Source of the DNA: Sporomusa sp. KB1
GTDB lineage: Bacteria > Bacillota > Negativicutes > Sporomusales > Sporomusaceae
Direction of reading: 5' to 3'
NCBI RefSeq assembly: GCF_007830295.1
Contig: NZ_VLKC01000001.1
Span: 329,773-393,772, forward strand
Length of the DNA: 64,000 nucleotides
Of this stretch, positions 1 to 64,000 are shown piece after piece (positions within the stretch are counted from its first letter, which is position 1; every line of letters starts with the position of its first letter). The notes under the pieces were generated by a model that saw only the letters and a program-made list of their open reading frames with translations, was not told the origin of the DNA and searched no databases. Position numbers and translations under genes: made by a program.

Positions 1-112
1 AAGGAGTTATAGACATTACTTTTTTTTGTCCCGGCACCAGAACAAGCAAAATCAATATGACCAGTAATACAGTTGCCGCAAAAAATTCCTTATACTTAAA
101 GTAATTCTTCAT
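1..112 (-). CDS. ABC transporter permease, N-terminal fragment (runs off the left edge)
   Basis: The minus strand opens with an ATG at 112 and stays open to the window edge, giving about 37 residues: a short basic N-terminus followed by a very hydrophobic stretch (FFAATVLLVILILLVLVPG) typical of a first membrane helix. It overlaps the end of the ATPase gene by 17 bases, so the two are almost certainly cotranslated. The position after an ATPase and a solute-binding lipoprotein makes this the inner-membrane permease of the same importer. The rest lies outside the window, so the permease family cannot be confirmed. Confidence 0.65.
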   Translation of the reverse strand, partial: MKNYFKYKEFFAATVLLVILILLVLVPGQKKVMSITP

Positions 113-884
113 TTTCGTCTAACTCCGCCTCAAGATAGAATAATTCCCGCAATTCATTTTTAAGTCTCTCATAGTGTTCTGATTTTATAAATTCGGCTTG
201 ATTGCGCGGTCTTGCATAAGGTATTTTGATATCTGCACAGATTTTTCCGGGACGCATAAAAATAATACGGTCGGCCAGAAAAATTGCCTCATCAATATCA
301 TGCGTTACAAATACTACGTTTTTTTTTCGTTCGCTATAATACCAAAGGGACTCTAACAGCAATTGCAGCCCGCGTCTGATTTTGGCATCGATAGCGCCAA
401 AAGGCTCATCCAAAAGCAATATTTCGGCGTCCATAGCCAAAGCTCTGGCAATAGCCACTCTTTGCTGCATACCGCCGGAAAGTTGATAGGGATATTTATC
501 CTTCGCGTTTTCCATCCCAACTTTTTTTAAATACTCAACTGCCAATTCCTCAACTTGTTGTTTAGACAAGTTTTTCTTTGCTTGCTGAATCCCAAATTTT
601 ATATTTTTTTTGGCCGTTAGCCAGGGAAATAGGGAATAATGCTGAAAAACCACGCTTCTATCAGTCCCGGGACCACGAATAAGTTGATGATCTATAGATA
701 CTTCTCCTTCAGTAGGAAGTGCCAGTCCGGCTAAAATTCTAAGCAACGTGCTTTTACCACAGCCGGAATGACCAATAATACAGACGAATTCTCCATTTTC
801 AATCGTCAAATTAATATCATCCAAAACTAATTCAGTATTATCCTTATAACTATAAAAAAGATGGTTCATATGAATAGCTCCCAT
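96..884 (-). CDS. ABC transporter ATP-binding protein, nitrate/sulfonate/taurine type
   Basis: This is the cytoplasmic ATPase that powers uptake by the importer encoded with it. All nucleotide-binding motifs are visible: Walker A GHSGCGKST, signature LSGGMQQR, Walker B ILLLDEP and the switch histidine in VTHD. Length (262 residues) and motif style match the SsuB/TauB/NrtD family. I place the start at the ATG at 884, which has a GGGGG ribosome site 7-8 bases upstream; the upstream TTG in frame is less likely, and an ATG five codons downstream is also possible. It sits between the binding protein and the permease. The substrate (sulfonate, thiamine pyrimidine or another small organic compound) cannot be told from the ATPase. 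Confidence 0.88.
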   Translation of the reverse strand: MGAIHMNHLFYSYKDNTELVLDDINLTIENGEFVCIIGHSGCGKSTLLRILAGLALPTEGEVSIDHQLIRGPGTDRSVVFQHYSLFPWLTAKKNIKFGIQQAKKNLSKQQVEELAVEYLKKVGMENAKDKYPYQLSGGMQQRVAIARALAMDAEILLLDEPFGAIDAKIRRGLQLLLESLWYYSERKKNVVFVTHDIDEAIFLADRIIFMRPGKICADIKIPYARPRNQAEFIKSEHYERLKNELRELFYLEAELDENEELL

Positions 885-983
885 TTTGTATGCCCCCAAA
901 ACTTGCTTCCAGGAAAATTCTAATCAATTAAACTATCACTGCACTGCATGATTAATGCAGTGCAGTGACTCGCTTAAAACTAT

Positions 984-2081
984 TTAGCGATTTTTAGCGC
1001 GAAATTCATCCACTAATTTTTTCCAGATGATATTATTCGGTTCGCGTTTACTCAATTCTTTTAACGCATCTTCATAAACATCTGTGGCGATATAATTTTT
1101 TATATCATATGAGGAATTGGGATCGATTTCTCCTAAAGATTTTAAGGTTTGATGAAAAGCAACAACGGCGTTTTTATTGGGATCTAATGAAACTGTCATC
1201 ACATTTTCGTAATCAGCAAGACCATACATGCTTGCTTCCACATAATCAGGTTTTTGCCCTGAATATTCAGCCAGTATTTCGATGGTGCTCTGCTTTTCAT
1301 TTAAATAGTATTGATAACCACGCAATAAGGCAATTTCAAATTTGACCAGAGCATCATGCTTATTATTATAAGCATTGCGAGAGCAAAACTGGCGGCAGCA
1401 AGGATAATCAGGCACAAACTGCCTGACGGTTCCCGCCACAATCAAGCCGGATTTTTTGCCAATATAGCCCATTGCATTATTGCAAATATAGAAATCATAC
1501 TCGCCCTTCCTTACGCCTTCCATACCGACAGTCTCTTTATCAACATAAACGAACTTTACGTCAGTACCAAGCTTAAGACCGCATTGAGTTAAGTAATCCT
1601 TTAAAACCATCTGCCCTGTTTCGGCACGCGATACGGCAATAATACGGCCTTTAAAATCTTCGGCAGTTTTCAAAACTCCCTTAAAGTTCTGTGATGCAAG
1701 AATTTCACTGCCTTCGGATATTGTACCACCAAAAATAACCATATCCGCACCCTTAGACACAAAGGTACAGGGAGCAACAACGCCAAAAGGAAAGATATCC
1801 ATATCGCCTGTAGAAACGGCGGTCGTGGCATCATTTTGATTACCAACCTTCTCCAGTTGAACATTGACTCCCTCTTCTTTAAAATAACCCTTTTTGTCGG
1901 CAATAATAATGCCAACCGGTTTCATCAAGGTACCTGACATCCCCACTTTCAGTGTTGTGACTTCTCCTGTTTTTGCTGTACTGTTATCCACATTTGTGCT
2001 CTTTGATCCCATGCTGCAAGCAGTTAATGACAGCATAAGAGCAACAAGCATTACACTGCCAAACTTCAAAAGTATTTTCAT
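984..2081 (-). CDS. ABC transporter solute-binding lipoprotein (SsuA/TauA/THI5-like)
   Basis: A 365-residue exported lipoprotein that captures the substrate outside the membrane. The N-terminus is a lipoprotein signal peptide with lipobox LTAC (Cys about residue 22). The mature part has the TLKVGMSGT...IIADKKGYFKEEGV pattern of NMT1/THI5-like and sulfonate/taurine binding proteins, where the ligand is bound between two lobes. The ATG has a GGGAG site about 9 bases upstream. It is followed by the ATPase and permease and preceded 67 bases upstream by a radical SAM gene in the same direction, so one operon is likely. Candidate ligands include alkylsulfonates, pyrimidine precursors or a precursor used by the radical SAM enzyme; this is inference. 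Confidence 0.82.
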   Translation of the reverse strand: MKILLKFGSVMLVALMLSLTACSMGSKSTNVDNSTAKTGEVTTLKVGMSGTLMKPVGIIIADKKGYFKEEGVNVQLEKVGNQNDATTAVSTGDMDIFPFGVVAPCTFVSKGADMVIFGGTISEGSEILASQNFKGVLKTAEDFKGRIIAVSRAETGQMVLKDYLTQCGLKLGTDVKFVYVDKETVGMEGVRKGEYDFYICNNAMGYIGKKSGLIVAGTVRQFVPDYPCCRQFCSRNAYNNKHDALVKFEIALLRGYQYYLNEKQSTIEILAEYSGQKPDYVEASMYGLADYENVMTVSLDPNKNAVVAFHQTLKSLGEIDPNSSYDIKNYIATDVYEDALKELSKREPNNIIWKKLVDEFRAKNR

Positions 2082-2148
2082 TTAGAATTCTCCCTTTATA
2101 AATAAGGCTTACTTCCACACGGATAACGGTTCCTTATAAGTAACTATG

Positions 2149-3138
2149 CTATTCATTCTTGTTGCAGAATTTGTAACCATACTTCTCAAACCACGCCTTA
2201 GCCTGCATAGCGGTAAAATGCTTCCATTCGCTGTCGGGAACATATTCGGTATCGCGGGGATTTGCACCAATTTCAATACAGAGGCTATTACACCCCCATG
2301 CCACTGCCTGTTCGCAGGGAGGGTGGACGCTAACATCACCTGTACCACTGGCTAAGCGTATAACTGCAGTAATCTGAGCAAGTCTTCGCTCGGAAATTTG
2401 CGGCAAATCAGCGAGGGGCGTTCCTTTTACCGGTACCCGCGCCATGCTACCTATTCGCGTTGCACCATATTCGCAGCCAAGCAAAAACCGGTCCGCAATT
2501 TCTTCATTGCTATGTTCTATTCCCAATGGCTCAACACAAAAATTTAGTTTTAAAGGAGAATCCTTTACTGCTTGCATTGTTGCCAGACGGTCAGCTATAG
2601 CAAATTTGGTGTTTTTACCCTCACCCAGCCTTAAGGTATGGTAAATGCAATCTACACCGAACTCAGCTAAGCGATTGGCTGTTTCCAAATCAAACTCGCC
2701 GATATTAAGCACAAGTTCATACTTTCCCGGTATGTTTTTTTTGACTTTTTTCGCCAAAACACCCAGGATTTCCGGACTATAAAATTCGGTAGTCCGGAGG
2801 GTTATCCGACTCGCCCCTACTTCCACGAATTGCTTTACTTTATCAATTATCTCATCATCGGTGTATTTAACTTCCTTCTGAACAATACCCCATTTTTCGC
2901 CAAGTGAACAAAATTCACAATTCATGCTGCAAGGGGTAAAGTCGACTCCAATTGAGCCCGATATATAAGCCTTGTCTCCGATAATAATTGATGATACCTC
3001 GCGAGCTGCTTTCCCCAAAGCCTCACATTCCGGTGAGTCGGGTGAAATAGATAGTAACTGTATAATACTCTCTCTATCAAGATTTTTACCTGACATCGCA
3101 TTCTCTTTTGCGTACGCTATCAGTTCCAAATTAGTCAT
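2149..3138 (-). CDS. Radical SAM enzyme of the biotin synthase-like group
   Basis: A 329-residue radical SAM protein with the [4Fe-4S]/SAM triad CSMNCEFC (CxxxCxxC, near residue 75) and a TIM-barrel pattern resembling BioB, HydE and PylB. The ATG has a strong GGAGG site 8-9 bases upstream. It is the first gene of an apparent operon with an ABC importer. The neighbourhood holds no biotin genes, and the cysteines contributed to the second cluster of true biotin synthases are not obvious, so I do not call it bioB. It may act on the compound imported by the neighbouring transporter. The exact reaction is unknown. Confidence 0.75.
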   Translation of the reverse strand: MTNLELIAYAKENAMSGKNLDRESIIQLLSISPDSPECEALGKAAREVSSIIIGDKAYISGSIGVDFTPCSMNCEFCSLGEKWGIVQKEVKYTDDEIIDKVKQFVEVGASRITLRTTEFYSPEILGVLAKKVKKNIPGKYELVLNIGEFDLETANRLAEFGVDCIYHTLRLGEGKNTKFAIADRLATMQAVKDSPLKLNFCVEPLGIEHSNEEIADRFLLGCEYGATRIGSMARVPVKGTPLADLPQISERRLAQITAVIRLASGTGDVSVHPPCEQAVAWGCNSLCIEIGANPRDTEYVPDSEWKHFTAMQAKAWFEKYGYKFCNKNE

Positions 3139-3233
3139 ATAATTGGTCCTCCATAATAAAAGATTATTTACATATGTAATTAAACTGGAATGTTACCGTA
3201 CTGCCATGTGCTTCAGACCCTATTGCCACTATC

Positions 3234-3290
3234 ATTATATAGCAGCATATCTATAATTGCAACTACAAATAAACTTGCAATTATAGATAT
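3234..3290 (-). promoter_or_regulatory. Promoter with overlapping 16-bp inverted repeat (probable operator)
   Basis: Read on the minus strand, a -35 box TTGCAA (3262-3257) and a -10 box TATAAT (3239-3234) are separated by 17 bases, a good sigma-A promoter for the radical SAM/ABC operon. A perfect 16-bp inverted repeat, arms 3247-3262 and 3275-3290 with a 12-base spacer, covers the -35 box and the region upstream. The arrangement suggests a repressor operator rather than a terminator, because neither side has a proper T-run. Confidence 0.6.
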
Positions 3291-3299
3291 TTTACTCAC

Positions 3300-4082
3300 A
3301 AACTATAATTTTGTTGTTTTGCGGTGCCGCCCAGCGTCTAGCAACGAAGGATTGAGCCTTTTTGACTCCTGCCGCAGCTTGTGGTTGGCAGCAACAACTT
3401 TGGTCATCCCTATTCCAGCTTTTAAATTCAATTTTCGCTGATCCTATTATTTTGAAATTGAGTATGATTTTTACTAAAAGCGCAAAAACCACAATTACCT
3501 GGACAGGGGGAACCACTTCCACTCCGATCTGCCCCACAATGACAGCTGAATTATCATTGCGGCTCCAAATAATATAAATTCGCCGGCCTTTTCTTTGCAT
3601 TATTTTACAATTTTCATTATAAGACTAGCACATTTAGTAGAATAGGTCAATTAATACTTGGCATGCGCTATGCAAAGAATTTTGGACACTCTAAAGCTTG
3701 ATATAAAATATAAATTTTACCACAACAGCTACAAATAACTTTGCCAGCAAAAGGGATCATATCCTCGTCTTGTCTGAGCTATGTAAACATACAAAAAAAC
3801 GATATGTTGCCTCTCTCAAGCCGAGTTGTTTGAGGAAACATATCATTTTTTCTAAACACATATTGTGGAGTGGCCACTATGTTCATACACTACTTTCGTG
3901 GTTTCTTCTCTTTGCAGGAGAACTACTAGCTCATCTAGCAAATCATTGCCAGCCATGTAGATTACTATAATATGGGTGTCCAATACTACACCAACTTTAA
4001 CCCTCGCGGGCAAAAGCTAACTCTTCCAGGCCATTCATGGCTACCAAGAGACTGCCGCTGCCAAGCTCAATAGAAGTTCGTC
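3300..4082. other. Intergenic region without a convincing gene
   Basis: About 780 bases between the radical SAM operon and the hydrolase. An open frame on the minus strand (3292-3600, 102 codons) contains a hydrophobic stretch and a Cys-Cys-Cys run, but it has no ribosome site at its start and overlaps frames of similar quality on the other strand. I see no recognisable protein. The only clear signal is a bidirectional terminator-like hairpin at 3793-3851. Confidence 0.5.
3793..3851. terminator. Bidirectional terminator-like hairpin
   Basis: Arms GATATGTTGCCTC and GAGGAAACATATC (12 of 13 paired) are flanked by a run of A on the left and of T on the right, so it can act on both strands. It is suitably placed to end the hydrolase transcript arriving on the minus strand. 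Confidence 0.6.
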
Positions 4083-4895
4083 TCAGCCCTCAATAAATTG
4101 GCTTAATACTTTATTGAACTTATCCTTCTCATCATAGAATAATCCATGACCGCTATATCTAAAAGGTATAAGGTGTGAGTTTTCTATCTCTTGATTTTGG
4201 GCTTCTCCCAGGTCGAAATGAACAACTTTATCATGAATTCCGTGAAGTATTAAGGTAGGCACACATATTTCTCTCATATCTGAAAATAAAGTTTCATCAA
4301 GCCAAGTTTTAGCAATTGCCGCTGTTGACCACCCTGCGGCCTCTAGTCCTAATTGTAAAAACCAGTTGGAAAATGACTGGGTAACATACTGAAAGAAAAA
4401 CATATCTCCAAAACCCTGTAGCATTTTTGGACGGTCATTATAAGTATCTTGAATAATTTTAATGACATCTCCTCGTTTTAGGCCATAAGGAAAGTTTGGG
4501 CGTTCAATAAGACTCGGTGCGGCTGCGGCGAAAAGGGCAAGCTTTGAAACACCATATCCTTGATGACGTGCCATATAACGAATCGCTATCGCCCCCCCAG
4601 TGGAGTGACCAGAAAGCGTAATATCTTGCAATCCAAGCGCCTCAATAACACACCTAATATCGTCTGCTAATCTATCATAAGAATACCCTGTTAAAGGCTT
4701 ATCTGATTTTCCAAAGCCCCGCGTATCCACACCGATACAACGGTAACCTTTACAGGAAAATTCATTAAATTGGTATTCAAACATCTTATGATTCGCAGGC
4801 CAACCGTGGATAAACAGTATAGTCTGATGTCCCTCTGGGTATAAATCTTCAACATAAATTTTTATGTTTTCCTCTACCGAAATATAATATCCCAT
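4083..4895 (-). CDS. Alpha/beta hydrolase
   Basis: A 270-residue cytoplasmic alpha/beta-fold hydrolase. The oxyanion-hole motif HGWP lies near residue 30, the nucleophile is Ser98 in GHSTGG, the acid is probably the Asp in HDKVV, and the catalytic His sits in SGHGLF near the C-terminus. The closest general group is the non-heme peroxidase/esterase (RsbQ-like) set, but the substrate cannot be predicted. The ATG has a GGAGGGG ribosome site. It appears monocistronic, with terminators on both sides. Confidence 0.85.
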   Translation of the reverse strand: MGYYISVEENIKIYVEDLYPEGHQTILFIHGWPANHKMFEYQFNEFSCKGYRCIGVDTRGFGKSDKPLTGYSYDRLADDIRCVIEALGLQDITLSGHSTGGAIAIRYMARHQGYGVSKLALFAAAAPSLIERPNFPYGLKRGDVIKIIQDTYNDRPKMLQGFGDMFFFQYVTQSFSNWFLQLGLEAAGWSTAAIAKTWLDETLFSDMREICVPTLILHGIHDKVVHFDLGEAQNQEIENSHLIPFRYSGHGLFYDEKDKFNKVLSQFIEG

Positions 4896-5098
4896 TTATA
4901 TTCCCCTCCAAATATCAAGTTCTAATACATTTTATTCTTTTTTACATATTGTGCTATCTAAAGCATGCGAAAAGGATTTCATTTAGCCCGCTTCTGCTTT
5001 TTTAGTTCTTTGCCACAGCCATACAAATAAACTGCATGATATAAAAAAATGATTAGAACCTCTCTTTAAGAGGCTTTACTTTTAATACATAGCAGGAC

Positions 5099-5983
5099 TT
5101 AGCGTTTTACTTCTACCTTGGCAAGTTTCTCATAATATCTTACCAAACTGCTGTGATCATCTTGGTCCAAACCATCAACTTTAAGCGACTGCATCATTTC
5201 CATAACTGCAGAAGTCAATGGTAATGGCACACCGACTTCGTGAGAGGTCTCCAATACGTTATTCAGATCTTTAATATGCAGATTGATTCTAAAGCCTGGT
5301 ATAAAATTGCGATCCATCATCATCGGAGCTTTAGCATCCAATACGGTGCTACCTGCCAAACCTCCTCTGATGGCCTGATAAACCAGTTCAGGTTCCACAC
5401 CTGCTTTACTAGCCAATACCAGAGCTTCAGAAACTGCTGCAATGTTAAGAGCTACAATAATTTGGTTGGCTAATTTAGTGATATTGCCTGCACCGGCATC
5501 ACCGGTACGAACGACCGAGCCAGCCATAGCCTTCAATACAGGATAGCATGTATTGAAAACTTCTTGTTTCCCGCCAACCATAACCGAAATGGTACCGTCA
5601 ATAGCTTTTGGTTCGCCGCCGCTCACCGGTGCATCCAGCATTTCTACCCCTTTTTCTCCCAGCTTTTGCGCCAATTCCCGGCTGACCAAAGGAGCAATAG
5701 AACTCATATCTACCACAATTGCGCCTTTTTTAGCGCCTTCAATTATACCATTCTCGCCTAAAACAACTTCTTTTACATGCGGAGAATTAGGCAGCATGGT
5801 AATAATGATATCTGCTTGCTGTGCAACTTCTTTAGGAGTTGTAGCTGCTTTAGCGCCTGCTGTTACAGCTTCAGCCACTGCTTTTTGGTTTCTATCCATA
5901 ACCACCAACTCGTAGCCAGCCTTAAGTAAATTTTCGCTCATCGGCTTACCCATAATTCCTAGTCCAATAAAACCAATTTTCAT
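5099..5983 (-). CDS. garR: 2-hydroxy-3-oxopropionate (tartronate semialdehyde) reductase
   Basis: A 294-residue member of the beta-hydroxyacid dehydrogenase family, which reduces tartronate semialdehyde to D-glycerate with NAD(P)H. The N-terminal Rossmann motif GFIGLGIMGKPM binds the nucleotide, DAPVSGG is the substrate-binding signature, and GNITKLANQ carries the catalytic Lys. I start at the ATG at 5983, seven bases after a GGGGAG ribosome site; an in-frame TTG two codons upstream would lie on top of that site. No glyoxylate carboligase or glycerate kinase is nearby, so related reductases (3-hydroxyisobutyrate or succinic semialdehyde type) cannot be excluded. Confidence 0.8.
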   Translation of the reverse strand: MKIGFIGLGIMGKPMSENLLKAGYELVVMDRNQKAVAEAVTAGAKAATTPKEVAQQADIIITMLPNSPHVKEVVLGENGIIEGAKKGAIVVDMSSIAPLVSRELAQKLGEKGVEMLDAPVSGGEPKAIDGTISVMVGGKQEVFNTCYPVLKAMAGSVVRTGDAGAGNITKLANQIIVALNIAAVSEALVLASKAGVEPELVYQAIRGGLAGSTVLDAKAPMMMDRNFIPGFRINLHIKDLNNVLETSHEVGVPLPLTSAVMEMMQSLKVDGLDQDDHSSLVRYYEKLAKVEVKR

Positions 5984-6094
5984 GCTCAATCTCCCCTATC
6001 TCAATTTGTAATAGTAGCTTCCCCTAAATTGGAATCGGAATCGCTTTCGACAAGAGTGGAAATATTTATATCGTTCAGAATTGTATCAAGCACT

Positions 6095-6138
6095 AAAAAA
6101 ACATGGCCACATAATGATAGTGGCCATGTTTTAATTTT
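6095..6138. terminator. Bidirectional terminator between dfx and garR
   Basis: A perfect 10-bp stem ACATGGCCAC / GTGGCCATGT with a 9-base loop, flanked by seven A on the left and TTTTAATTTT on the right. It ends the desulfoferrodoxin transcript on the minus strand. The stem resembles other terminators of this window (34230, 39297, 60412). Confidence 0.75.
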
Positions 6139-6186
6139 AGGACTGTAATGTACCATCAAAATAGATAAACTACTCTCCCTTTCTAG

Positions 6187-6564
6187 TTATATGGTAGTTT
6201 TCCAAAGACCGTGGAGGTTGCAATAAGCATAAATTTCTACGTTCTCTTTATCGCAGAAAACTGCTTCAGGCTTATCTGACGGAGAAAGAGAAATACGCTG
6301 AGTATTTGTACCATCAGTAACGGCAATCCATTCGATATAATGTGCTTCAGTCATCGGATGCTCAACACTACCCACTTTAACATACAATTTCCCATCCCTG
6401 CGTTCAGCTACAGGAACATGTTTTTCGACAGCGGCATCAGTGGTATTAGCCTCCAATTTTTCCATTGGTTTACCACAGCAGACTAGCTGTCCTCCCCCTT
6501 TTTTAATCAGCTCGACAATATTTCCACAAACATTGCAGCGAAAAAAAATAATGTCTTCTTTCAT
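6187..6564 (-). CDS. dfx: Desulfoferrodoxin (superoxide reductase)
   Basis: A 125-residue cytoplasmic protein that reduces superoxide to hydrogen peroxide, a usual oxygen defence of strict anaerobes. The N-terminal desulforedoxin-like domain holds a rubredoxin-type iron site (CNVCG ... CCGKP). The C-terminal domain has the catalytic iron ligands: EKHVP, HPMTEAH and the Cys/His pair of CNLHG. This is the two-iron form. The ATG has a GAGG site and the gene is followed by a clear terminator. It seems to be transcribed alone. Confidence 0.93.
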   Translation of the reverse strand: MKEDIIFFRCNVCGNIVELIKKGGGQLVCCGKPMEKLEANTTDAAVEKHVPVAERRDGKLYVKVGSVEHPMTEAHYIEWIAVTDGTNTQRISLSPSDKPEAVFCDKENVEIYAYCNLHGLWKTTI

Positions 6565-6774
6565 TTTTTCAACCTCACTTTCTTTTTTTCATTTACTAGT
6601 TTTTACTACTAGCTTCTTCATATATTTGCCACTTACTATAATAATCCTGCAAACACTCTGTGGTTTTAGTTTTATTTCGACATAATTAATATGTATTTGT
6701 TCAGCCCCTCTTTGTGACGGCTGTCATTTGAGCCGAAATACCCTTAAATATCAGTCGTGGCAGTCAATAGTATG

Positions 6775-7419
6775 CTACTGTTTTCCTTCACCCATGTCAA
6801 CAAACAGTCTGGTAATATCGGTTTTAGTCAACCGTCCTACCACTTCATAGGTCTTATTTCCGGGCACACTGTCCACACCAACTACCGGGAGGCTGTCTAC
6901 TTCGTTTTCAATAAGTTTTTTAGCGGCTTTAAACGCCGATTCTTCCGGAGTAGTTACAATAATCTTAGGTAAAGGCGTCATTAAAATTTTTATTGGCATT
7001 TCTTTCATATCATTGCTACCAATGGCTACTTTTAAGGCATCTTTTCGTGAAACAATGCCAGCTAGAATACTCCCTGACTCAACCACAAACACTGTCCCCA
7101 CATCATTCATGAACATAGTAACCACAGTATCATAGGCACTGGCATTAGTAGTAACTACAACGGGAACAGACTGAATGTCTCTGACCTTTATCTGGCTAAT
7201 TTGCTCGGTTAACAATGTCTTAATGTTTTTTCCAGTGTAATAGTAGCCTACTTTGGGGCGAGCTTCAATTAGGCCGGACATTACCAAAATGGCTAGATCC
7301 GACCGCAATGCTTCTCTGGTAACGAACAAGCGCGCGGCTATCTGTTTACCGGTTATTGGACCTGTGGTTCTTACTATTTCGGCAATCTTTTTCTGACGCA
7401 GCGTTGTTAAAGCGATCAC
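6775..7419 (-). CDS. CcpN-like transcriptional repressor, HTH plus two CBS domains
   Basis: A 214-residue DNA-binding regulator. The N-terminus (about 1-65) is a winged helix with GPITGKQIAARL...TREALRSDLAILVMSG, as in CcpN of Bacillus, and two CBS domains follow that probably sense nucleotides. CcpN represses gluconeogenic genes; here the gene lies just downstream of PEP synthase in the same direction, which fits such a role. The start is odd: the only initiator in frame is the GTG at 7419, which lies inside a perfect ribosome-binding sequence (GGAGGTGATC). Initiation may therefore use this GTG despite poor spacing, or a rare codon a few positions later. Confidence 0.82.
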   Translation of the reverse strand: MIALTTLRQKKIAEIVRTTGPITGKQIAARLFVTREALRSDLAILVMSGLIEARPKVGYYYTGKNIKTLLTEQISQIKVRDIQSVPVVVTTNASAYDTVVTMFMNDVGTVFVVESGSILAGIVSRKDALKVAIGSNDMKEMPIKILMTPLPKIIVTTPEESAFKAAKKLIENEVDSLPVVGVDSVPGNKTYEVVGRLTKTDITRLFVDMGEGKQ

Positions 7420-7459
7420 CTCCCCCTCTCTAAATACGGTAAGATCCTGCTAGCCATGG

Positions 7460-9844
7460 TTACCAACTATAGTCTTCTTGATCAACCAACCCTCGGCCTG
7501 TCAACTTATCCAGCATTATTCGCTGTTCTACCTGGGCCACATGTTTTTTGGTTGATTTAACTGCATCGGGATTAACCGAAATAGAGTCAATCCCGCTTTT
7601 AACCAGAAACTCAGTAAAGTCCAAATACACGCTAGGAGCCTGACCGCAAATTGACACGGTCTTACCGTCCCGATGAGCCACTTCAATAAGCCGTCTGACA
7701 GCTCGCTTAACCGCCAGATCTCGCTCACTGAAAAGATGAGATACGGTCTCATTATCCCTGTCACAGCCGAGGATGAGCATTGTCAAATCATTAGATCCGA
7801 TAGAGTAACCATCAACAAATTTATTGAAGCAATCAGCTAAAATTATATTGGATGGAATTTCGGCCATTAGCCATACTTTGAAATCCGGTCCGCGCCACAG
7901 TCCTTCATTAGTCATCAGCTGTGTTACCTTTTCCATCTCAGCTACCGTTCGACAGAAAGGTATCATGACGTTAAGGTTCTTGAACCCGTAATCTTCCCTG
8001 ACTTTACGTACAGCTTTAAGTTCCAATTTAAATGCCCCAATATATTTAGGATCGTAATAACGGGAAGCACCACGCCAGCCTAATAGCGCACTTGGTTCAT
8101 AAGGCTCGTATTTATCTCCGCCTTTTAAATCGCGATATTCACTTGATTTAAAATCGCTGAATCGAAGTACTACCGGCCGTGGAGCCAACGCCTGACATAC
8201 CTTTCGTATGCCTTCAGCCAAACCATCTACGACCCGTTCTGGACGGCCTGTTTCCATTAAATAAAGTGGATGTTCATGGATATATGTTGTCCAGATAAAC
8301 TCTTCCCGCATTAGCCCAATACCATCACATGGTAAAGAGCCATATTTATCAGCTAAATCCGGATCTCCCAGATTCATATATATTTTGGTTCCGGTTACAG
8401 GGATAATCTCGGCCACGGTCAGGCTTTCCGCCGGTTTCTCCGCAGCAGCTACCAAATCCTCAATAGTACCTTGGTACACCACGCCATTGCTTGCATCTAC
8501 CGTTATTGTCATCCCGTCTTTGATAGCTTCAGTGGCTCCAATACCACGGCTTTTTGTTCCTACAATGCAGGGAATGCCCAATTCTCTACTAACAATAGAG
8601 GCATGACAGGTCATCCCGCCTAAGTTGGTAATAATAGCTTTGGCTTTTTTCATGGCAGGAACCCAGTCAGGCGCTGTCATTTCTGTAATTAAAATTTCAC
8701 CATCTTTAAACATATCAATAAGTTCCGGATTATTAACAACTCGTGCTACACCACTGGCTTTGCCAGGACTTGCCGGCAACCCCTGCACAATTATTTTGCG
8801 ACCAGAGATGATTGGCGTCGAACCGTTGACCATTATTGGGTTATCTTTGTTGCTGCGTGACCAGACAGTCTCCGGCCGGGCCTGCAGTATCCACATTTTT
8901 TGGTTCCGTTCGTCAATACCCCATTCAATATCCATATATGATCCGTAATGTTTTTCAATGTCTAAAGCATACTGGGCCAGTTTTTTAATCTCATCGTCAC
9001 TTAACACCTGGGCGTTTACCAAATTCCTTGGTACTGGCTGCTCCTCACACCCGCCGGTAGCCTTTCGTACCAACATGACAGCCTTTTCGTTAATATTACG
9101 GTTTTTAATCTCAAGACAGTTTTTACGTACCCAAAAGCTATCAGGAGTAACAATTCCCTGGACAATGTATTCACCTAAACCCCAGGCTCCTTCAATAAGG
9201 ATGTTGTTATCATCGCCTGTAGCTACATCCACAGTGAACATTACACCTGCAGCCTTGGAAAATACCATCATTTGCACAACAGCGCTTAACGCTACTTCCA
9301 ATTGGCCGAAATTCTTCGTCGCCCGGTAGTATACGGCCCGATCGGTAAAGGTAGACGCATAACATTCTTTGATTTTAGCAATCACTTCTTCGACACCGCG
9401 GACATTAAGATACGTATCCTGTTGACCGGCAAAGCTAGCATCAGGCAAATCTTCAGCGGTAGCACTTGAACGTACGGCCACAAACGGATCGTTCTCGCCA
9501 ACTTTGGTAGCCAATTGCTGATAGGCCATACTAATTGCCGTTGCCAATTTTGTCGGCATAGAAGCCGCCATGATTTCTTTGCGAATTTCAGCACTAATAT
9601 TTCTAAGTTTTTTGCTATCCTCTACGTCATCAAGTTTTTCTAGAAAAACAGCTATTTTTTCTTTTAATTTACTTTGCTCCATAAAATAGTTATAAGCTTC
9701 GGCAGTAGTGGCAAATCCATATGGCACCGGTACACCAGTGCTGGAAGTCAACTCTCCTAATGATGCTGCCTTACCACCTACAATCCCCACATCACCTTTA
9801 TTAATCTCATTAAACCACAAGACTAATTTAGCTTCTTTATTCAT
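7460..9844 (-). CDS. ppsA: Phosphoenolpyruvate synthase
   Basis: A 794-residue enzyme converting pyruvate, ATP and water to PEP, AMP and phosphate, used in gluconeogenesis from C2/C3 compounds. The N-terminal ATP-grasp domain (GGKAASLGEL, AVRSSATAEDLPDASFAGQ) is followed by the swivelling domain with phospho-His in GGMTCHASI. The C-terminal TIM barrel ends with GQAPS, bearing the catalytic Cys just before it. The Thr preceding the phospho-His Cys is the residue modified by PSRP-type regulators in this family. I start at the ATG at 9844, eight bases after GGGAGG. A CcpN-like regulator gene follows at about 40 bases, suggesting a two-gene unit. Confidence 0.93.
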   Translation of the reverse strand: MNKEAKLVLWFNEINKGDVGIVGGKAASLGELTSSTGVPVPYGFATTAEAYNYFMEQSKLKEKIAVFLEKLDDVEDSKKLRNISAEIRKEIMAASMPTKLATAISMAYQQLATKVGENDPFVAVRSSATAEDLPDASFAGQQDTYLNVRGVEEVIAKIKECYASTFTDRAVYYRATKNFGQLEVALSAVVQMMVFSKAAGVMFTVDVATGDDNNILIEGAWGLGEYIVQGIVTPDSFWVRKNCLEIKNRNINEKAVMLVRKATGGCEEQPVPRNLVNAQVLSDDEIKKLAQYALDIEKHYGSYMDIEWGIDERNQKMWILQARPETVWSRSNKDNPIMVNGSTPIISGRKIIVQGLPASPGKASGVARVVNNPELIDMFKDGEILITEMTAPDWVPAMKKAKAIITNLGGMTCHASIVSRELGIPCIVGTKSRGIGATEAIKDGMTITVDASNGVVYQGTIEDLVAAAEKPAESLTVAEIIPVTGTKIYMNLGDPDLADKYGSLPCDGIGLMREEFIWTTYIHEHPLYLMETGRPERVVDGLAEGIRKVCQALAPRPVVLRFSDFKSSEYRDLKGGDKYEPYEPSALLGWRGASRYYDPKYIGAFKLELKAVRKVREDYGFKNLNVMIPFCRTVAEMEKVTQLMTNEGLWRGPDFKVWLMAEIPSNIILADCFNKFVDGYSIGSNDLTMLILGCDRDNETVSHLFSERDLAVKRAVRRLIEVAHRDGKTVSICGQAPSVYLDFTEFLVKSGIDSISVNPDAVKSTKKHVAQVEQRIMLDKLTGRGLVDQEDYSW

Positions 9845-10255
9845 TTTTATTGCCTCCCTCTCCACCATATTAATATTTGTTATATACTAATACGCTTATA
9901 ATCAATATATAGTATATACTATATATTAATTATACTATATAAATTCTATGTTTCCTGCAAAATTAACGATATGATAAATAATATTTTCATTTTTTACCAA
10001 TTAACTTGAACTGTGTAACCTGTCCACTCTATACTCTAGCATTCACTTTTATTCAATTACTAAGTTAAAGAGCCGAGTTTCCATGCTAATGAAAACCGGC
10101 TCTTTATTTTGTATGATTGACTATTATTTTCATATGCTATAGGAACAGTTACAGGACTTATTTCTCCAACTTGGGGGCGGTCAATATAAGCGTCAAATAT
10201 TAATGATATAATTGATAGTCTCAATTATATCATTGTTTCTTTTTGGTACCAGAAC
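9845..10255. other. Intergenic region with inverted repeats upstream of ppsA
   Basis: No gene seen in about 410 bases. The AT-rich stretch 9880-9960 contains repeated TATA-like steps and presumably holds the ppsA promoter. A hairpin at 10067-10106 (AGAGCCG...CGGCTCT followed by TTTATTTT) looks like a plus-strand terminator. At 10202-10234 there is a perfect 14-bp inverted repeat with a 5-base loop, very AT-rich, of unknown role. Confidence 0.5.
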
Positions 10256-10295
10256 AAAAAAAACACCAGCTAAGCCAAATATGTCATAGCTGATG
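10256..10295 (-). terminator. Terminator of the htrA gene
   Basis: On the minus strand a 9-bp stem (CATCAGCTA / TAGCTGGTG, one G-T pair) is followed by eight T. It lies about 65 bases after the htrA stop codon. Confidence 0.65.
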
Positions 10296-10361
10296 CATCT
10301 AACCTAATGTTATTACTGTTTCAATCCACGCCCCTGTGATGAGGGCGATATAGATTTTTTG

Positions 10362-11483
10362 TTATCTTTCTGCAATTTTTATTGGTACAAATATAGTTTT
10401 ACCGTCCCTATAAATTAATACAACCACTTCGTCCCCAATCTTTGCATTCGATACTTCTTTCTTTAATCTATCGGGATCACTCATTTTTTTCTTATTATAT
10501 TCAAGAACAATATCTCCCCGTTTAAGACCTGCCTTTTGGGCAGGAGAGCTTTCTGCAACTGCACTTATTAATACTCCTTCAGGCTCTTGTAACCCAAAGT
10601 AATTAGCAAGTTCCTTAGTAATGGGTTGCATGTAAATCCCCAACCATGGTCTGATAACTTTTCCTTCATTAATAAGTTGGTCTACTACTTGGGTAACAGT
10701 TGAACTAGGAATTGCAAATCCTATTCCTTGAGCTTGCGCGTTAATTGCCGTATTAATACCAATTACTTTTCCTTGAAGATTTATTAAAGGACCACCACTA
10801 TTGCCCGGGTTAATTGAGGCATCAGTTTGTAAAAGATCTGTAAACTGATTTTCATTAATAGTAAGTGGTCTACCTTTTGCGCTTATAACACCAACTGTAA
10901 CAGTATGGTCAAGTCCATATGGGTTACCAATTGCTATAACCCAGCTGCCTACTTCCAGTTTGTTGGAATCCCCAAATTCCAGAGATGGAAGATCATCACC
11001 GGCGTCAATCTTTACTATCGCCAAATCCAATTGTTCATCTGAACCAATTAATTTAGCAGCATAGGGTTCTTTTCTATTGGTTAAATAGGCATGTATTTTT
11101 GCAGCGCCGGCAACCACATGATTATTAGTTACGATATAACCATCTTTAGAAATAATAAAACCTGAACCCAATGCTTTTGTTAGTCCCGGTTTTCTTTTAT
11201 ACTGTTCTCCAAAGAAATCTCTAAAAAAGGGATTATTTAGAAACGGATCACCATTGTTTTGAATTTGTGTCTCAGTCTCAATTTTTACTACAGCTGGTCC
11301 TGCTTGTTTTACGATAGTTTGGATTGTGTCAGGCCCTAGAAATACATTTGGTGAGGCTGCTTCCAGATTTTGAGCTGCCTCAACAGATGAAACTCTGCCG
11401 CCAAGAATCAAACCAACAGTAAAAAAAACAGTTACGCTAATAAGAAGAGCAACGCTTAACAGTGATTTTTTATTGTGCTTCAT
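10362..11483 (-). CDS. htrA: HtrA/DegP-family membrane-anchored serine protease
   Basis: A 373-residue protease acting on the outer face of the membrane in protein quality control. One N-terminal membrane segment (about residues 7-28) anchors it. The trypsin-like domain has the triad His122 (TNNHVV), Asp153 (DLAIVK) and Ser229 (GNSGGP). A single PDZ domain (about 275-365) follows, with the GLKRGDIVL motif. The ATG has a GGGGG site. It is monogenic, with its own terminator. HtrA genes are often controlled by CssRS-type systems, but none is visible here. Confidence 0.92.
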   Translation of the reverse strand: MKHNKKSLLSVALLISVTVFFTVGLILGGRVSSVEAAQNLEAASPNVFLGPDTIQTIVKQAGPAVVKIETETQIQNNGDPFLNNPFFRDFFGEQYKRKPGLTKALGSGFIISKDGYIVTNNHVVAGAAKIHAYLTNRKEPYAAKLIGSDEQLDLAIVKIDAGDDLPSLEFGDSNKLEVGSWVIAIGNPYGLDHTVTVGVISAKGRPLTINENQFTDLLQTDASINPGNSGGPLINLQGKVIGINTAINAQAQGIGFAIPSSTVTQVVDQLINEGKVIRPWLGIYMQPITKELANYFGLQEPEGVLISAVAESSPAQKAGLKRGDIVLEYNKKKMSDPDRLKKEVSNAKIGDEVVVLIYRDGKTIFVPIKIAER

Positions 11484-11630
11484 AATGTTCTACCCCCTTT
11501 AAAATCCTTTCATTGAGTTGTTATAATCATCAATTGATGAAATACATCACTCTATATTACATTTTTCACCAGAAGGTAAAATTCCTGCAAAAAGTTTTTT
11601 CAAAACTCTACATTTCCTTAATTCTAAAGA

Positions 11631-11732
11631 TTATTTATTCTCTAAATTACATATGTCCTTCATGATTTGGTTACTTAACTTTGTATCATCAACAACTAAA
11701 ATACGTTGCCTTTCATACTCCAAAGTTATCAT
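11631..11732 (-). pseudogene. Truncated response-regulator receiver domain (33 codons)
   Basis: Four bases after the STAS stop codon an ATG opens a frame whose product contains RILVVDDTKLSNQIMKDI. This is the beta1 strand, acidic pair and alpha1 helix of a CheY-type receiver. The frame then ends at a TAA after 33 codons; a full receiver needs about 120, and the phosphorylatable Asp is missing. I found no continuation in another frame downstream. The tight coupling to the STAS gene suggests an original STAS-receiver operon that has been cut short. It is probably non-functional. Confidence 0.65.
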
Positions 11733-11736
11733 CACT

Positions 11737-12021
11737 TCACGAAGGTAATCGATATAATCCCGTTGACGTAAGCATATCCAGTACTGAACCTGTGGCTCCT
11801 CTCATTGATATGTTAACACCTTTACGTCTTCCTTCAAAGACTATTGCGGCAATAACTCCAACACCGGCAGCATCCATATAAAGAGTGTCTTTAAAATCAA
11901 GACAGATAGCTGTAGATTCACCTTTAAAGAAGCTGTAGACTTTGTCGCGAACGCAATCAGCATTAACGGCAAGACATTCAAGACCAATAGCAACCACAAA
12001 ATAATTATAATTCTCTTTCAC
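11737..12021 (-). CDS. STAS-domain protein (anti-sigma factor antagonist type)
   Basis: A protein of about 94 residues with a single STAS domain. The core ICLDFKDTLYMDAAGVGVIAAI matches SpoIIAA/RsbV proteins, although at the position of the phosphorylated Ser the sequence reads DAAGVG, so the usual Ser/Thr switch residue appears absent. I start at the GTG at 12021, preceded by a GGGGGTGG ribosome site; an in-frame TTG at 12048 has none. The leader carries a c-di-GMP-I riboswitch, so expression is probably tied to the second messenger. Downstream lies a truncated receiver domain. The partner kinase or anti-sigma factor is not in the window. Confidence 0.7.
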   Translation of the reverse strand: MKENYNYFVVAIGLECLAVNADCVRDKVYSFFKGESTAICLDFKDTLYMDAAGVGVIAAIVFEGRRKGVNISMRGATGSVLDMLTSTGLYRLPS

Positions 12022-12086
12022 CAGTCCACCCCCGAAGAATACGTACAAAATATCAATGTAAAATGTATAATAATATCCAATAACGT

Positions 12087-12185
12087 ACGATAAGACTTGG
12101 CTTGTGCCAAGTCCTTTAAGACGCTGGCAAAAGCCTTAGTCGTTCTATCCAGGAGAAGTAAACCTTTCCTTCTGGATAATAAAAA
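12087..12185. repeat. Intergenic repeat family B, copy 1
   Basis: About 95 bases beginning GATAAGACTTGGCTTGTGCC and containing two hairpins: GACTTGGC/GCCAAGTC, and an outer stem around TCCAGGA...TTCTGGA. A second copy with about 80% visible identity lies at 23489-23580. In this copy the element is in the leader between the c-di-GMP riboswitch and the STAS gene. Confidence 0.6.
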
Positions 12186-12189
12186 ATTG

Positions 12190-12305
12190 CAAGTTTCAGC
12201 TACCTTTCATGCTGCAACCTGGCAATCTTAGACTAGAATCTTTAGACCCATGGCTTTGCGTCCCACCTTTTCAGGAGGTTTGCAGGAGGTTTGCCGATAT
12301 TATTT
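12190..12305 (-). promoter_or_regulatory. c-di-GMP-I (GEMM-I) riboswitch upstream of the STAS gene
   Basis: On the minus strand the GEMM-I landmarks appear in order: GCAAACC, a short stem with a GAAA-type loop, GGGACGCAAAGCC, ATGGGTCTAA, then after a second stem GATTGCCAGGTTGC. These are the conserved parts of the aptamer, including the tetraloop and its receptor. The 5' strand is duplicated in tandem (11-bp unit AGGAGGTTTGC, twice at 12283-12304), so two alternative P1 strands are available. Downstream hairpins at 12087-12185 may be the expression platform; no classic terminator with a T-run is visible. Confidence 0.85.
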
Positions 12306-12388
12306 TTTGTTTTATTCTGCATAACGCTTCAGAATCCTGCTTAGAACAAAAAAACATGCGTAATCTTCTTTAATAGCAGCTTCTGCTT

Positions 12389-12507
12389 TATCTTAGTACG
12401 CGAGTCAAGACTCCCGCCTCTACAGGCGGCATTAATTCAGGTGGAGTAGACTCTCCACCTGAATCCCCAATGTTTCAGCTATGCTGAAAAACGAGTTCAC
12501 TATACAG
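12389..12507 (+). repeat. Intergenic repeat family A, copy 1
   Basis: About 115 bases that fold into three hairpins: CCGCCTC...AGGCGG, TTCAGGTGGAG...CTCCACCTGAA with a TAGACT-type loop, and GTTTCAGC...GCTGAAA. Near-identical copies lie at 15180-15300 (same orientation) and 21258-21374 (inverted), with partial copies at 16424 and 28448. Confidence 0.75.
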
Positions 12508-12570
12508 ATTGTTACTGCTGAGCTTCTAACTTTATCGCGTGACTAACCTATTCCGATCCTTGAAGGCTTC

Positions 12571-13698
12571 CTATTCAAATTTGATATTAATTTCAACAAT
12601 CTCTGGCTGGTTACCAAGTCTTATTGGTGGGCCCCACGTACCATAGCCGCACGATACAATAAGTTGATACGCATCTTTTTTCAGATAGCCCCAGTCTTGT
12701 TCATATATTCGTTTGGTGATCAGATTATTGGGGAAGAACTGACCATTGTGTGTATGTCCGGATACTTGAAGATCCACACCTTGTTGAGCTGCTTCATTAA
12801 TGCGTGATGGTTGATGATCCATTACTATTATTGTTTTCTTCTTATCAATATCTTTCATTATATCTGCAAGTGTCCCTGTTCCTTTGGCAGCATATCGGAC
12901 AGCAGAAAGATCATCACGACCTACTATATAAATTGCATCACCAATCATGGTCCATTGATCTTGAAGGACAGTAATACCGTTATTTTTTAACAGTGAAACT
13001 GCTAAGGCCGGTTGTCCGCTAATATATTCATGGTTGCCAAGAACTGCATATGATCCAAAATGGGTTTTTACATTTCGAAGTGGTTCTGCGATCTTGTTGT
13101 TTACAACATATGTTGCGTTATCATCAATTTGATCGCCGGCATATAAGACTATATCCGGATTCAGTTCATTTAAGGATTTTGCTAATCGTTCTACTCGGTC
13201 AATTCCAATGACTCGTCCCATATGAATGTCTGACACCAAAACAATCTTTAGATTATCGATTCCTTCGGCCTGTTTATTTATCGACATATCATAGCGGGTT
13301 ATTACCGGGTTTAGCGCATTCCAAGCACCGTAAACTAACATTCCCAGGAGGATAAATAAAACTATATAACCCTGGTTGGTCATGTCTTTAGCTATAGCCG
13401 GTAAGAAATTCAATCGTTTATCAGCGACTTTTGTAATATCTACAATAAACCACAACAGCACTGACCAATAGGTTATGGCTAACCACCAATCACCGATGAT
13501 AAGTAAGCTTTCTGCCTTAGCTATACCCGCCCGTGCCAGTATACGTGAGAGAATAGGAGCGGATGCTACTAATATAAATATAGCCCAATAAAATATTGAC
13601 GGAACGCTTACCAAGGTTTTTAACCAGTAAAAAAAACGATTGCCAATATATACGTTAGCCAGTCCATAAACGATTGAGAAGGTTAGAAGAAATCCCAT
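12571..13698 (-). CDS. Membrane-anchored metallophosphoesterase (YkuE/YaeI-like)
   Basis: A 375-residue protein. The first about 140 residues form four hydrophobic segments. The remainder is a calcineurin-like phosphoesterase domain with the two-metal motifs SDIHMG, AGDQIDD, GNHEY and SGHTHNGQ, facing outward if the topology is as in related proteins. Relatives hydrolyse phosphodiesters or lipid-linked phosphates, but the substrate here is unknown. I start at the ATG at 13698, five bases after a GGGGG site; an in-frame TTG upstream lacks one. Flanked by repeat A and a terminator, it is probably transcribed alone. Confidence 0.85.
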   Translation of the reverse strand: MGFLLTFSIVYGLANVYIGNRFFYWLKTLVSVPSIFYWAIFILVASAPILSRILARAGIAKAESLLIIGDWWLAITYWSVLLWFIVDITKVADKRLNFLPAIAKDMTNQGYIVLFILLGMLVYGAWNALNPVITRYDMSINKQAEGIDNLKIVLVSDIHMGRVIGIDRVERLAKSLNELNPDIVLYAGDQIDDNATYVVNNKIAEPLRNVKTHFGSYAVLGNHEYISGQPALAVSLLKNNGITVLQDQWTMIGDAIYIVGRDDLSAVRYAAKGTGTLADIMKDIDKKKTIIVMDHQPSRINEAAQQGVDLQVSGHTHNGQFFPNNLITKRIYEQDWGYLKKDAYQLIVSCGYGTWGPPIRLGNQPEIVEINIKFE

Positions 13699-13796
13699 AT
13701 TAGCCCCCTGAAAAAACAATCATTTTTTATATTACAACGTAAATAAAAATCTATAAAATAGTAACAACCTAATGCAAGCATCCCCATAAATCTTTA

Positions 13797-13838
13797 AAAC
13801 TCCTGCCATATTTTTTATAACTATGACGGGAGTTTCTT
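13797..13838. terminator. Terminator-like hairpin upstream of the phosphoesterase
   Basis: Arms AAACTCCTGCCATA and TATGACGGGAGTTT pair at all but one or two positions around an 11-base loop and are followed by TCTTTC. It separates the phosphoesterase from the PadR region. Confidence 0.55.
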
Positions 13839-13961
13839 TCGGTTTATTTGAGTAAATATTGTTTAGCCCTGTTGCTGGCACTTATATTGCAGGACTTGTA
13901 ACTTTCTTTACTTTGAACCCAACCCTCATAATTGATATTAGCACATGAAGTTAACTCCATG

Positions 13962-14265
13962 TCAAGTTTTTTTTGAGGAGTGCAATATTATCATCCAGGG
14001 GCTATTTGTCCAATCTCTGCCGATGAAGATTCCTGCCAGCGCAAGAGTAAGGAAACATGGCGTAATGCCAATATAGTTAATGAAGAGGTTATGGTTGTAA
14101 CCACCGATTAAAACAGGACCTAACGCCAGAAATGATTTTCCATTCAGGGACGGCCCCAACATCAACACGGCTAACCAAAGCAGTATTGTGCCCGCATAAA
14201 GGTGCGGAGTGTAAGGAAGCAGCTTTCAAATAGGTTTGTACCATACGATTTTGTTCTAACGACAT
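13962..14265 (-). pseudogene. Broken gene coupled to the PadR regulator
   Basis: An ATG at 14265 overlaps the padR stop by 10 bases and begins SLEQNRMVQTYLKAA, a plausible start of the small membrane partner often encoded after PadR regulators. About 22 codons later the frame loses sense. Further along, another frame (ending at 13962) encodes a membrane-like segment (NYIGITPCFLTLALAGIFIG). I read this as one gene decayed by deletion or frameshift. The family cannot be named with confidence. Confidence 0.45.
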
Positions 14266-14597
14266 ACAATCGCCTCCCCGAGAATCTGTTCCACCGCCGA
14301 GCGGAATACAACCCACTCCCGCCTTTTTTCTTCAAGCTGCGACCGGCCCCGCTCGGTCAATCGGTAGTATTTCCTTTGCCGATTCCCCTTGGCGTCCGAC
14401 CAATAGGCTTCAAGCATCCCGTCCAGTTCTAGCGAATGCAATATAGGATAAAGCGTTCCTTCCTTGAAGTGAAACACCCCACCTGAAGTATTCTCCATCT
14501 CTTTGATCATTTCGTAGCCGTACATCGGTTTTCGTTCCAGCAATTTCAGAATAAGGATAACCGTACTTCCCTTAAGCAGTTCCTTATTGACCCGCAC
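14256..14597 (-). CDS. PadR-family transcriptional regulator
   Basis: A 113-residue winged-helix repressor. The PadR pattern is clear: LKGSTVILILKLLERKPMYGYEMIKEM, then the wing with HFKEGTLYPILHSLE, and the YYRLTERGRSQLEEK region near the end. Translation starts at a GTG with a GAGGGGG site about 9 bases upstream. PadR proteins usually control an adjacent membrane gene; the next gene here overlaps it but appears broken, so the local target may have been lost. Confidence 0.9.
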   Translation of the reverse strand: MRVNKELLKGSTVILILKLLERKPMYGYEMIKEMENTSGGVFHFKEGTLYPILHSLELDGMLEAYWSDAKGNRQRKYYRLTERGRSQLEEKRREWVVFRSAVEQILGEAIVCR

Positions 14598-14765
14598 TCT
14601 TGAATCCCCCTCATTTAAACATCGTTATTCAATGCATAGTATATCTATGTATTATAGTAATACACTTCCCAATTTTTTGCAATAGATTGTTCATTTAACA
14701 AGACTCAACTCTGTGCAATCTCTCTTAGAGAAAGGAATTTTTGGTCTAGGCCTTAAGGGCAATGT

Positions 14766-15152
14766 CTATTCCGAGACAATCTGTAAGCTTTGGGCGACTG
14801 CAGCATCCGCGGGAGCAAGATCGTACTGGTTCAATTCATGAATATCTACCCAGGCAAACATGTCGTGATCAGTCAAGACTGCATCTCCTTCAACCCACTC
14901 AGCCCAATAAAATAGCAAGTTTATCGGACCCCGTGAGTGCTGGTGCCGGACAGACATGAAATGTTCTCGCGCACATACACGCATACTTAATTCCTCAAAT
15001 ATCTCCCTCTCAAGACCTTGTTGGGGAGTTTCATTTTTTTCGATTTTACCGCCTGGAAACTCCCACTTACCATTTAGCTCTGGTGGAAACGTTCGTCTTG
15101 TAATTAGAAGTTTGTTATTTTTTTTTATTAAACCGGCTACTACTTCTTTCAT
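14766..15152 (-). CDS. Nudix hydrolase, MutT-like
   Basis: A 128-residue (deoxy)nucleoside triphosphate pyrophosphohydrolase of the MutT/CTP type. The Nudix box spans about residues 35-57: GGKIEKNE followed by REIFEEL, with the metal-binding glutamates present. The N-terminal VAGLIKKNNKLLITRR is typical of 8-oxo-dGTPases in Firmicutes. An AGGAGA site precedes the ATG. Substrate preference, oxidised nucleotide versus other NTP, cannot be read from sequence. Repeat A copy 2 lies immediately upstream. Confidence 0.85.
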   Translation of the reverse strand: MKEVVAGLIKKNNKLLITRRTFPPELNGKWEFPGGKIEKNETPQQGLEREIFEELSMRVCAREHFMSVRHQHSRGPINLLFYWAEWVEGDAVLTDHDMFAWVDIHELNQYDLAPADAAVAQSLQIVSE

Positions 15153-15179
15153 AAATGTAATCTCCTATATTATATTTTT

Positions 15180-15300
15180 ATCTTAGTACGCGAGTCAAGA
15201 CTCCCGCCTCTACAGGCGGCGTTAATTCAGGTGGAGTAGACTCTCCACCTGAATCCCCAATGTTTTAACTATGCTGAAACGAGTTCATTGTAACTGTATA
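15180..15300 (+). repeat. Intergenic repeat family A, copy 2
   Basis: Nearly identical to copy 1 at 12389-12507 over the first about 90 bases, including the same three hairpins; the third hairpin is weakened by base changes. It fills almost the whole space between the Nudix and threonine aldolase genes. Confidence 0.75.
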
Positions 15301-15326
15301 GCTGTTCAACAGTTCTTATATTCATA

Positions 15327-16376
15327 TCAACTCTCTAGCTTGTGTAATGCCTTAATATCTTTTATCAGCATTTCAACGTTTTCTTTCTTCGTAGCCCAAC
15401 TGGTACAAAATCTCACAGCACTGTGTTCAGTATCGACTTTTTCCCAGAAAGAATAAGAATACTTTTCGCTTAATTTGATTAACACCTCATTCGGTAAAAT
15501 TGGAAACTGCTGATTTGTCGTAGAATCATATCGGAAAGAAAATCCTTCTTCAGCAAATACCTCTCGAATCATCAGCGCCATATCGACGGCATGCTGAGAA
15601 ATTTCATAGTATAAACCATCTTCGAATAAGGTTTCAAACTGAATCCCCAATAATCTCCCCTTAGCCAGCATTCCTCCATTTTGCTTGATAATATACCGGA
15701 AATCTCTTTTCAAAGCATTATTTATAATTACTACGGCTTCCCCCATCAATGCTCCGATTTTCGTTCCCCCTATATAAAATATATCACATAGCCTTGCAAT
15801 ATCTGGCAAAGATAGATCACTATCTTTAGCAGCCAGACCATATCCTAATCTAGCACCATCCATAACAAGTGGCAATCCACATTCCCGGCAAACTTTACTT
15901 AGTGCTTCCAACTCGGATTTACTATAAATGGTTCCATTCTCGGTAGGGTGAGATATATAAACCAATCCGGGCTGCACCAAATGCTCGTGAGTTATATCAT
16001 TCCAGTGAGCATCATATAGCTTTTTTACATGTTTTGCCTGTATCTTTCCATCATCACTCGGCAAAGTAAGCACCTTATGACCAGTAGCTTCAATCGCTCC
16101 CGTCTCATGGATTGCGATATGTCCAGTAATTGCAGCAACTGCTCCTTGATGCGGGCGCAGAATCGAAGAGATGATAGTGGTATTCGCCTGTGTTCCTCCA
16201 ACTAAAAAGTGTATATCTGCATCCTCTACATGACAGGCTTTTCTAATATAAGCCCTGGCTCTTTCACAGTGTTCGTCCATTCCGTAGCCTGTTGTCTGCT
16301 CTTCATTAGTTTCCATTAATCGTATCATTATTCGCTCATGAGCACCTTCTGTATAATCACTCTCAAATCGTATCAT
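15327..16376 (-). CDS. Low-specificity L-threonine aldolase (PLP enzyme)
   Basis: A 349-residue PLP-dependent enzyme of the beta-eliminating lyase fold, predicted to cleave L-threonine/allo-threonine to glycine and acetaldehyde. Landmarks are the FESDYTEGAHERI start, GGTQANTT in the cofactor-binding region, MDGARLGYGL (Asp that contacts the PLP ring) and the Schiff-base Lys in YIGGTKIGALMG. GGAG lies about 10 bases before the ATG. It lies downstream of trpB2 in the same direction but is separated by a strong hairpin, so cotranscription from the T-box promoter is uncertain. A related amino-acid lyase activity is possible. Confidence 0.82.
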   Translation of the reverse strand: MIRFESDYTEGAHERIMIRLMETNEEQTTGYGMDEHCERARAYIRKACHVEDADIHFLVGGTQANTTIISSILRPHQGAVAAITGHIAIHETGAIEATGHKVLTLPSDDGKIQAKHVKKLYDAHWNDITHEHLVQPGLVYISHPTENGTIYSKSELEALSKVCRECGLPLVMDGARLGYGLAAKDSDLSLPDIARLCDIFYIGGTKIGALMGEAVVIINNALKRDFRYIIKQNGGMLAKGRLLGIQFETLFEDGLYYEISQHAVDMALMIREVFAEEGFSFRYDSTTNQQFPILPNEVLIKLSEKYSYSFWEKVDTEHSAVRFCTSWATKKENVEMLIKDIKALHKLES

Positions 16377-16423
16377 CTTTAATCTTCTCCAATTTTTCTA
16401 ATTTCTTCAGAATTAATAACTTT

Positions 16424-16475
16424 GTTCCGGTGGGGTAGACTCCCCACCGGAACCCGCCGATGTTCACTGTACAAA
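16424..16475. repeat. Partial family-A repeat: 12-bp perfect hairpin
   Basis: Arms GTTCCGGTGGGG (16424-16435) and CCCCACCGGAAC (16442-16453) around the loop TAGACT, followed by CCGCCGATGTTCACTGTAC. This is the second hairpin and tail of family A with compensatory changes in the stem, which supports selection on structure. Confidence 0.6.
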
Positions 16476-16523
16476 TCACGGACTATTTTATAATACCCCT
16501 ACCTTTTTTTGGGGTGAAGCATA

Positions 16524-17906
16524 CTATTCCTGTATTCCCGGTATTTTAGGAAGCTTGTCAAAGCCCTTCTGAAGCTCTTCATCCGTTGGAATGTGGTCGA
16601 TCATAGTTCCTTCGTGAAAGGAACTGTATGCCGTCATATCAAAAAATCCTGTTCCGGTTAATCCAAAAAGGATGGTTTTTTCTTCTCCTGTCTCCTTACA
16701 TTTCAACGCTTCATCAATAGCAGTACGAATGGCATGAGCAGATTCCGGAGCTGGCAGGATGCTTTCGTACTTAGCAAAGAAAGTAGCCGCTTCGAATACC
16801 TTTGTCTGCTCTACTGATACTGCTTCCATGTATCCCTCGTGATACAGCTTAGAAAGGATTGGTGCCATTCCGTGGTATCTCAATCCACCCGCATGGATTG
16901 GTGATGGAGCGAAGGTGCATCCAAGTGTGTACATTTTGGCCATAGGTGTAATCTTTCCGGTGTCGCAGTAATCATACATATACTTTCCTCTTGTCAGAGA
17001 TGGACAGGATGCCGGCTCAACTGCGATTAAGCGCGGATTCGCCTTACCTGTAATCTTATCCCTCATAAACGGTGCAATTAGTCCACCAAGATTGGAACCG
17101 CCGCCAGCGCAACCGATTACGACGTCTGGATATTCTCCAAGCATTTCCATAGCTTTTTCACTTTCCAAGCCGACGATTGACTGGTGGAGAAGTACCTGAT
17201 TAAGTACGGAACCTAACACATATTTATATCCCTCTGTAGTAACAGCCTTTTCTACTGCTTCAGAAATTGCACATCCAAGGCTTCCGGAAGTGTTCGGATT
17301 CGTTGCCAATATCTTTCTTCCAGCTTCTGTAGTGTTGCTGGGGCTGGCGATTACAGTTGCACCAAAGGTTTCCATAATTGATTTACGAAAAGGCTTCTGT
17401 TCATAGGATGCCTTTACCATATATACAGTAAGTGGAATTCCGAAATAGCAACAAGATTCTGCAAGAGCGGTTCCCCACTGACCTGCTCCTGTTTCTGTTG
17501 TAAGTCCCGTTAATCCCTGCTCCTTTGCATAATAAGCCTGCGCAATAGCAGAGTTGAGTTTGTGGCTTCCAGATGTATTATTTCCTTCAAATTTGTAGTA
17601 AATCTTCGCTGGAGTTTCCAGAGCCCTTTCTAGATTGTATGCACGACATAATGGTGAAGGCCGGTAATTCTTGTACATTTCCAAAATTTCTTTAGGTATG
17701 TCAATATACCTAGTTGTATCATCGAGTTCCTGATGAGCCAACTTTTCACAGAATACAGGATATAAATCTTCTGGTATTACTGGTTTTCCTGTTGCCGGAT
17801 TTAGCATGGGATCAGGCTTCTCGCTCATATCTGCGCGCAAATTGTACCATTGTGTTGGCATCTGATCCTCAGTTAAATATAATCTGTGTGGAATTTTCTT
17901 TGTCAT
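16524..17906 (-). CDS. TrpB2-type tryptophan synthase beta subunit
   Basis: A 460-residue PLP enzyme that can form tryptophan from indole and serine (or salvage indole). The PLP Lys is in GSHKLNSA, the substrate loop in ETGAGQWGT, and the phosphate-binding glycine loop in CAGGGSN. The long N-terminus and overall length mark the TrpB2 branch rather than canonical TrpB (about 400). I start at the ATG at 17906, six bases after GGGAGAG. There is no trpA nearby. A tryptophan T-box leader precedes it, so it is expected to be induced when tRNA-Trp is uncharged. Confidence 0.9.
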   Translation of the reverse strand: MTKKIPHRLYLTEDQMPTQWYNLRADMSEKPDPMLNPATGKPVIPEDLYPVFCEKLAHQELDDTTRYIDIPKEILEMYKNYRPSPLCRAYNLERALETPAKIYYKFEGNNTSGSHKLNSAIAQAYYAKEQGLTGLTTETGAGQWGTALAESCCYFGIPLTVYMVKASYEQKPFRKSIMETFGATVIASPSNTTEAGRKILATNPNTSGSLGCAISEAVEKAVTTEGYKYVLGSVLNQVLLHQSIVGLESEKAMEMLGEYPDVVIGCAGGGSNLGGLIAPFMRDKITGKANPRLIAVEPASCPSLTRGKYMYDYCDTGKITPMAKMYTLGCTFAPSPIHAGGLRYHGMAPILSKLYHEGYMEAVSVEQTKVFEAATFFAKYESILPAPESAHAIRTAIDEALKCKETGEEKTILFGLTGTGFFDMTAYSSFHEGTMIDHIPTDEELQKGFDKLPKIPGIQE

Positions 17907-17944
17907 GATAAACTCTCCCTTCATTCATCTACATTTTGATAAAT

Positions 17945-18240
17945 AAAAAAGACCTTTGTCTCAAATTTCATTGAGGCAAAAGTCTTTACATCTGCGGTAC
18001 CACTCAAATTGATGCGAAAACGCACCTGCTTTTTCTGCATACACTATTATGATATGCACTTCCTTGGTAACGGGTGAAGTTCCCGTCAGGTACTACTAGG
18101 CAGCTGTGCTTGTAGCCGCTTTTCGTCTTGCCCTCTTAAGTCCATTCAGCTAAGGCCTCTCTGTTGCGATTTCACCACCCGCAACTCTCTGTAAGTGACC
18201 AGCACAAAACCTACTCTTCTTAATCATCGGTTTTAATATA
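17945..18240 (-). promoter_or_regulatory. T-box leader, tryptophan-specific
   Basis: On the minus strand the leader contains, in order, the AGAGAG stem I element, GGGTGGTG with a partner, a specifier loop GAATGGAC whose TGG codon (18144-18142) denotes Trp, and the T-box core GTGGTACCGC (18003-17994). The last element is an intrinsic terminator (stem about 17951-17984 followed by TTTTTTATTT). Uncharged tRNA-Trp should stabilise the antiterminator and switch on trpB2. The element is about 290 bases and ends some 40 bases before the trpB2 start. Confidence 0.92.
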
Positions 18241-18255
18241 TATCTTATCAGCTAC

Positions 18256-18284
18256 AGTATAAGCTTCCGAAAATATTTTGTCAA
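18256..18284 (-). promoter_or_regulatory. Sigma-A promoter of the T-box transcript
   Basis: On the minus strand TTGACA (18284-18279) and TATACT (18261-18256) are separated by 17 bases, immediately upstream of the T-box leader. Confidence 0.75.
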
Positions 18285-18446
18285 TTATTTCTTATTTTCT
18301 TAAAGATATCTACTATTTTTAGTGATATCTTTGAAAATATTATACATCTTTCTCAGTCGTTTTAAGATCTTTATACAAAAATAACGCTGCATAAACTATA
18401 TAAATAGCATAAATCTACGAACTGATAACAGCCAACCAGTTTCCGT

Positions 18447-19178
18447 CTATTTTGTTATGCCGGTGTAGTAATTTACCAGTTCTTGATAGGATTTCAGTTC
18501 AGCGGAACCAGTTTCGGTGAGACAATATACCCCGCGGGCGGTCCGCTGAAACCAATGATAATAATTATTCTGCAGAATTCCGGCTGTTTTATTAGCGTCA
18601 GTTCCAAGTTCTTTGAGCTGCTTCACGCTTAGCGAACCGTATTTGAGCAGTAATGCAGCAATATGAATGGCAATTTCCCTATATGCAGTTACTATTTTTT
18701 TGCCGGTGCTGCCGCCGGTATTAAAGTCTCCATGCCGTCTGGAAAATTCGTCCAGTAATTGCTTTCTTTTCCGCTTGGCTGACCGCCTGCTTATCTCCCT
18801 GTTAAAAGGTTCCGGCGCCAGGGCCTCTTCGACAACTACCGGTGTTTTGCCGTTAGTGACCAGCAGCAGGCCAATTTCAAGCCGTCGCAACAAATGGCAT
18901 ATATTCCGCCACTTTACGGTCAATAAGACTTTATTGTTTTTTGGCACTGCTATATATACAATATCGGCAGTACGCTGTCTTTGCACCGCCTGTAATATGA
19001 CTTCAAGATTGACTCGCAGCTTCATTTCAATAACCAGGAGAATACCGGCATTGTTGATTGCCGTGACATCGCAGTAACTAATTTCACCTTTAACGGTATA
19101 GCCCTGCCTGACAAGATAATCCCGTACCGGAATATACAGATCCTCCTCCCGGTTGATTATTGTTGTTTTATCCATCAT
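18447..19178 (-). CDS. DUF2161 family protein (PD-(D/E)XK nuclease-like)
   Basis: About 243 residues. The N-terminal half has the nuclease-fold pattern typical of DUF2161: EISYCDVTAI, then VIEMKL (the E-x-K of the fold), followed by helices. The C-terminal part, after a basic linker (RRSAKRKRKQLLDEFSRR), resembles a winged helix. The biochemical activity is not established for the family. The start is taken at the ATG pair at 19178/19175 after a GGGGTG site. It follows tupC by overlap or a few bases and may be cotranscribed with it, but a functional link is not evident. Confidence 0.7.
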   Translation of the reverse strand: MMDKTTIINREEDLYIPVRDYLVRQGYTVKGEISYCDVTAINNAGILLVIEMKLRVNLEVILQAVQRQRTADIVYIAVPKNNKVLLTVKWRNICHLLRRLEIGLLLVTNGKTPVVVEEALAPEPFNREISRRSAKRKRKQLLDEFSRRHGDFNTGGSTGKKIVTAYREIAIHIAALLLKYGSLSVKQLKELGTDANKTAGILQNNYYHWFQRTARGVYCLTETGSAELKSYQELVNYYTGITK

Positions 19179-19191
19179 ACACCCCGAATTT

Positions 19192-20265
19192 TCATACAAG
19201 TTGCGCTTCCCCAGGATTAAAGGCGACCTTAATATGCATCCCTACTGATAATCTGCCGATAACTTTCTCTCTTTGAACACGCACTGTCAAAGGCAACCCT
19301 TGTGCCTCTACCATAATGCGATACATCCCAATTCCTGGCACTATCTGTGAAATAACACCTCCCATAACTACCCATGGCTTATCCTGATAGGCGAACTGTT
19401 CATCGCATACATACAGACAATCTCCTGGCAGGCAACAGACCGTCGCCGCCAGAATAACTTCTCCCGTCCAGGCAAAACGCACACCGTTAACCAGTTTCAC
19501 AAAAACGGCATCAGCCTGTTGCTCCACCTGACAAGGAACGATATTATCCATTTCGACCAAACTGGCAATTGCCTTATTCACCGGGCGGCGCAAGATTTCT
19601 TCCGGCTTATCATCCTGTACGATACAACCTGCCTGCAACACCAAAGCCCGCGCAGCAAAATACAGTACATCGTTAAAATTATGACTGACTAACAGTACTG
19701 TAGTACCACGTTCCATAGCCACCTGCCTTAGTTCAGCCAGCAAGGTATTGCGGGTAGGCGAATCAAGAGCGGCAAACGGTTCATCTAACAACAATAGTTC
19801 AGGTTCATAAACCAGGGCACGTGCCAAACAAACCCGCTGCGCCTCTCCTCCAGATAAATTCCGGGCCCTTCTTGTAACCAAGTGAGTACAATGAAAAGCC
19901 TCTAACGCCCTATTTACTTTTTCTTTGATTATGCTAGGAGACATGCCACGAAACTTTAACGCCAATGCCACATTATTAAATACAGTATCATCTAATAACA
20001 TTGTCTCTTGAAAAACCATCGCACATCGGCGGCGTAGCGTCTGTTTGTCAGCTCTGTCAACATCTTCTCCGAATAAATACATCTTCCCCACTTTAGAGGA
20101 CAAATGCATATTAATCAACTGCAACAGCGTACTTTTGCCTGCACCATTAGGCCCGACTACAGCAATAATCTCACCTGCCGATATTGACAATGCTTCAATA
20201 TTTAATATCTGGCGCTTATTACGAAAAACTTCTATATCAGCTATTTTCAGCACTGTTTGCCTCAT
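19192..20265 (-). CDS. tupC: Tungstate ABC transporter ATP-binding protein
   Basis: A 357-residue ATPase that energises tungstate (or molybdate) import. It has Walker A GPNGAGKST, signature LSGGEAQR and Walker B LLLLDEP, plus a long C-terminal extension (about 235-357) of the TOBE type, typical for oxyanion transporters. The start overlaps the end of the permease gene by four bases (ATGA). The nearby AOR and molybdopterin genes support tungstate as substrate. No tungstate-binding protein gene (tupA) is present in the window. Confidence 0.85.
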   Translation of the reverse strand: MRQTVLKIADIEVFRNKRQILNIEALSISAGEIIAVVGPNGAGKSTLLQLINMHLSSKVGKMYLFGEDVDRADKQTLRRRCAMVFQETMLLDDTVFNNVALALKFRGMSPSIIKEKVNRALEAFHCTHLVTRRARNLSGGEAQRVCLARALVYEPELLLLDEPFAALDSPTRNTLLAELRQVAMERGTTVLLVSHNFNDVLYFAARALVLQAGCIVQDDKPEEILRRPVNKAIASLVEMDNIVPCQVEQQADAVFVKLVNGVRFAWTGEVILAATVCCLPGDCLYVCDEQFAYQDKPWVVMGGVISQIVPGIGMYRIMVEAQGLPLTVRVQREKVIGRLSVGMHIKVAFNPGEAQLV

Positions 20266-20966
20266 ACAATTTCCCGCTTTCCATCGTTTTGCATATAGGT
20301 CAGCAAAGCGACTATCATATAAGCAACCATCAGCAAAACAAAACTGAAAGCCAGTGCCATGTCGTAATTACCTTTGCTAACTTCCATAACTGTGGCTGTA
20401 GTCAGCACCCTTGTCTCGCCTTTAATATTACCACCGACCATCATCGATGCTCCTACCTCTGAGATCACGCCGCCAAAACCGGCCATTACTGCTGCTAATA
20501 AACCCATTTTAGCTTCTTTAATTAGTAACCAATTAGCCTGCCACTCGGTAGCGCCCAGTGAAAGTAGCTGAAACCGTAGTTTAGGATTGAGTCCACTAAG
20601 CGCCGCAAAACTTAAGCCAGCTACAATAGGACTGGCAATAACAGCCTGGGCGATAATCATCGCCCAGACCGTATACATCAAGCCTAGCATACCCAATGGT
20701 CCGTATCTCCATAAAAACAAACTCACAACTAACCCTACTACCACTGGTGGCAGCCCCATACCAAAATTGATAAAACTAAGGCACAGTTTTTTTCCCGGAA
20801 AGTCTTTTAAAGCTAACCATAGACCCACCGGAATTCCTACCCCCACACTAATCAGAGTTGCCCAACCAGATACTTTGATAGTCAAAAGGGCAACATCATA
20901 GACCTCAGCATCACCATTTACCAAAAGATATAGCGCTTGGAACAAACCTGAAAATATACTATCCAT
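20262..20966 (-). CDS. tupB: Tungstate ABC transporter permease
   Basis: A 234-residue inner-membrane protein with about five hydrophobic segments and the permease loop EVGASMMVGGNIKGETR (EAA-type motif that docks the ATPase). The GNIKG..R..TTA pattern is characteristic of TupB/WtpB-like permeases. An AGGA site precedes the ATG. Together with tupC it forms a two-gene unit. The usual first gene, tupA, is missing from the 440 bases upstream and from the rest of the window, so the binding protein must come from elsewhere. Confidence 0.85.
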   Translation of the reverse strand: MDSIFSGLFQALYLLVNGDAEVYDVALLTIKVSGWATLISVGVGIPVGLWLALKDFPGKKLCLSFINFGMGLPPVVVGLVVSLFLWRYGPLGMLGLMYTVWAMIIAQAVIASPIVAGLSFAALSGLNPKLRFQLLSLGATEWQANWLLIKEAKMGLLAAVMAGFGGVISEVGASMMVGGNIKGETRVLTTATVMEVSKGNYDMALAFSFVLLMVAYMIVALLTYMQNDGKREIV

Positions 20967-21257
20967 ATATAACTATTCCTTTCGCATGCTCAAGGCACAA
21001 AACAGAGTGAAACCGTTGCCTTTGAGCTTATTTTTTCCGCACCTTTCCTCAGAAAAGCATAAATTAACAGCACGTTCCCAAATTCTATGGTGATCAAATA
21101 TAATTTGTCATAAAAGGTTTTTTTATGTTACTATTTTATCAAATTTTCAAATAAAGGTATACGGGTTCTCACCTAAAAACATATATTTTGCCCCAGCTTA
21201 GCCATCATCCCTGTTGGCAGCCCCATATCCATAGCAATCGCATAGATGTGTCTAGAG

Positions 21258-21374
21258 CGAGTATACAAGTGAACTTGTTTCAACATAGCTGAAACATCGG
21301 CAGGTTCAGGTGGGGAGTCTACCCCACCTGAACAAACGCCGCCTGCCGAGGCGGGAGTCTTAGTTCACCGCAAA
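21258..21374 (-). repeat. Intergenic repeat family A, copy 3 (inverted)
   Basis: The reverse complement matches copies 1 and 2 over about 100 bases with the same three hairpins; the middle stem is GTTCAGGTGGGG with its complement. It lies just downstream of the sigma-54 regulator gene and could serve as its terminator. Confidence 0.7.
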
Positions 21375-21407
21375 AAATAAAGCGTCAATTCCTGTAAAAC
21401 CAGGCAA

Positions 21408-23414
21408 TTAACGCTTTTGGTAATTGGGAATAGCATACAATCGCATCTTATTATATAGAGTTTTTCGAGATATCCCTAATTCTTTTGCTACTCGACTAAC
21501 ATTGCCAGCAAATGCATCGAGCTTACTAATTATCTTATCTTTCTCCGTAAATTCCGCTATCTTCTTCCGCTGTTCCCTGCTAAAAATAGTGTCATTTGGT
21601 TGTGGGACTGCTTGTTCCCTGAGCGAAGATGGTGCATAAAACACTTCAGGTAAATGCCCCACAGTAATAACTCCATTTTCCGCTAAGCAGGCCGCGTGTT
21701 CGATCACGTTTTGTAGTTCTCGAACATTACCTGGCCAGTGATATCTGTTTAAATAAGCAATGACTTTGAATTCCACAGAATATTGGCAACCCTGTTCGCG
21801 GCTCAACTTTTCTAAAAAATGTTCAAAAAGCGGTTGTATATCTTCACGCCGCTCCCGCAACGGCGGAATAATGATCGACAACACATTTAATCTATAATAA
21901 AGATCAAGCCGAAAGGCTCCTTTTTCTACTTCTTCCAACAGATTTTTATTGGTTGCACAAATCAAACGAATGTTAATCGGGATCGTCTTATCGCTGCCAA
22001 TTCGCGTTACTTTTCTTTCTTGTATCACTCTAAGTAAGGCGATTTGCTGTTCGAATGGCATGTCCCCGATTTCATCCAAAAAAAGAGTTCCACCAGAAGC
22101 TAGTTCGAACTTCCCCGGTTTACCGCCCCGTTTTGCCCCTGTAAAAGCCCCTTCATCATAGCCAAATAGCTCACTGCCAATTAGCTCCCGGGGGATGGCC
22201 CCGCAATTGACAGCCACAAATGGTCCATTATGCTTGGCACTTTGATTGTGAATGGCTTGGGCAAATATTTCTTTACCTGTACCACTTTCACCAGTCAGCA
22301 AAATATTTGATGTAGTAGTCGCAGCCCGTGTAGCAACATGGATAGCTTCGCAGATTTGAACACTTTTTCCAACAATATCGTTGAACTGTAACGTGGCAGA
22401 GTTGCCAATAAAACGATTAACCATATTTTTCACTTGTTTGAGCGATCTGAGGAAAATGATGCCGCCAGTTACCACGTCTTGCTCATTAATTATCGGCTCA
22501 CGAGAAGCTACACACTGACATCCGCCCCCCTGGATATTCACTGTTATCTCGACATCGTGATAACTTTTACTAGCAGTTAGCATTTCCCCTGATCTACTGT
22601 CAAATAAGCGCTTAAGTTCTATTCCTAAAATATGTTGTTCCGACTTTCCGAGCATAGCCTTAGCTGCCGGATTTATTTCGATTACAACCTCATTGTTATC
22701 AACTAACAGCACGCCATCGGAAACGGTATTTAAAAAATTGGTTACTCTTTTATTAAGCAAAATCAATTCACAATTTTTTTGCCAAATACTTAACTGCGCC
22801 GTAATAGCTTCAGCAATAACTGCTACCATTCCGAGTGTATGCAAATGGGACGCATGAGACGCGTGAGATATATCTAAAACACCAATAATCCGTCCATTTG
22901 AATCATAAATCGACGCTGCCGAGCAGGCAAAAGAATGAATTTTTTTGCAATAATGCTCCGCACCTGATACCTGAAGTGGTTCTCCCAACTTGATCACTGT
23001 TCCAATGGCATTAGTCCCTACATCTTCTTCCCGCCAGCTAACGCCAGGATAAAAGCATCTAGTCATTGGATTATGCTTATTATCTTCGTCGCATAACATT
23101 TCAAGAATACAGCCATTTTCGTCAGTTAATACAATTATAAAGCCGGATCCTTTAAAAAATTTATAAAGCTTAGACATAAAGGGTTTTGCGATCTGAATAA
23201 GTTTTTCTTTTTCTTTCAAAACCTTATGCAGGTCCAAAGCATCTAACTCGTGGTGAATTTGATCATCATAAGGATCTACTCCCTCATGATAGCACCTGTC
23301 CCACGACTCAATAATCTGTTGACGAGCTTTGCACGTATCGGGATTACCTGTCTGTAAGAATTTTTCCCATTCCATATAAACAGGGTCCATCATAGGCAAA
23401 GCAATAATCGTCAT
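21408..23414 (-). CDS. Sigma-54-dependent transcriptional activator (AcoR-like)
   Basis: A 668-residue enhancer-binding protein. The N-terminal half holds a GAF-type sensor (YPGVSWREEDVGTNAIG, typical of AcoR) and a PAS domain (VSDGVLLVDNNEVVIEINPAA). The central AAA+ domain has GESGTGKE, the sigma-54 contact loop GAFTGA and GTLFLDEIGDMP. The C-terminus is a Fis-type helix-turn-helix (VAKELGISRKTLYNKM). I start at the ATG at 23414, eight bases after GGAG. It lies directly downstream of AOR and upstream of tupBC and probably regulates the aldehyde-oxidation locus. I could not find a clear -24/-12 promoter upstream of AOR by eye. Confidence 0.88.
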   Translation of the reverse strand: MTIIALPMMDPVYMEWEKFLQTGNPDTCKARQQIIESWDRCYHEGVDPYDDQIHHELDALDLHKVLKEKEKLIQIAKPFMSKLYKFFKGSGFIIVLTDENGCILEMLCDEDNKHNPMTRCFYPGVSWREEDVGTNAIGTVIKLGEPLQVSGAEHYCKKIHSFACSAASIYDSNGRIIGVLDISHASHASHLHTLGMVAVIAEAITAQLSIWQKNCELILLNKRVTNFLNTVSDGVLLVDNNEVVIEINPAAKAMLGKSEQHILGIELKRLFDSRSGEMLTASKSYHDVEITVNIQGGGCQCVASREPIINEQDVVTGGIIFLRSLKQVKNMVNRFIGNSATLQFNDIVGKSVQICEAIHVATRAATTTSNILLTGESGTGKEIFAQAIHNQSAKHNGPFVAVNCGAIPRELIGSELFGYDEGAFTGAKRGGKPGKFELASGGTLFLDEIGDMPFEQQIALLRVIQERKVTRIGSDKTIPINIRLICATNKNLLEEVEKGAFRLDLYYRLNVLSIIIPPLRERREDIQPLFEHFLEKLSREQGCQYSVEFKVIAYLNRYHWPGNVRELQNVIEHAACLAENGVITVGHLPEVFYAPSSLREQAVPQPNDTIFSREQRKKIAEFTEKDKIISKLDAFAGNVSRVAKELGISRKTLYNKMRLYAIPNYQKR

Positions 23415-23488
23415 ACAAATCACTCCTTTCTTGTTAGCCATTCACCTGTCGCAATAATCATCAATACACCAACTAAATCCCCTTTGTT

Positions 23489-23580
23489 CAGTAAGATAAG
23501 ACTTGGCTTGTGCCAAGTCCCTTAGGACGCCAGTAAGAAGCCTTTGTCGTTCAATCCAGGAAAAGCTAACCTTTTCCTTT
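23489..23580. repeat. Intergenic repeat family B, copy 2
   Basis: Starts GATAAGACTTGGCTTGTGCC and follows copy 1 (12087-12185) closely for about 60 bases, then diverges around a conserved ATCCAGGA. It lies between AOR and the sigma-54 regulator gene. Confidence 0.6.
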
Positions 23581-23587
23581 TGACCAG

Positions 23588-23611
23588 AAAGCCGGGCTTA
23601 AGCCCGGCTTT
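23588..23611. terminator. Perfect 12-bp hairpin after AOR
   Basis: AAAGCCGGGCTT is directly followed by its reverse complement, six bases beyond the AOR stop codon. The T-run after it is weak on the minus strand, so it may be a terminator or an mRNA 3'-end stabiliser. Confidence 0.55.
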
Positions 23612-23617
23612 ACATGT

Positions 23618-25345
23618 CTAGAAATTAAATACTTCGTCGATTTCTTCGTCTGTGAAGTCCCAGGTAGTGTTATGTGGTGCACATTCTTCCTCAAAGAACT
23701 CCGGCAAGCGGTCATCGGCATTGGTAAAGCCGGCCCGATGGTTGAAGCCGCGCTCAGCCTTGAGAACAGATTTTCCGAGCTCAGTAACATCGTCAGCGGT
23801 AAGGGACAGACCGTACTGGGCATTAATCATATCAATCAACGCCTGGAAACCATCGGGAATATCCAGGATAGCGAAAGCAACAAACAGGCACATACCGGTG
23901 CTGTCAACAGCGGCAGTGGCAATTTGCAGGTTGCGGGACAGTTCGATATTACCCTCTTTTTTCAGCGGGTCGACATCGCCGCCGATCTTGAGGATATTGG
24001 TAGCAACCGCATAACCGGACGTATGGTCAGCGCCCATCGGAGTGGTAGCGTAGGTCAAACCTACACCCTTAACCGCACGCGGGTCGTACGCTGGAATTGC
24101 CTGGCCCTTGACGACAGGAACCCTGGAAACGCCATAGACGCGTCCTACGGTTGCTGCACCACAGCCGAGAATCCGGCCTTGGGGAGTTCCCTTGCGAATT
24201 TCTTTAATCAGTTCCATGGCAGCCTTGCCATCGCCCCAGGGAATGACACCGCCTTCCATATAAACACCAATGGCAACAGTGATATCAATAGAATCTACAC
24301 CAACATCATCGCATTCACGGTCGGCATAGGCAATAAGGTCAAGGTCATTAATTTTGGCGTTGGCGCCAAGAGCCCAAATAGTCTCATACTCAAAACCGCT
24401 GGTAATATATTTGCCTTGCTTATCAACATAGTGCTGGGAGCAACGCATGATGCAACCGGCATGGCAGCCGTGGCTAGGTTTACCACCGCGGGCTTCCATG
24501 GTTGCAGTCATGGTTTCGCCGCCGATGTCATTGGCCCATTCGTTCCGGCCACGACGGAAATTTTCAGTAGGCAGACCGCCGGCTTCGTTCAGAATGTTGA
24601 CCAGAATGTTGGTACCATATTTGGTTATACCCTGACTGGTGACCGGGTGAGTTGTAAGGGCTTTGGCAAATCGCTTGGCAGCACTCTTGAAATCCTCGCG
24701 ATTAACAATGGGAACACCGGGAGCGCCAGTATCATCGATAACAACCGCTTTTATCTTCTTGGAACCCATGACAGCGCCCAGGCCGCCGCGGCCAGCGCTG
24801 CGGATATTGCTTTCAGGATCGGCAAAGGAAATGTTGGCTGCCGAAAGCTTCATTTCACCGGCCGGACCAATGATGGCCACACCGGCTTTAGCACCGTATT
24901 TTGCCTGCAGGACTTTAATGGCTTCGTAGTTACCCATGCCGATGGTTTCAGCGGGGGCATCTTCAATGGTCACATCATTCATTGTAATTTTGACGATGAA
25001 ATACTTATCTTCTGCCGGAATTCCTTCAAACACAATTGCCTTAATGCCCATTTTGGCCATCTTTTGACCAAACGTGCCGCCAGTGTTACTTTCTTTGATA
25101 CCACCGGTTAACGGGCTCTTAGCGCCACAGGAAAGCCGGCCAGAATTGGCGGCGTTGGTACCGGTAAGATAGCCGGGTGCAAAAATCAATTTGTTGTTTT
25201 TCCCCAGTGGATGACAGGTTGGCTTCACTTCGTCGGCAACGAAGTTGGAAGTAAGCGCACGGCCTGCTATGCCGGCGTACTTCTCGGGAACTTCGCTGGT
25301 AGCAACATTTTTCGTTGCCATGTCTACACGGATAAACTTACTCAT
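23618..25345 (-). CDS. aor: Tungsten-containing aldehyde:ferredoxin oxidoreductase
   Basis: A 575-residue enzyme that interconverts aldehydes and carboxylic acids with ferredoxin, using tungsten bis-pyranopterin and one [4Fe-4S] cluster. The AOR N-terminal domain includes FAPGYLTGTNAANSGRLS, and DPESNIRSAGRGGLGAVMGSKK is the pterin-binding region. Cluster cysteines appear to be Cys294, Cys298, Cys302 and Cys486; the first pair is spaced CxxxC rather than the CxxC known from Pyrococcus AOR. I start at the ATG at 25345 with GGAGG upstream. A Moco/Tuco-like riboswitch lies in the leader. Genes for tungstate uptake, cofactor synthesis, a sigma-54 regulator and an AOR maturase surround it. Confidence 0.92.
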   Translation of the reverse strand: MSKFIRVDMATKNVATSEVPEKYAGIAGRALTSNFVADEVKPTCHPLGKNNKLIFAPGYLTGTNAANSGRLSCGAKSPLTGGIKESNTGGTFGQKMAKMGIKAIVFEGIPAEDKYFIVKITMNDVTIEDAPAETIGMGNYEAIKVLQAKYGAKAGVAIIGPAGEMKLSAANISFADPESNIRSAGRGGLGAVMGSKKIKAVVIDDTGAPGVPIVNREDFKSAAKRFAKALTTHPVTSQGITKYGTNILVNILNEAGGLPTENFRRGRNEWANDIGGETMTATMEARGGKPSHGCHAGCIMRCSQHYVDKQGKYITSGFEYETIWALGANAKINDLDLIAYADRECDDVGVDSIDITVAIGVYMEGGVIPWGDGKAAMELIKEIRKGTPQGRILGCGAATVGRVYGVSRVPVVKGQAIPAYDPRAVKGVGLTYATTPMGADHTSGYAVATNILKIGGDVDPLKKEGNIELSRNLQIATAAVDSTGMCLFVAFAILDIPDGFQALIDMINAQYGLSLTADDVTELGKSVLKAERGFNHRAGFTNADDRLPEFFEEECAPHNTTWDFTDEEIDEVFNF

Positions 25346-25493
25346 AAAAAACCTCCTCAACAATTATGATTTTATATAAAAAGAGATGCTAAAAATATTT
25401 AGTAAACTATTTTAGTAAATATTTTTTAGAACCTCTTCTTTAATTTTTCTTCAAAGGGTGTCCACCAGAATAAGAAATAAGCACGTAAACAAC

Positions 25494-25605
25494 AAAAAAG
25501 GAAGCCCGTGTTACGGACTTCCTTTGCGTAATGGCAGGCGCAAAAATTCCTCTTCGCACCCTGTTTACTATCACCTGGCTGGCGATAGCAACTCGGAACT
25601 CTTAA
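25494..25605 (-). promoter_or_regulatory. Moco/Tuco-type riboswitch candidate in the AOR leader
   Basis: On the minus strand: CCGAGTTGCTATCG, a stem, AAACAGGG, a hairpin containing GAAGAGGAA, then CTGCC. An intrinsic terminator follows (stem 25522-25500, then six T). CAGGG + GAAGGAA-type hairpin + a C-rich complement resembles what I recall of the E. coli moaA Moco element, and the gene controlled encodes a tungstopterin enzyme. A homologous element faces the other way at 25742. I have not run a covariance search. Confidence 0.6.
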
Positions 25606-25741
25606 TAATGTATATATTTGCTCCATACTTTAAGATTCCTGCAAGGGGAAAATTTTTTTTTTAAAGAAGATTTCTAATATATACTTACCGAGTAATACTT
25701 TTTGCAGGAATTTAGTTGGTATAAAGAGAATATATCCTATC

Positions 25742-25851
25742 AAGAGTTCCGAGTTACTATCGTCAGATCGGCGATAGTAAACAGGGTATGAGAAGGAATT
25801 CTCATACCAGCCATTGCGCAAAGGAAGTCCGTTAACTCGGGCTTCCTTTTT
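25742..25851 (+). promoter_or_regulatory. Moco/Tuco-type riboswitch candidate in the moeA leader
   Basis: The plus-strand mirror of the AOR element: GAGTTCCGAGTTACTATCG, AAACAGGG, a hairpin with GAAGGAA, CCAGCC, then the terminator stem GGAAGTCCG/CGGGCTTCC (25823-25846) and TTTTT. It lies about 120 bases before the moeA start. Conservation of the loops and of the terminator between the two copies argues for a ligand-controlled attenuator. Confidence 0.6.
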
Positions 25852-25973
25852 GTATTTTGCCTAATTATTAGAGAAAATGTGCTTTCTGTTGATTTTTGGT
25901 GGCATCAACGGAAGCACACAAAAGAAACTACGTTCAAATTTGCATAATATAATATACTACTGGAGGTTGGAAA

Positions 25974-27188
25974 ATGGCCGAAAAGTTAGAAGTGGCTCAG
26001 AAAAAGTTGTTAAATCTAGTTCAACTTATGCCGACAGAGATGGTAGAGTTAAGCGAAAGCTGGCGGAGGGTATTGGCTGAAACCATAGTGTCTACTATGG
26101 ATTTTCCGCCGTTTGACAGGTCTCCTTTGGACGGTTATGCGATCGTAGCCAAAGATGTGGAGGGGACTGTACCTGGCAAATCGGTAATTTTGCGTCAAGT
26201 GGATTATGTCCCCGCAGGGGAAGTTCCACATCATAATATTATATCAGGAACGGCTTGCCGGATTATGACTGGAGCCCCTCTGCCGCCTGGAGCTACTGGC
26301 GTTGTACGTATTGAAGACACAATTGCAGATGGTGATAAGATCATTATTTTGGATGGTCATGGGGCAGAAAAAAATATTTGTTTCCAGGGTGAAGAGATTT
26401 CATTCGCTGAAGAGGTAATCTCTGCCGGTACGGCGATAAATGCGGGAGTAATCGGCATGCTGGCAGTGTTGGGAAAAGCGCAGGTATGTGTTTTTCGTAA
26501 GCCGCTGGTAGCGATTATTGCCACCGGCAGTGAAATTATTCCTGTAGATTCTCAGTTGACACCTGGAAAAATCCGCAATTCCAATAGTTACATGCTTAGT
26601 GCTCAAGTAGCGGATGCCGGGGCAAAAACTGTCCTTATGGGCAATGTGTTAGATAATGTAGATGAAATAGCTCTGGTGCTAGAGAATGCGTCTGCCTGTG
26701 ATGTTGTAATTACGACAGGCGGAGCCTCGGTAGGTGATCACGATCTGATTGGCGAAGTGTATGAAAGACTCGGGATTACCTTATTGTTTGACAGAGTAAG
26801 CATTAAACCGGGAATGTCGATGCTGGCTGGTATAAAAAACGGCAAGCTTTATCTTGGATTATCTGGGAATCCGGCAGCAGCAGCTATTTCATTCGAACAG
26901 TTAGTTAGGCCAATATTGATGAAGATGTGCGGCCATAAGTCATGGTGGCGGCCACGGGTAAGAGCGGTATTAGCCTCTCCGTTTAATAAAAGTACAGGGG
27001 CAAAACGTTTTGTTTGGTCGCATTGCTGGCAAAAAGATAATGGTATTTTAGCGGAACCTTTACGCCTGCAAAGTAATGGTATGCTGAAATCAGCAATGGT
27101 TGCCAACTCACTTATTGTAATTCCGGAAAATACTCCTCCATTGCCGAGCGGAAGCGAAGTCGAGGTTATTTTGCTAGTCAATGCTTAA
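25974..27188 (+). CDS. moeA: Molybdopterin molybdenumtransferase MoeA
   Basis: A 404-residue enzyme that inserts molybdate or tungstate into adenylylated molybdopterin. The MoeA N-terminal domain has FDRSPLDGYA; the MoCF-binding domain has TGSEI and TTGGASVGDHD; KPGMSM and LSGNPAAA complete the active-site set. A short beta-barrel C-terminal domain follows. The ATG has GGAGG eight bases upstream. It is transcribed away from AOR with a riboswitch-like attenuator in the leader. In this setting it probably serves tungsten cofactor synthesis. Confidence 0.95.
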   Translation: MAEKLEVAQKKLLNLVQLMPTEMVELSESWRRVLAETIVSTMDFPPFDRSPLDGYAIVAKDVEGTVPGKSVILRQVDYVPAGEVPHHNIISGTACRIMTGAPLPPGATGVVRIEDTIADGDKIIILDGHGAEKNICFQGEEISFAEEVISAGTAINAGVIGMLAVLGKAQVCVFRKPLVAIIATGSEIIPVDSQLTPGKIRNSNSYMLSAQVADAGAKTVLMGNVLDNVDEIALVLENASACDVVITTGGASVGDHDLIGEVYERLGITLLFDRVSIKPGMSMLAGIKNGKLYLGLSGNPAAAAISFEQLVRPILMKMCGHKSWWRPRVRAVLASPFNKSTGAKRFVWSHCWQKDNGILAEPLRLQSNGMLKSAMVANSLIVIPENTPPLPSGSEVEVILLVNA

Positions 27189-27202
27189 CCGAGTTTAAAT
27201 AT

Positions 27203-27246
27203 AGTAACAGGTTACCCAATACTTCTTGCATTGGGCAACCTGTTAT
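27203..27246. terminator. Terminator between convergent moeA and the moaD-like gene
   Basis: A long stem GTAACAGGTTACCCAAT / ATTGGGCAACCTGTTAT with a 9-base loop (two mismatches). It sits between two convergent genes, so it can serve both. Confidence 0.7.
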
Positions 27247-27271
27247 ACTGTCAACTTTTTTAGGAGTAAAG

Positions 27272-27574
27272 TTAATTGTTATCCTGATGCTTCCCATAAA
27301 AGCCCAGATGTATACGGTATGGACCAGGACAGCCCGGTGGTACAAAAGCTACCCGGTCGCCTGCTTGTATAAGATCATTCATAGACTGAGCACGACCATT
27401 GATAAAAATTATTTCAATTTCATTTAAAGGAATCTCTAATTTCTCAGCTAGCTCAGTTCCCGAAATTGGCCTTTCAATCTCAAGAATTAAAGGCATGGGC
27501 CAGTTCTTTTTCTTGAAGATCGCACTCAATTGAATAAAAGCCCTGACCTCAATGCTTTTTTCTTGTTCTGACAT
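27272..27574 (-). CDS. MoaD/ThiS-like beta-grasp protein
   Basis: A 100-residue ubiquitin-fold protein: ISGTELAEKLEIPLNEIEIIFINGRAQSM...GDRVAFVPPGCPG follows the ThiS/MoaD pattern. It differs from sulfur carriers in lacking a terminal Gly-Gly; instead the chain continues for about 18 residues after PPGCPG (PYRIHLGFYG...). Such proteins are common beside AOR genes and may have a structural or cofactor-related role; sulfur-carrier function is doubtful. The ATG has a GGGGGG site. Confidence 0.7.
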   Translation of the reverse strand: MSEQEKSIEVRAFIQLSAIFKKKNWPMPLILEIERPISGTELAEKLEIPLNEIEIIFINGRAQSMNDLIQAGDRVAFVPPGCPGPYRIHLGFYGKHQDNN

Positions 27575-27706
27575 ATGTATCCCCCCTTTTTTATAATAAT
27601 TTAATTAGCTTCCTTAAGCATTGATTCTGTATCACTTTTGCTTTCGCTGGTCACAATAATCTAATCCACACCATTAACGCGCCCCTTACTACCTCTCTAA
27701 ATTGTG

Positions 27707-28222
27707 TCACTCACACCTTCCTTCTTCTCGTATAATCCCTGAACAGATTTGACGTTCAATGAAACTCATTTCTGTGTTATTTACTGCAGTGAGGAGATAG
27801 GGTAAAGCTTCCGTCACTAGCCCGTGCTTTTCTTCGGGAATCGAATTCAATATCTGTTCGAAGTAATTCTCCATATTACTATTGATTACTTCAACCATCT
27901 CATTCCCCTTTTCGGTTAATGTAATCTTCATATATCGTCTATCCTCTTTATCGATTTGCCTTGCTACCACTCCAGCGTTGACAAGATTATCGACCGTACG
28001 GCTCATGGTACTTTTATCGAGAGTAAGTAACTCTGATAATTCATTTAGCGATAAACACTTCGACTTGCCAATCTCCACCAAGGTTTGGCATTGCGCAACC
28101 GTAATCCCACAACAGGAAGCGTCTGCCTTTTGTAACAAGCCCAGCTTCCGCACACAGGTCCTAACAATGTCCCGAAAAATTTCGGCGATATTCGCATCTG
28201 CCAATATAATTACCTCTCTCAT
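27707..28222 (-). CDS. MarR-family transcriptional regulator
   Basis: A regulator of about 165-171 residues with a winged helix (LSLNELSELLTLDKSTMSRTVDNLVNAGVV, wing DKEDRRYMKITLTEKG). A Cys-Cys pair (ASCCGITVAQC) precedes the DNA-binding domain and could sense metal or redox state; that is inference. Two starts are possible: the ATG at 28222 with no good ribosome site, or the TTG at 28204 with AGAGGT upstream. The gene is placed between moaD-like and mop genes, all on the minus strand. Confidence 0.85.
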   Translation of the reverse strand: MREVIILADANIAEIFRDIVRTCVRKLGLLQKADASCCGITVAQCQTLVEIGKSKCLSLNELSELLTLDKSTMSRTVDNLVNAGVVARQIDKEDRRYMKITLTEKGNEMVEVINSNMENYFEQILNSIPEEKHGLVTEALPYLLTAVNNTEMSFIERQICSGIIREEGRCE

Positions 28223-28392
28223 TTTGTCTTTTTAACTTAATTTGATGCTGCTATTATTTGTTGACAGACATTGGCTATAAATTCTTGTTTAAAAATTGGG
28301 GATATACCGCACTATACAATTCTATATATTGCTAATTAAATTGTAACATAAAACAGTTTGATATCACAACTGTGTTTGATTGTTTATAAACC

Positions 28393-28427
28393 AAAACAGG
28401 CACCGTTTTAAAAACGATACCTGTTTG
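28393..28427. terminator. Terminator-like hairpin downstream of mop
   Basis: AAACAGGCACCGTTT pairs with AAACGATACCTGTTT with one mismatch. It lies just downstream of the mop gene on the minus strand, next to a partial copy of repeat A (28448-28475). Confidence 0.6.
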
Positions 28428-28483
28428 CATAAAATACACTATCATTTCAAACGGGAGCCTTAACTCGCCGCAAAAGATAAATC

Positions 28484-28687
28484 TTACTTAAGCACCATCA
28501 TTTCAGTAGCTTTTACCAAAGCCGTAACTTTGTCTCCGGGAACGAGGTTCAAGTCTTCAACAGAATCTATCGTAATGGCAGCTACCAGTTCGGTACCTTT
28601 ATAATCCATGACGATTTTAGCCATAACAGTTCCTTTAACAACCTCTTTAACAGTAGCTTCTAACTTGTTTCTTCCGCTGATTTTCAT
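28484..28687 (-). CDS. mop: Molybdate/tungstate-binding Mop (molbindin) protein
   Basis: A 67-residue protein forming a single TOBE/Mop domain: MKISGRNKLEATVKEVVKG at the start and the SVEDLNLVPGDKVTALVKATEMM end are typical of molbindins, which store molybdate or tungstate as hexamers in the cytoplasm. I start at the ATG at 28687, behind AAGGAG; longer open frame upstream has no ribosome site. Its position in the AOR locus fits tungsten homeostasis. Confidence 0.92.
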   Translation of the reverse strand: MKISGRNKLEATVKEVVKGTVMAKIVMDYKGTELVAAITIDSVEDLNLVPGDKVTALVKATEMMVLK

Positions 28688-28884
28688 TGTACAACACTCC
28701 TTATTTTTAAATTTTGGAAGCTCTTCCTGTAAATAAAATAACATATTATTTGGCAAAAATCAATAAAAAAATCCAAATTTAATCAAATTCAACTAAATTT
28801 AAATAATATAATGATATATCTCAATATATCTACGTGTATCTATTAATTAAATCAATTATCTATGTCATTTACTACTTTGAAATA

Positions 28885-28971
28885 ATGGCTGTGTTAGCTA
28901 TTGTCGGTGGAAGTTGCCAGCACGGACATAAAGTCACTCTTTTGGGAGATGTTGGGACTAACTGTCTTTAG
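28885..28971 (+). CDS. Possible 28-residue peptide (doubtful)
   Basis: A short frame starting MAVLAIVGGSCQHGHKVTLL contains two Cys and ends just before a plus-strand terminator (29014-29048). There is no convincing ribosome site. It could be the remnant of a larger gene or a chance frame. Nothing else codes on the plus strand between moeA and the IS element. Confidence 0.2.
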   Translation: MAVLAIVGGSCQHGHKVTLLGDVGTNCL

Positions 28972-29013
28972 CATAAGCTAACAAAAACACAAAAGCTTCC
29001 TACTAATAAACCC

Positions 29014-29048
29014 AAAAGAGAGCTAACAAATTAGGTAGCTCTCTTTTT
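29014..29048 (+). terminator. Intrinsic terminator left of the IS element
   Basis: A perfect 12-bp stem AAAAGAGAGCTA / TAGCTCTCTTTT with a 10-base loop, the right arm running into TTTTT. It implies a plus-strand transcript arriving from 28.9 kb. Confidence 0.65.
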
Positions 29049-29120
29049 GATTCTTACATTCACTATATGAAACTTTACTGAAATTATTTATACTTCGGCA
29101 TGCTACAACACTTTTCTCTA

Positions 29121-30480
29121 GATAAGGTACAATAAGTTTCGCAAATTGAAATACGGCTAAAAAAGAGGACAAGTTTGCAGTTCCCCGGTAAAATGAAGTC
29201 ACCACACACCATTTACCGAAAGGGGAAGAGCAAACATGTCCAAAGAAATTATACAGTTGAATGAAGAAATCATCAAGGTAGAACTGAAGGAACTGGTGCG
29301 TAGCAGCGTGGAGGAAACGCTCAATAACTTGCTGGATCAGGAAGCCAAAGACCTAACCCAGGCGGCCCGATATGAGCGTACTGAAACCCGTCAAGGTTAC
29401 CGCTCCGGTCACTACGACAGGCGGTTGACTACTACCTCCGGCGATGTCACGCTGAAAGTTCCCAAGCTCAAGGGCATTCCTTTTGAAACCGCCATTATCG
29501 AACGCTATCGCCGGCGGGAAAGTTCCGTAGAAGAAGCGCTCATCGAAATGTATCTAGCTGGCGTATCCGTCCGGCGAGTGGAAGACATCACCGAGGCTCT
29601 GTGGGGCAGCAAGGTATCGCCGTCCACCATCAGTGAGTTGAATAAGAAGGCCTATGTCCACATTGAAGAGTGGCGCAGTCGGCCGCTGCAAAGTGGTAAG
29701 TATCCCTATGTTTACGTCGACGGCATTTACTTACGCCGCAACTGGGGCGGTGAATATGAGAATGTGAGCGTATTGGTGGCGATTGCCGTCAACGAAGACG
29801 GCTACCGTGAAGTGCTGGGAGCGGCCGAAGGCATGAAAGAAGACAAAGTCAGTTGGCTGGAATTCTTCAAATGGCTGAAAAGCCGCGGTTTAACAGGCGT
29901 CCAACTGATCATTGGTGATAAATGCCAAGGGATGCTGGCAGCGGCAAATGAGGTCTTCCCCCAGGCCAAATACCAGCGCTGCACTGTTCACTTTTACCGC
30001 AATGTCTTTTCAGTTGTTCCCCGCTCCAAGGTCAAAACGGTTGCGAAAATGCTCAAAGCGATTCATGCGCAGGAAAGCAAGTCCGCTGCCCGGGAAAAGG
30101 CGGCACAGGTAGCAAAAAGCTTGCGCGACATGAAACTCAAAGAAGCGGCGGCCAAAATCGAGGAAAGCATCGAGGAAACGCTTGCTTATGCCGACTTTCC
30201 CGGCGAGCACTGGACAAGAATCCGGACTAACAATGTGATTGAGAGACTCAACCGGGAGATCAGGCGGCGAACCAGGGTCGTGGGTGCTTTCCCGGATGGG
30301 CAGTCCGCTCTGATGCTGGTCTGCGCCCGCCTTCGCCACGTTGCTGGAACCCAGTGGGGCAGTAAAAAGTATATGAATATGAAACATCTAGAAAATACCG
30401 ACCCTGAGTCGGATTTTAGTGATGACTGATTTTACTACCTAGGACTGCAAACCTTTTTGCGAAACTTTCTTGACACTACC
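29121..30480 (+). mobile_element. IS256-family insertion sequence, apparently complete
   Basis: The element is 1,360 bases. The left end GATAAGGTACAATAAGTTTC and the reverse complement of the right end GGTAGTGTCAAGAAAGTTTC agree at 18 of 25 positions, with the inner 12 bases identical. An 8-bp direct repeat TTTCTCTA (29113-29120 and 30481-30488) flanks it, the size expected for IS256 elements. It holds one intact transposase gene. The left terminal repeat is more diverged than the right, which might reduce mobility. Confidence 0.85.
29236..30429 (+). CDS. IS256-family (Mutator-like) DDE transposase
   Basis: A 397-residue transposase. The catalytic acidic residues are visible as YVDGIYL (first Asp), IIGDKCQG (second Asp) and NNVIERLNREIRRRTR (Glu). 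The QRCTVHFYRNV segment is the C-x2-H motif typical of this family. The reading frame is intact and of normal length; the ATG follows an AGGGG site. It is slightly more GC-rich than the flanks. Confidence 0.95.
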   Translation: MSKEIIQLNEEIIKVELKELVRSSVEETLNNLLDQEAKDLTQAARYERTETRQGYRSGHYDRRLTTTSGDVTLKVPKLKGIPFETAIIERYRRRESSVEEALIEMYLAGVSVRRVEDITEALWGSKVSPSTISELNKKAYVHIEEWRSRPLQSGKYPYVYVDGIYLRRNWGGEYENVSVLVAIAVNEDGYREVLGAAEGMKEDKVSWLEFFKWLKSRGLTGVQLIIGDKCQGMLAAANEVFPQAKYQRCTVHFYRNVFSVVPRSKVKTVAKMLKAIHAQESKSAAREKAAQVAKSLRDMKLKEAAAKIEESIEETLAYADFPGEHWTRIRTNNVIERLNREIRRRTRVVGAFPDGQSALMLVCARLRHVAGTQWGSKKYMNMKHLENTDPESDFSDD

Positions 30481-30596
30481 TTTCTCTACTGAATAGGAAG
30501 GAACTGCAGCAGTGACCATCTGTTGGATGGTCAGGGGAATGTTAGTTTTGGACACCAGCCGACAGAGAGACAGTGTTAAGCCCCCTTATCCCCGCC

Positions 30597-30911
30597 TTAC
30601 CGTTTCCGGCGTTCCATTAGGATATCATAAAACATCTTCTTTTCAGTAATTGTTTTAATTATGCCAGGCTTTTCTTCTTCCATGGCTATTTGCAATTGTT
30701 CTTCTAAACTAGCGATTTCTTTACGTAATTCCATTTCTGGTGGAAGCGATCCTGAGTTTCTTAAAGCCAAAAATGCCGCCCGTTGCTCCGGGGGAATAAA
30801 TCGCAGATCGACAAGTTTTTGAGCTTTTCCCTTACCGGGTAAGTCATCAAAAGCCCCCTGGTCAATTGCCTTTTTAATGTTTCGCTCTATTATCCGGCTT
30901 ATCCTGTCCAT
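30597..30911 (-). CDS. DUF1992 (DnaJ-C-like) small protein
   Basis: A 104-residue helical protein with the family core AIDQGAFDDLPGKGKAQKL and LPPEMELRKEI. DUF1992 proteins occur as short stand-alone proteins in bacteria and as part of DNAJC28 in eukaryotes; function is unknown. A paralogue lies at 60591-60917. The ATG follows GGAGG by about ten bases. Confidence 0.85.
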   Translation of the reverse strand: MDRISRIIERNIKKAIDQGAFDDLPGKGKAQKLVDLRFIPPEQRAAFLALRNSGSLPPEMELRKEIASLEEQLQIAMEEEKPGIIKTITEKKMFYDILMERRKR

Positions 30912-30972
30912 CGTTCATGTTTCCTCCCTGGATTTAATCCAAAAGCCACCACACCGCATAGCGTTCCTAGCG

Positions 30973-31390
30973 TTATTCAAGAATTACCCGGCCTTCATCC
31001 CCATCAACTGTAACGATTTGGCCATCTTGAATAGCCTTCATAACACCTGGTACGTTAATTACTGTTGGGATCCCATATTCTCTGGCAATAATTGCTCCAT
31101 GCGAAATATATCCTCCAGTTTCCATTATCACAGCACAAGCTTTCAAAAACAGAGGAGTCCAACCTGGGTCGGTAGAAGGGGTCACCAGAACCTCACCCGG
31201 CTGCAGCTTGTTTCCCTCGCCAGGATGATTGATCAAGCGGGCTGTACCAGTGGCTTTATCAGCTGCCGCTCCCACGCCCTGCAAGTAATTGCCTGAGGGA
31301 ATAATAGCAGGCTGCGAGCGCGTTGCCTTATCACCCTGGATACTGTCCGGAGGGATGAGCAACTCATTGGCTTTATGAGTTGCAGGAAGT
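30973..31390 (-). pseudogene. C-terminal remnant of a PEP-utilising enzyme (rifampicin phosphotransferase/PEP synthase-like)
   Basis: The frame encodes NELLIPPDSIQGDK, then a swivelling phospho-His domain with LVTPSTDPGWTPLF, GGYISHGAIIAREYGIPTV and a normal C-terminus. This is the last about 130 residues of a protein family that usually has about 800-870. Immediately upstream there is a stop and no trace of the ATP-grasp domain. No proper start is present. I regard it as a decayed gene rather than a free domain, though a stand-alone His domain is not impossible. Confidence 0.65.
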
Positions 31391-31547
31391 CAAGGAAGAG
31401 CAATCCATTTGGTGCAGAAGGCCAAAAAAGCCAGCAAAGGTAATTTTTCAACCTCTAACCGGCTTATTTTCTCTCTATTTAAATATAGTTTTTGTACAAT
31501 TGTGGAGAATGAAGCCGCGGAAAGCACAGGAGGGTAACCTTTTCGCG

Positions 31548-32705
31548 TTATCTAATGATACGACTCGCCGAACCGGGTATGCTGCAGTATTCGACAAGGG
31601 CTTCAATGAGTACATCAATATCGCTTTTACTATTCATAGGCGAAAAGCTGATTCGTAGTGCACTGTCGGCCAAAGCGCGGCTTAATCCAAGCGATTCCAA
31701 CACTGAAGGACCTCGGGCATGATTGGATTTACATGCTGCCCCGCTGGAAATATAAATACCCTTACTGTCAAGATAATATACGACCGTTTCATTTTTTATC
31801 CCCGGCAAAGAAAAATTTACGATATGGGGTGCACCCTGGTTATTTGAATGTAAAACCGCACTGGGTATTTTATCAGCGATGGCCCGGATGCAATAATCTC
31901 GAAGCCCGGTCATATGCAATATATCCTTGCGCAAATTAGCAAAAGTTACCCGTGCCGCTTCACCGAAAGCGGCGATAAGCGGAGAACTTTCTGTCCCTGA
32001 ACGCAGGCCGCGTTCTTGCCCGCCACCGAACATAGTAGTATACATATTTATACCCTTTTTCACATAAAGAGCGCCAGCACCCTTAACACCATGTATTTTA
32101 TGCGCACTAATACTGATAAGATCGGCTCCAATGCCAGCTGCGTTGAAGGGTATTTTCCCAAACCCCTGCACAGCATCGCAGTGCAGCAACGCCGGGGAAT
32201 GTTTTCGCTTAATTATTGCTTTTATTTCATTTATGGGGAAAATAGAACCTATTTCATTATTAACCATCATAGCACTTACCAGTACGGTTTGTTCATTAAT
32301 CGACCTTTCCATAGCTTCCATATTTAGCTTACCTCCAGGTGCTGAAACATACTCCACCTCCCAGCCCTGTTTTTTCAGATTCCGTATCGTTTTAGTTACG
32401 GCGGCATGCTCAGCTTCAGTGGTTACTATTCGTTTGCCACGATTGGAATTGGCTAAACAAGCACCAATTATGGCGAGGTTGTCGGACTCTGTGCCGCCAG
32501 AAGTAAAATAAATTTCTTCAGGCGTTACATCAAGTGCATCAGCAATATTTTGACGGGCTTTCTCAATTTCGAACTTACTTTTCACCCCTAGCCGATGTAA
32601 TGACGACGGATTTCCGTATACCTCCGTGAGCATGTTCACGACCTTTTCCGTTACCTCCGGATATGGCCTAGTGGTTGCGCTATTGTCCAAATATATCTCT
32701 GGCAC
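31548..32705 (-). CDS. NifS/IscS-like cysteine desulfurase
   Basis: A 385-residue PLP enzyme that takes sulfur from cysteine. It starts MPEIYLDNSATTRPYPEV; the Schiff-base Lys is in SISAHKIHG and the persulfide Cys in SSGAACKSNHA. The GTG start has GGAGG upstream. It lies 55 bases after a radical SAM AOR maturase gene. In this locus it may provide sulfur for the pterin dithiolene or the iron-sulfur cluster of AOR, which is inference from context; no IscU-like scaffold is nearby. Confidence 0.88.
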   Translation of the reverse strand: MPEIYLDNSATTRPYPEVTEKVVNMLTEVYGNPSSLHRLGVKSKFEIEKARQNIADALDVTPEEIYFTSGGTESDNLAIIGACLANSNRGKRIVTTEAEHAAVTKTIRNLKKQGWEVEYVSAPGGKLNMEAMERSINEQTVLVSAMMVNNEIGSIFPINEIKAIIKRKHSPALLHCDAVQGFGKIPFNAAGIGADLISISAHKIHGVKGAGALYVKKGINMYTTMFGGGQERGLRSGTESSPLIAAFGEAARVTFANLRKDILHMTGLRDYCIRAIADKIPSAVLHSNNQGAPHIVNFSLPGIKNETVVYYLDSKGIYISSGAACKSNHARGPSVLESLGLSRALADSALRISFSPMNSKSDIDVLIEALVEYCSIPGSASRIIR

Positions 32706-32760
32706 TTTTCTTCCTCCGTTCTTTTCACTATTTCCAAGCCTACCTAGTGTTGCTATATTA

Positions 32761-33969
32761 TTATGGACAAGCTATAATTCTTCTGGCCCAAAGGCATTCG
32801 GCGCACGACGGGCTATTGGCCCAGCAATCCATTTCATTACTATCCGTATAATTACACCCGTCAAGCATCCTGCAATCTGTACAAGAAGGAAAGCGATAAT
32901 CATTAACAGTCTGTCTAAAATTAACATAACCGGAATCCATCCATATTTCTCGCAATGTTTTTTCATTGACATTTCCTAAATAACACGGGTACATTTGTTT
33001 TTGTCTACCATATACATAACACTGATAAGTATGCATTAGTGGGTAACAGGGACTAACGTTTCCCTTATGGTTGATACATAAAGACTTGTCCTGTACAAAC
33101 TTACAGTACCGTTCTGTTCTTAATTTCATATTGGACATATTAGCCTTAAGAGAAATTAGCAAGGATTCATAAGAGTGACAACCAAACATAGCACCCGTGT
33201 CATCAGTATCGTAGACGATTTCGTCCTTCATGGATTCATGATAAGGCAGCAAATTGGTTACGATAACTTGGCTGGCTTTTAAATCCCAGGCCATGCGGAT
33301 TAACTTAGGCAACCGATCAAAATTCTTCTTCATGGCGACAAACTCAATTCCAAGTTCCGGTTTTTTAGTCCTCCTTTCCCGCTTCATAGCCTGTAAATTT
33401 ACTATATTGCTATAAACGCTCTGAAAGTTAGCCCCTTGCCGAATTTCATTATATTCTTCCTCTTCAGGGCTATCGAGAGAGGTAAACAAAACATCTACTT
33501 GAAGGCCTATTAATTTTTGAATAACTTCTTCCCGTAGAAAGGAACCGTTGGTGATCATTTCCACATTCAAGCCAAGTTCCTTCACAGCCTTCAGCATGTC
33601 AAAAATCCTAGGATGCAGCAAAGGTTCACCAAACCCGCCAAAATGAACCGACTCCAGGTCCGGCAATTCTTTTAGGCTATTTAGGATTTTCTCAAAGGTG
33701 CTCCATTCCATATGTGTCAATTCATCCTGCCAGGAACTACGAATACACGTTATACAGGCAAAATTGCATTTGGTAGTAACCTCAATATATACTCTTTTCA
33801 CATCCTGTATCAGCGTAATTAGCCGATATCCACTATCAGTAGGAACAAATAACACTTCTTGATCCGTATCCAAAGAAACGGGTAATTTTACATAACCATC
33901 CTTAGCAATCTGAACTTTTTGACCTACCGGCAAAACTTGGTTTATTGTCTTCTTAGATGTTTTTTCCAT
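32761..33969 (-). CDS. Radical SAM/SPASM maturase of tungsten oxidoreductases (Cmo-like)
   Basis: A 402-residue radical SAM protein. The first about 55 residues form a beta-rich AbrB-like segment (VLPVGQKVQIAKDGYVKLPV). The SAM triad is CNFACITC, the GGFGEPLLHP motif follows, and the Cys-rich C-terminus (CTDCRMLDGCNY...CAECLW) is an SPASM-type auxiliary cluster region. This layout, and the C-terminal CAECLWARRIIACP, match what I know as the AOR cofactor-modifying radical SAM family. The ATG follows GGGAGGG. It completes the AOR locus together with the NifS-like enzyme, although IS256 and a gene remnant now separate them from AOR. Confidence 0.8.
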   Translation of the reverse strand: MEKTSKKTINQVLPVGQKVQIAKDGYVKLPVSLDTDQEVLFVPTDSGYRLITLIQDVKRVYIEVTTKCNFACITCIRSSWQDELTHMEWSTFEKILNSLKELPDLESVHFGGFGEPLLHPRIFDMLKAVKELGLNVEMITNGSFLREEVIQKLIGLQVDVLFTSLDSPEEEEYNEIRQGANFQSVYSNIVNLQAMKRERRTKKPELGIEFVAMKKNFDRLPKLIRMAWDLKASQVIVTNLLPYHESMKDEIVYDTDDTGAMFGCHSYESLLISLKANMSNMKLRTERYCKFVQDKSLCINHKGNVSPCYPLMHTYQCYVYGRQKQMYPCYLGNVNEKTLREIWMDSGYVNFRQTVNDYRFPSCTDCRMLDGCNYTDSNEMDCWANSPSCAECLWARRIIACP

Positions 33970-34157
33970 TTTTCCCTCCCTAAATGAGATTACTGGGGCT
34001 TTGGATCATATATTACTGCTGCTTTTTTATGATTATAATCAAATTTATACATGTACGCAATAAAACGTTTACTGTTTTATCTAATTGCCACATCCGCAAT
34101 TATTTTCTCTGTACTTTTTAGCCGCGCTAAATCTTTTTGTTGTAACTCGCCCCCCTA

Positions 34158-34210
34158 CCAAAAAAAAGCCTAGAACTGAAGTCTAGGCGAATATAAAGCA
34201 CACATATTTA
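34158..34210. repeat. Intergenic repeat family C, copy 1
   Basis: AAAAAAAGCCTAGA...TCTAGGCGAATATAAAGCACACAT. A hairpin with a TAGGCGA right arm is followed by a conserved tail. Similar units are at 43741-43785 and 55771-55812. Each lies near a gene end and has an A-run before the stem, as in a minus-strand terminator. Confidence 0.5.
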
Positions 34211-34229
34211 TAAAATAAAAAGCCTGCAA

Positions 34230-34272
34230 GCACACGGCATCTTGTGATAGTGGCCGTGTGTTTATTTTTTAA
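34230..34272 (+). terminator. Terminator-like hairpin ACACGGC type
   Basis: CACACGGC...GCCGTGTG followed by TTTATTTTTT on the plus strand, upstream of the histidine kinase gene. Similar stems recur at 39297, 43824 and 60412. Confidence 0.6.
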
Positions 34273-34375
34273 TAAAATACAGTTTTTTCCGGCAATGTCC
34301 ATTTTCCGTGGGCCGGGCATCCAGTATAATAATAAGTAATTATGTATTTTTTCCGCTACACTCGGAGGTTACCGG

Positions 34376-36802
34376 ATGAAACCTTTGCTGCAAAGATTAG
34401 AAACCACATTTTTCCGGCCTGAACTGGATTTCCGCGTACGGCTGTTTAACCTGCTCGCCATGGCAGGAACCGTCATCAGCCTTCTTGCGATAGTGTTCTC
34501 ACTGCTGGCTGCCGGCGGACCTTTTATGGCCGTACTCAATTTGTTCATTGCCGGACTTTCCTTCGGACTGCTTCACTATTCCTACACCAGCGGACAATAC
34601 CAACGGTGTTATCTGATCAGCATCCTCTTTATCTTTTTTATGGGATTTGCCTGTCTCTTCGTTTACGGCGGAGGGTACCGGAGCGGCCTTCCTTCGTTCT
34701 TCATTTTCGGCATCGTATTTACCGTATTTATGTTGGAAGGACGGAGGATGATTGCCGTCACCGTTCTGGAACTGCTGTTTTACACCGGACTGTGCGTCTA
34801 TGGGTATTATGTACCCGGGCATGTTGTCTGGTTTGAGACCGAAGGGCAGGTGCTCGCGGATGTCATCATAGGGTTTGTTTCCGTCAGCGTTGCGCTAGGT
34901 ATCACGATGCACCTTAGCTTCCGCATGTACAACAGCCAGCAGCGGCAGCTGGAGCAAGCCCGGGAAGAGGCTATCCGGGCTAACCAGGCAAAAAGCATGT
35001 TCCTTGCCAGTATGAGCCACGAGATCCGCACGCCCATCAATATCATGCTGGGTATGAATGAGATGGTTCTGCGGGAAAATCCCTCCGCGGAGATCATCAG
35101 CTATATCGCCCGTTCTCAGGATGCCAGCCAGATGCTGTTGTCCCTCATCAACGATATTCTGGACGTTTCCAAAATCGAGTCCGGCAAAGTGGAGCTTTGG
35201 GAGGAAGCCTATTTTACCGATGACCTGGTGCAACAGTTGATACAGATGGGCAGGGAGCAATCGGAAAAAATGGGACTCTCCTTTTCCGCAGAGGTTTCCG
35301 GGTTGCCTGCCATGCTCTTGGGGGATACCCTTCATATCCGTCAGATTGCCGCTAATTTTTTGAGCAATGCCGCGAAATACACTGAATCCGGTTCGGTCAG
35401 GCTCTCCGTCACCGGAACGGAACTGCCTGGCGAAGACGGCACCTTGCTTTCCATCGCAGTGACGGATACGGGCATAGGCATCCGTCCGGAAAACATTGAC
35501 TTCCTGTTTGAGGCGTTCACCCGCAGCAAAGCGGCCCGGCATCTTAAAATCGAAGGCACCGGCCTTGGCCTCGCCATTGTCAAGGAATTGGTAACCCTAA
35601 TGGGCGGCCGTCTGTCTGTGCAAAGCGAATATGGCTACGGCAGCACCTTCACTGCTGAAATTCCCCAGCGTTACGTTGCAGAGGCGCCTGATTCCACGCG
35701 CAAGTCCGCCGTCCCCCTGACCGAGCAGAGCTTTTTCGCCCCCCAGGGACGAATTCTTGTTGCGGACGACAATGAAGGAAATTTGGATGTGGTAACATCG
35801 CTGTTGGCCCGGACCCTGCTGCAAATCGACACCGCGCTGAGCGGTCGGCAATGTCTTGAGTTGGCATGCCAAAACCATTACCATGTCATTTTGCTGGATT
35901 ACATGATGCCGCAGTTGGACGGCATCGAAACCTTGCACAGACTGCGGCAAATGAACTGTCACACTCCCGTCATTGCGCTGACCGCCGATGTTACCGCCGG
36001 AACGCGGCAGAAGCTTCTGAACGTGGGCTTTTCCGGCTATCTCGCCAAGCCTGTTCCCTGGACCAAGCTGGAGCAGACCCTGCTGTCCTTGTTACCGGAG
36101 CAGCTGGTGACGCACACAACCGTCGGCGTTGGACACACCTGCCCTGATACGGCAGAGGAACTCCGGCAGCAGCTGCAGAAATATGATATCTCTTTAGAAG
36201 CCGGGCTTCAGTATCTGAGCCAGAGTCTGCCCCAGTACAAAACCATTTCCAGACTCTTCCTCACGCACACCGGGCAGACCGCAAACCGTCTTACCCGGCT
36301 TGCCGAGGCGGGCGACCTCCCGGCGCTTTCCCACTCCGCCCATTCGCTCAAAACCCTTGCCCGGCTCCTCGGCGCCGAGGAGCTTTCCGCCATTGCCCGG
36401 CGGATTGAGCAAAAATGCTGCCGCAGAGAAACAAAGTACATGCAAACCGCGCTTCCGCTCCTGCTCTATGAACTGGAAAACGTCCGCCAGGGACTCGCGC
36501 AGCTCATGGACCCGGACGGAACTGCATCCGCCAGTGATCTTCCCGCTTCCCTTCCCCCTGATAAAAACCTTGCCGCATTGATTGCCTGTGTGCAGACTCA
36601 CATTGCCGGCTATCACTGCACAGAAAGCCGGCAGGCGCTGTCGCTGCTGCTCACGCTGGAGCAAGACCCGGGCCGCAGGCGGCTTCTGGAGCAGGCCCGC
36701 GCGGCTGTGGATGACCTCAGTTTTGAAGACGCCGAGGCGCTTTTCCAGCAATTCTGCAATAGACGGACAAGAGAGGAGGTTCCCCGTGAATTCCAAAAAT
36801 AA
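34376..36802 (+). CDS. Hybrid sensor histidine kinase with receiver and HPt domains
   Basis: An 808-residue membrane kinase. Five to six membrane helices fill about residues 20-185. A HisKA domain follows with the phospho-His in MSHEIRTP (about 220), an ATPase domain (NFLSNAAKYTE, DTGIGI, GTGLGLAIV), a receiver (VADDNEG, phospho-Asp in LLDYMMP) and a C-terminal HPt domain (HSAHSLKTLARLLG). It is therefore a complete internal phosphorelay that should pass phosphate to the response regulator encoded next, whose start overlaps it. GGAGG precedes the ATG. The coding sequence is visibly richer in G+C than the surroundings. The signal sensed is unknown. Confidence 0.92.
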   Translation: MKPLLQRLETTFFRPELDFRVRLFNLLAMAGTVISLLAIVFSLLAAGGPFMAVLNLFIAGLSFGLLHYSYTSGQYQRCYLISILFIFFMGFACLFVYGGGYRSGLPSFFIFGIVFTVFMLEGRRMIAVTVLELLFYTGLCVYGYYVPGHVVWFETEGQVLADVIIGFVSVSVALGITMHLSFRMYNSQQRQLEQAREEAIRANQAKSMFLASMSHEIRTPINIMLGMNEMVLRENPSAEIISYIARSQDASQMLLSLINDILDVSKIESGKVELWEEAYFTDDLVQQLIQMGREQSEKMGLSFSAEVSGLPAMLLGDTLHIRQIAANFLSNAAKYTESGSVRLSVTGTELPGEDGTLLSIAVTDTGIGIRPENIDFLFEAFTRSKAARHLKIEGTGLGLAIVKELVTLMGGRLSVQSEYGYGSTFTAEIPQRYVAEAPDSTRKSAVPLTEQSFFAPQGRILVADDNEGNLDVVTSLLARTLLQIDTALSGRQCLELACQNHYHVILLDYMMPQLDGIETLHRLRQMNCHTPVIALTADVTAGTRQKLLNVGFSGYLAKPVPWTKLEQTLLSLLPEQLVTHTTVGVGHTCPDTAEELRQQLQKYDISLEAGLQYLSQSLPQYKTISRLFLTHTGQTANRLTRLAEAGDLPALSHSAHSLKTLARLLGAEELSAIARRIEQKCCRRETKYMQTALPLLLYELENVRQGLAQLMDPDGTASASDLPASLPPDKNLAALIACVQTHIAGYHCTESRQALSLLLTLEQDPGRRRLLEQARAAVDDLSFEDAEALFQQFCNRRTREEVPREFQK

Positions 36803-37421
36803 GATCTTTGTCGTGGACGACGACATCACGCTGCTTAAAGTCATGGAGGAGCTGTTAATGGAATATTATGAGGTGAGCCTTGCCAAATCAGGGCACCAGG
36901 CCGTCCGCTTCCTGGAAAAGGGCGGACAGCCAGACCTGATTTTGCTGGATATCGACATGCCGGACATGGATGGTTTTGAAACTCTGCTGAAGCTGCGCGC
37001 CGTAAAGTCTGAGACAGAGGTGCCCGTCATCTACCTGACCGGCCTGTGCAATTCTGACAGCGAGGCTTACGGCCTTTGTCTGGGCGCAGTGGATTACATC
37101 AGAAAACCCGTGGTCAGGGATGTGTTGCTGGCCCGCATCTCCCTTAACCTAACCCATGCCCAAAACCGCCGCCAACTGGATATGCTGAAGAAAAACCAGG
37201 CAGGCATCGGCGGATTCCAGCCCGATAAACTGCTGCAAATGAAGCAGCGTCTGACAAAAACCGAATTCGCCGTTGCCACACTGGTGGCACAGGGATATAC
37301 CAATGAAGAAGTCAGCCGGATGCTAAACTATTCCCCCGCCTATGTGAAAAAGGTGGTGTCCAGGGTGTTCGACCGGCTGGATATCGGCAAACGCAGCGAG
37401 ATAAAACCCTTTTTTATCTGA
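36786..37421 (+). CDS. Response regulator, receiver plus LuxR-type HTH
   Basis: A 211-residue regulator. The receiver has VVDDDITLL, phospho-Asp in LLDIDMPDMDG and a KPV switch Lys. The C-terminal helix-turn-helix is LTKTEFAVATLVAQGYTNEEVSRML, a LuxR/FixJ type with slightly atypical start. The GTG start at 36786 has GGAGG six bases upstream and overlaps the kinase gene by 17 bases. It is the likely output of the phosphorelay. Target genes are unknown; the DUF1036 gene convergently downstream is not an obvious one. Confidence 0.9.
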   Translation: MNSKNKIFVVDDDITLLKVMEELLMEYYEVSLAKSGHQAVRFLEKGGQPDLILLDIDMPDMDGFETLLKLRAVKSETEVPVIYLTGLCNSDSEAYGLCLGAVDYIRKPVVRDVLLARISLNLTHAQNRRQLDMLKKNQAGIGGFQPDKLLQMKQRLTKTEFAVATLVAQGYTNEEVSRMLNYSPAYVKKVVSRVFDRLDIGKRSEIKPFFI

Positions 37422-37573
37422 GGCAATAATCCTGAAAGAATGCTGCTTTAAAATACAGGAAAATAATCGGAATATGAAATGAGAAAAAAGATGAACCGGC
37501 AGGATAAAAACTGAGAAAGTTTTTAATTGCCAGCTCATCTTGAAATGCAACTCGCCAGGAAACTTCGAAGTAA

Positions 37574-38005
37574 TCAGGGTTTCCAATAAACGGCGCCGTC
37601 GTTTTCCACATACCACCGGTCAAGGGACACCTGACGGCGGTTGCTGCCCGGCGGACAATTTTCCCCGTCGTAATATTTAAAGGATTCTTTAATTACCGTC
37701 CGTTTTATCGGGTCAGTGCCGTAGCCGCCCCAGGATGCCTCACTGGTATAGGCATGGATATAGACGGAATTTTTCTTGGTTGAACCGGAAAAATTCAGCT
37801 TTCTGGTGCTATTGGGGTTGACCTTATACCAGCCTCTTGTTACCCATTTATTGGACGAATCCTCAAAATATACGATTGCCGTCCATATGGTATCAGAATA
37901 AGGATTTTCCATGTTGATGTTGATTGCTTCCGCCCGCTGCGGGACAATAACCACCGCCAGCAGAATAAATAAACCAAGTAGGATTTTGGATACGCTTTTT
38001 CTCAT
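37574..38005 (-). CDS. Secreted DUF1036-family protein
   Basis: A 143-residue exported protein: signal peptide to about residue 27 (ILLGLFILLAVVIVPQRAEA), then a beta-rich domain with NPYSDTIWTAIVYFEDSSNK and a GWYKVNPNSTRKL motif characteristic of DUF1036. Function of the family is not known. Its ATG has GAGGTG. The coding region shares the raised G+C of the neighbouring kinase pair, so both may have come in together. Confidence 0.75.
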   Translation of the reverse strand: MRKSVSKILLGLFILLAVVIVPQRAEAININMENPYSDTIWTAIVYFEDSSNKWVTRGWYKVNPNSTRKLNFSGSTKKNSVYIHAYTSEASWGGYGTDPIKRTVIKESFKYYDGENCPPGSNRRQVSLDRWYVENDGAVYWKP

Positions 38006-38167
38006 TACACTTCACCTCTTCATTAAAATCAGGTATGGAAGCTAGCCGGACTTTGAGTTTTTCGGAAAAATATAACGCCTGGGTGTTGTAAACGGCTGTC
38101 TGCGGCAAATAATTCACTCCTTGTCGAGGCTCTCCCTTCCTCTTTTTTCAACTATATACTGACAGGG

Positions 38168-38518
38168 CTAAAAAAAATAGACCCGAAAAGTTTCCTTTGC
38201 GTCAAGGCAAAAAAAAAGACGCCTGGTCGGTAAGTGCAGCAGGGCAGGCTTACGATGGGCGGCCGCGGCAGGAAACGAATCATGCTTTCCTGCTTCCGCA
38301 ACTCCTACGCAGAAAGCTAACTGTGCAGTACCCATCGTTGCTGCACCACCGATAATAGTGCCAACGATAGTGCCGGAAACGATTGTCACACCCGAAGAGC
38401 GGCTCCCTATACTAAAATCGTCTGCAGATTTTACTTTGCGCGCTGAATATAATCCAAGAAATAGGACAAACATCATAGATATTATCAAACTCAATAGCAG
38501 AATAAAGGTTAATTCCAT
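38168..38518 (-). pseudogene. 5' remnant of a sodium:solute symporter gene
   Basis: The ATG at 38518 follows AGGAGAGG. The product begins with a membrane helix and then GLYSARKVKSADDFSIGSRS and GTIVGTIIGGAATMGTAQLAF, which is the N-terminus of SSS-family symporters. After AFCVGV the similarity stops and the frame runs into a composition unlike a membrane protein (HRKPALLHLPTRRL...). A normal protein has about 500 residues. It is a truncated, non-functional copy. Confidence 0.65.
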
Positions 38519-38751
38519 CGTTATATTCCTCTCCTTGCGACAAGTCTTGAACATATCTAATTGACCAACGATAGGCTTTCTCACTACGATTATATCAAAA
38601 ATAATGTTATACTTATAATTCTTGGGACAAATTGAGAATACTGTTAAGAAAATAAGGGAGTACGATGCGGGTGCTCGCGGCACCTTGGCAGAAGGCAAAA
38701 AAGTACCCAGCTTAATGCTGGGCCAGAGAAGGTGATCCTATAAATTGGAAT

Positions 38752-38871
38752 TTGACATATAAATTATATATCTTTATGGCTGTAATTTCAATCATACTTT
38801 TTTCAACTTTCTTTGTAGTTTTGTTGTACTTCCAAAAGCCACCTGCTGAATTACGGCCGATATTTCCCTGA
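38752..38871 (+). CDS. Possible 31-39 residue membrane peptide (doubtful)
   Basis: A frame from TTG (38752) or ATG (38776) encodes one hydrophobic helix, AVISIILFSTFFVVLLYF, followed by QKPPAELRPIFP. The charge and helix pattern resemble real small membrane proteins, but the ribosome site (AAGGTGATC at 38730) is too far away for either start. Other than a small hairpin at 38703-38718, the 490 bases between the symporter remnant and hfq hold nothing else. Confidence 0.3.
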   Translation: MTYKLYIFMAVISIILFSTFFVVLLYFQKPPAELRPIFP

Positions 38872-39006
38872 CTTGGAATAAAACTTCCCTTATTTGTGAG
38901 ACTATAAAAGTCAATAAATATTAGAATATTTAAAAGGTATTTTATGGTTAAACAACGAAGTGATATCTTTATTACCTATTATTGTAAGACTCTTGGGGAG
39001 GTTTTT

Positions 39007-39267
39007 ATGAATACTCATCCTAACGGTTGCCCAACTTCGGCATCTACGCAAAATACAAAACCAAATTTACAAGACAACTTTTTGAATCAAGCAAGAAAGG
39101 AGAATATCCCCGTTATTATTCATTTGGTAAATGGCTTTCCGGTAAAAGGTATCGTCAGGGGATTCGATAATTTCACTGTTACCTTGGAAAATGAAGGTAA
39201 ACAACAACTCGTATACAAGCATACTATTTCCACTATATTACCGCTTAGGCAATTTTCCTATAATTAA
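39007..39267 (+). CDS. hfq: RNA chaperone Hfq
   Basis: An 86-residue Sm-fold protein that assists small RNA pairing. The Sm1 motif ([21 protein letters not shown]) and the Sm2 tail ([15 protein letters not shown]) are intact, including the YKH residues of the proximal RNA-binding pore. About 18 residues precede the usual start ([16 protein letters not shown]), longer than in typical Firmicutes Hfq. The ATG follows GGGGAGG. It is not next to miaA or mutL, the usual partners, so this may be an additional copy. Confidence 0.92.
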
Positions 39268-39296
39268 TAAGCTTATGAAATGCATACATATATCAT

Positions 39297-39333
39297 AAAA
39301 AACACGGCTTTATGAGATCGCCGTGTTTTTTAT
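39297..39333 (+). terminator. Terminator of hfq
   Basis: AAAACACGGC / GCCGTGTTTTTT with an 11-base loop, 30 bases after the hfq stop codon; the flanking A and T runs allow it to act on both strands. Confidence 0.8.
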
Positions 39334-39490
39334 GATTAATTGAATTATTCGAGATATCGACAGTAAACCAATACCTCCGGCCCTTTAAGTAACGAATCCT
39401 TGTGACGTTTTTTCGCTGTTACCAATAATACGGTTCCCACCCAGTGTTACACCATTGTCGCAATCGTTCCTATAATAGTCAAAGTTAGTT

Positions 39491-40267
39491 TTATTCAAAC
39501 AAATAACAGGTCATTGATAATGAACCCAACGTACACGAGTCATTAAAAATTATAATCCTGTCTTCTTTCTTTGAAGCACCTATACTATAAAGAAGCGGGT
39601 AAAAATGTTCATAAGTAGAAAATGCCATTTCAGCAGACTTTCCTGCCGACTTATAATTTACGACATTCTGGAACTGCCTGTTGATTATGTTTTCCTTAAT
39701 ATAGCGATCAAATTCCATTGCCCATGGATGTCCGCCTTCTATTTCCCAATTAATTTTGGCAAGATTATGCACAACATTCCCGCTGGAAAATATTAATACT
39801 CCCTTTTCACGCAAGGCGCTTATTTCCTGACCTATCTTAAAATGAGTTTCTGCACTCGCACTGCGGTCCACGCTTAGCTGGCAAACAGGGATCTCCGCTT
39901 TAGGATACATCTTATGTAGTACGGACCAAGTACCATGGTCAATTCCCCAATTATTATCAATTTGCACGTTCCTACTTATCAAACGCTTTGTCAAATGAGC
40001 CAACTCAGGCGCGCCTGGAACGCTGTAATCCACCTTGTAAAGCTCGTCCGGAAAACCGTACATATCATAAATTGTTTTGGGCCTTGCAGTATCTGCAACT
40101 CTTATCCCATTTGTGTACCAATGGGCGGATATTGCCAAGATAGCGTCCGGTTCTGGAATTTTTCGGGCTATTTCTTCCCACCCTCTTGTATAGACATTAT
40201 CCTCAATTGCATTCATCGGGGACCCATGCCCTATAAACAATACCGGCATTTTTTGTGTGTCAGACAT
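39491..40267 (-). CDS. LigB-type dioxygenase (4,5-DOPA dioxygenase family, YgiD-like)
   Basis: A 258-residue protein of the class III extradiol ring-cleavage fold. Metal-binding residues are visible in FIGHGSPMN, SAHWYT and SSGNVVHNL, and GIDHGTWSVL is the family signature. Bacterial members such as YgiD can open DOPA-type catechols in vitro, but their physiological role is unclear. Two starts are close: ATG at 40273 and ATG at 40267; the second has better spacing to AGGTAGG. The pirin gene lies 120 bases upstream in the same direction. Confidence 0.85.
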   Translation of the reverse strand: MSDTQKMPVLFIGHGSPMNAIEDNVYTRGWEEIARKIPEPDAILAISAHWYTNGIRVADTARPKTIYDMYGFPDELYKVDYSVPGAPELAHLTKRLISRNVQIDNNWGIDHGTWSVLHKMYPKAEIPVCQLSVDRSASAETHFKIGQEISALREKGVLIFSSGNVVHNLAKINWEIEGGHPWAMEFDRYIKENIINRQFQNVVNYKSAGKSAEMAFSTYEHFYPLLYSIGASKKEDRIIIFNDSCTLGSLSMTCYLFE

Positions 40268-40392
40268 ATTCATTACCTACCTGAATTAATATTTTGAATT
40301 CCTTTGTTCCAGCTCTATTTATAGTACTAATCGCGAACCATTATTTTAATTTCCGTATATTATTAACAAAGAACTTGCTAATTTTAATACTA

Positions 40393-41241
40393 TCAACGTT
40401 TAATAAATTTGTTTTCTTCAAGTTCCTTGAAAGCTACATTTAGTTCTTCTCTTGTGTTCATAACGATTGGACCACCCCATGCAATCGGCTCCCTAAGAGG
40501 CTGCCCAGACATAAGCAAAAACCTTATTCCATTATCTGACGCTTTTACCCGGAATTTACGCCCTTCATTAAATAATATGGCATGCTTTGCCGAAATAAAC
40601 TCATCGCTGGCCGAACCAAAGGTCCCCTCTCCCTGCAAAATATAAACAAACACTGTTGCATCTTCTTCTGTATCCAATGACCACTCAACACCCGGATTTA
40701 CTTCCACATCCAAATACAAAGGCTTAACATAGTCACCTTCCATTGCTCCAGTTTTTCCGTTATAGCTTCCAGCTATAATGTGTATCTTCCGCTCACCCTC
40801 ATCGATAATCGGGATATCAGCCTTTGCTATTCCATGATATTTGGGAACAACCATTTTATTTTTTGCTGGCAAATTGAGCCACAGCTGAACTCCAAGCATC
40901 CTTTCACTGGGCTTTGGCATTTCCTGATGAATAATCCCGGCTCCTGCAGTCATCCATTGACATTCTCCATCCAAAATACTCCCCTGATTTCCAAGACTAT
41001 CCTCATGTTCAATATTCCCCTGTACGAGATATGTTATTGTTTCTATTCCTCGATGTGGATGCCAAGGAAAGCCCTTGACATAATCCGTAGGATTAACAGA
41101 GTCGAAAGCATCCAACATGAGAAAAGGATCAAAATCTTCTGTATCACTATGACCAATAACTCGTACCAACCTTACACCAGCACCATCTACTGCCTTTTCT
41201 CCCGTTATAATCTTTTTAACAGTACGTAAATGATTAGCCAT
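40393..41241 (-). CDS. Pirin-family protein (bicupin)
   Basis: A 282-residue bicupin. The N-terminal cupin has the metal ligands in HPHRGIETITYLVQG and HxE in QEM; the phrase GIIHQEMP is the pirin signature. Bacterial pirins include quercetin-2,3-dioxygenases and redox-sensing proteins, and the activity here is not known. AGGAGAG precedes the ATG. Upstream an 8-bp inverted repeat probably binds a regulator. With the LigB-type gene it may form a stress-induced unit. Confidence 0.88.
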   Translation of the reverse strand: MANHLRTVKKIITGEKAVDGAGVRLVRVIGHSDTEDFDPFLMLDAFDSVNPTDYVKGFPWHPHRGIETITYLVQGNIEHEDSLGNQGSILDGECQWMTAGAGIIHQEMPKPSERMLGVQLWLNLPAKNKMVVPKYHGIAKADIPIIDEGERKIHIIAGSYNGKTGAMEGDYVKPLYLDVEVNPGVEWSLDTEEDATVFVYILQGEGTFGSASDEFISAKHAILFNEGRKFRVKASDNGIRFLLMSGQPLREPIAWGGPIVMNTREELNVAFKELEENKFIKR

Positions 41242-41290
41242 AATAAACTCTCCTATATCCCTTTTTTATTTAAATAATAATTTTTATTAT

Positions 41291-41316
41291 TAAACAATTT
41301 TTGTTACCATTGTTTA
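41291..41316 (-). promoter_or_regulatory. Inverted repeat upstream of the pirin gene
   Basis: TAAACAAT (41291-41298) and ATTGTTTA (41309-41316) form a perfect 8-bp inverted repeat with a 10-base spacer, about 50 bases before the pirin start. The arrangement resembles operators of MarR or HxlR repressors. The remaining 380 bases up to the CNNM gene hold only a hairpin near 41576-41629 (ACCGTCTG...CAGACGGT). Confidence 0.45.
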
Positions 41317-41696
41317 GGTTTATTATAATGCAGAATATGGATTTCGTCAATGTATCATATGCATAGTCAATTCCGCAAATTGTTTTCTTTGTAGTTTTTA
41401 AACTATTAAATTCCAGCATTGACTTAAGTTTTCGTTTTATAAACCGATGAGTTTTTGCACCTGAATCCGTGATTGCATCACGAATTCATTTCTTCATCTC
41501 TGCCTTATTTAACTTACGGTTTGCATTGCAGAACATAAATATACGATTTGCAACATCGTTTACAGCATAATAAAAAACCGTCTGAACATACATTTATACA
41601 CTTATGTATATTGTTGCCCAGACGGTCGACATCTTTCAAGAACTTGTACTTGGTGTGGTAAACTCCACTTAACCGTCAGTAGTACAAATCCAATAT

Positions 41697-43022
41697 TTAA
41701 CTTTGTTCCATAACAGTTGCTTGCTGTAAGTTCGTCCGCAGTAACACCCTGGTAACCCGCATGTTATCCACTTCTTCGATAACAAATTCATAGTCTGCAT
41801 AATTTACTTGTTGTCCAATCCGCGGTGGCATTTCCACCCGGGCTGACATCCAACCGCCAAGCGTATCAACATCCTCGGCATCCAGGTCTAGTCCAAATAC
41901 TTCATTGACTTCTTCAATGAGCAGACGTCCATCCACCGAGTTGACATGCTCTTCCCGCAGCTCAACAGCTGGCCGTTCCTCATCAAACTCATCCTGGATT
42001 TCGCCGACGATTTCCTCTAAAATATCCTCAACTGTCACCAGGCCAGCCGTACCGCCATATTCATCAATCGCAATCGCAATTTGTGCCTGTTTTTTTTGCA
42101 TCAGTTTCAACAAATTACTAATCGGCATCGTCTCCGGTATGGCCATAATTTCCCGCAACATCTCTCGCAACCCGGGTGTCTCGCCCTTGGCCAACGCTGC
42201 CAGTAAATCTTTGATGTGCACAAAACCGATAATGTTGTCTTTATCTGGGTCGCAGACAGGATAACGAGTAAGCTGCTCGTTCAATGCTTTTTCCAAATTG
42301 ATAGCAAATGAATCCTCGACATAGAGGCAGACCATATCGGTCCGCGGAATCATTACTTCATTTACATTCCGTTCGGCAAAATCGAAAATATTATCGACAT
42401 ACGTCAGTTCTGTCTGATTAATATATCCCTGCTGTTGACTTTCTTCCATCAAAATGCGGATTTCTTCCTCGGTGTGAGCAGCTTCATGCTCATTCGCCAA
42501 GCCAATTCCCACCGCCTGCAAAATCCAGTTGGTGATGCTATTTAATACCCAAATGAACGGATACATCAATTTATAAAACGCGATGAGTGGCACCGACGTC
42601 CAGATGGTTACGCTGTCAGCCTTTTGGATAGCCAGTGACTTGGGAGCCAATTCACCGAGAATGATATGCAACGCCGTAATAATCGAAAAGGCAATAGCAA
42701 AAGCAACCGTATGAATTATAGCTTCTGACAAACCGAAATCGGCCAGCACCGGTTTGATTAAATAGGCGATCGCTGGTTCACCAACCCAGCCCAGCCCCAG
42801 AGAAGCCAGTGTAATGCCAAGCTGACAGGCCGATAAATAGGCATCCAGATTGTCAACCATCCGTTTCGCATATTTCGCACGTGTGTTTCCCTCCTGCAGC
42901 AGCGTATCAATTCGCGTACTGCGCACCTTGACCATGGCAAATTCAGCAGCAACAAAAAACCCGTTTAACAGTACTAAAAACATTACTAGAAAGATACTCC
43001 ACATAATAGACGCTGGGTCCAA
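41697..43022 (-). CDS. CNNM/CorC-type membrane protein (hemolysin-C family)
   Basis: A 441-residue protein. The DUF21 transmembrane domain (about 1-195) is followed by paired CBS domains (MIPRTDMVCLYVEDS ... AIAIDEYGGTAGLVTVEDILEEIVGEI) and a C-terminal CorC/HlyC domain. Homologues function in magnesium or sodium-linked ion export. The start appears to be the TTG at 43022; the only ribosome site, AAGGAGGTGAG, lies about 45 bases upstream on the far side of a perfect hairpin (43029-43060). If the hairpin forms, spacing becomes normal. An ATG six codons into the gene has no ribosome site. Confidence 0.88.
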   Translation of the reverse strand: MDPASIMWSIFLVMFLVLLNGFFVAAEFAMVKVRSTRIDTLLQEGNTRAKYAKRMVDNLDAYLSACQLGITLASLGLGWVGEPAIAYLIKPVLADFGLSEAIIHTVAFAIAFSIITALHIILGELAPKSLAIQKADSVTIWTSVPLIAFYKLMYPFIWVLNSITNWILQAVGIGLANEHEAAHTEEEIRILMEESQQQGYINQTELTYVDNIFDFAERNVNEVMIPRTDMVCLYVEDSFAINLEKALNEQLTRYPVCDPDKDNIIGFVHIKDLLAALAKGETPGLREMLREIMAIPETMPISNLLKLMQKKQAQIAIAIDEYGGTAGLVTVEDILEEIVGEIQDEFDEERPAVELREEHVNSVDGRLLIEEVNEVFGLDLDAEDVDTLGGWMSARVEMPPRIGQQVNYADYEFVIEEVDNMRVTRVLLRTNLQQATVMEQS

Positions 43023-43028
43023 TCAATT

Positions 43029-43069
43029 CCGATTTTTCCAAAAAAGCCAGGAAAAATCGGCTCACCTCC
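43029..43069 (-). promoter_or_regulatory. Hairpin between ribosome site and start codon of the CNNM gene
   Basis: On the minus strand AAGGAGGTGAG is followed directly by an 11-bp perfect stem CCGATTTTTCC / GGAAAAATCGG with a 10-base loop, then AATTGA and the TTG start. Folding would bring the ribosome site to about 10 bases from the start codon. Confidence 0.5.
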
Positions 43070-43134
43070 TTTTTTATATCAATTAAAATTATGAGTCAAC
43101 TCTTACATTACCCAAGTACCTGCTTTATGCAGCG

Positions 43135-43163
43135 AAAAAAGAGGTTGGCCTATGCTCAACCTC
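43135..43163 (-). terminator. Terminator after the htpX remnant
   Basis: On the minus strand GAGGTTG...CCAACCTC is followed by TTTTTT. The left arm overlaps the end of the htpX remnant. Confidence 0.7.
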
Positions 43164-43428
43164 CTTTTGCTGTCAGCGGCCCAACCGCTGCGCCAGTTCC
43201 TGCAATTTTGCCGTCTGCTGAGCGGTAGTTTAAAATGCGGAGGGTTACTTCCCGTGCGCCATACATGTTGAGCACAATTTTATCACTAAACCAGTAACTG
43301 CCGAAATTCATGGCCACCGACACCAAGAACATGATCAGCATACCGTCCTTTCCGCCAAACCAGTTGCCAATCGCCAATAACAATCCCGTCAGTGTTGCTA
43401 GAAGAAGTACCGTTTTCAGACGGTTCAT
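43156..43428 (-). pseudogene. htpX: htpX remnant with internal deletion
   Basis: The first about 60 residues are a clear HtpX N-terminus: [19 protein letters not shown], a second membrane segment, and the signature [22 protein letters not shown]. After that the sequence departs, the HExxH zinc-protease centre is absent, and the frame ends after about 90 codons against about 285 normally. Near the end another frame reads [17 protein letters not shown] and a stop, resembling an HtpX C-terminus. This suggests an internal deletion joining both ends out of frame. The ATG at 43428 is the natural start. Confidence 0.65.
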
Positions 43429-43497
43429 ATAAAATTCTCCACACTCCTCATATTTTTTTGCTGTCGCATTACTACTTACTACGAATTTAGAGAGCAA

Positions 43498-43865
43498 TCA
43501 TGCGCTCTATTTCGTATTGATAATTATTATACAGGATGATACCTGTCCTTACAATTCCCTTTCCAACTTTGTCCAAACGCCCTTAGACGATCTGGCGCAA
43601 TTGATCCACACTGAATCGCCACCAGTCATTCAGGCTTTGCCAGGCTTGTTCAAGCTTGCTTTTTCGTAATCAAACCGGCAATTTTGTTTACCATGTAGGG
43701 CAAATGAATCGCTAAAATACATTGTTTTTCCCTCTCCAACAAAAAATCGCCTAAACACATTCTAGGCGAACATAACACACATTTATTCAGTTTTCTAAGA
43801 TATATACACATATATCAGAAAACACGGTTGTGATGGCCATGTTTTTCTATGTAGCCGTATTTAAA
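43498..43865. other. Intergenic region with coding-like debris and repeat C copy 2
   Basis: No intact gene. On the minus strand between about 43730 and 43580 three frames look coding-like: one starts at an ATG with GGAGAGG and encodes MYFSDSFALHGKQNCRFDYE, another reads EQAWQSLNDWWRFSVDQLRQ. They may be debris of a frameshifted gene I cannot identify. Repeat C copy 2 lies at 43741-43785 and a hairpin of the ACACGG type at 43824-43851. Confidence 0.35.
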
Positions 43866-44030
43866 TTACTGAGCTTTCATTAAACGGTATATAGGTACTC
43901 CCAGCGATAGCATAATCAACAACGCCACAAGTATTCCTCCCGGCTTGTTACCCTCCTGCCACAGCCAGCGAGCATAGGAATAAGCATGAATTGCTGCGGC
44001 AACGGCTGCTAACATAAAGACATTATCCAT
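43866..44030 (-). CDS. Small membrane protein of the ger operon (54 residues)
   Basis: The ATG at 44030 overlaps the gerC-type stop codon (TAATG) and uses a GGGAGG ribosome site located inside the end of that gene. The product has two hydrophobic segments: MDNVFMLAAVAAAIHAYSYA and, after the loop RWLWQEGNKPGG, ILVALLIMLSLGVPIYRLMKAQ. Translational coupling and a sensible membrane pattern make it a real fourth gene of the germinant-receptor operon. I do not recognise a named family; small extra subunits are known in some ger operons. Confidence 0.7.
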   Translation of the reverse strand: MDNVFMLAAVAAAIHAYSYARWLWQEGNKPGGILVALLIMLSLGVPIYRLMKAQ

Positions 44031-45283
44031 TACATTTCCTCCCTGCGAATAGGCGAGGTCTTACGCATCAGGCCAGTCCGGCGCAGCTGTGTTGTCACCT
44101 CCACCCTAATTTCGGCTGTGCGATACATTGCATCCCAGTTTAAGTTTTGAAACTCCGCATCTGTAGCATATTTCGGGCGCAAATAATAGCCAAAATCCAC
44201 AACATCTGCACCCCACTCCTGGGTTCGTGACAGCATTTTGAGTATTCCTCCGCGCACAACTTGCGATATCTGCTGTTCCAGCAGTGAGCCATATTCGCTT
44301 GATTCGTAGAAAATACCACTGGGAATGCTTGTGATTTCGCCTTCTAAGAATACGTTAATATCAATCACCGCTTGTCCGTCGACAATATTTACTTTGATCT
44401 TAGGGCTGCGGCCAAGCCGCATGTTGGTGTTGATAGCATGTTTGAGTGTCAGCGGATCTTCCACTACCATGAAGCCGCGGGGAAACTGCCCCAGCAGTAT
44501 AGCCAGCATGCGCGTTTGTTCACTGGGCAGTATGCCAATCAGTTTATCTTCCTTAAAAACTGCTGTTCCTATGATTATCCCTGGATTACTATCTCCCTCA
44601 ATCGGCACGTCTGCAGGGAGGTAATCGCGTGTTTTGTCACCCGGGATCAAGGAACCGCGTGGCTGCCCTTCACCTGTTAGGGGATTAATTTCATGGAATA
44701 CGGCATAGGGCGCACCGCTGGAATTCTTGAGGCGGGTATAAAATTCGTGTACGGTAGCCTTGAGGTAGTAGCCGCTTTCATCTGACGTAAAAAACAAAGT
44801 TTCAATCCAACGCGATGCTATTGCTTCCTCAATTTTACTATGCTTCATAAAGTCTTTAGCCTTACCCCGTACAACTGATATATACGTGGCACCGCGAAAT
44901 TCACGGAATCGCTGCAGCGGGGCTAATGCATCAGCCACACCTTTGCGGGCCAAGTCCTCGCCGACTACCAATCCAGTAACATGTGACAAATTAGGAATAC
45001 GGGCAATAGAAGATTTTAATAGATTGCGGGCTTCGGCCAACGTTGGCGCAGTAATAGTAATAAGCATAGAAGATTTGCCAGCGTCTCTTGTGGCACTGGC
45101 ATCGCCGCCTAAAGTGCGAGGTATGGCGATTCGATAAGTGACTTCAAGCTGGCCGTCTTCGGCAGCATCTACCCCCAATGACAGTACATAAGCTACCGCG
45201 TCAGTCTCAAGCGCTCCGTTACAGCCGGTAGTTGTAAGTAGTATAGCGATTACCAGAAGCGTAGCTATCACTCGGAAGAACAT
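44030..45283 (-). CDS. Ger(x)C-family spore germination lipoprotein
   Basis: A 417-residue lipoprotein, the C subunit of a germinant receptor in the spore inner membrane. The signal peptide ends at lipobox TTTGC (Cys about 21). The GerAC-type N-terminal domain includes AYVLSLGVDAAEDGQLEVTY and the C-terminal domain the GADVVDFGYYLRPKY motif. The ATG follows AAGGAGG and overlaps the gerB-type gene by 16 bases. Confidence 0.9.
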   Translation of the reverse strand: MFFRVIATLLVIAILLTTTGCNGALETDAVAYVLSLGVDAAEDGQLEVTYRIAIPRTLGGDASATRDAGKSSMLITITAPTLAEARNLLKSSIARIPNLSHVTGLVVGEDLARKGVADALAPLQRFREFRGATYISVVRGKAKDFMKHSKIEEAIASRWIETLFFTSDESGYYLKATVHEFYTRLKNSSGAPYAVFHEINPLTGEGQPRGSLIPGDKTRDYLPADVPIEGDSNPGIIIGTAVFKEDKLIGILPSEQTRMLAILLGQFPRGFMVVEDPLTLKHAINTNMRLGRSPKIKVNIVDGQAVIDINVFLEGEITSIPSGIFYESSEYGSLLEQQISQVVRGGILKMLSRTQEWGADVVDFGYYLRPKYATDAEFQNLNWDAMYRTAEIRVEVTTQLRRTGLMRKTSPIRREEM

Positions 45284-46368
45284 TTTGGCCTCCTCTTTCC
45301 TTTCAGCATAGTTATAGCAAATAGTAACAGAGGGATGATATATATGCCGATATCATAATAGGAGTTCATCATAACTCTTTCAATAGTTATGATGCTATTG
45401 ACATCAGGAGGAAGCATAGCCAGTTCGGTCAAAATAATTGTTACCGTAGGAATGAGCGGCCGCATGGTCGGGAGGTTTCCCAGCCTGGTTATGAGATATA
45501 ACCCTATATACAGGGTGACAGCTATCGCCAAAATCCCAATAATTACCCAGAGAATGATAAACAAGGACTCAATGCGCTGAATATAACGTGTGAGATAAAT
45601 AAACCTTGCCATTTCAAAAAAGAGCAGGGTTTTTTCCATTGCCACGGCTTTACCGAATATCATTGTGAAGGCGGCAAAGGCCGTTGCTTTAAGTAGTACA
45701 CTGCCCCCCAGTCCGAATATTGTGGCTGCTTTTAATACCCGGGAGTTTTGAAAGGAAGAGGCAAGTACAAGCAACAGCAGGGCACCGGCATTAATGCCAA
45801 ATATTGCGGACTGTTTTATTGTGGCAGCCAGCCCGGCACCTTGCCAGGGAAACAGATAGTAAGGCTTATAAAAAGAGCCCAGCAGCGCAAATACAGTAAG
45901 TATACCAATAATGACGAACGGTAAAATAACATATGCTCCCCGCGCCAGGGCTTCGATTCCAAAATATACAAGGACTGCGGCGCTGAGACCGTACCAGCCT
46001 ACAGCCAACTGAAAATTAATTCCTGGCAAAGCAGTAATTAAGGTGTTTTCGGCGAATTGCCTGATCCAAAAAACATCCATAGAAAAAAACAAGGCGATAT
46101 AGTAGATACTGATCAGCCAGGCTCCAAAACGGCCTAGTAATTGTTTGGATACATAAAACAGATCTCCGGGAATACGATTAAAAACGTAGATGAGTAAAAA
46201 CAGCATCGCCATAGTGGTCAGGCCTGACACCAAAGCTACCAGCCAACTCAACTCGCCAAAGTTTTCTATTGTTTGAGATGGCAGGCTTAAAAAAATGCCA
46301 GGAAAGGTTACCACAAAAACTAGCGCAATTGCTTCGGCCATCCCCATACGCCCCGGTTGATAACTCAT
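45268..46368 (-). CDS. GerAB-type spore germination permease
   Basis: A 366-residue integral membrane protein with about ten helices, the B subunit of a germinant receptor related to APC transporters, which carries the ligand site in such receptors. The ATG overlaps the stop of the gerA-type gene by four bases (ATGA). Features such as MSYQPGRMGMAEAIALVFVV and PPDVNSIITIERVMMNS (end) fit the endospore germination permease family. The germinant cannot be predicted. Confidence 0.9.
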   Translation of the reverse strand: MSYQPGRMGMAEAIALVFVVTFPGIFLSLPSQTIENFGELSWLVALVSGLTTMAMLFLLIYVFNRIPGDLFYVSKQLLGRFGAWLISIYYIALFFSMDVFWIRQFAENTLITALPGINFQLAVGWYGLSAAVLVYFGIEALARGAYVILPFVIIGILTVFALLGSFYKPYYLFPWQGAGLAATIKQSAIFGINAGALLLLVLASSFQNSRVLKAATIFGLGGSVLLKATAFAAFTMIFGKAVAMEKTLLFFEMARFIYLTRYIQRIESLFIILWVIIGILAIAVTLYIGLYLITRLGNLPTMRPLIPTVTIILTELAMLPPDVNSIITIERVMMNSYYDIGIYIIPLLLFAITMLKGKRRPKCSSE

Positions 46369-48341
46369 TTTTCATCCTCGTTTCTGACAGGCTGCTCCTT
46401 AACCCAAGTGCGGCTATTACTGGGCTGACGCTTGCCATCCTGAGTATTTAAAGCATCAGGCCGCGTCTCCTGCCGGTAAACCGGGCCTCTTATGACTACG
46501 TCAAGCCCAGTCGTAGTTTTAGGCGCAATTGGTACCAAGTAAGGCATGCCGAAAGATTTCATGCTGCATAACAGCACAATAACCCATAATAGGGCGGTGG
46601 CCAGGCCCACAAGTCCTAAGAGTATTGAGAACAGTAAAAAGAAAAAGCGAAGCAAACGGATAGCAGAAGCCATCCGGTATTCAGGAATGGTAAATGAAGA
46701 CAAGCCGGTAATGGCAATAATAACCACAACAATCGGACTGACAAAATGTGCGGCTACTGCGGCCTGGCCTAAGATTATGGCACCGACAATACCAATGGTT
46801 GAGCCCAATATCCCTGGAACCCTGACCCCGGCCTCGCGGATTAATTCAAAGGAAAATTCCATTACCATCACTTCAAACCAAGCCGGAAACGGCACATTTT
46901 CCCGTGAACTGGCTATCGCCATCAACAATTCGGTCGGCAGCGCCTCTTGATGGAAGTAATTAATGGCAATATACAGGGAAGGTAAAACTGTCGATATTAA
47001 GGTTCCAAACAGGCGCAGCAGACGCATGAAATTTGCTACCAGCAGACTCATGCTGAAATCTTCCGAGGAATGAAAGAAGGTAAAAAAATTAGCAGGCAGA
47101 ACATGGATATAGGGGTTGCCGTCTACTATAATAGCGATCCGGCCTTCTGACAAATGAACAGCAACACGGTCAGGACGTTCAGTAGACAAAGTTTGGGGAA
47201 AGGGTATAACGGGAGTGTCTACTATAAACTGGCTCAATGTGCCGGAACTATCAAGAAAGTCGGTGCTAATTCCTTTAGTACGCCGTTTGACTTCGGCTAC
47301 CAGCTGCGGATTGGCCAAAGATTTCATATATAATATTGCAACATTAGTCTGACTGCGGCTGCCAACTTTTATCATTTCGGTCACAAGATCACTGTTTCGT
47401 AAAGCTACTCTAATCTGTGCAGTATTTGTCCGTAAATTTTCAGTAAAAGCATTCATCCCGCCGCGCACTGATGACTCGGTGTTGGGTTTTTCAACACTAC
47501 GATGCTCCCATCCCTTGGTGCTGACAAGCACTACCTCATCAATACCATCAAAGAACAGCGCGGTATCGCCGCTATTAATGCCTTCTTCTACCTTGGCAAA
47601 AGTATCTGCTCTTTGGACTTGGTTACTAGGCAAATGCTCCTTTATGATCCGACCGACCAAGTCATCGCCATATAACCGGTGTTTGGCAGAACCAAGCAGC
47701 ATGAGCGGCTGCAGCACAGCCAGGTTTAACGTATTATTTTCAACCATGCCATCAATGAAAACAGCCATGGTTCTTACCGACGGGTCGGCGGCTATATCTA
47801 TCTCCCGGATAATAACATCTTTGTTGAGCGGGAAAGAATATAGGGCCTCGATTGTTTGGCGATTTTCTTCTAAGCTGCTGCTGACACGTTTTTGGCTAAC
47901 ATCTTGGCTGCTGTTATCGTAAGCTGTCAGGATAGGCGAAAGTTCAGCCTGCTGTTGCTCTAAAGCACTATATTCTACCTTTAAAGCCGCGATATCTTCT
48001 GAGAGCTTACCTTGGCGTACAGAGGTATTTACCTTTTTCAGAAAATCGGTGAGACGATGGGCATAACGCAGTAAAGCCTCAAGTTCCTTTAAGGAAGCAG
48101 CTTGGTTAATGGGGCATGGGGTAGGTTTAACCCCCTTTTCATTTGGCGCTTCCTTCAAAACAAAGGGGGGCGGATCGCTGGGAGGTTGGTATAGCAATAA
48201 TCCTTTTAAAAAGTTATATCCCTTAAATAATGAATTATTAATAATAGACAATCCCCCCTTTTTGTTGCCATTAACACCACTTAGAGCAACAGCGTCCTGT
48301 ACCCTATGGGTACTTCCCCTTTTGCCAAAGGCTCGTCGCAA
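46365..48341 (-). CDS. GerA-type spore germination receptor subunit
   Basis: A protein of up to 658 residues, the A subunit of a germinant receptor. A soluble domain (about 165-440) with DVIIREIDIAADP and GRIAIIVDGNPYIHVLPANF is followed by membrane helices (GILGSTIGIVGAIILGQAAV, SFTIPEYRMASAIRLLRF). The start is uncertain: the frame begins at TTG 48341 without a good ribosome site; another candidate is TTG 48248, just after AAAGGGGGGA. It is the first gene of a four-gene operon with gerB- and gerC-type genes and a small membrane protein. This confirms that the host forms endospores. Confidence 0.9.
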   Translation of the reverse strand: MRRAFGKRGSTHRVQDAVALSGVNGNKKGGLSIINNSLFKGYNFLKGLLLYQPPSDPPPFVLKEAPNEKGVKPTPCPINQAASLKELEALLRYAHRLTDFLKKVNTSVRQGKLSEDIAALKVEYSALEQQQAELSPILTAYDNSSQDVSQKRVSSSLEENRQTIEALYSFPLNKDVIIREIDIAADPSVRTMAVFIDGMVENNTLNLAVLQPLMLLGSAKHRLYGDDLVGRIIKEHLPSNQVQRADTFAKVEEGINSGDTALFFDGIDEVVLVSTKGWEHRSVEKPNTESSVRGGMNAFTENLRTNTAQIRVALRNSDLVTEMIKVGSRSQTNVAILYMKSLANPQLVAEVKRRTKGISTDFLDSSGTLSQFIVDTPVIPFPQTLSTERPDRVAVHLSEGRIAIIVDGNPYIHVLPANFFTFFHSSEDFSMSLLVANFMRLLRLFGTLISTVLPSLYIAINYFHQEALPTELLMAIASSRENVPFPAWFEVMVMEFSFELIREAGVRVPGILGSTIGIVGAIILGQAAVAAHFVSPIVVVIIAITGLSSFTIPEYRMASAIRLLRFFFLLFSILLGLVGLATALLWVIVLLCSMKSFGMPYLVPIAPKTTTGLDVVIRGPVYRQETRPDALNTQDGKRQPSNSRTWVKEQPVRNEDEK

Positions 48342-48454
48342 GCTGTGTTTTATTTATAGACTACCCTATACATGGAAATATTATCCGATCACCAACATCC
48401 TTTCAACGCAAGTGGATTGATCCCTACTCATGAATCTAACCGCCTTTCGCGCAT

Positions 48455-48490
48455 AAAAAAAGCCCTCAGAGTTCACGGCTCTAAAGGCTT
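48455..48490 (-). terminator. Terminator of the chemoreceptor genes side / gerA upstream
   Basis: On the minus strand AGCCTTTAGAG / CTCTGAGGGCT with a 7-base loop, followed by seven T. It lies about 125 bases after the stop of the first chemoreceptor gene. Confidence 0.75.
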
Positions 48491-48616
48491 CATCGTTATA
48501 AATATAATTCTCTCATGATATTATTTTACCCCATAAAAATGCCTTAAAACGGACATTTGCGGGCATTTATAAATAATTTAGCTTTAATGGCTTTCATGTT
48601 TTAGGAAAACCTAGTG

Positions 48617-50581
48617 TTATATTTTGAACTTGTCAACCATGATTTGAAGGTCAGTTGCGATACCGAGCAGTTTTTCCGAAGCGGCGGCCACTTCCTCAAT
48701 GCTCGCGGATTGTTCCTGCGTAGCAGCTGAAATCATCTGTGCCTGACCAGAAACATCTTTACTTGTTTCGCTCAGATCGGAAATAGTATTGACAATTCGT
48801 TCAGAGCCTTCTTTCACTTGACTCAAAAGCTCAGTCGCCTCATATATTTTTGCTGTGACATTCTGTACAGTGCTATAGATTTGTTCAAATGACGTACGGG
48901 CTATGCCTACAACTATAGTACCTTGCTTGACTTGCTCATAACCTTGCGCCATAGAAGAGATTGCACTCTCCGCATCTTTTTGGATTTCTCCGATAATAGA
49001 GGTAATGTTCTTAGTCGCATCTTGCGATTGTTCAGCGAGCTTTCTTACTTCTTCAGCTACTACGGAAAAGCCACGGCCTTGCTCGCCCGCTCTGGCGGCT
49101 TCAATCGCTGCGTTCAAAGCGAGAAGGTTTGTCTGGCTTGCAATGCTGGAAATTACATCAACGATTTGTGTGATTTCCAGCACCCGCTTACCGAGCTTTT
49201 CCACTGTGGTGCTGGAATGCCCAACACTTGTTTCAATCACATCCATTTGGAGAACAACATTCCCGACTGCATTTTCACCAGCCGAAGAAGCTTTTGAGGC
49301 TTCTTGGGAAAGTGTATCTACAGTCTCTAATATTCCTGCAACATGTCTGAGATTAGTTGAAATTTGTTTGATAGCAACCGAAGCTTTGTCTGTCGCTTCA
49401 GACTGATTATCAAAATTGAATACAACATTGGAAACTGATGAGGCAACCTCATTGGACACCTGCGCAGATTGCTCTGCGTTCGAAGATAGATTTTTCGATG
49501 TTGAAGCCACCTGATTGGCTTTATCTTGAATGTTAGTAATTAGCTGACGAGAATTGTTCACCATTTTGACGAAAGCGTCCACAAGATTCTGCACTTCATT
49601 GTCATAACGATTATTCTGGGAAATAATAGTACTAAAATCACCGGAAGCGATTATATTAGCCCGTTCCGCCAATAACGTAATCGGTCTAATAATCCGGTTT
49701 ATCATAAAATTCGTCAATATCATGGCGAGCACAACAAGAAACGCCGTGAAAATCATAAGTATTTTTGTTAATTCCTTTACAGGAGCCAGGGCGACTTTTT
49801 TCTCGGTATTAACGGTAACAATCCACTTGCTAAAATCAGAAGTAACAACGGCGGCGATAGCATCTTGATCAACGTTGCGAAATTCAACTATACCTTCTTT
49901 GTCAAAAATAGGCAATTGAATAGGCTTCCCTTCCGCCATAACTTTTTCATCAGGATGCCAAATAGGTTTCTTGTCCTTGTCGACGATGATAAGCTCACGG
50001 TTACCGGTCTTATCGGTTTCCTTAAGATTGGCATTGATTACTTTTATGGTATCATCTACCTTGAGATATCCAGCTAATACCCCTACAATATGCCCATTAT
50101 CCATGATAGGAACAGCAATTCCCACTACCGGCCGCGTAGTAACCTTACTGATTGCCGGGACTCCAATGCAATACGCCTTTTTATCAGCAACAACGCCTTT
50201 AAAATAGTCGCGATCAGCGACATTCACGAATGCCCCGCCAGCACGGACAATTTGCTGTCCGCTCATGTCGATGACAGTGATGGAATCCATATCGGTGAAA
50301 ATCTTGCTATAGAGGCTAACTAACTCTTGCTGACCAGTCTTGTCCATGGATTTTATCGCCGCGTTTTCAGCCAGATTTTTGAGCAAGTTCAAGCGGTCAT
50401 TAATTGCCCCATCAACATCTTGCCGAACCGTCACCGCCGTCTGATTCAACCCTAGTGTTATTTCATTCTCCAATGATACTTTCGCATACCAGACCGCCAC
50501 CCCCCCCAAGATAATCAGGGGAAGAAATGATGTCAGCAACGCGACAATGATTTGTCGTGTTCTTAAACTCAAATTAATCAT
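48617..50581 (-). CDS. Methyl-accepting chemotaxis protein with double-Cache sensor
   Basis: A 654-residue chemoreceptor. A membrane helix near residues 10-32, a periplasm-type dCache domain (about 35-275, with VDRDYFKGVVADKKAYCIGVP and a GIAVPI pattern), a second helix (about 280-300), a HAMP domain and a long coiled-coil signalling domain. The hairpin tip is [30 protein letters not shown]-like, cited here as two overlapping parts: [19 protein letters not shown] and [18 protein letters not shown]. It should sense a small extracellular ligand and signal to CheA. It lies 91 bases after another receptor gene. Confidence 0.92.
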   Translation of the reverse strand: MINLSLRTRQIIVALLTSFLPLIILGGVAVWYAKVSLENEITLGLNQTAVTVRQDVDGAINDRLNLLKNLAENAAIKSMDKTGQQELVSLYSKIFTDMDSITVIDMSGQQIVRAGGAFVNVADRDYFKGVVADKKAYCIGVPAISKVTTRPVVGIAVPIMDNGHIVGVLAGYLKVDDTIKVINANLKETDKTGNRELIIVDKDKKPIWHPDEKVMAEGKPIQLPIFDKEGIVEFRNVDQDAIAAVVTSDFSKWIVTVNTEKKVALAPVKELTKILMIFTAFLVVLAMILTNFMINRIIRPITLLAERANIIASGDFSTIISQNNRYDNEVQNLVDAFVKMVNNSRQLITNIQDKANQVASTSKNLSSNAEQSAQVSNEVASSVSNVVFNFDNQSEATDKASVAIKQISTNLRHVAGILETVDTLSQEASKASSAGENAVGNVVLQMDVIETSVGHSSTTVEKLGKRVLEITQIVDVISSIASQTNLLALNAAIEAARAGEQGRGFSVVAEEVRKLAEQSQDATKNITSIIGEIQKDAESAISSMAQGYEQVKQGTIVVGIARTSFEQIYSTVQNVTAKIYEATELLSQVKEGSERIVNTISDLSETSKDVSGQAQMISAATQEQSASIEEVAAASEKLLGIATDLQIMVDKFKI

Positions 50582-50672
50582 CCATCCTTCAACAGTATAG
50601 TTTTATTCATCATAGTAATACCTGTAGCACTTAGGAAATTCAATTACTTTAGATTTTCAAAGACTATTTAAT

Positions 50673-52385
50673 CTAGATTTTAAACTTCCGGATTTCATGT
50701 TGTAATTCTTCTGCCATTTTAGCTAGGCTCTGACTACTAGCTGCGATTTCTTCCATAGACGCTGATTGCTCTTCAGTTGCCGCCGAGACGGTTTGTGTAT
50801 GTCCAAGTGCGTCTTTGCTTATATTATCAATTTCCTTTACTGCTGAAACAATATGCTGACTATCTGTTGCCATCTGTTGCATATTAGTAGAAATTTCTTT
50901 AACTTGTTCAGAAACCTCCGTCACAAGATTGGCGATATTATCAAAAGACTGACCCGCTAATGTTACCACTTCCGTTCCTCTTTCTACTTCCTTAGTACCG
51001 TCAGTCATAGCCACAACAGCTCTATCTGTTTCAAGTTGTATTTCTCCAATCAAATCGGCTATTTGTTTTGCAGCTTCTTGGGATTGCTCAGCAAGTTTCC
51101 TAACTTCTTCTGCAACTACGGCAAAACCTCTGCCTTGTTCTCCTGCTCTAGCGGCTTCTATGGCGGCATTTAAAGCAAGCAAATTCGTCTGTCCGGCGAG
51201 ACCAGATATAGTATCAACAATTTGTCCAATTTCCTTAGAGCGCTCTCCTAGCTTCGCAACAACGTTTGCGGAATTATTTACTGTTTTTTCTATATTATTC
51301 ATTTGTTCGTTAGCTTTGGCAATAGCCCCTAAACCATTTTGTGCCGTTTCAGCTGTTTTGTTTGTAGTGCTTGCAACAACCTTACTGTTCGCAGCCGCTT
51401 GTTGGACATTGGCCGACATATGCTCAATTGTAATTGATGTATCATCAATAGCCTTTGACTGTTTTTCTGCTCCACTCGCTACTTCTGCAATTGTTGAAGC
51501 TACCTGGGTTGCGGCTTGTGCAGATTGTTCTGCGCTTGCTGTTAACTGTTCGGATGAAGCCGCTAGCTGCTCCGCTGTCTGAGCTACGTTTTTTATAAGA
51601 ACTCGAAGATTTTCAACCATACTGTTAACAGCTTTAGTTAGCTGACCTACCTCGTCTTTAGAATCAAAGCTAACGTCTTGTACGTTTAAGTTTCCATTCG
51701 AAATCTCTTGCACATTAGCAACTACTGCAGTAAGTGGTTTGGATATTATTTTTGCTACCCACCATCCTAATCCTAAAGCAAGTATCATGGATATTAACGG
51801 GATGTAAGTGAGCATTTTACTAGCAAAAACAAAATCTAAACCATTCTGGATGTTAATCACATCTGCTGTTTTAGCGTCATATTCTGCAAGTTCGTCACCG
51901 AGCTTATTCATAGTATTGAGATGAGGTAAAGCATGATTCTTATAGTATTCGTAGGCATCTAACTTTTGTCCAGTAGATGCTATATCCAAAGATTTTTGGC
52001 GTTCGATTCTATAAAAGTTTAATACTTCTTTTATTTGGGAAATACTTTCTCTTTCGGACAGATCAAGATTCACTTTTTCATAATTAGCCATTATACTATC
52101 ATTTTCATCTTTAAGTTTAACAAACTGTTGAGTAAATTCCTGTTCTTTAGCTTTATCATTATTTAATAATATCAATCGTAGAGTAATAGCTTCTCCCGCT
52201 CTAATATTGACTCTAAATGAATTTATCCATTTGATCGGTAGTAAATTATTTTCATAAATTTTATTCATGTCCGTATTTGCTTTTTGATTGAAGTAGAAAC
52301 CCGTGAAACCGATTAGTCCCATTCCAATAGCCATTATTATAATAAGACTGATAATTTTTGTTGCTGTGTTTAGATTTTTAAACAT
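50673..52385 (-). CDS. Methyl-accepting chemotaxis protein with four-helix-bundle sensor
   Basis: A 570-residue chemoreceptor. The first helix (about 8-30) and second helix (about 185-205) bracket a helical ligand domain of the 4HB type ([24 protein letters not shown]). HAMP and a cytoplasmic coiled coil with [20 protein letters not shown] follow. I start at the ATG at 52385 after AAGGTG; upstream in-frame ATGs lack a site. A c-di-GMP-I riboswitch precedes it by about 155 bases, so receptor synthesis is coupled to the motility/sessility messenger, perhaps together with the next receptor gene. Confidence 0.92.
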
Positions 52386-52539
52386 ACAGTTCGCACCTTC
52401 TTTCAGAGTCAATACCATTTCTTCGTTATACAAATCATGAAAACCTTATCTGAAATATAATAGGTTGAAACACTACAGCAATGACCCACTCCTTTCAAAA
52501 TAAATAGGCTACTAAATTGCATTAGAGTTTCTAACTCAA

Positions 52540-52615
52540 TTTGCAACCTGGCAGCCATAACATTTTTGTCTTAGACCCATGGTTTTGCGTCCTTATTTTT
52601 CAATAAGTTTGCTTA
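52540..52615 (-). promoter_or_regulatory. c-di-GMP-I (GEMM-I) riboswitch upstream of a chemoreceptor gene
   Basis: The minus strand shows GCAAAC, stem TTATT-GAAA-AATAA, GGACGCAAAACC, ATGGGTCTAAG, a second stem, then TGGCTGCCAGGTTGC: the GEMM-I pattern including the GAAA tetraloop. Its P1 arms are GCAAAC and GGTTGC. A hairpin downstream (about 52508-52540) may be part of the expression platform. Compared with the copy at 12190 it lacks the duplicated 5' strand. Confidence 0.85.
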
Positions 52616-52847
52616 ATACTCAACTATTTTTATGTAAATTTTACCACCATTTATATGGCAAGTCTAGCTAAAACGTTTATTATTTGCTGTTATTTTGTCG
52701 TTTTTTACATAAATAGAAAGAATCGGACGAGGTGAAATCGTATCGACCTGATCGAACGGGAAGAAGTCCATCTGTCTAGGAATGCTTGTGAATACATAAC
52801 GAGCTGAGCATTCGGATGCTCAGCTCTCGGCGTACGGTACTATTCAC

Positions 52848-52887
52848 CATTCGGGGGAGTGCAGTAAAAGCTGCACTCCCCCGAATG
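52848..52887. terminator. Perfect 17-bp hairpin next to the AraC remnant
   Basis: CATTCGGGGGAGTGCAG (52848-52864) and its exact complement (52871-52887) flank TAAAAG. It begins one base beyond the stop codon of the AraC remnant, so it is probably that gene's old terminator, though the T-run is weak. A second stem GAGCTGAGCAT/ATGCTCAGCTC lies at 52801-52825. Otherwise 52616-52847 holds no gene that I can see. Confidence 0.55.
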
Positions 52888-52992
52888 TTATTTATGCATT
52901 TGTCTGTTGGTTCTGTCTCTCATGCGTTTTATATCTTCTTTCGGCGGCAAGCCAAACATGCGGGAATATTCCCGGCTGAACTGCGACGGACT
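52888..52992 (-). pseudogene. C-terminal remnant of an AraC-family regulator
   Basis: The minus strand encodes SPSQFSREYSRMFGLPPKED followed by IKRMRDRTNRQMHK and a stop. This is the end of the second helix-turn-helix of AraC/XylS regulators (usual form GYESPSQFSREYKRxFGxPP). Directly upstream the frame meets a stop (GTG TAA), and nothing further resembles the family. Only about 34 codons of about 290 remain. Confidence 0.7.
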
Positions 52993-53031
52993 TTACACCT
53001 TTTGTTCACTATATTCACAAAAAAACTCCAG

Positions 53032-53347
53032 CTATAATAACCAACCATAATCCTGACGGGTATCTACCACTGCGTCCAGGTATACGGTAGTTTCTTTACT
53101 CTGATAGATTAGGAGATATCTTTTTTCCAACAGAAGTTTGCGATATTTTCCTGCCGGAATCGACTGATCGATAAGCATGGGGTTTCGTTCCGGGAACTGC
53201 TCCAGCGTCTTTACCTGCGCCTGAAAATCTTCAACAAGTCGCAAAGCCCTTCTCGCTTACCGGTGCCAAAAAGCGGGCATGTGACACTAACATTTGTGCC
53301 GCATCTTCCGAAACGAAAACTGTATACTGATTACTTTCGTTGTCCAT
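53032..53347 (-). pseudogene. ParE/RelE-type toxin gene with a frameshift
   Basis: The ATG at 53347 has AGGAGG six bases upstream and overlaps the antitoxin gene. The first frame gives NQYTVFVSEDAAQMLVSHAR...VSEKGFATC and a stop. A second frame continues with LRLVEDFQAQVKTLEQFPER and ends YLDAVVDTRQDYGWLL, the remainder of a ParE/RelE toxin. Removing one G from the GGG at 53249-53247 restores a single product of about 104 residues. The toxin is therefore inactivated, unless the shift is a sequencing error or a programmed event. Confidence 0.75.
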
Positions 53348-53615
53348 CCAGGACCTCCTGGATAGCCGATTTCATCAATGCTGATACATCATCAATAGAA
53401 TAACCAGACTTTCCCTTCAATCTACCTTCCTCTGCGGCAATCAAGGCTTCTCTCAACCGCAACATGCTCTCTCTTCTCGCAAACGCTTCAATATTCATGA
53501 CCACGAGATCTCCCTCGCCGTTTTTAGTCAAGTAAACGGGTTCTCCCGAGCGCTTGCACAACTCAGATATCTTATTATAATTTTTCCGTATCGCAGCCGA
53601 TGGCTTTATATTCAT
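53331..53615 (-). CDS. Phd/YefM-type antitoxin
   Basis: A 94-residue antitoxin. The N-terminal DNA-binding part is typical of the family: MNIKPSAAIRKNYNKISELC, then EPVYLTKNGEGDLVVMNIEAF. The C-terminal half (about 60-94) is the flexible toxin-binding segment. I start at the ATG at 53615, about ten bases after GAGGTG. It precedes and overlaps the toxin gene, the standard order of this class. With the toxin broken, the antitoxin may persist as an autoregulator or as protection against related toxins. Confidence 0.88.
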   Translation of the reverse strand: MNIKPSAAIRKNYNKISELCKRSGEPVYLTKNGEGDLVVMNIEAFARRESMLRLREALIAAEEGRLKGKSGYSIDDVSALMKSAIQEVLDGQRK

Positions 53616-53710
53616 CGTGCAAAACACCTCTTTTATAGCAGTAATATATGCTTATTATATGCTTATTTACTACCAATGACCGTATTTGTCTATAATAAAC
53701 CTATCGTAAA

Positions 53711-55507
53711 CTATTCGATTAACTCAATGCCAACCAACTGCATTAAATACCTGGCATTAGTAGTATAGCACCGTCCTAGGCGAATCTTATAGTCAAACTG
53801 TATTTCTCCCTCCTGATAACTTTCAAGAAAATGATAATTGACAGCCTGAATACCGGCTTCCTGTTCAAGACCGCACAGTTCAAAATCGTGCGTCGAAATA
53901 AGTCCAATAACCCATTCCTTGTTTAGGTTTCTCAGTACGCCAAGCGCTCCCGTAATTCGGTCATTTGAATTTGTCCCCCGAAAAATTTCATCAATTAAGA
54001 AAATCATCGGCTGTTTTATCTTAGCCTGTTCAATAATTTTCTTTATGCGCAGCAATTCTGCATAAAAAGTAGAAATCCCATTACCCAAATCATCGCTGAT
54101 TCTCATCGAGGTAATTATATCCATAACCGAACAGGTCAACTGCTTAGCGCACACAGGAGCCCCCGCATAAGCCAGCACCAAATTAATACCGACAGTCCGC
54201 AGCATTGTCGTCTTGCCTGACATATTCGACCCAGTAATAATGCCAAGGCCTTGATTAAGAGTAAAATCATTGGCGACACGTTTATGAGCATCCAGCAAAG
54301 GATGTCCTGCTTTTTTACTGTCAAAACACAATTTATCAGTAAGTATCGGAAAACTCCATGTTGGATTCAACCTGGCAAGATTAGCCAAACTAGCTGTTGC
54401 TTCAAAGTATGCTACGGCTGAAAGCCAGCGTTCCACTAATTTTCCATCCTGTTTTTTCCACGTTTCAAGGGCAAATACACAATGATAATCCCACAACAGA
54501 AAAAAGTTAAACAAGGTATAACTAATAATATTATACCTGACATCAACAGCTTCCGCGATATGTTCTAATTTTTTTATGCTGTGCATTGCTTGCCCATGTC
54601 TCCCGCCCAGTATTTCCTGCATCTTTATTAGTTCACTTTCATGAAACTCCTGCTGCTGGATAATAGCAAACAATTCTTTAAACGCTTTGATATTTTCTTT
54701 GAACCGGTGAATGGTATCAAGCGCAGCAGATACCTCTTTAAAGCCGGCTACGGAAAGTATTCCCTGACATATTACAAGAATCCCCGGTATCAGTGCTGGC
54801 AAAATATCCAGGAATGCTAATATGCACGAAATAACGGTGCCTATTGACACGAAAAGAACGCCTGCGTGCAATCTCTTGCGGGAAAAAAGCACAGCCTCAC
54901 CTTGGACATATTGAACTAAGCGCGCAGGGTCATATATGATTCCCTTTGACATCATTCCTACGCATTGTAGTTTATCGATAAAATCGCTTTTTTCTGCAAG
55001 CTCTTTGACTGCTCTTTGCCGGGCATGTATTACTTCGATATCCGCCTGTGGTCTCTTTAAAAGGCGCTGCAGTTCTTGCCTTCCATAATAGGTATTGGTG
55101 GTATTCATCAGCTGAAATAGAGAGTTTTCACCGAAAACATCCAAATCATTGATATAAGGATGCTCTGGGTCCCGAAATTCCGCCCCGCTGTCACTAAACT
55201 TTCCCCATGTACCATTCAGGCGGGCCAGATTATTTTCGTTGATTTTAATATAACAACGCATGCATTCAAGCTTTCGATTGGCTGCTTGATGCCAGCCCAC
55301 AAAATAGAAGAATGCCGTTAACGTTACCAACAGCATAAATATACCAAAGTTACCTTGCCCGTTATAATATAAAGCTGCAGCAAAACCTATTCCTAGAACA
55401 AAGCTGGCCAGCCGAAGGTTACTAAAAAGATTTGTCGCTTTAAGCTGCTGTGTTTCCTCTTGTTTATACTGTTCAATCCCGGCCAAGATTTTATTTTTTA
55501 TTGCCAT
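53711..55507 (-). CDS. Membrane-associated MutS-like ATPase
   Basis: A 598-residue protein. Two pairs of hydrophobic segments (about residues 35-75 and 215-260) suggest membrane attachment. The C-terminal third is a MutS ATPase domain with Walker A GSNMSGKTTMLRT, Walker B MIFLIDEIFRGTNS and ISTHDFEL. It lacks the mismatch-recognition domain, so it is not MutS1; it belongs to the MutS-like membrane group whose role is not established. I start at the ATG at 55507 after GGAGG. It appears monocistronic. Confidence 0.85.
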   Translation of the reverse strand: MAIKNKILAGIEQYKQEETQQLKATNLFSNLRLASFVLGIGFAAALYYNGQGNFGIFMLLVTLTAFFYFVGWHQAANRKLECMRCYIKINENNLARLNGTWGKFSDSGAEFRDPEHPYINDLDVFGENSLFQLMNTTNTYYGRQELQRLLKRPQADIEVIHARQRAVKELAEKSDFIDKLQCVGMMSKGIIYDPARLVQYVQGEAVLFSRKRLHAGVLFVSIGTVISCILAFLDILPALIPGILVICQGILSVAGFKEVSAALDTIHRFKENIKAFKELFAIIQQQEFHESELIKMQEILGGRHGQAMHSIKKLEHIAEAVDVRYNIISYTLFNFFLLWDYHCVFALETWKKQDGKLVERWLSAVAYFEATASLANLARLNPTWSFPILTDKLCFDSKKAGHPLLDAHKRVANDFTLNQGLGIITGSNMSGKTTMLRTVGINLVLAYAGAPVCAKQLTCSVMDIITSMRISDDLGNGISTFYAELLRIKKIIEQAKIKQPMIFLIDEIFRGTNSNDRITGALGVLRNLNKEWVIGLISTHDFELCGLEQEAGIQAVNYHFLESYQEGEIQFDYKIRLGRCYTTNARYLMQLVGIELIE

Positions 55508-55770
55508 GATTCCTCCTTCTAATACACTGGGAATAATTCCTTTCTCTGAGGCCAAGCCTTGTTTTAATTGACTAAGGATAATTGAATAGAAACTTGAATC
55601 GACACATTTCTTCCTTATCCCTTTGAGTATATTATACCATCAGGATAGGAGTGTTTGCTTTTGTCTACAGTCCTCAATTTAAAACTTCTGATATTTTTCG
55701 ATGGTATTCTCGTATGAATTGAGTCTTAATATCACCCCAATGGCACTCGTGTTACGGGGGCCTCTCTAAC

Positions 55771-55812
55771 AAAAAATCGCCTAAATATAACTCTAGGCGA
55801 ACATAACCCCAC
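55771..55812. repeat. Intergenic repeat family C, copy 3
   Basis: AAAAAATCGCCTA...TAGGCGAACATAAC, nearly the same as the copy at 43741. It stands in the 395-base space between the MutS-like gene and the small HTH gene, where I see no gene. Confidence 0.5.
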
Positions 55813-55902
55813 ATATGAGATTACCGCAAAACCAGTAACCCCTTTGAAATCAAGCTTATCTATCCTATCTACATTAATACCGAAATTTCTGAGAACTGGT
55901 CA

Positions 55903-56082
55903 TCATTGCACCAATTCCCATTTACAACGTACAGGCGAAGTAATGGCATTTTCCTCTTTCAATTCTTTAAATGCCTTATCAATATCTTTTCGGTTCAACC
56001 CGGACAATTTCTCAACATCACCTGCGCTTAAAGGTTTTCCGGCAACTTTCATAGTTTCAATAACGGTGTCTTTAACACTCAT
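55903..56082 (-). CDS. Small winged-helix DNA-binding protein
   Basis: A 59-residue protein that is one winged helix: DTVIETMKVAGKPLSAGDVEKLSGLNRKDIDKAFKELKEENAI (positions about 5-47), with a KWELVQ wing at the end. Such mini-regulators are widespread and mostly uncharacterised. I start at the ATG at 56082, seven bases after AGGAGG; the longer frame upstream has no site. Confidence 0.7.
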   Translation of the reverse strand: MSVKDTVIETMKVAGKPLSAGDVEKLSGLNRKDIDKAFKELKEENAITSPVRCKWELVQ

Positions 56083-56337
56083 CTTCAAACCTCCTAGATT
56101 TTTAAGCATCTTTCCGCTACAAAAGTAGAGAGTGGGATTAGCCACGACCCCTACATACGTGCAGTTTTCCCGCATATGGCTTCCGATATTCCTTCAGAGC
56201 ATTACCCCTGGCTGTGCCAGATTCTAAACAGAACTCCACGCGTACTGGCAACGTGACGAAGTTTTCTACTACAACAACCGTACAACAACGCGGCAAAAAA
56301 ATTTTGTGACGGTCTATGACGAAAATCCAGCAGCATC

Positions 56338-56365
56338 TTGACAACTCAGACCGATTGTGTATAAT
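56338..56365 (+). promoter_or_regulatory. Sigma-A promoter of the guanidine riboswitch operon
   Basis: TTGACA (56338-56343), a 16-base spacer and TATAAT (56360-56365), both boxes perfect. It lies about 25 bases before the riboswitch. Confidence 0.85.
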
Positions 56366-56387
56366 AGTGTTCAATGTAATAAATCGT

Positions 56388-56520
56388 TTTCTAGGGTTCC
56401 GCAGTTCGCTGGTCTGGTCCGAGAGAAAACGACAGTCTACGGACTGTAGCACGGAGGGATAAAAGCCCGGGAGAATAGCTGCAATATCGCAGTTTATTTT
56501 ACCAGGCTTTTACTTTTTTT
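56388..56520 (+). promoter_or_regulatory. Guanidine-I (ykkC) riboswitch with terminator
   Basis: The ykkC consensus is plain: CTAGGGTTCCG, CTGGTCCGAGAG, ACGGAGGGATAAAAGCCCGGGAGA. The 3' end of the aptamer (AAAGCCCGGGAGAATAGCTGC) is also one arm of a terminator stem that pairs with GCAGTTTATTTTACCAGGCT and is followed by seven T. Guanidinium binding should disrupt the terminator and permit expression of the two exporter genes. Confidence 0.95.
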
Positions 56521-56561
56521 GCCTGTATTTTGTCAATACTAAACAGAAGGTGGTAAAGGCT

Positions 56562-56897
56562 GTGAACAAGACTTGGCTATCCGTTATTATTGCTGCTTTT
56601 TTTGAAGTGGGCTGGGTAATCGGGCTGAAGCACGCGGATGGTGCCTTGGAATGGGGAGGGACACTAATTGCTATCATCATTAGTTTTTACCTGATGATTA
56701 TGGCGGGGCGTGATATTGCCGTTGGAACGGTATATGCTGTTTTCGTTGGACTTGGAACAACAGGAACCGTACTGGCAGAGATTATCTTGTTCGGTGCGCC
56801 TGTCAATCCGGCGAAGCTGGCCTTGATTGTACTCCTGTTGAGCGGCGTTATTAGTCTTAAGATGCTAAGCAATCAAAAAAAGAAGGAGGTGCTATAA
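56562..56897 (+). CDS. ykkC: SMR-family guanidinium exporter subunit, YkkC-type
   Basis: A 111-residue membrane protein with four helices of the small multidrug resistance family. The essential membrane Glu is in [13 protein letters not shown], and the loop [17 protein letters not shown] is the third-helix signature. The GTG at 56562 is chosen as start, eight bases after GGTGG; the GTG at 56550 lies within that site. It is controlled by a guanidine-I riboswitch, so the physiological substrate is most likely guanidinium, exported as a heterodimer with the next gene product. Confidence 0.9.
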
Positions 56898-56898
56898 T

Positions 56899-57213
56899 AT
56901 GGATTGGCTATTCCTAGTGATGGCAGGTTTTTTTGAGATGATTGGTGTTGCAATGATTAACAAATTACACAAAGACCGCAACTGGAAGGCGTTTGCCCTA
57001 CTGTTCACCGGCTTTGGTTTGAGCTTTCTATTTTTAGCACTTGCTATGAGGACATTGCCGATGGGAACAGCCTATGCGGTGTGGACAGGAATTGGGGCTT
57101 CGGGGGGAGCAATACTGGGGATGCTGGTGTATGGTGAACCCCGAAATGTAGCAAGAATTATTTCTATTGCCATTGTGCTTGGTTCTACTGTTGGTTTAAA
57201 GCTGATTGGTTAA
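56899..57213 (+). CDS. ykkD: SMR-family guanidinium exporter subunit, YkkD-type
   Basis: A 104-residue, four-helix SMR protein beginning MDWLFLVMAGFFEMIGVAMI, with the conserved Glu in helix 1 and GTAYAVWTGIGASGG in helix 3. It starts one base after the ykkC stop and uses AAGGAGG inside the end of that gene, so the two are translated together and presumably pair in antiparallel orientation. Confidence 0.9.
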   Translation: MDWLFLVMAGFFEMIGVAMINKLHKDRNWKAFALLFTGFGLSFLFLALAMRTLPMGTAYAVWTGIGASGGAILGMLVYGEPRNVARIISIAIVLGSTVGLKLIG

Positions 57214-57345
57214 TCGGCAAATAAGCATTTCGCAATGTCATATTATAGCTATCCGGGCGAGCCAGGGGACAGTGGTTGTGTCTTACTTATTTAATGAACC
57301 GACGCCATGCATAAATATTTCGATAGAGCAAATGATTACCTGCAT

Positions 57346-57735
57346 CTATACACCAACAACCTGAACAAAAACTTTACGGGTACGCGGTCCATCAAATTCA
57401 CAAAAATAGATTCCCTGCCATGTACCCAGCAATAAATTATTGTCTGCAACCGGTACGCTTATGGAACAACCTACCAGCGTACTTTTTACATGAGCAGGAG
57501 AATTTCCCTCTATGTGGCGAAATGGAAGTTTGGGAACCATATGTTCAAGCGCGGCCAGCATATCGGTAACCACATCCGGATCGGCATTTTCATTGATGGT
57601 TACACCTGCCGTTGTATGAGGAATAAATACTTGGCAAATTCCTTGCCGAATCTGACTACGCTTAACCATTTCCTTGACCTTAGCAGTTATATCGATAAAA
57701 CCTTCCTTCGGAGTATCCAGATAAAATTGTTCCAT
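57346..57735 (-). CDS. YjbQ-family protein (UPF0047)
   Basis: A 129-residue protein of the YjbQ family, members of which show weak thiamine-phosphate synthase activity; the real role is unresolved. Conserved elements are VFIPHTTAGVTINENADPDV, HIEGNSPAHVKSTLVG and LGTWQGIYFCEFDGPR, containing the clustered His residues of the family. I start at the ATG at 57735 after AAGAGGTG. Confidence 0.88.
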   Translation of the reverse strand: MEQFYLDTPKEGFIDITAKVKEMVKRSQIRQGICQVFIPHTTAGVTINENADPDVVTDMLAALEHMVPKLPFRHIEGNSPAHVKSTLVGCSISVPVADNNLLLGTWQGIYFCEFDGPRTRKVFVQVVGV

Positions 57736-57790
57736 TGTATACACCTCTTATTTTGTCTACTATTAAAAATTCAGGAAAGAATGTGATTAT

Positions 57791-58264
57791 GTGATTCTTG
57801 TAAGTGCTTGCCTTCTCGGCCATCGCACAAGATACGACGGCGGCTCCAACAACATAGCGTTGCTTATGGAACAAGCTAAACATACTCAATTTATCGCTTT
57901 TTGCCCAGAAGTATTGGGTGGATTACCTACCCCGCGACCCGCTGCAGAAATTACTTCAGGTTCTGGCGATGATGTACTTAATGGGCAAAGTACGGTTCTC
58001 GACAAAAACGGAAAGGATGTTACCTCTTTTTTTATTTCCGGTGCTGAAAAAAGCATTCAGCTAGCGAACAAACATAACATTACTGCGGCTATACTAAAGC
58101 AGCGTAGCCCTTCTTGTGGTAGTCGTCAAATTTATGATGGCACTTTTAGCCATAGAGCCAAACTAGGCATGGGGGTAACGGCGGCTATGCTGCATAAATT
58201 AGGCATCCCTTTATATTCTGAAGAAGATATTACACCCGAGCTACTACAAGAACTTCTCAGGTAA
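57791..58264 (+). CDS. DUF523 / TudS-like iron-sulfur protein
   Basis: A 157-residue protein of DUF523, which includes the thiouracil desulfurase TudS with a [4Fe-4S] cluster held by three Cys. Those Cys appear in VSACLLG, FCPEVLGG and SPSCGSR. The family usually has a fourth Cys in the CRYDG motif, which is Thr here (RTRYDG). It starts at GTG 57791 with AGGAAAG upstream. It is divergent from yjbQ, with only 55 bases between the start codons. Confidence 0.82.
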   Translation: MILVSACLLGHRTRYDGGSNNIALLMEQAKHTQFIAFCPEVLGGLPTPRPAAEITSGSGDDVLNGQSTVLDKNGKDVTSFFISGAEKSIQLANKHNITAAILKQRSPSCGSRQIYDGTFSHRAKLGMGVTAAMLHKLGIPLYSEEDITPELLQELLR

Positions 58265-58336
58265 CAAAATTAATATTGTACTATAGAAAAATATCATTTA
58301 TTTTCCACATAAAAGGAGTTTCTATGGTTTGGTCTA

Positions 58337-58696
58337 TTACCAATCTCCTTGGTATACCGCTCTCATCTTCCGTGGAAGTGATTTATAAACCAGCTCATAA
58401 GAATGATCGATTAACCCTATTATTTCTTTTTCCGGAATACTGCCATCAATAATTAACGTATTCCAATATCGTTTATTCAAATGATATCCCGGTGTTATGC
58501 TTGGATATTGTTTTCTCAATACCTCTGAATAGTCTGGATCACATTTCAATGAGAGATTATCTTGTCCGTTTCTCCGTGATATCAGTGCAAACATTTTTGA
58601 TGCTATCTTAATAACAATGACATCGGGTCCGAAAGGATAATCCTCGAAAGCCCCCGGTTTAGTCAAACAATATTTATATAGGTCTTTGGAATCCAA
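58337..58696 (-). CDS. MmcQ/YjbR-family DNA-binding-like protein
   Basis: A 119-residue protein of the MmcQ/YjbR family (CyaY-like fold): YCLTKPGAFEDYPFGPDVIVIKI at the start, LSLKCDPDYSEVLRKQYPSI in the middle and HLNKRYWNTLIIDG near the end are diagnostic. Function is unknown. The start is a TTG at 58696, seven bases after AAGGAG. Confidence 0.88.
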   Translation of the reverse strand: MDSKDLYKYCLTKPGAFEDYPFGPDVIVIKIASKMFALISRRNGQDNLSLKCDPDYSEVLRKQYPSITPGYHLNKRYWNTLIIDGSIPEKEIIGLIDHSYELVYKSLPRKMRAVYQGDW

Positions 58697-58870
58697 ATCA
58701 ATTCTCCTTTCTTGCGCTATTGGAAATCCTTCATTTGATTTACTAAATCTTTTCGTTTAAATAGGCTATATTCCTTTATTTATTAGTCATTCCCGACATT
58801 GATATTACCCAAATAATTTGCCAAATTAAATCAACTACACTATACTGGTATTATCATAGGAGGTGTCGCC

Positions 58871-59224
58871 ATGTCCAAGAGTAAAAATACAATAAAATGT
58901 GGAACTATCAATCCGAATACACTAAAAATTGCCGGTAAACCAAACCGAGCGATGACCCCGGAAGTCAAACTAGCTCCTGTCTGGGTCGACCGAAAAAACG
59001 ACTACAGCCGTCATAAAGAAAAGCAAAAAATCCGCCGTTATTCCGATGAATATGGAATACGGCGGATTTTTGTTTTTCTATTTGCTTACGCAATTCATCA
59101 AAAACAAGCGTCCCCTTGCTTCTTCCAAACAAAAAAAGTTCGCTCACGGATGTGCCACTCATTCCTGCGAGCCTGGCGCTTTTCCAGCATAACCATCAGA
59201 AATGCAGCTAAATTCATAGAATGA
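58871..59224 (+). CDS. Small basic protein of unknown function; frame runs through a terminator
   Basis: The ATG follows a strong GGAGG. The first about 53 residues are basic and polar (MSKSKNTIKCGTINPNTLKI ... DRKNDYSRHKEKQKIRR) and look genuine. The frame then crosses a strong bidirectional terminator hairpin (59025-59077) and continues for another 65 codons of improbable composition. I suspect the true protein ended near codon 53 and lost its stop, or is truncated. I do not recognise the family. Confidence 0.45.
   Translation: MSKSKNTIKCGTINPNTLKIAGKPNRAMTPEVKLAPVWVDRKNDYSRHKEKQKIRRYSDEYGIRRIFVFLFAYAIHQKQASPCFFQTKKVRSRMCHSFLRAWRFSSITIRNAAKFIE
59025..59077. terminator. Strong bidirectional terminator
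   Basis: AAAAAATCCGCCGT...ACGGCGGATTTTTGTTTTT with an inner extension ATTCC...GGAAT. It can end transcription from both the plus-strand gene at 58871 and the minus-strand genes at 59.2-59.8 kb. Confidence 0.75.
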
Positions 59225-59250
59225 ATAGCGCAAACAACGGCGGAAAGCTG

Positions 59251-59529
59251 CTAATCATAACGCCGATCCCCCTTATCACTTATCTTGCTGCCGTTAAATA
59301 AAAATCGTAGAATAGTTACTATTTCAGAAGGTCTCATGTTTTCTTCGAAGCCTAACTCTTTAAACTCTGCCCAAACGCTTTTTTGCAATTCTGGTGAAAC
59401 TGCCGATAGGCTCCGAAATTCAGAAACAACAGCTTTGATTTCGCTATTATCCATTAACGCAAGGATACTTTGGCCTTTTTTCATGCCAAGCATCATAAGA
59501 AAAACAGCCACCTTTTTTACCGGTAACAA
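59251..59529 (-). CDS. Stand-alone FliG N-terminal-domain-like protein
   Basis: A 92-residue protein resembling only the first domain of the flagellar switch protein FliG: KKVAVFLMMLGMKKGQSILA, then MDNSEIKAVVSEFRSLSAVS and SVWAEFKELGFEEN. FliG itself has about 335 residues. No flagellar gene is near. A TTG start at 59529 is supported by GGGAGG eight bases upstream. It may be an adaptor unrelated to the motor, or a captured fragment that is still expressed. Confidence 0.65.
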   Translation of the reverse strand: MLPVKKVAVFLMMLGMKKGQSILALMDNSEIKAVVSEFRSLSAVSPELQKSVWAEFKELGFEENMRPSEIVTILRFLFNGSKISDKGDRRYD

Positions 59530-59572
59530 AAAGACTACCTCCCGGAAAGTTTAATAACGGATGATAAACTGC

Positions 59573-59616
59573 ACCCCATAGGTAGCTCGTCGCCACCTAT
59601 GGGGTCTTACTTTTTT
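59573..59616. terminator. Terminator between two small genes
   Basis: A perfect 11-bp stem ACCCCATAGGT / ACCTATGGGGT with an 11-base loop, followed by CTTACTTTTTT on the plus strand. It separates the FliG-like gene from the 69-residue gene. Confidence 0.6.
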
Positions 59617-59824
59617 ACAATGTTTCATTGGAAGTGATCTGTACGGAAAAGTCACCTTTACTTGTCCGTTTAATGACACCTTTCTTACCGCCACCATCAT
59701 CCACGGTAATAGCTTGGAGGTTGTGGCTCATCATAAAATTAAGCACATCCTGTTTCACGAAGGCTTCCCATCCCACCTTCTTGGAGTTAGTTTGTCCTGC
59801 ATTTGCGACCACGTCTTCTGTCAT
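59615..59824 (-). CDS. Hypothetical 69-residue protein
   Basis: The ATG is preceded by GGGAGAGG and the codon pattern looks genuine. The product (MTEDVVANAGQTNSKKVGWE ... DGGGKKGVIKRTSKGDFSVQ) is soluble, with a predicted helix in WEAFVKQDVLNFMMSHN followed by a beta hairpin. I do not recognise a family. It lies upstream of the FliG-like gene in the same direction, with a terminator between them. Confidence 0.6.
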   Translation of the reverse strand: MTEDVVANAGQTNSKKVGWEAFVKQDVLNFMMSHNLQAITVDDGGGKKGVIKRTSKGDFSVQITSNETL

Positions 59825-60014
59825 AATTAATCCTCTCCCTTTTCTGCGTCCTTAAACGAGCTAAAAGTTGCTTAGATATTGTGTTTTTGTTATCGTAATT
59901 AAATAATAATCGTTATTGTATTATTATGTTTCTGTGTTATAATATTGTTAAATTAAACCATACGGCGATTTCCTATCACCTTGGTGCCATTGTACCATAA
60001 AACGACAGCTAAAG

Positions 60015-60098
60015 GAACATTAGTTCGGAAATTTTATCGAACATACTTGCGGGGAACATATGTACTGTGGTACAATATTTCCAAGCAAACATACGTTC
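60015..60098 (+). promoter_or_regulatory. SOS-type promoter with four LexA-like boxes
   Basis: Gram-positive LexA boxes follow GAAC-N4-GTTC. Found here: GAACATTAGTTC (60015-60026, perfect halves), CGAACATACTTGC (60038-60050, degenerate), GAACATATGTAC (60054-60065, one mismatch) and AAACATACGTTC (60087-60098, one mismatch). The promoter TTGCGG (60047-60052), 18-base spacer, TACAAT (60071-60076) is overlapped by the second and third boxes, so LexA binding would block it. Confidence 0.7.
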
Positions 60099-60116
60099 AA
60101 AAGAGGTGCTTTAATT

Positions 60117-60380
60117 ATGAGAAAGTCAGTATTACTATCATTAGTTCTTGTTTTTTTGGCTATTACCCCTTTGGCTATTTCTCGTGCTTTTGTTGATAAT
60201 ACTACATATGATACTGTTTACGTAAAATCTGGGGATACTGTTTGGCAAATTGCTAGTAAGTATGCAACTCCCAAAGACGATGTTCGTGAAATCGTTTTTG
60301 AGATTAGGAAGATAAATAAATTAGATAATAACGCGAGTGTTTATCCTGGGCAAGCTTTGAAAGTGCCGGTTAGACCCTGA
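60117..60380 (+). CDS. LysM-domain protein, YneA-like SOS division inhibitor candidate
   Basis: An 87-residue exported protein: membrane segment (about 5-22), short linker, then a LysM domain (YVKSGDTVWQIASKYATP ... YPGQALKVPV). Size, layout and the LexA-like boxes in its promoter match YneA/ChiA-type proteins that halt division during the SOS response. In Bacillus yneA is beside lexA; lexA is not in this window. The ATG at 60117 follows AAGAGGTG. Direct evidence for a division role is lacking. Confidence 0.75.
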   Translation: MRKSVLLSLVLVFLAITPLAISRAFVDNTTYDTVYVKSGDTVWQIASKYATPKDDVREIVFEIRKINKLDNNASVYPGQALKVPVRP

Positions 60381-60411
60381 TAGATATTGACTTATTGGCA
60401 ACTAAGCAGAG

Positions 60412-60450
60412 AAACACGGCATTTGTAAAAATGGCCGTGTTTTATTTTTT
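60412..60450 (+). terminator. Terminator of the LysM gene
   Basis: AAACACGGC / GCCGTGTTT with a 12-base loop followed by a TATTTTTTTT run, 32 bases after the stop codon. Confidence 0.8.
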
Positions 60451-60590
60451 TTAGCAAAAGGAAACAAACCGAACCTTCCCCCTGTCTCCTGAAGATGGCA
60501 GTGACATGTCAAAAAAACCGTGGTAATATGGTAGCATAGAATACTTTTAATATTTTAGCCGCTACCACTATGCAGGAGGAACGATGAATT

Positions 60591-60917
60591 ATGAGTGATT
60601 TCTTCGTTTTTAGGATTGCGGAACAGAAAATACAAGAGGCAATTGAACAAGGCGAACTTGATAATTTGCCTGGCAAAGGAAAACCGCTAATCTTTGATGA
60701 TGCCCAGATACCACAAGAACTCCGCTCTTCGTATAAAATACTAAAAAATAACGGTGTTCTTCCGACTGAGATGGCGCTAAAACGGGAGATTGTATCATTA
60801 GAGAGTCTTCTACAGGTCTGTTTGTGTGAGGATAATAAGGAGAATCTACGCAAACAACTTAGTAATAAACAGGTGCAGCTAGGTGTCCTTATGGATAAAC
60901 GCAAACGTCGAAAATAA
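60591..60917 (+). CDS. DUF1992 small protein, paralogue
   Basis: A 108-residue protein with the DUF1992 core EAIEQGELDNLPGKGKPL and GVLPTEMALKREIVSL, paralogous to the one at 30597-30911. The N-terminus (SDFFVFRIAEQKIQ) is closer to the usual family start than that of its paralogue. GGAGG precedes the ATG. Function unknown. Confidence 0.85.
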   Translation: MSDFFVFRIAEQKIQEAIEQGELDNLPGKGKPLIFDDAQIPQELRSSYKILKNNGVLPTEMALKREIVSLESLLQVCLCEDNKENLRKQLSNKQVQLGVLMDKRKRRK

Positions 60918-61063
60918 AAGGTTTTCAATCATATAAAAACCATCCTTAGAAAAGGTACAGCCTCCTCAGTTTTCTTGAGGGACTATACCTTTTTAAGCAT
61001 TAAAGGGACTTTTTCAGTGACCTCATTGGAAATACCGTGTTTTTTATGATGGATTTTATTAAT

Positions 61064-61555
61064 TTAGTTTTCAATCTGAGTGCTCCAATTAAGATTTGCT
61101 AAATTTACCTTTTCAATTTTTAGCAGAGCCTTTTTCTTATCCAATCCACCGGCATAACCAGTCAGGTTTCCATCAAATCCGACAACTCGATGACAGGGAA
61201 TCAAAATTCCAATAGGATTATGCCCGACAGCCCCACCCACAGCTTGGGTAGACATTGAAGCTAAGCCCCGTTTCAAAGCCACGCACTTGGCAATTTGTCC
61301 ATAAGTAGCAACTTGTCCCAGCGGTATTGTCAACAAAATATTCCAGACCATTTTTTGGAACGGAGATCCTTGAGGATTAAGCCGTCCATCAAACGTTCTG
61401 GACTTCCCTGCAAAATAATCGGCAAGATAGTTTCGTAGAGCCTTACAAATCGGTTGATCGGGTGCGTAAATCCACTCGTTAAATTGGCGAGGATAATATT
61501 TTTGCCCGATAAACCACAAACCAACGAGAGCCTCATCTTTTAGGGCGGCAGTCAT
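61064..61555 (-). CDS. ogt: Methylated-DNA-protein-cysteine methyltransferase
   Basis: A 163-residue suicide repair protein that removes alkyl groups from O6-alkylguanine. The acceptor Cys is in IPCHRVVG, preceded by the DNA-binding GQVATYGQIAK and VGGAVGHNP. The N-terminal part corresponds to the Ogt/Ada-C ribonuclease-like domain. It starts at ATG 61555; the ribosome site AGGG is modest. Its neighbours give no operon. Confidence 0.92.
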   Translation of the reverse strand: MTAALKDEALVGLWFIGQKYYPRQFNEWIYAPDQPICKALRNYLADYFAGKSRTFDGRLNPQGSPFQKMVWNILLTIPLGQVATYGQIAKCVALKRGLASMSTQAVGGAVGHNPIGILIPCHRVVGFDGNLTGYAGGLDKKKALLKIEKVNLANLNWSTQIEN

Positions 61556-61585
61556 AAGCCCTAAAGGGGTATCTATCGAACGTGA

Positions 61586-61624
61586 AAGGCATCAACCAGC
61601 ATGTAATGGGGTTGATGCCTTTTG
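61586..61624. terminator. Bidirectional terminator upstream of ogt
   Basis: AAAGGCATCAACC / GGTTGATGCCTTTT followed by GGCTTTTTA. The 220 bases between this and the hydrogenase genes (61625-61842) show no gene or clear terminator. Confidence 0.65.
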
Positions 61625-61842
61625 GCTTTTTAGGTGGTAAGGGCAGCAATAAACTCCTTACAATATGAGTCAAAATATTTATATCTAATTATTTATTTGC
61701 CTAATCTCAGAAACGACTTCCAGATCATTGTCCTTAGGTGTTGTATACTTGCTTACAAGTACACAAACAGTATCTCAAGATATTACATAGATCGTCTCAT
61801 ACTTGGTAGCTGCAAAAGAATGAGAAATAATAAGTTGGCAGC

Positions 61843-63204
61843 TTAATGCGTCGCACATGAAATGCAGGGGTCAAATGAACGGATTATGCGTCCAGGTATA
61901 ACGTATTTCAAGTCGGCTGATGGAATGATTGTGCCTACCAAAGCCGATTCGACAGGACCACGGCGGCCTTTTGCATCTTTGGGCGAAAAGTTCCAGACGG
62001 TAGGTGTGATGATGTCATAATACTCGACCTTGTCATCTTTAATCTGAGCACTATGGAGCAATGGACCCCGCATGGCATCTGTTACAGCAATGGCCTGATT
62101 GCTAACCAATTCCTTTTTCTGCTTAATTGGTGGTTCACCGGGTTCAAGTTCGGTGAGCCATTTTTCTACCAGATCTGCTATTAGCTCTGTTTCTAATGAT
62201 CGAGCCGCAATTCGATCCATAGTAGATGTCCCGCCTGCATAAAAGTTATTAAATATCATGCGCGCCAGGGGGCCTCCTTCGTAAGGTTTGCCATTATAAA
62301 GTACCGCTTTTGTCCAGGAATAAGCCTCTGGTTTGTAGGGGGCAGGACAAACTTCGGGATTAATTAGGGATTGAGAACGTTCGTACCATGAATGGGTTAT
62401 GTCTTCTTGGAGAAGATCTAGCTTCGGTTTAGAGTACTGATCATTAAAAACGCCGTCTTTCCATAGAAGCTGTTCATTTTTACTTCCAAACCGGAAAAGA
62501 CCAAAAGATAGTAAACGTCCTGGCGTTTTGCCGATAGAAAAATAGTCCTCATAGCAGTGGGCAATTAGTTCAGTATCCGGCATCAGATAACGGCCAATAA
62601 ACTTACGAATATCCCGGATTAACGTAAGTGCTTGATTAATTTTATCGGCGGTCGGGGCTACCGTTACGCCTCCATGGACAAAACTATGTTGATGAGGTAC
62701 TTTTCCACCGAAGAGAGTCAACAATTGGTGACATTTTTCGGATATTTGTACTGCTTCAATATAATGAGAGGCTACACGACGATTATCTTCATTAGTTAAC
62801 CGACAATCGTTACAGTTTTGTTCAAGAAACGGAGGACAGTTTGGCATGACAACGTAGTCCGGCAGACCAAAGAAATAAAAATGTCTGATATGATTCTGCA
62901 GAAAATCGGCAGCTAACATGATATTCCTTACATACTGAGCGCTTTCTTGAATTTCATTATTATATAAAGCATCCAATAAGTAACTTGCGACGGCACCGTG
63001 AGCAGTTGAGCATATGCCACAAATGCGTTGTGTTAAATAGACAGCATCAGTAACATGATGTTCACGCATAATATATTCAAATCCGCGGAACATGGTACAG
63101 CTGACATCAGCTCCCCGAATCACTTTGTTGTCGACAGTTAATTCCACTGACAGCAATCCACTCAGGCGGGTGACTGGACTAAACAGGATTTTTTTGGGAC
63201 TCAT
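61843..63204 (-). CDS. [NiFe] hydrogenase large subunit
   Basis: A 453-residue catalytic subunit binding the Ni-Fe(CN)2CO centre. The N-terminal ligand pair is in RICGICSTAHG (about 60-70) and the C-terminal pair in DPCISCATH. The protein ends exactly at this last His. Ordinary precursors carry a further C-terminal peptide that a maturation protease removes, so this form would not need one. It overlaps the small-subunit gene by 26 bases and has its own AAGGAG site. It belongs with group 1/2-like uptake or sensory enzymes; the exact group cannot be settled. Confidence 0.9.
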   Translation of the reverse strand: MSPKKILFSPVTRLSGLLSVELTVDNKVIRGADVSCTMFRGFEYIMREHHVTDAVYLTQRICGICSTAHGAVASYLLDALYNNEIQESAQYVRNIMLAADFLQNHIRHFYFFGLPDYVVMPNCPPFLEQNCNDCRLTNEDNRRVASHYIEAVQISEKCHQLLTLFGGKVPHQHSFVHGGVTVAPTADKINQALTLIRDIRKFIGRYLMPDTELIAHCYEDYFSIGKTPGRLLSFGLFRFGSKNEQLLWKDGVFNDQYSKPKLDLLQEDITHSWYERSQSLINPEVCPAPYKPEAYSWTKAVLYNGKPYEGGPLARMIFNNFYAGGTSTMDRIAARSLETELIADLVEKWLTELEPGEPPIKQKKELVSNQAIAVTDAMRGPLLHSAQIKDDKVEYYDIITPTVWNFSPKDAKGRRGPVESALVGTIIPSADLKYVIPGRIIRSFDPCISCATH

Positions 63205-64000
63205 TGGAATCTCCTTTCACTGTTGAATCCGATTTTAGCCCATTTGTTTGGGCATTTTTATTTTTTTGCGGTAGTGGCACAAAAAAAGGAGTGGAGCCGT
63301 CTGGGAAATCCTGATTGGTGCAGCCGATACAAGGTGTATTTGCTTTAACGGGCCAATTTACATGGTTGACCCATTGACGGTATGGGCAATCTGCGCCAGT
63401 TTTCGGTCCAACGCAACCTAAAGAAAACATACACTCGATATCGCCTAGTTTTTCAGCAAAATCTTTTGTATCAAAATAAGAACGACGTTGGCAATGCCGG
63501 TGAATCGTATTGCCGTAAAATAAAGAAGGGCGTCCTAGTGGATCAAGTTCCGGCATGCCATACATGAGTAAATGAGTCAGTGTACCCACAAACCAATCGG
63601 GATTAACGGGGCATCCGCTTACATTTATGACTTCTCGGGTTAATATTTTATTGACTCCAACCGAGCCAGTCAGGTTAGGTGCAGATGACGAGGCACCGCC
63701 GAAGCTTGCACAAGTTCCGAGGGCTATAACGTAGCCAGCCATATCTCCTAGAGTTGTAACTGCTTCCAAAGCCGTAATCACTCTTCTTTTTGTCCGGGCC
63801 ACTACGTTGTAAATGCCATTATCTTTAGTTGGAATAGCCCCTTCTACTACCAGGATAAAGTTTCCCTTGTATTTTTTAGCTGAGCCAAACAACAGTTCAA
63901 GAGCGTCCGTACCCTGGGAGGCCATAAAGGTATTACTATATAAGAGGTTAATCATATCGGTAAATACTTGTTGCAAATAAGGATAGGTAGTATTCATGAA
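63179..64000 (-). CDS. [NiFe] hydrogenase small subunit, 5' end outside the window
   Basis: About 274 residues are visible. They contain ligands for the iron-sulfur clusters: GTCASFGG and SGCPVNPDW (proximal), then HRHCQRR ... CVGPKTGADCPY and TPCIGC (distal and medial). The first CxxC of the proximal cluster, normally about 15 residues from the N-terminus, is not present, and the visible N-terminus (PYLQQVFTDMINLLYSNTFM) matches what follows that motif. The gene therefore continues beyond 64000. The C-terminus is a polar tail with no membrane anchor, so this would be a soluble enzyme. Confidence 0.88.
   Translation of the reverse strand, partial: FMNTTYPYLQQVFTDMINLLYSNTFMASQGTDALELLFGSAKKYKGNFILVVEGAIPTKDNGIYNVVARTKRRVITALEAVTTLGDMAGYVIALGTCASFGGASSSAPNLTGSVGVNKILTREVINVSGCPVNPDWFVGTLTHLLMYGMPELDPLGRPSLFYGNTIHRHCQRRSYFDTKDFAEKLGDIECMFSLGCVGPKTGADCPYRQWVNHVNWPVKANTPCIGCTNQDFPDGSTPFFVPLPQKNKNAQTNGLKSDSTVKGDSNESQKNPV

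Follow-up and report, generated by a model that had tools for sequence, protein, structure and literature searches.

The window, the 64,000-nucleotide stretch of Sporomusa sp. KB1 DNA analysed here, is a tungsten-enzyme region. Within it, an aldehyde ferredoxin oxidoreductase gene (aor) and a gene of the molybdopterin molybdotransferase family (moeA) are transcribed away from each other, and genes for a tungstate-type transporter, a tungsten-enzyme maturase, MoaD-like and Mop proteins lie in the same window. The features of the locus are the following.

19192..20966 (−), tungstate-type ABC permease and ATPase genes, TupB-like and WtpC-like by their best specific NCBIfam matches, which lie under the family cut-offs
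21408..23441 (−), sigma-54 activator gene downstream of aor (Pfam Sigma54_activat, GAF, PAS, HTH_8)
23618..25345 (−), aor, aldehyde ferredoxin oxidoreductase (Pfam AFOR_N and AFOR_C)
25378..25440 (−), second terminator-like hairpin of the aor leader, AT-rich (sequence comparison, fold)
25497..25525 (−), intrinsic terminator stem on the aor side (terminator scan, folds), with GGAAGUC at 25516-25522 common to P1
25513..25604 (−), aor-side aptamer, a P3-less Moco-family RNA with P1, P2, P4 with GGAA loop, and P5 (RF01055 and R1 scores, covariation)
25614..25642 (−), putative sigma-H-like promoter of the aor leader, GCAGGAATC-N-GCAAATAT (pattern, enrichment, recurrence upstream of homologs)
25704..25733 (+), putative sigma-H-like promoter of the moeA leader, GCAGGAATT-N-GAGAATAT (pattern, enrichment, recurrence upstream of homologs)
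25741..25832 (+), moeA-side aptamer, a P3-less Moco-family RNA (RF01055 and R1 scores, covariation)
25820..25849 (+), intrinsic terminator stem on the moeA side (terminator scan, folds), with GGAAGUC at 25823-25829 common to P1
25974..27188 (+), moeA, molybdopterin molybdotransferase family (Pfam MoeA_N, MoCF_biosynth, MoeA_C)
32761..33969 (−), tungsten cofactor oxidoreductase radical SAM maturase (TIGR04317, 428 bits against a cut-off of 380)

An IS256-family transposase gene (29236-30429, +) also lies within the tungsten region. Other RNA elements of the window that exceed their cut-offs are a T-box, two c-di-GMP-I, a ZMP/ZTP and a guanidine-I riboswitch (17969-18236 (−), 12210-12294 (−), 41609-41693 (−), 52539-52623 (−), 56380-56475 (+)).

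Between aor and moeA, two homologous leaders of about 110 nt point apart and form an inverted repeat, whose arms (25476-25615 and 25730-25869) are 140 nt long, 74% complementary and spaced by 114 nt. The terminator scan found four terminator-like sites compared with 0.5 ± 0.8 in shuffled sequence, and the fold stability of both leaders is far above that of shuffles (z = −7.06 and −7.35). The repeat arms, the terminators and the folds thereby confirm what the first-pass annotation had read from the letters, namely homologous leaders of about 110 bases that face opposite ways and each end in a terminator; the Pfam matches of the flanking genes likewise agree with its proposal that they serve a tungsten-enzyme gene and a cofactor-insertion gene. 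The AT-rich hairpin at 25378-25440 (−) looks like the terminator that belongs to the second tandem element before other aor genes, and to judge from this resemblance is apparently the leftover of a tandem second riboswitch, whose aptamer is missing at the window aor and kept elsewhere. An extra hairpin (25870-25930) lies between the moeA terminator and moeA; it also occurs in the Sporomusa genome G008 and is absent from S. ovata. Matches to miRNA families on the same bases were rejected as a product of the long inverted repeat.

Both leaders match the Rfam model of the Moco/Tuco RNA (RF01055), which has a gathering score of 36 bits. The aor-side match (25503-25610, −) reaches 33.2 bits (E 7.7e-6) and the moeA-side match (25735-25842, +) 23.4 bits (E 0.0056). 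Since both scores lie below 36, a default Rfam scan misses the window elements. The aor type misses the threshold only marginally, because the leader of the S. ovata aor ortholog (36.5 bits) and its paralog (36.9 bits) pass, and the moeA type stays under the cut-off. Thus, searching both strands with the Rfam Moco model, the check proposed along with the first-pass annotation, returned a match on each, but neither at the family threshold. On both strands, model positions 1-135 are matched full-length, including the conserved core together with P1, P2, P4 and P5, as the first-pass annotation had surmised when it compared the core with the Moco element.

Elsewhere in its own genome, RF01055 scores above the cut-off at nine places, and further elements of the window kind are present. 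Four RF01055 matches (L004, L006, L007 and L008, at C1:883023, C1:3907924, C2:56672 and C2:758236) carry the core CUCCUUAG in place of CUCCGAG. The genes behind them, for a 578-aa outer-membrane-like protein and small unknown proteins, have no plain link to molybdenum or tungsten, and the ligand of these elements may differ. Moco-family elements also precede sigma-54 activator genes at C1:842449 (−), C1:857638 (−), C1:827185 (−) and C1:4179987 (+); the activators are Pfam-backed for three of them, and some adjoin molybdopterin oxidoreductase genes. A switch in this position may act on the enzyme via its regulator.

The predicted fold is strongly supported by covariation. In an alignment of 13 homologous aptamers, 92.3% of the cells pair and 11 of the 32 pairs show changes on both sides, which none of 500 shuffles equals. 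A covariance model built from these sequences (R1) scores 102.0 bits on the aor side and 103.2 bits on the moeA side, both elements having served in its training. Within the window, the next full-length match reaches 10.4 bits and no other has a meaningful score; run without filters, R1 found no additional element ahead of the window's tungsten-maturase gene, and a plain pattern scan for additional elements proved too unspecific. Among 60 matches (54 distinct) aligned by fitting to R1, 93.3% of the cells pair and both sides change in 23 of 31 pairs, compared with 39-51% paired when the partners are slid as a control. Covariation among homologs, the second check that had been suggested, is therefore strong, and together with the RF01055 matches and the R1 scores above 100 bits it upholds the initial view of two divergent Moco/Tuco-like elements.

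In both copies the P3 positions are unfilled, so that no P3 stem is formed, while P2 contains a one-base bulge only and lacks the tetraloop receptor sequence. The P4 loop is GGAA, a GNRA tetraloop; across 56 elements it is mostly GGAA, GCAA or GUAA and rarely GAAA, in a script that sought GNRA loops only. Regulski et al (2008; PMC2408646) found a GAAA P4 loop in all Moco RNAs except five, with the receptor in P2 of nearly all GAAA-loop elements and none in GCAA elements. A receptor-less P2 beside a GGAA loop agrees with this rule. Within the known riboswitch family, the window elements form a variant, a divergent pair of Moco/Tuco-type RNAs that lack both P3 and the receptor and in which P1 and the terminator share a strand. 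A G-G mismatch in P1 of most copies counts against our preferred explanation, as do the RF01055 scores under the threshold at both window copies.

The divergent pair is present with both genes in three Sporomusa genomes: that of the window, S. ovata DSM 2662 and G008, whose contig stops shortly past the aor start. A tree of 20 elements separates a moeA-side clade (98/98) from an aor-side clade (97/97), each common to the three species. By this branching the pair predates these species, and a recent inverted duplication is not supported; the duplication by inversion proposed at first sight is thus not sustained as a recent event, and the gap between the aptamers also varies (136, 178 and 280 nt). 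The same data bear on the idea that function resides in the inverted repeat as such, as a DNA palindrome, a cruciform or a recent inverted duplication. Its 140-nt arms and their 74% complementarity are what speak for it, yet with a species-dependent gap, two copies in separate supported clades and single copies before other aor genes, we regard it as most improbable.

Nor is the back-to-back arrangement confined to this locus, as in G244, another genome of the class, two P3-containing Moco RNAs point apart between modABC and a TonB receptor gene (L153 4967-5379). Comparable elements are found in S. acidovorans upstream of a ThiF-family gene and of a further aor gene on the same strand. The S. 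ovata elements neighbouring the tungsten-maturase region precede a TonB receptor gene, and on S. ovata contig 5 three serial Moco RNAs lie before a TonB-receptor-like gene (L157 3437-4045, −). The KB1 genome contains a second aor copy (L013 9641-11366; C2:142640-144362) that is 98-99% identical, keeps a single riboswitch and is split into two reading frames in the assembly. A further aor at C1:3494086-3495810 (L102, L156) has a tandem leader like that of S. ovata aor1, and its protein is 98% identical to the window AOR, with S. ovata aor1 at 75%. This mismatch between leader and protein suggests gene conversion.

The spacer between the two leaders holds a short inverted segment, TTGCAGGAAT, once per strand, which recurs at a similar distance upstream of most homologs. 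Compared with the published sigma-H boxes RNAGGAWWW and RNNGAATWW (PMC8510167), the stretch at 25704-25733 (+) fits both, and that at 25614-25642 (−), which contains the segment GATTCCTGCAA pointed out earlier, has one mismatch in each. Three instances of the strict promoter pattern occur in the window, two of them in this spacer, compared with 0.16 in simple shuffles; a sigH gene is present in the genome, and the promoter scan found no sigma-70 promoters in the spacer. The inner segments, which had been read as an extension of the symmetry toward the centre, are thus real but lie outside the RNA symmetry, and by pattern fit the −35 boxes of two putative divergent promoters, presumably of the sigma-H class.

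The direction of the switch can be read from the anatomy of the leaders. In both copies the 3′ strand of P1, GGAAGUC, contributes to the 5′ arm of the terminator as well, and of 56 elements at least 45 have the P1 3′ strand inside the terminator stem. P1 contributes about −5.6 kcal/mol to the aptamer and the terminator hairpin about −18. Because one strand serves both helices, ligand binding should block termination, which makes the elements predicted ON switches with termination as the default. Each RNA would start in the central spacer, at its sigma-H-like promoter. As long as ligand is absent, GGAAGUC would enter the strong terminator and transcription would end ahead of aor or moeA. When ligand is bound, the nascent aptamer would keep GGAAGUC in P1, block the terminator and allow the gene to be read. 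Available tungsten cofactor would in this manner induce its user enzyme, along with a MoeA that probably assists in further cofactor synthesis. The first-pass annotation had named no direction; the anatomy, together with published tungstate data, now points to ON.

These data come from S. ovata, in which Ammam et al (2016; PMC4973070) compared transcripts at 10x and 1x tungstate by RT-qPCR without mention of riboswitches. With tungstate, aor1-2 rose 30.4-fold, aor4 14.3-fold, mop2 3.8-fold and fdhA2 3.3-fold, while aor3, mop1 and fdhA1 were unchanged. We placed the S. ovata genes by homology and gene order, the latter also giving the locus tags. A tandem pair of elements precedes each of aor1 and aor2. 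On contig SOV_5c both aor genes stand behind a single element, and the gene numbering favours the one with a divergent moeA as aor4. A P3-less element lies upstream of fdhA2, and for mop2 the upstream element stands before a sigma-54 activator gene rather than before mop2 itself. The aor3 element is decayed, P1 and the terminator being gone, and the stretches read at mop1 and fdhA1 contain no element. Among these seven Mo/W-enzyme transcripts, tungstate thus raised all four with an intact upstream element (3-30-fold) and none of the three without. This fit is striking and, if taken as a test, would arise by chance once in 35, but it is a post hoc comparison of small size that depends on locus tags deduced from gene order. 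Decayed aor3 leaders were located at L103 1377-1470 and L040 5882-5978, the one of the KB1 genome lacking the P1 3′ strand and the terminator arm.

The transcript data also weigh on a control of opposite sign, in which the ligand turns the genes OFF via an unrecognised antiterminator. In E. coli the element of moaA is repressive (Regulski et al, 2008; PMC2408646), and synthesis genes such as moeA are often under OFF control. However, P1 and the terminator are mutually exclusive on one strand in both copies and the S. ovata aor transcripts go up with tungstate, which leaves this explanation very unlikely. Alternatively, the tungstate response might stem from a DNA-binding regulator, the leaders being minor or sensing something else. 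A gene for an HTH_17 and PBP_like regulator (L035 10009-10944, −), a candidate metal-oxyanion sensor, lies near the S. ovata tup genes, and sigma-54 activator genes adjoin several elements; either could act in this way. Yet the paralog aor3 with its decayed element is unresponsive, and covarying structure and terminator overlap are kept in leaders across families, so that we consider a regulator of this kind quite unlikely as the main cause.

Taken together, we assign a probability of about 0.72 to the reading that two divergent P3-less riboswitches of the proposed Tuco form of RF01055 control transcription before aor and moeA as ON switches. The fold, its covariation, the overlap of P1 and terminator and the conservation of the pair in three genomes are observed. 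ON action on aor is supported by the anatomy and by the published data from a relative; moeA, we infer, responds alike.

For the ligand itself, the tungsten cofactor (Tuco) was proposed for P3-less RNAs on the basis of correlation only (Regulski et al, 2008; PMC2408646). The association with tungsten genes recurs here, with aor and moeA directly behind the elements and maturase and tungstate-type transporter genes nearby. In a literature search on divergent or tungsten-cofactor riboswitches, the 2008 study was the only relevant result and no test of Tuco sensing by P3-less RNAs was found. The same ON switches could respond to Moco or to a metal-free precursor, molybdopterin or its adenylated form, instead. 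MoeA acts on the precursor, so that its induction by its own substrate would make sense, both leaders share one architecture, and the correlative nature of the Tuco assignment leaves room for such a ligand. It was added tungstate, though, rather than a pathway block that raised the S. ovata transcripts with such leaders, and P3-less elements accompany tungsten genes; Moco or a precursor as ligand is therefore unlikely, if still worth bearing in mind. Against the tungsten cofactor we count that induction of a cofactor-synthesis gene by its own product is unusual. The wider proposal, that a receptor-less, P3-less subclass of Moco RNAs senses the tungsten cofactor and turns genes ON, in a feed-forward on a tungsten enzyme and a dedicated MoeA, is offered tentatively, at somewhat less than even odds.

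If this proposal is true, the rise of S. ovata aor, fdhA2 and mop2 transcripts with tungstate, as published, would count as evidence for a Tuco riboswitch in living cells. The 2008 proposal in any case gains a testable instance in a culturable acetogen with a large published tungstate response and ON as the predicted direction, and before the paralogous aor genes the element occurs naturally in single, tandem and decayed form. The response of aor is also relevant to the production of alcohol from CO2 via gas fermentation.

Compared with the P3-less Tuco type of RF01055 (Regulski et al, 2008; PMC2408646), the window elements share the core UCCGAG, AGGG and AAAGGA, the stems P1, P2, P4 with GNRA loop, and P5, the position before tungsten-enzyme and cofactor-synthesis genes, and the terminator as expression platform. 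They differ from the published elements in their sub-cut-off scores, a P2 without receptor, a P4 loop of GGAA rather than GAAA, a P5 closed by GC/GC, and a P1 that doubles as terminator strand (ON). The tandem Moco/Tuco RNAs of S. wolfei and G. metallireducens described in the same study, and those of S. ovata aor1 and aor2, likewise place more than one terminator-ended element in a control region. In contrast to these serial elements acting on one gene, the window pair is divergent and provides one element for each gene. A counterpart in arrangement, the G244 pair, also sets two back-to-back Moco-family RNAs between divergent metal-related genes, but there the RNAs contain P3 and face transport genes, whereas the P3-less RNAs of the window face aor and moeA.
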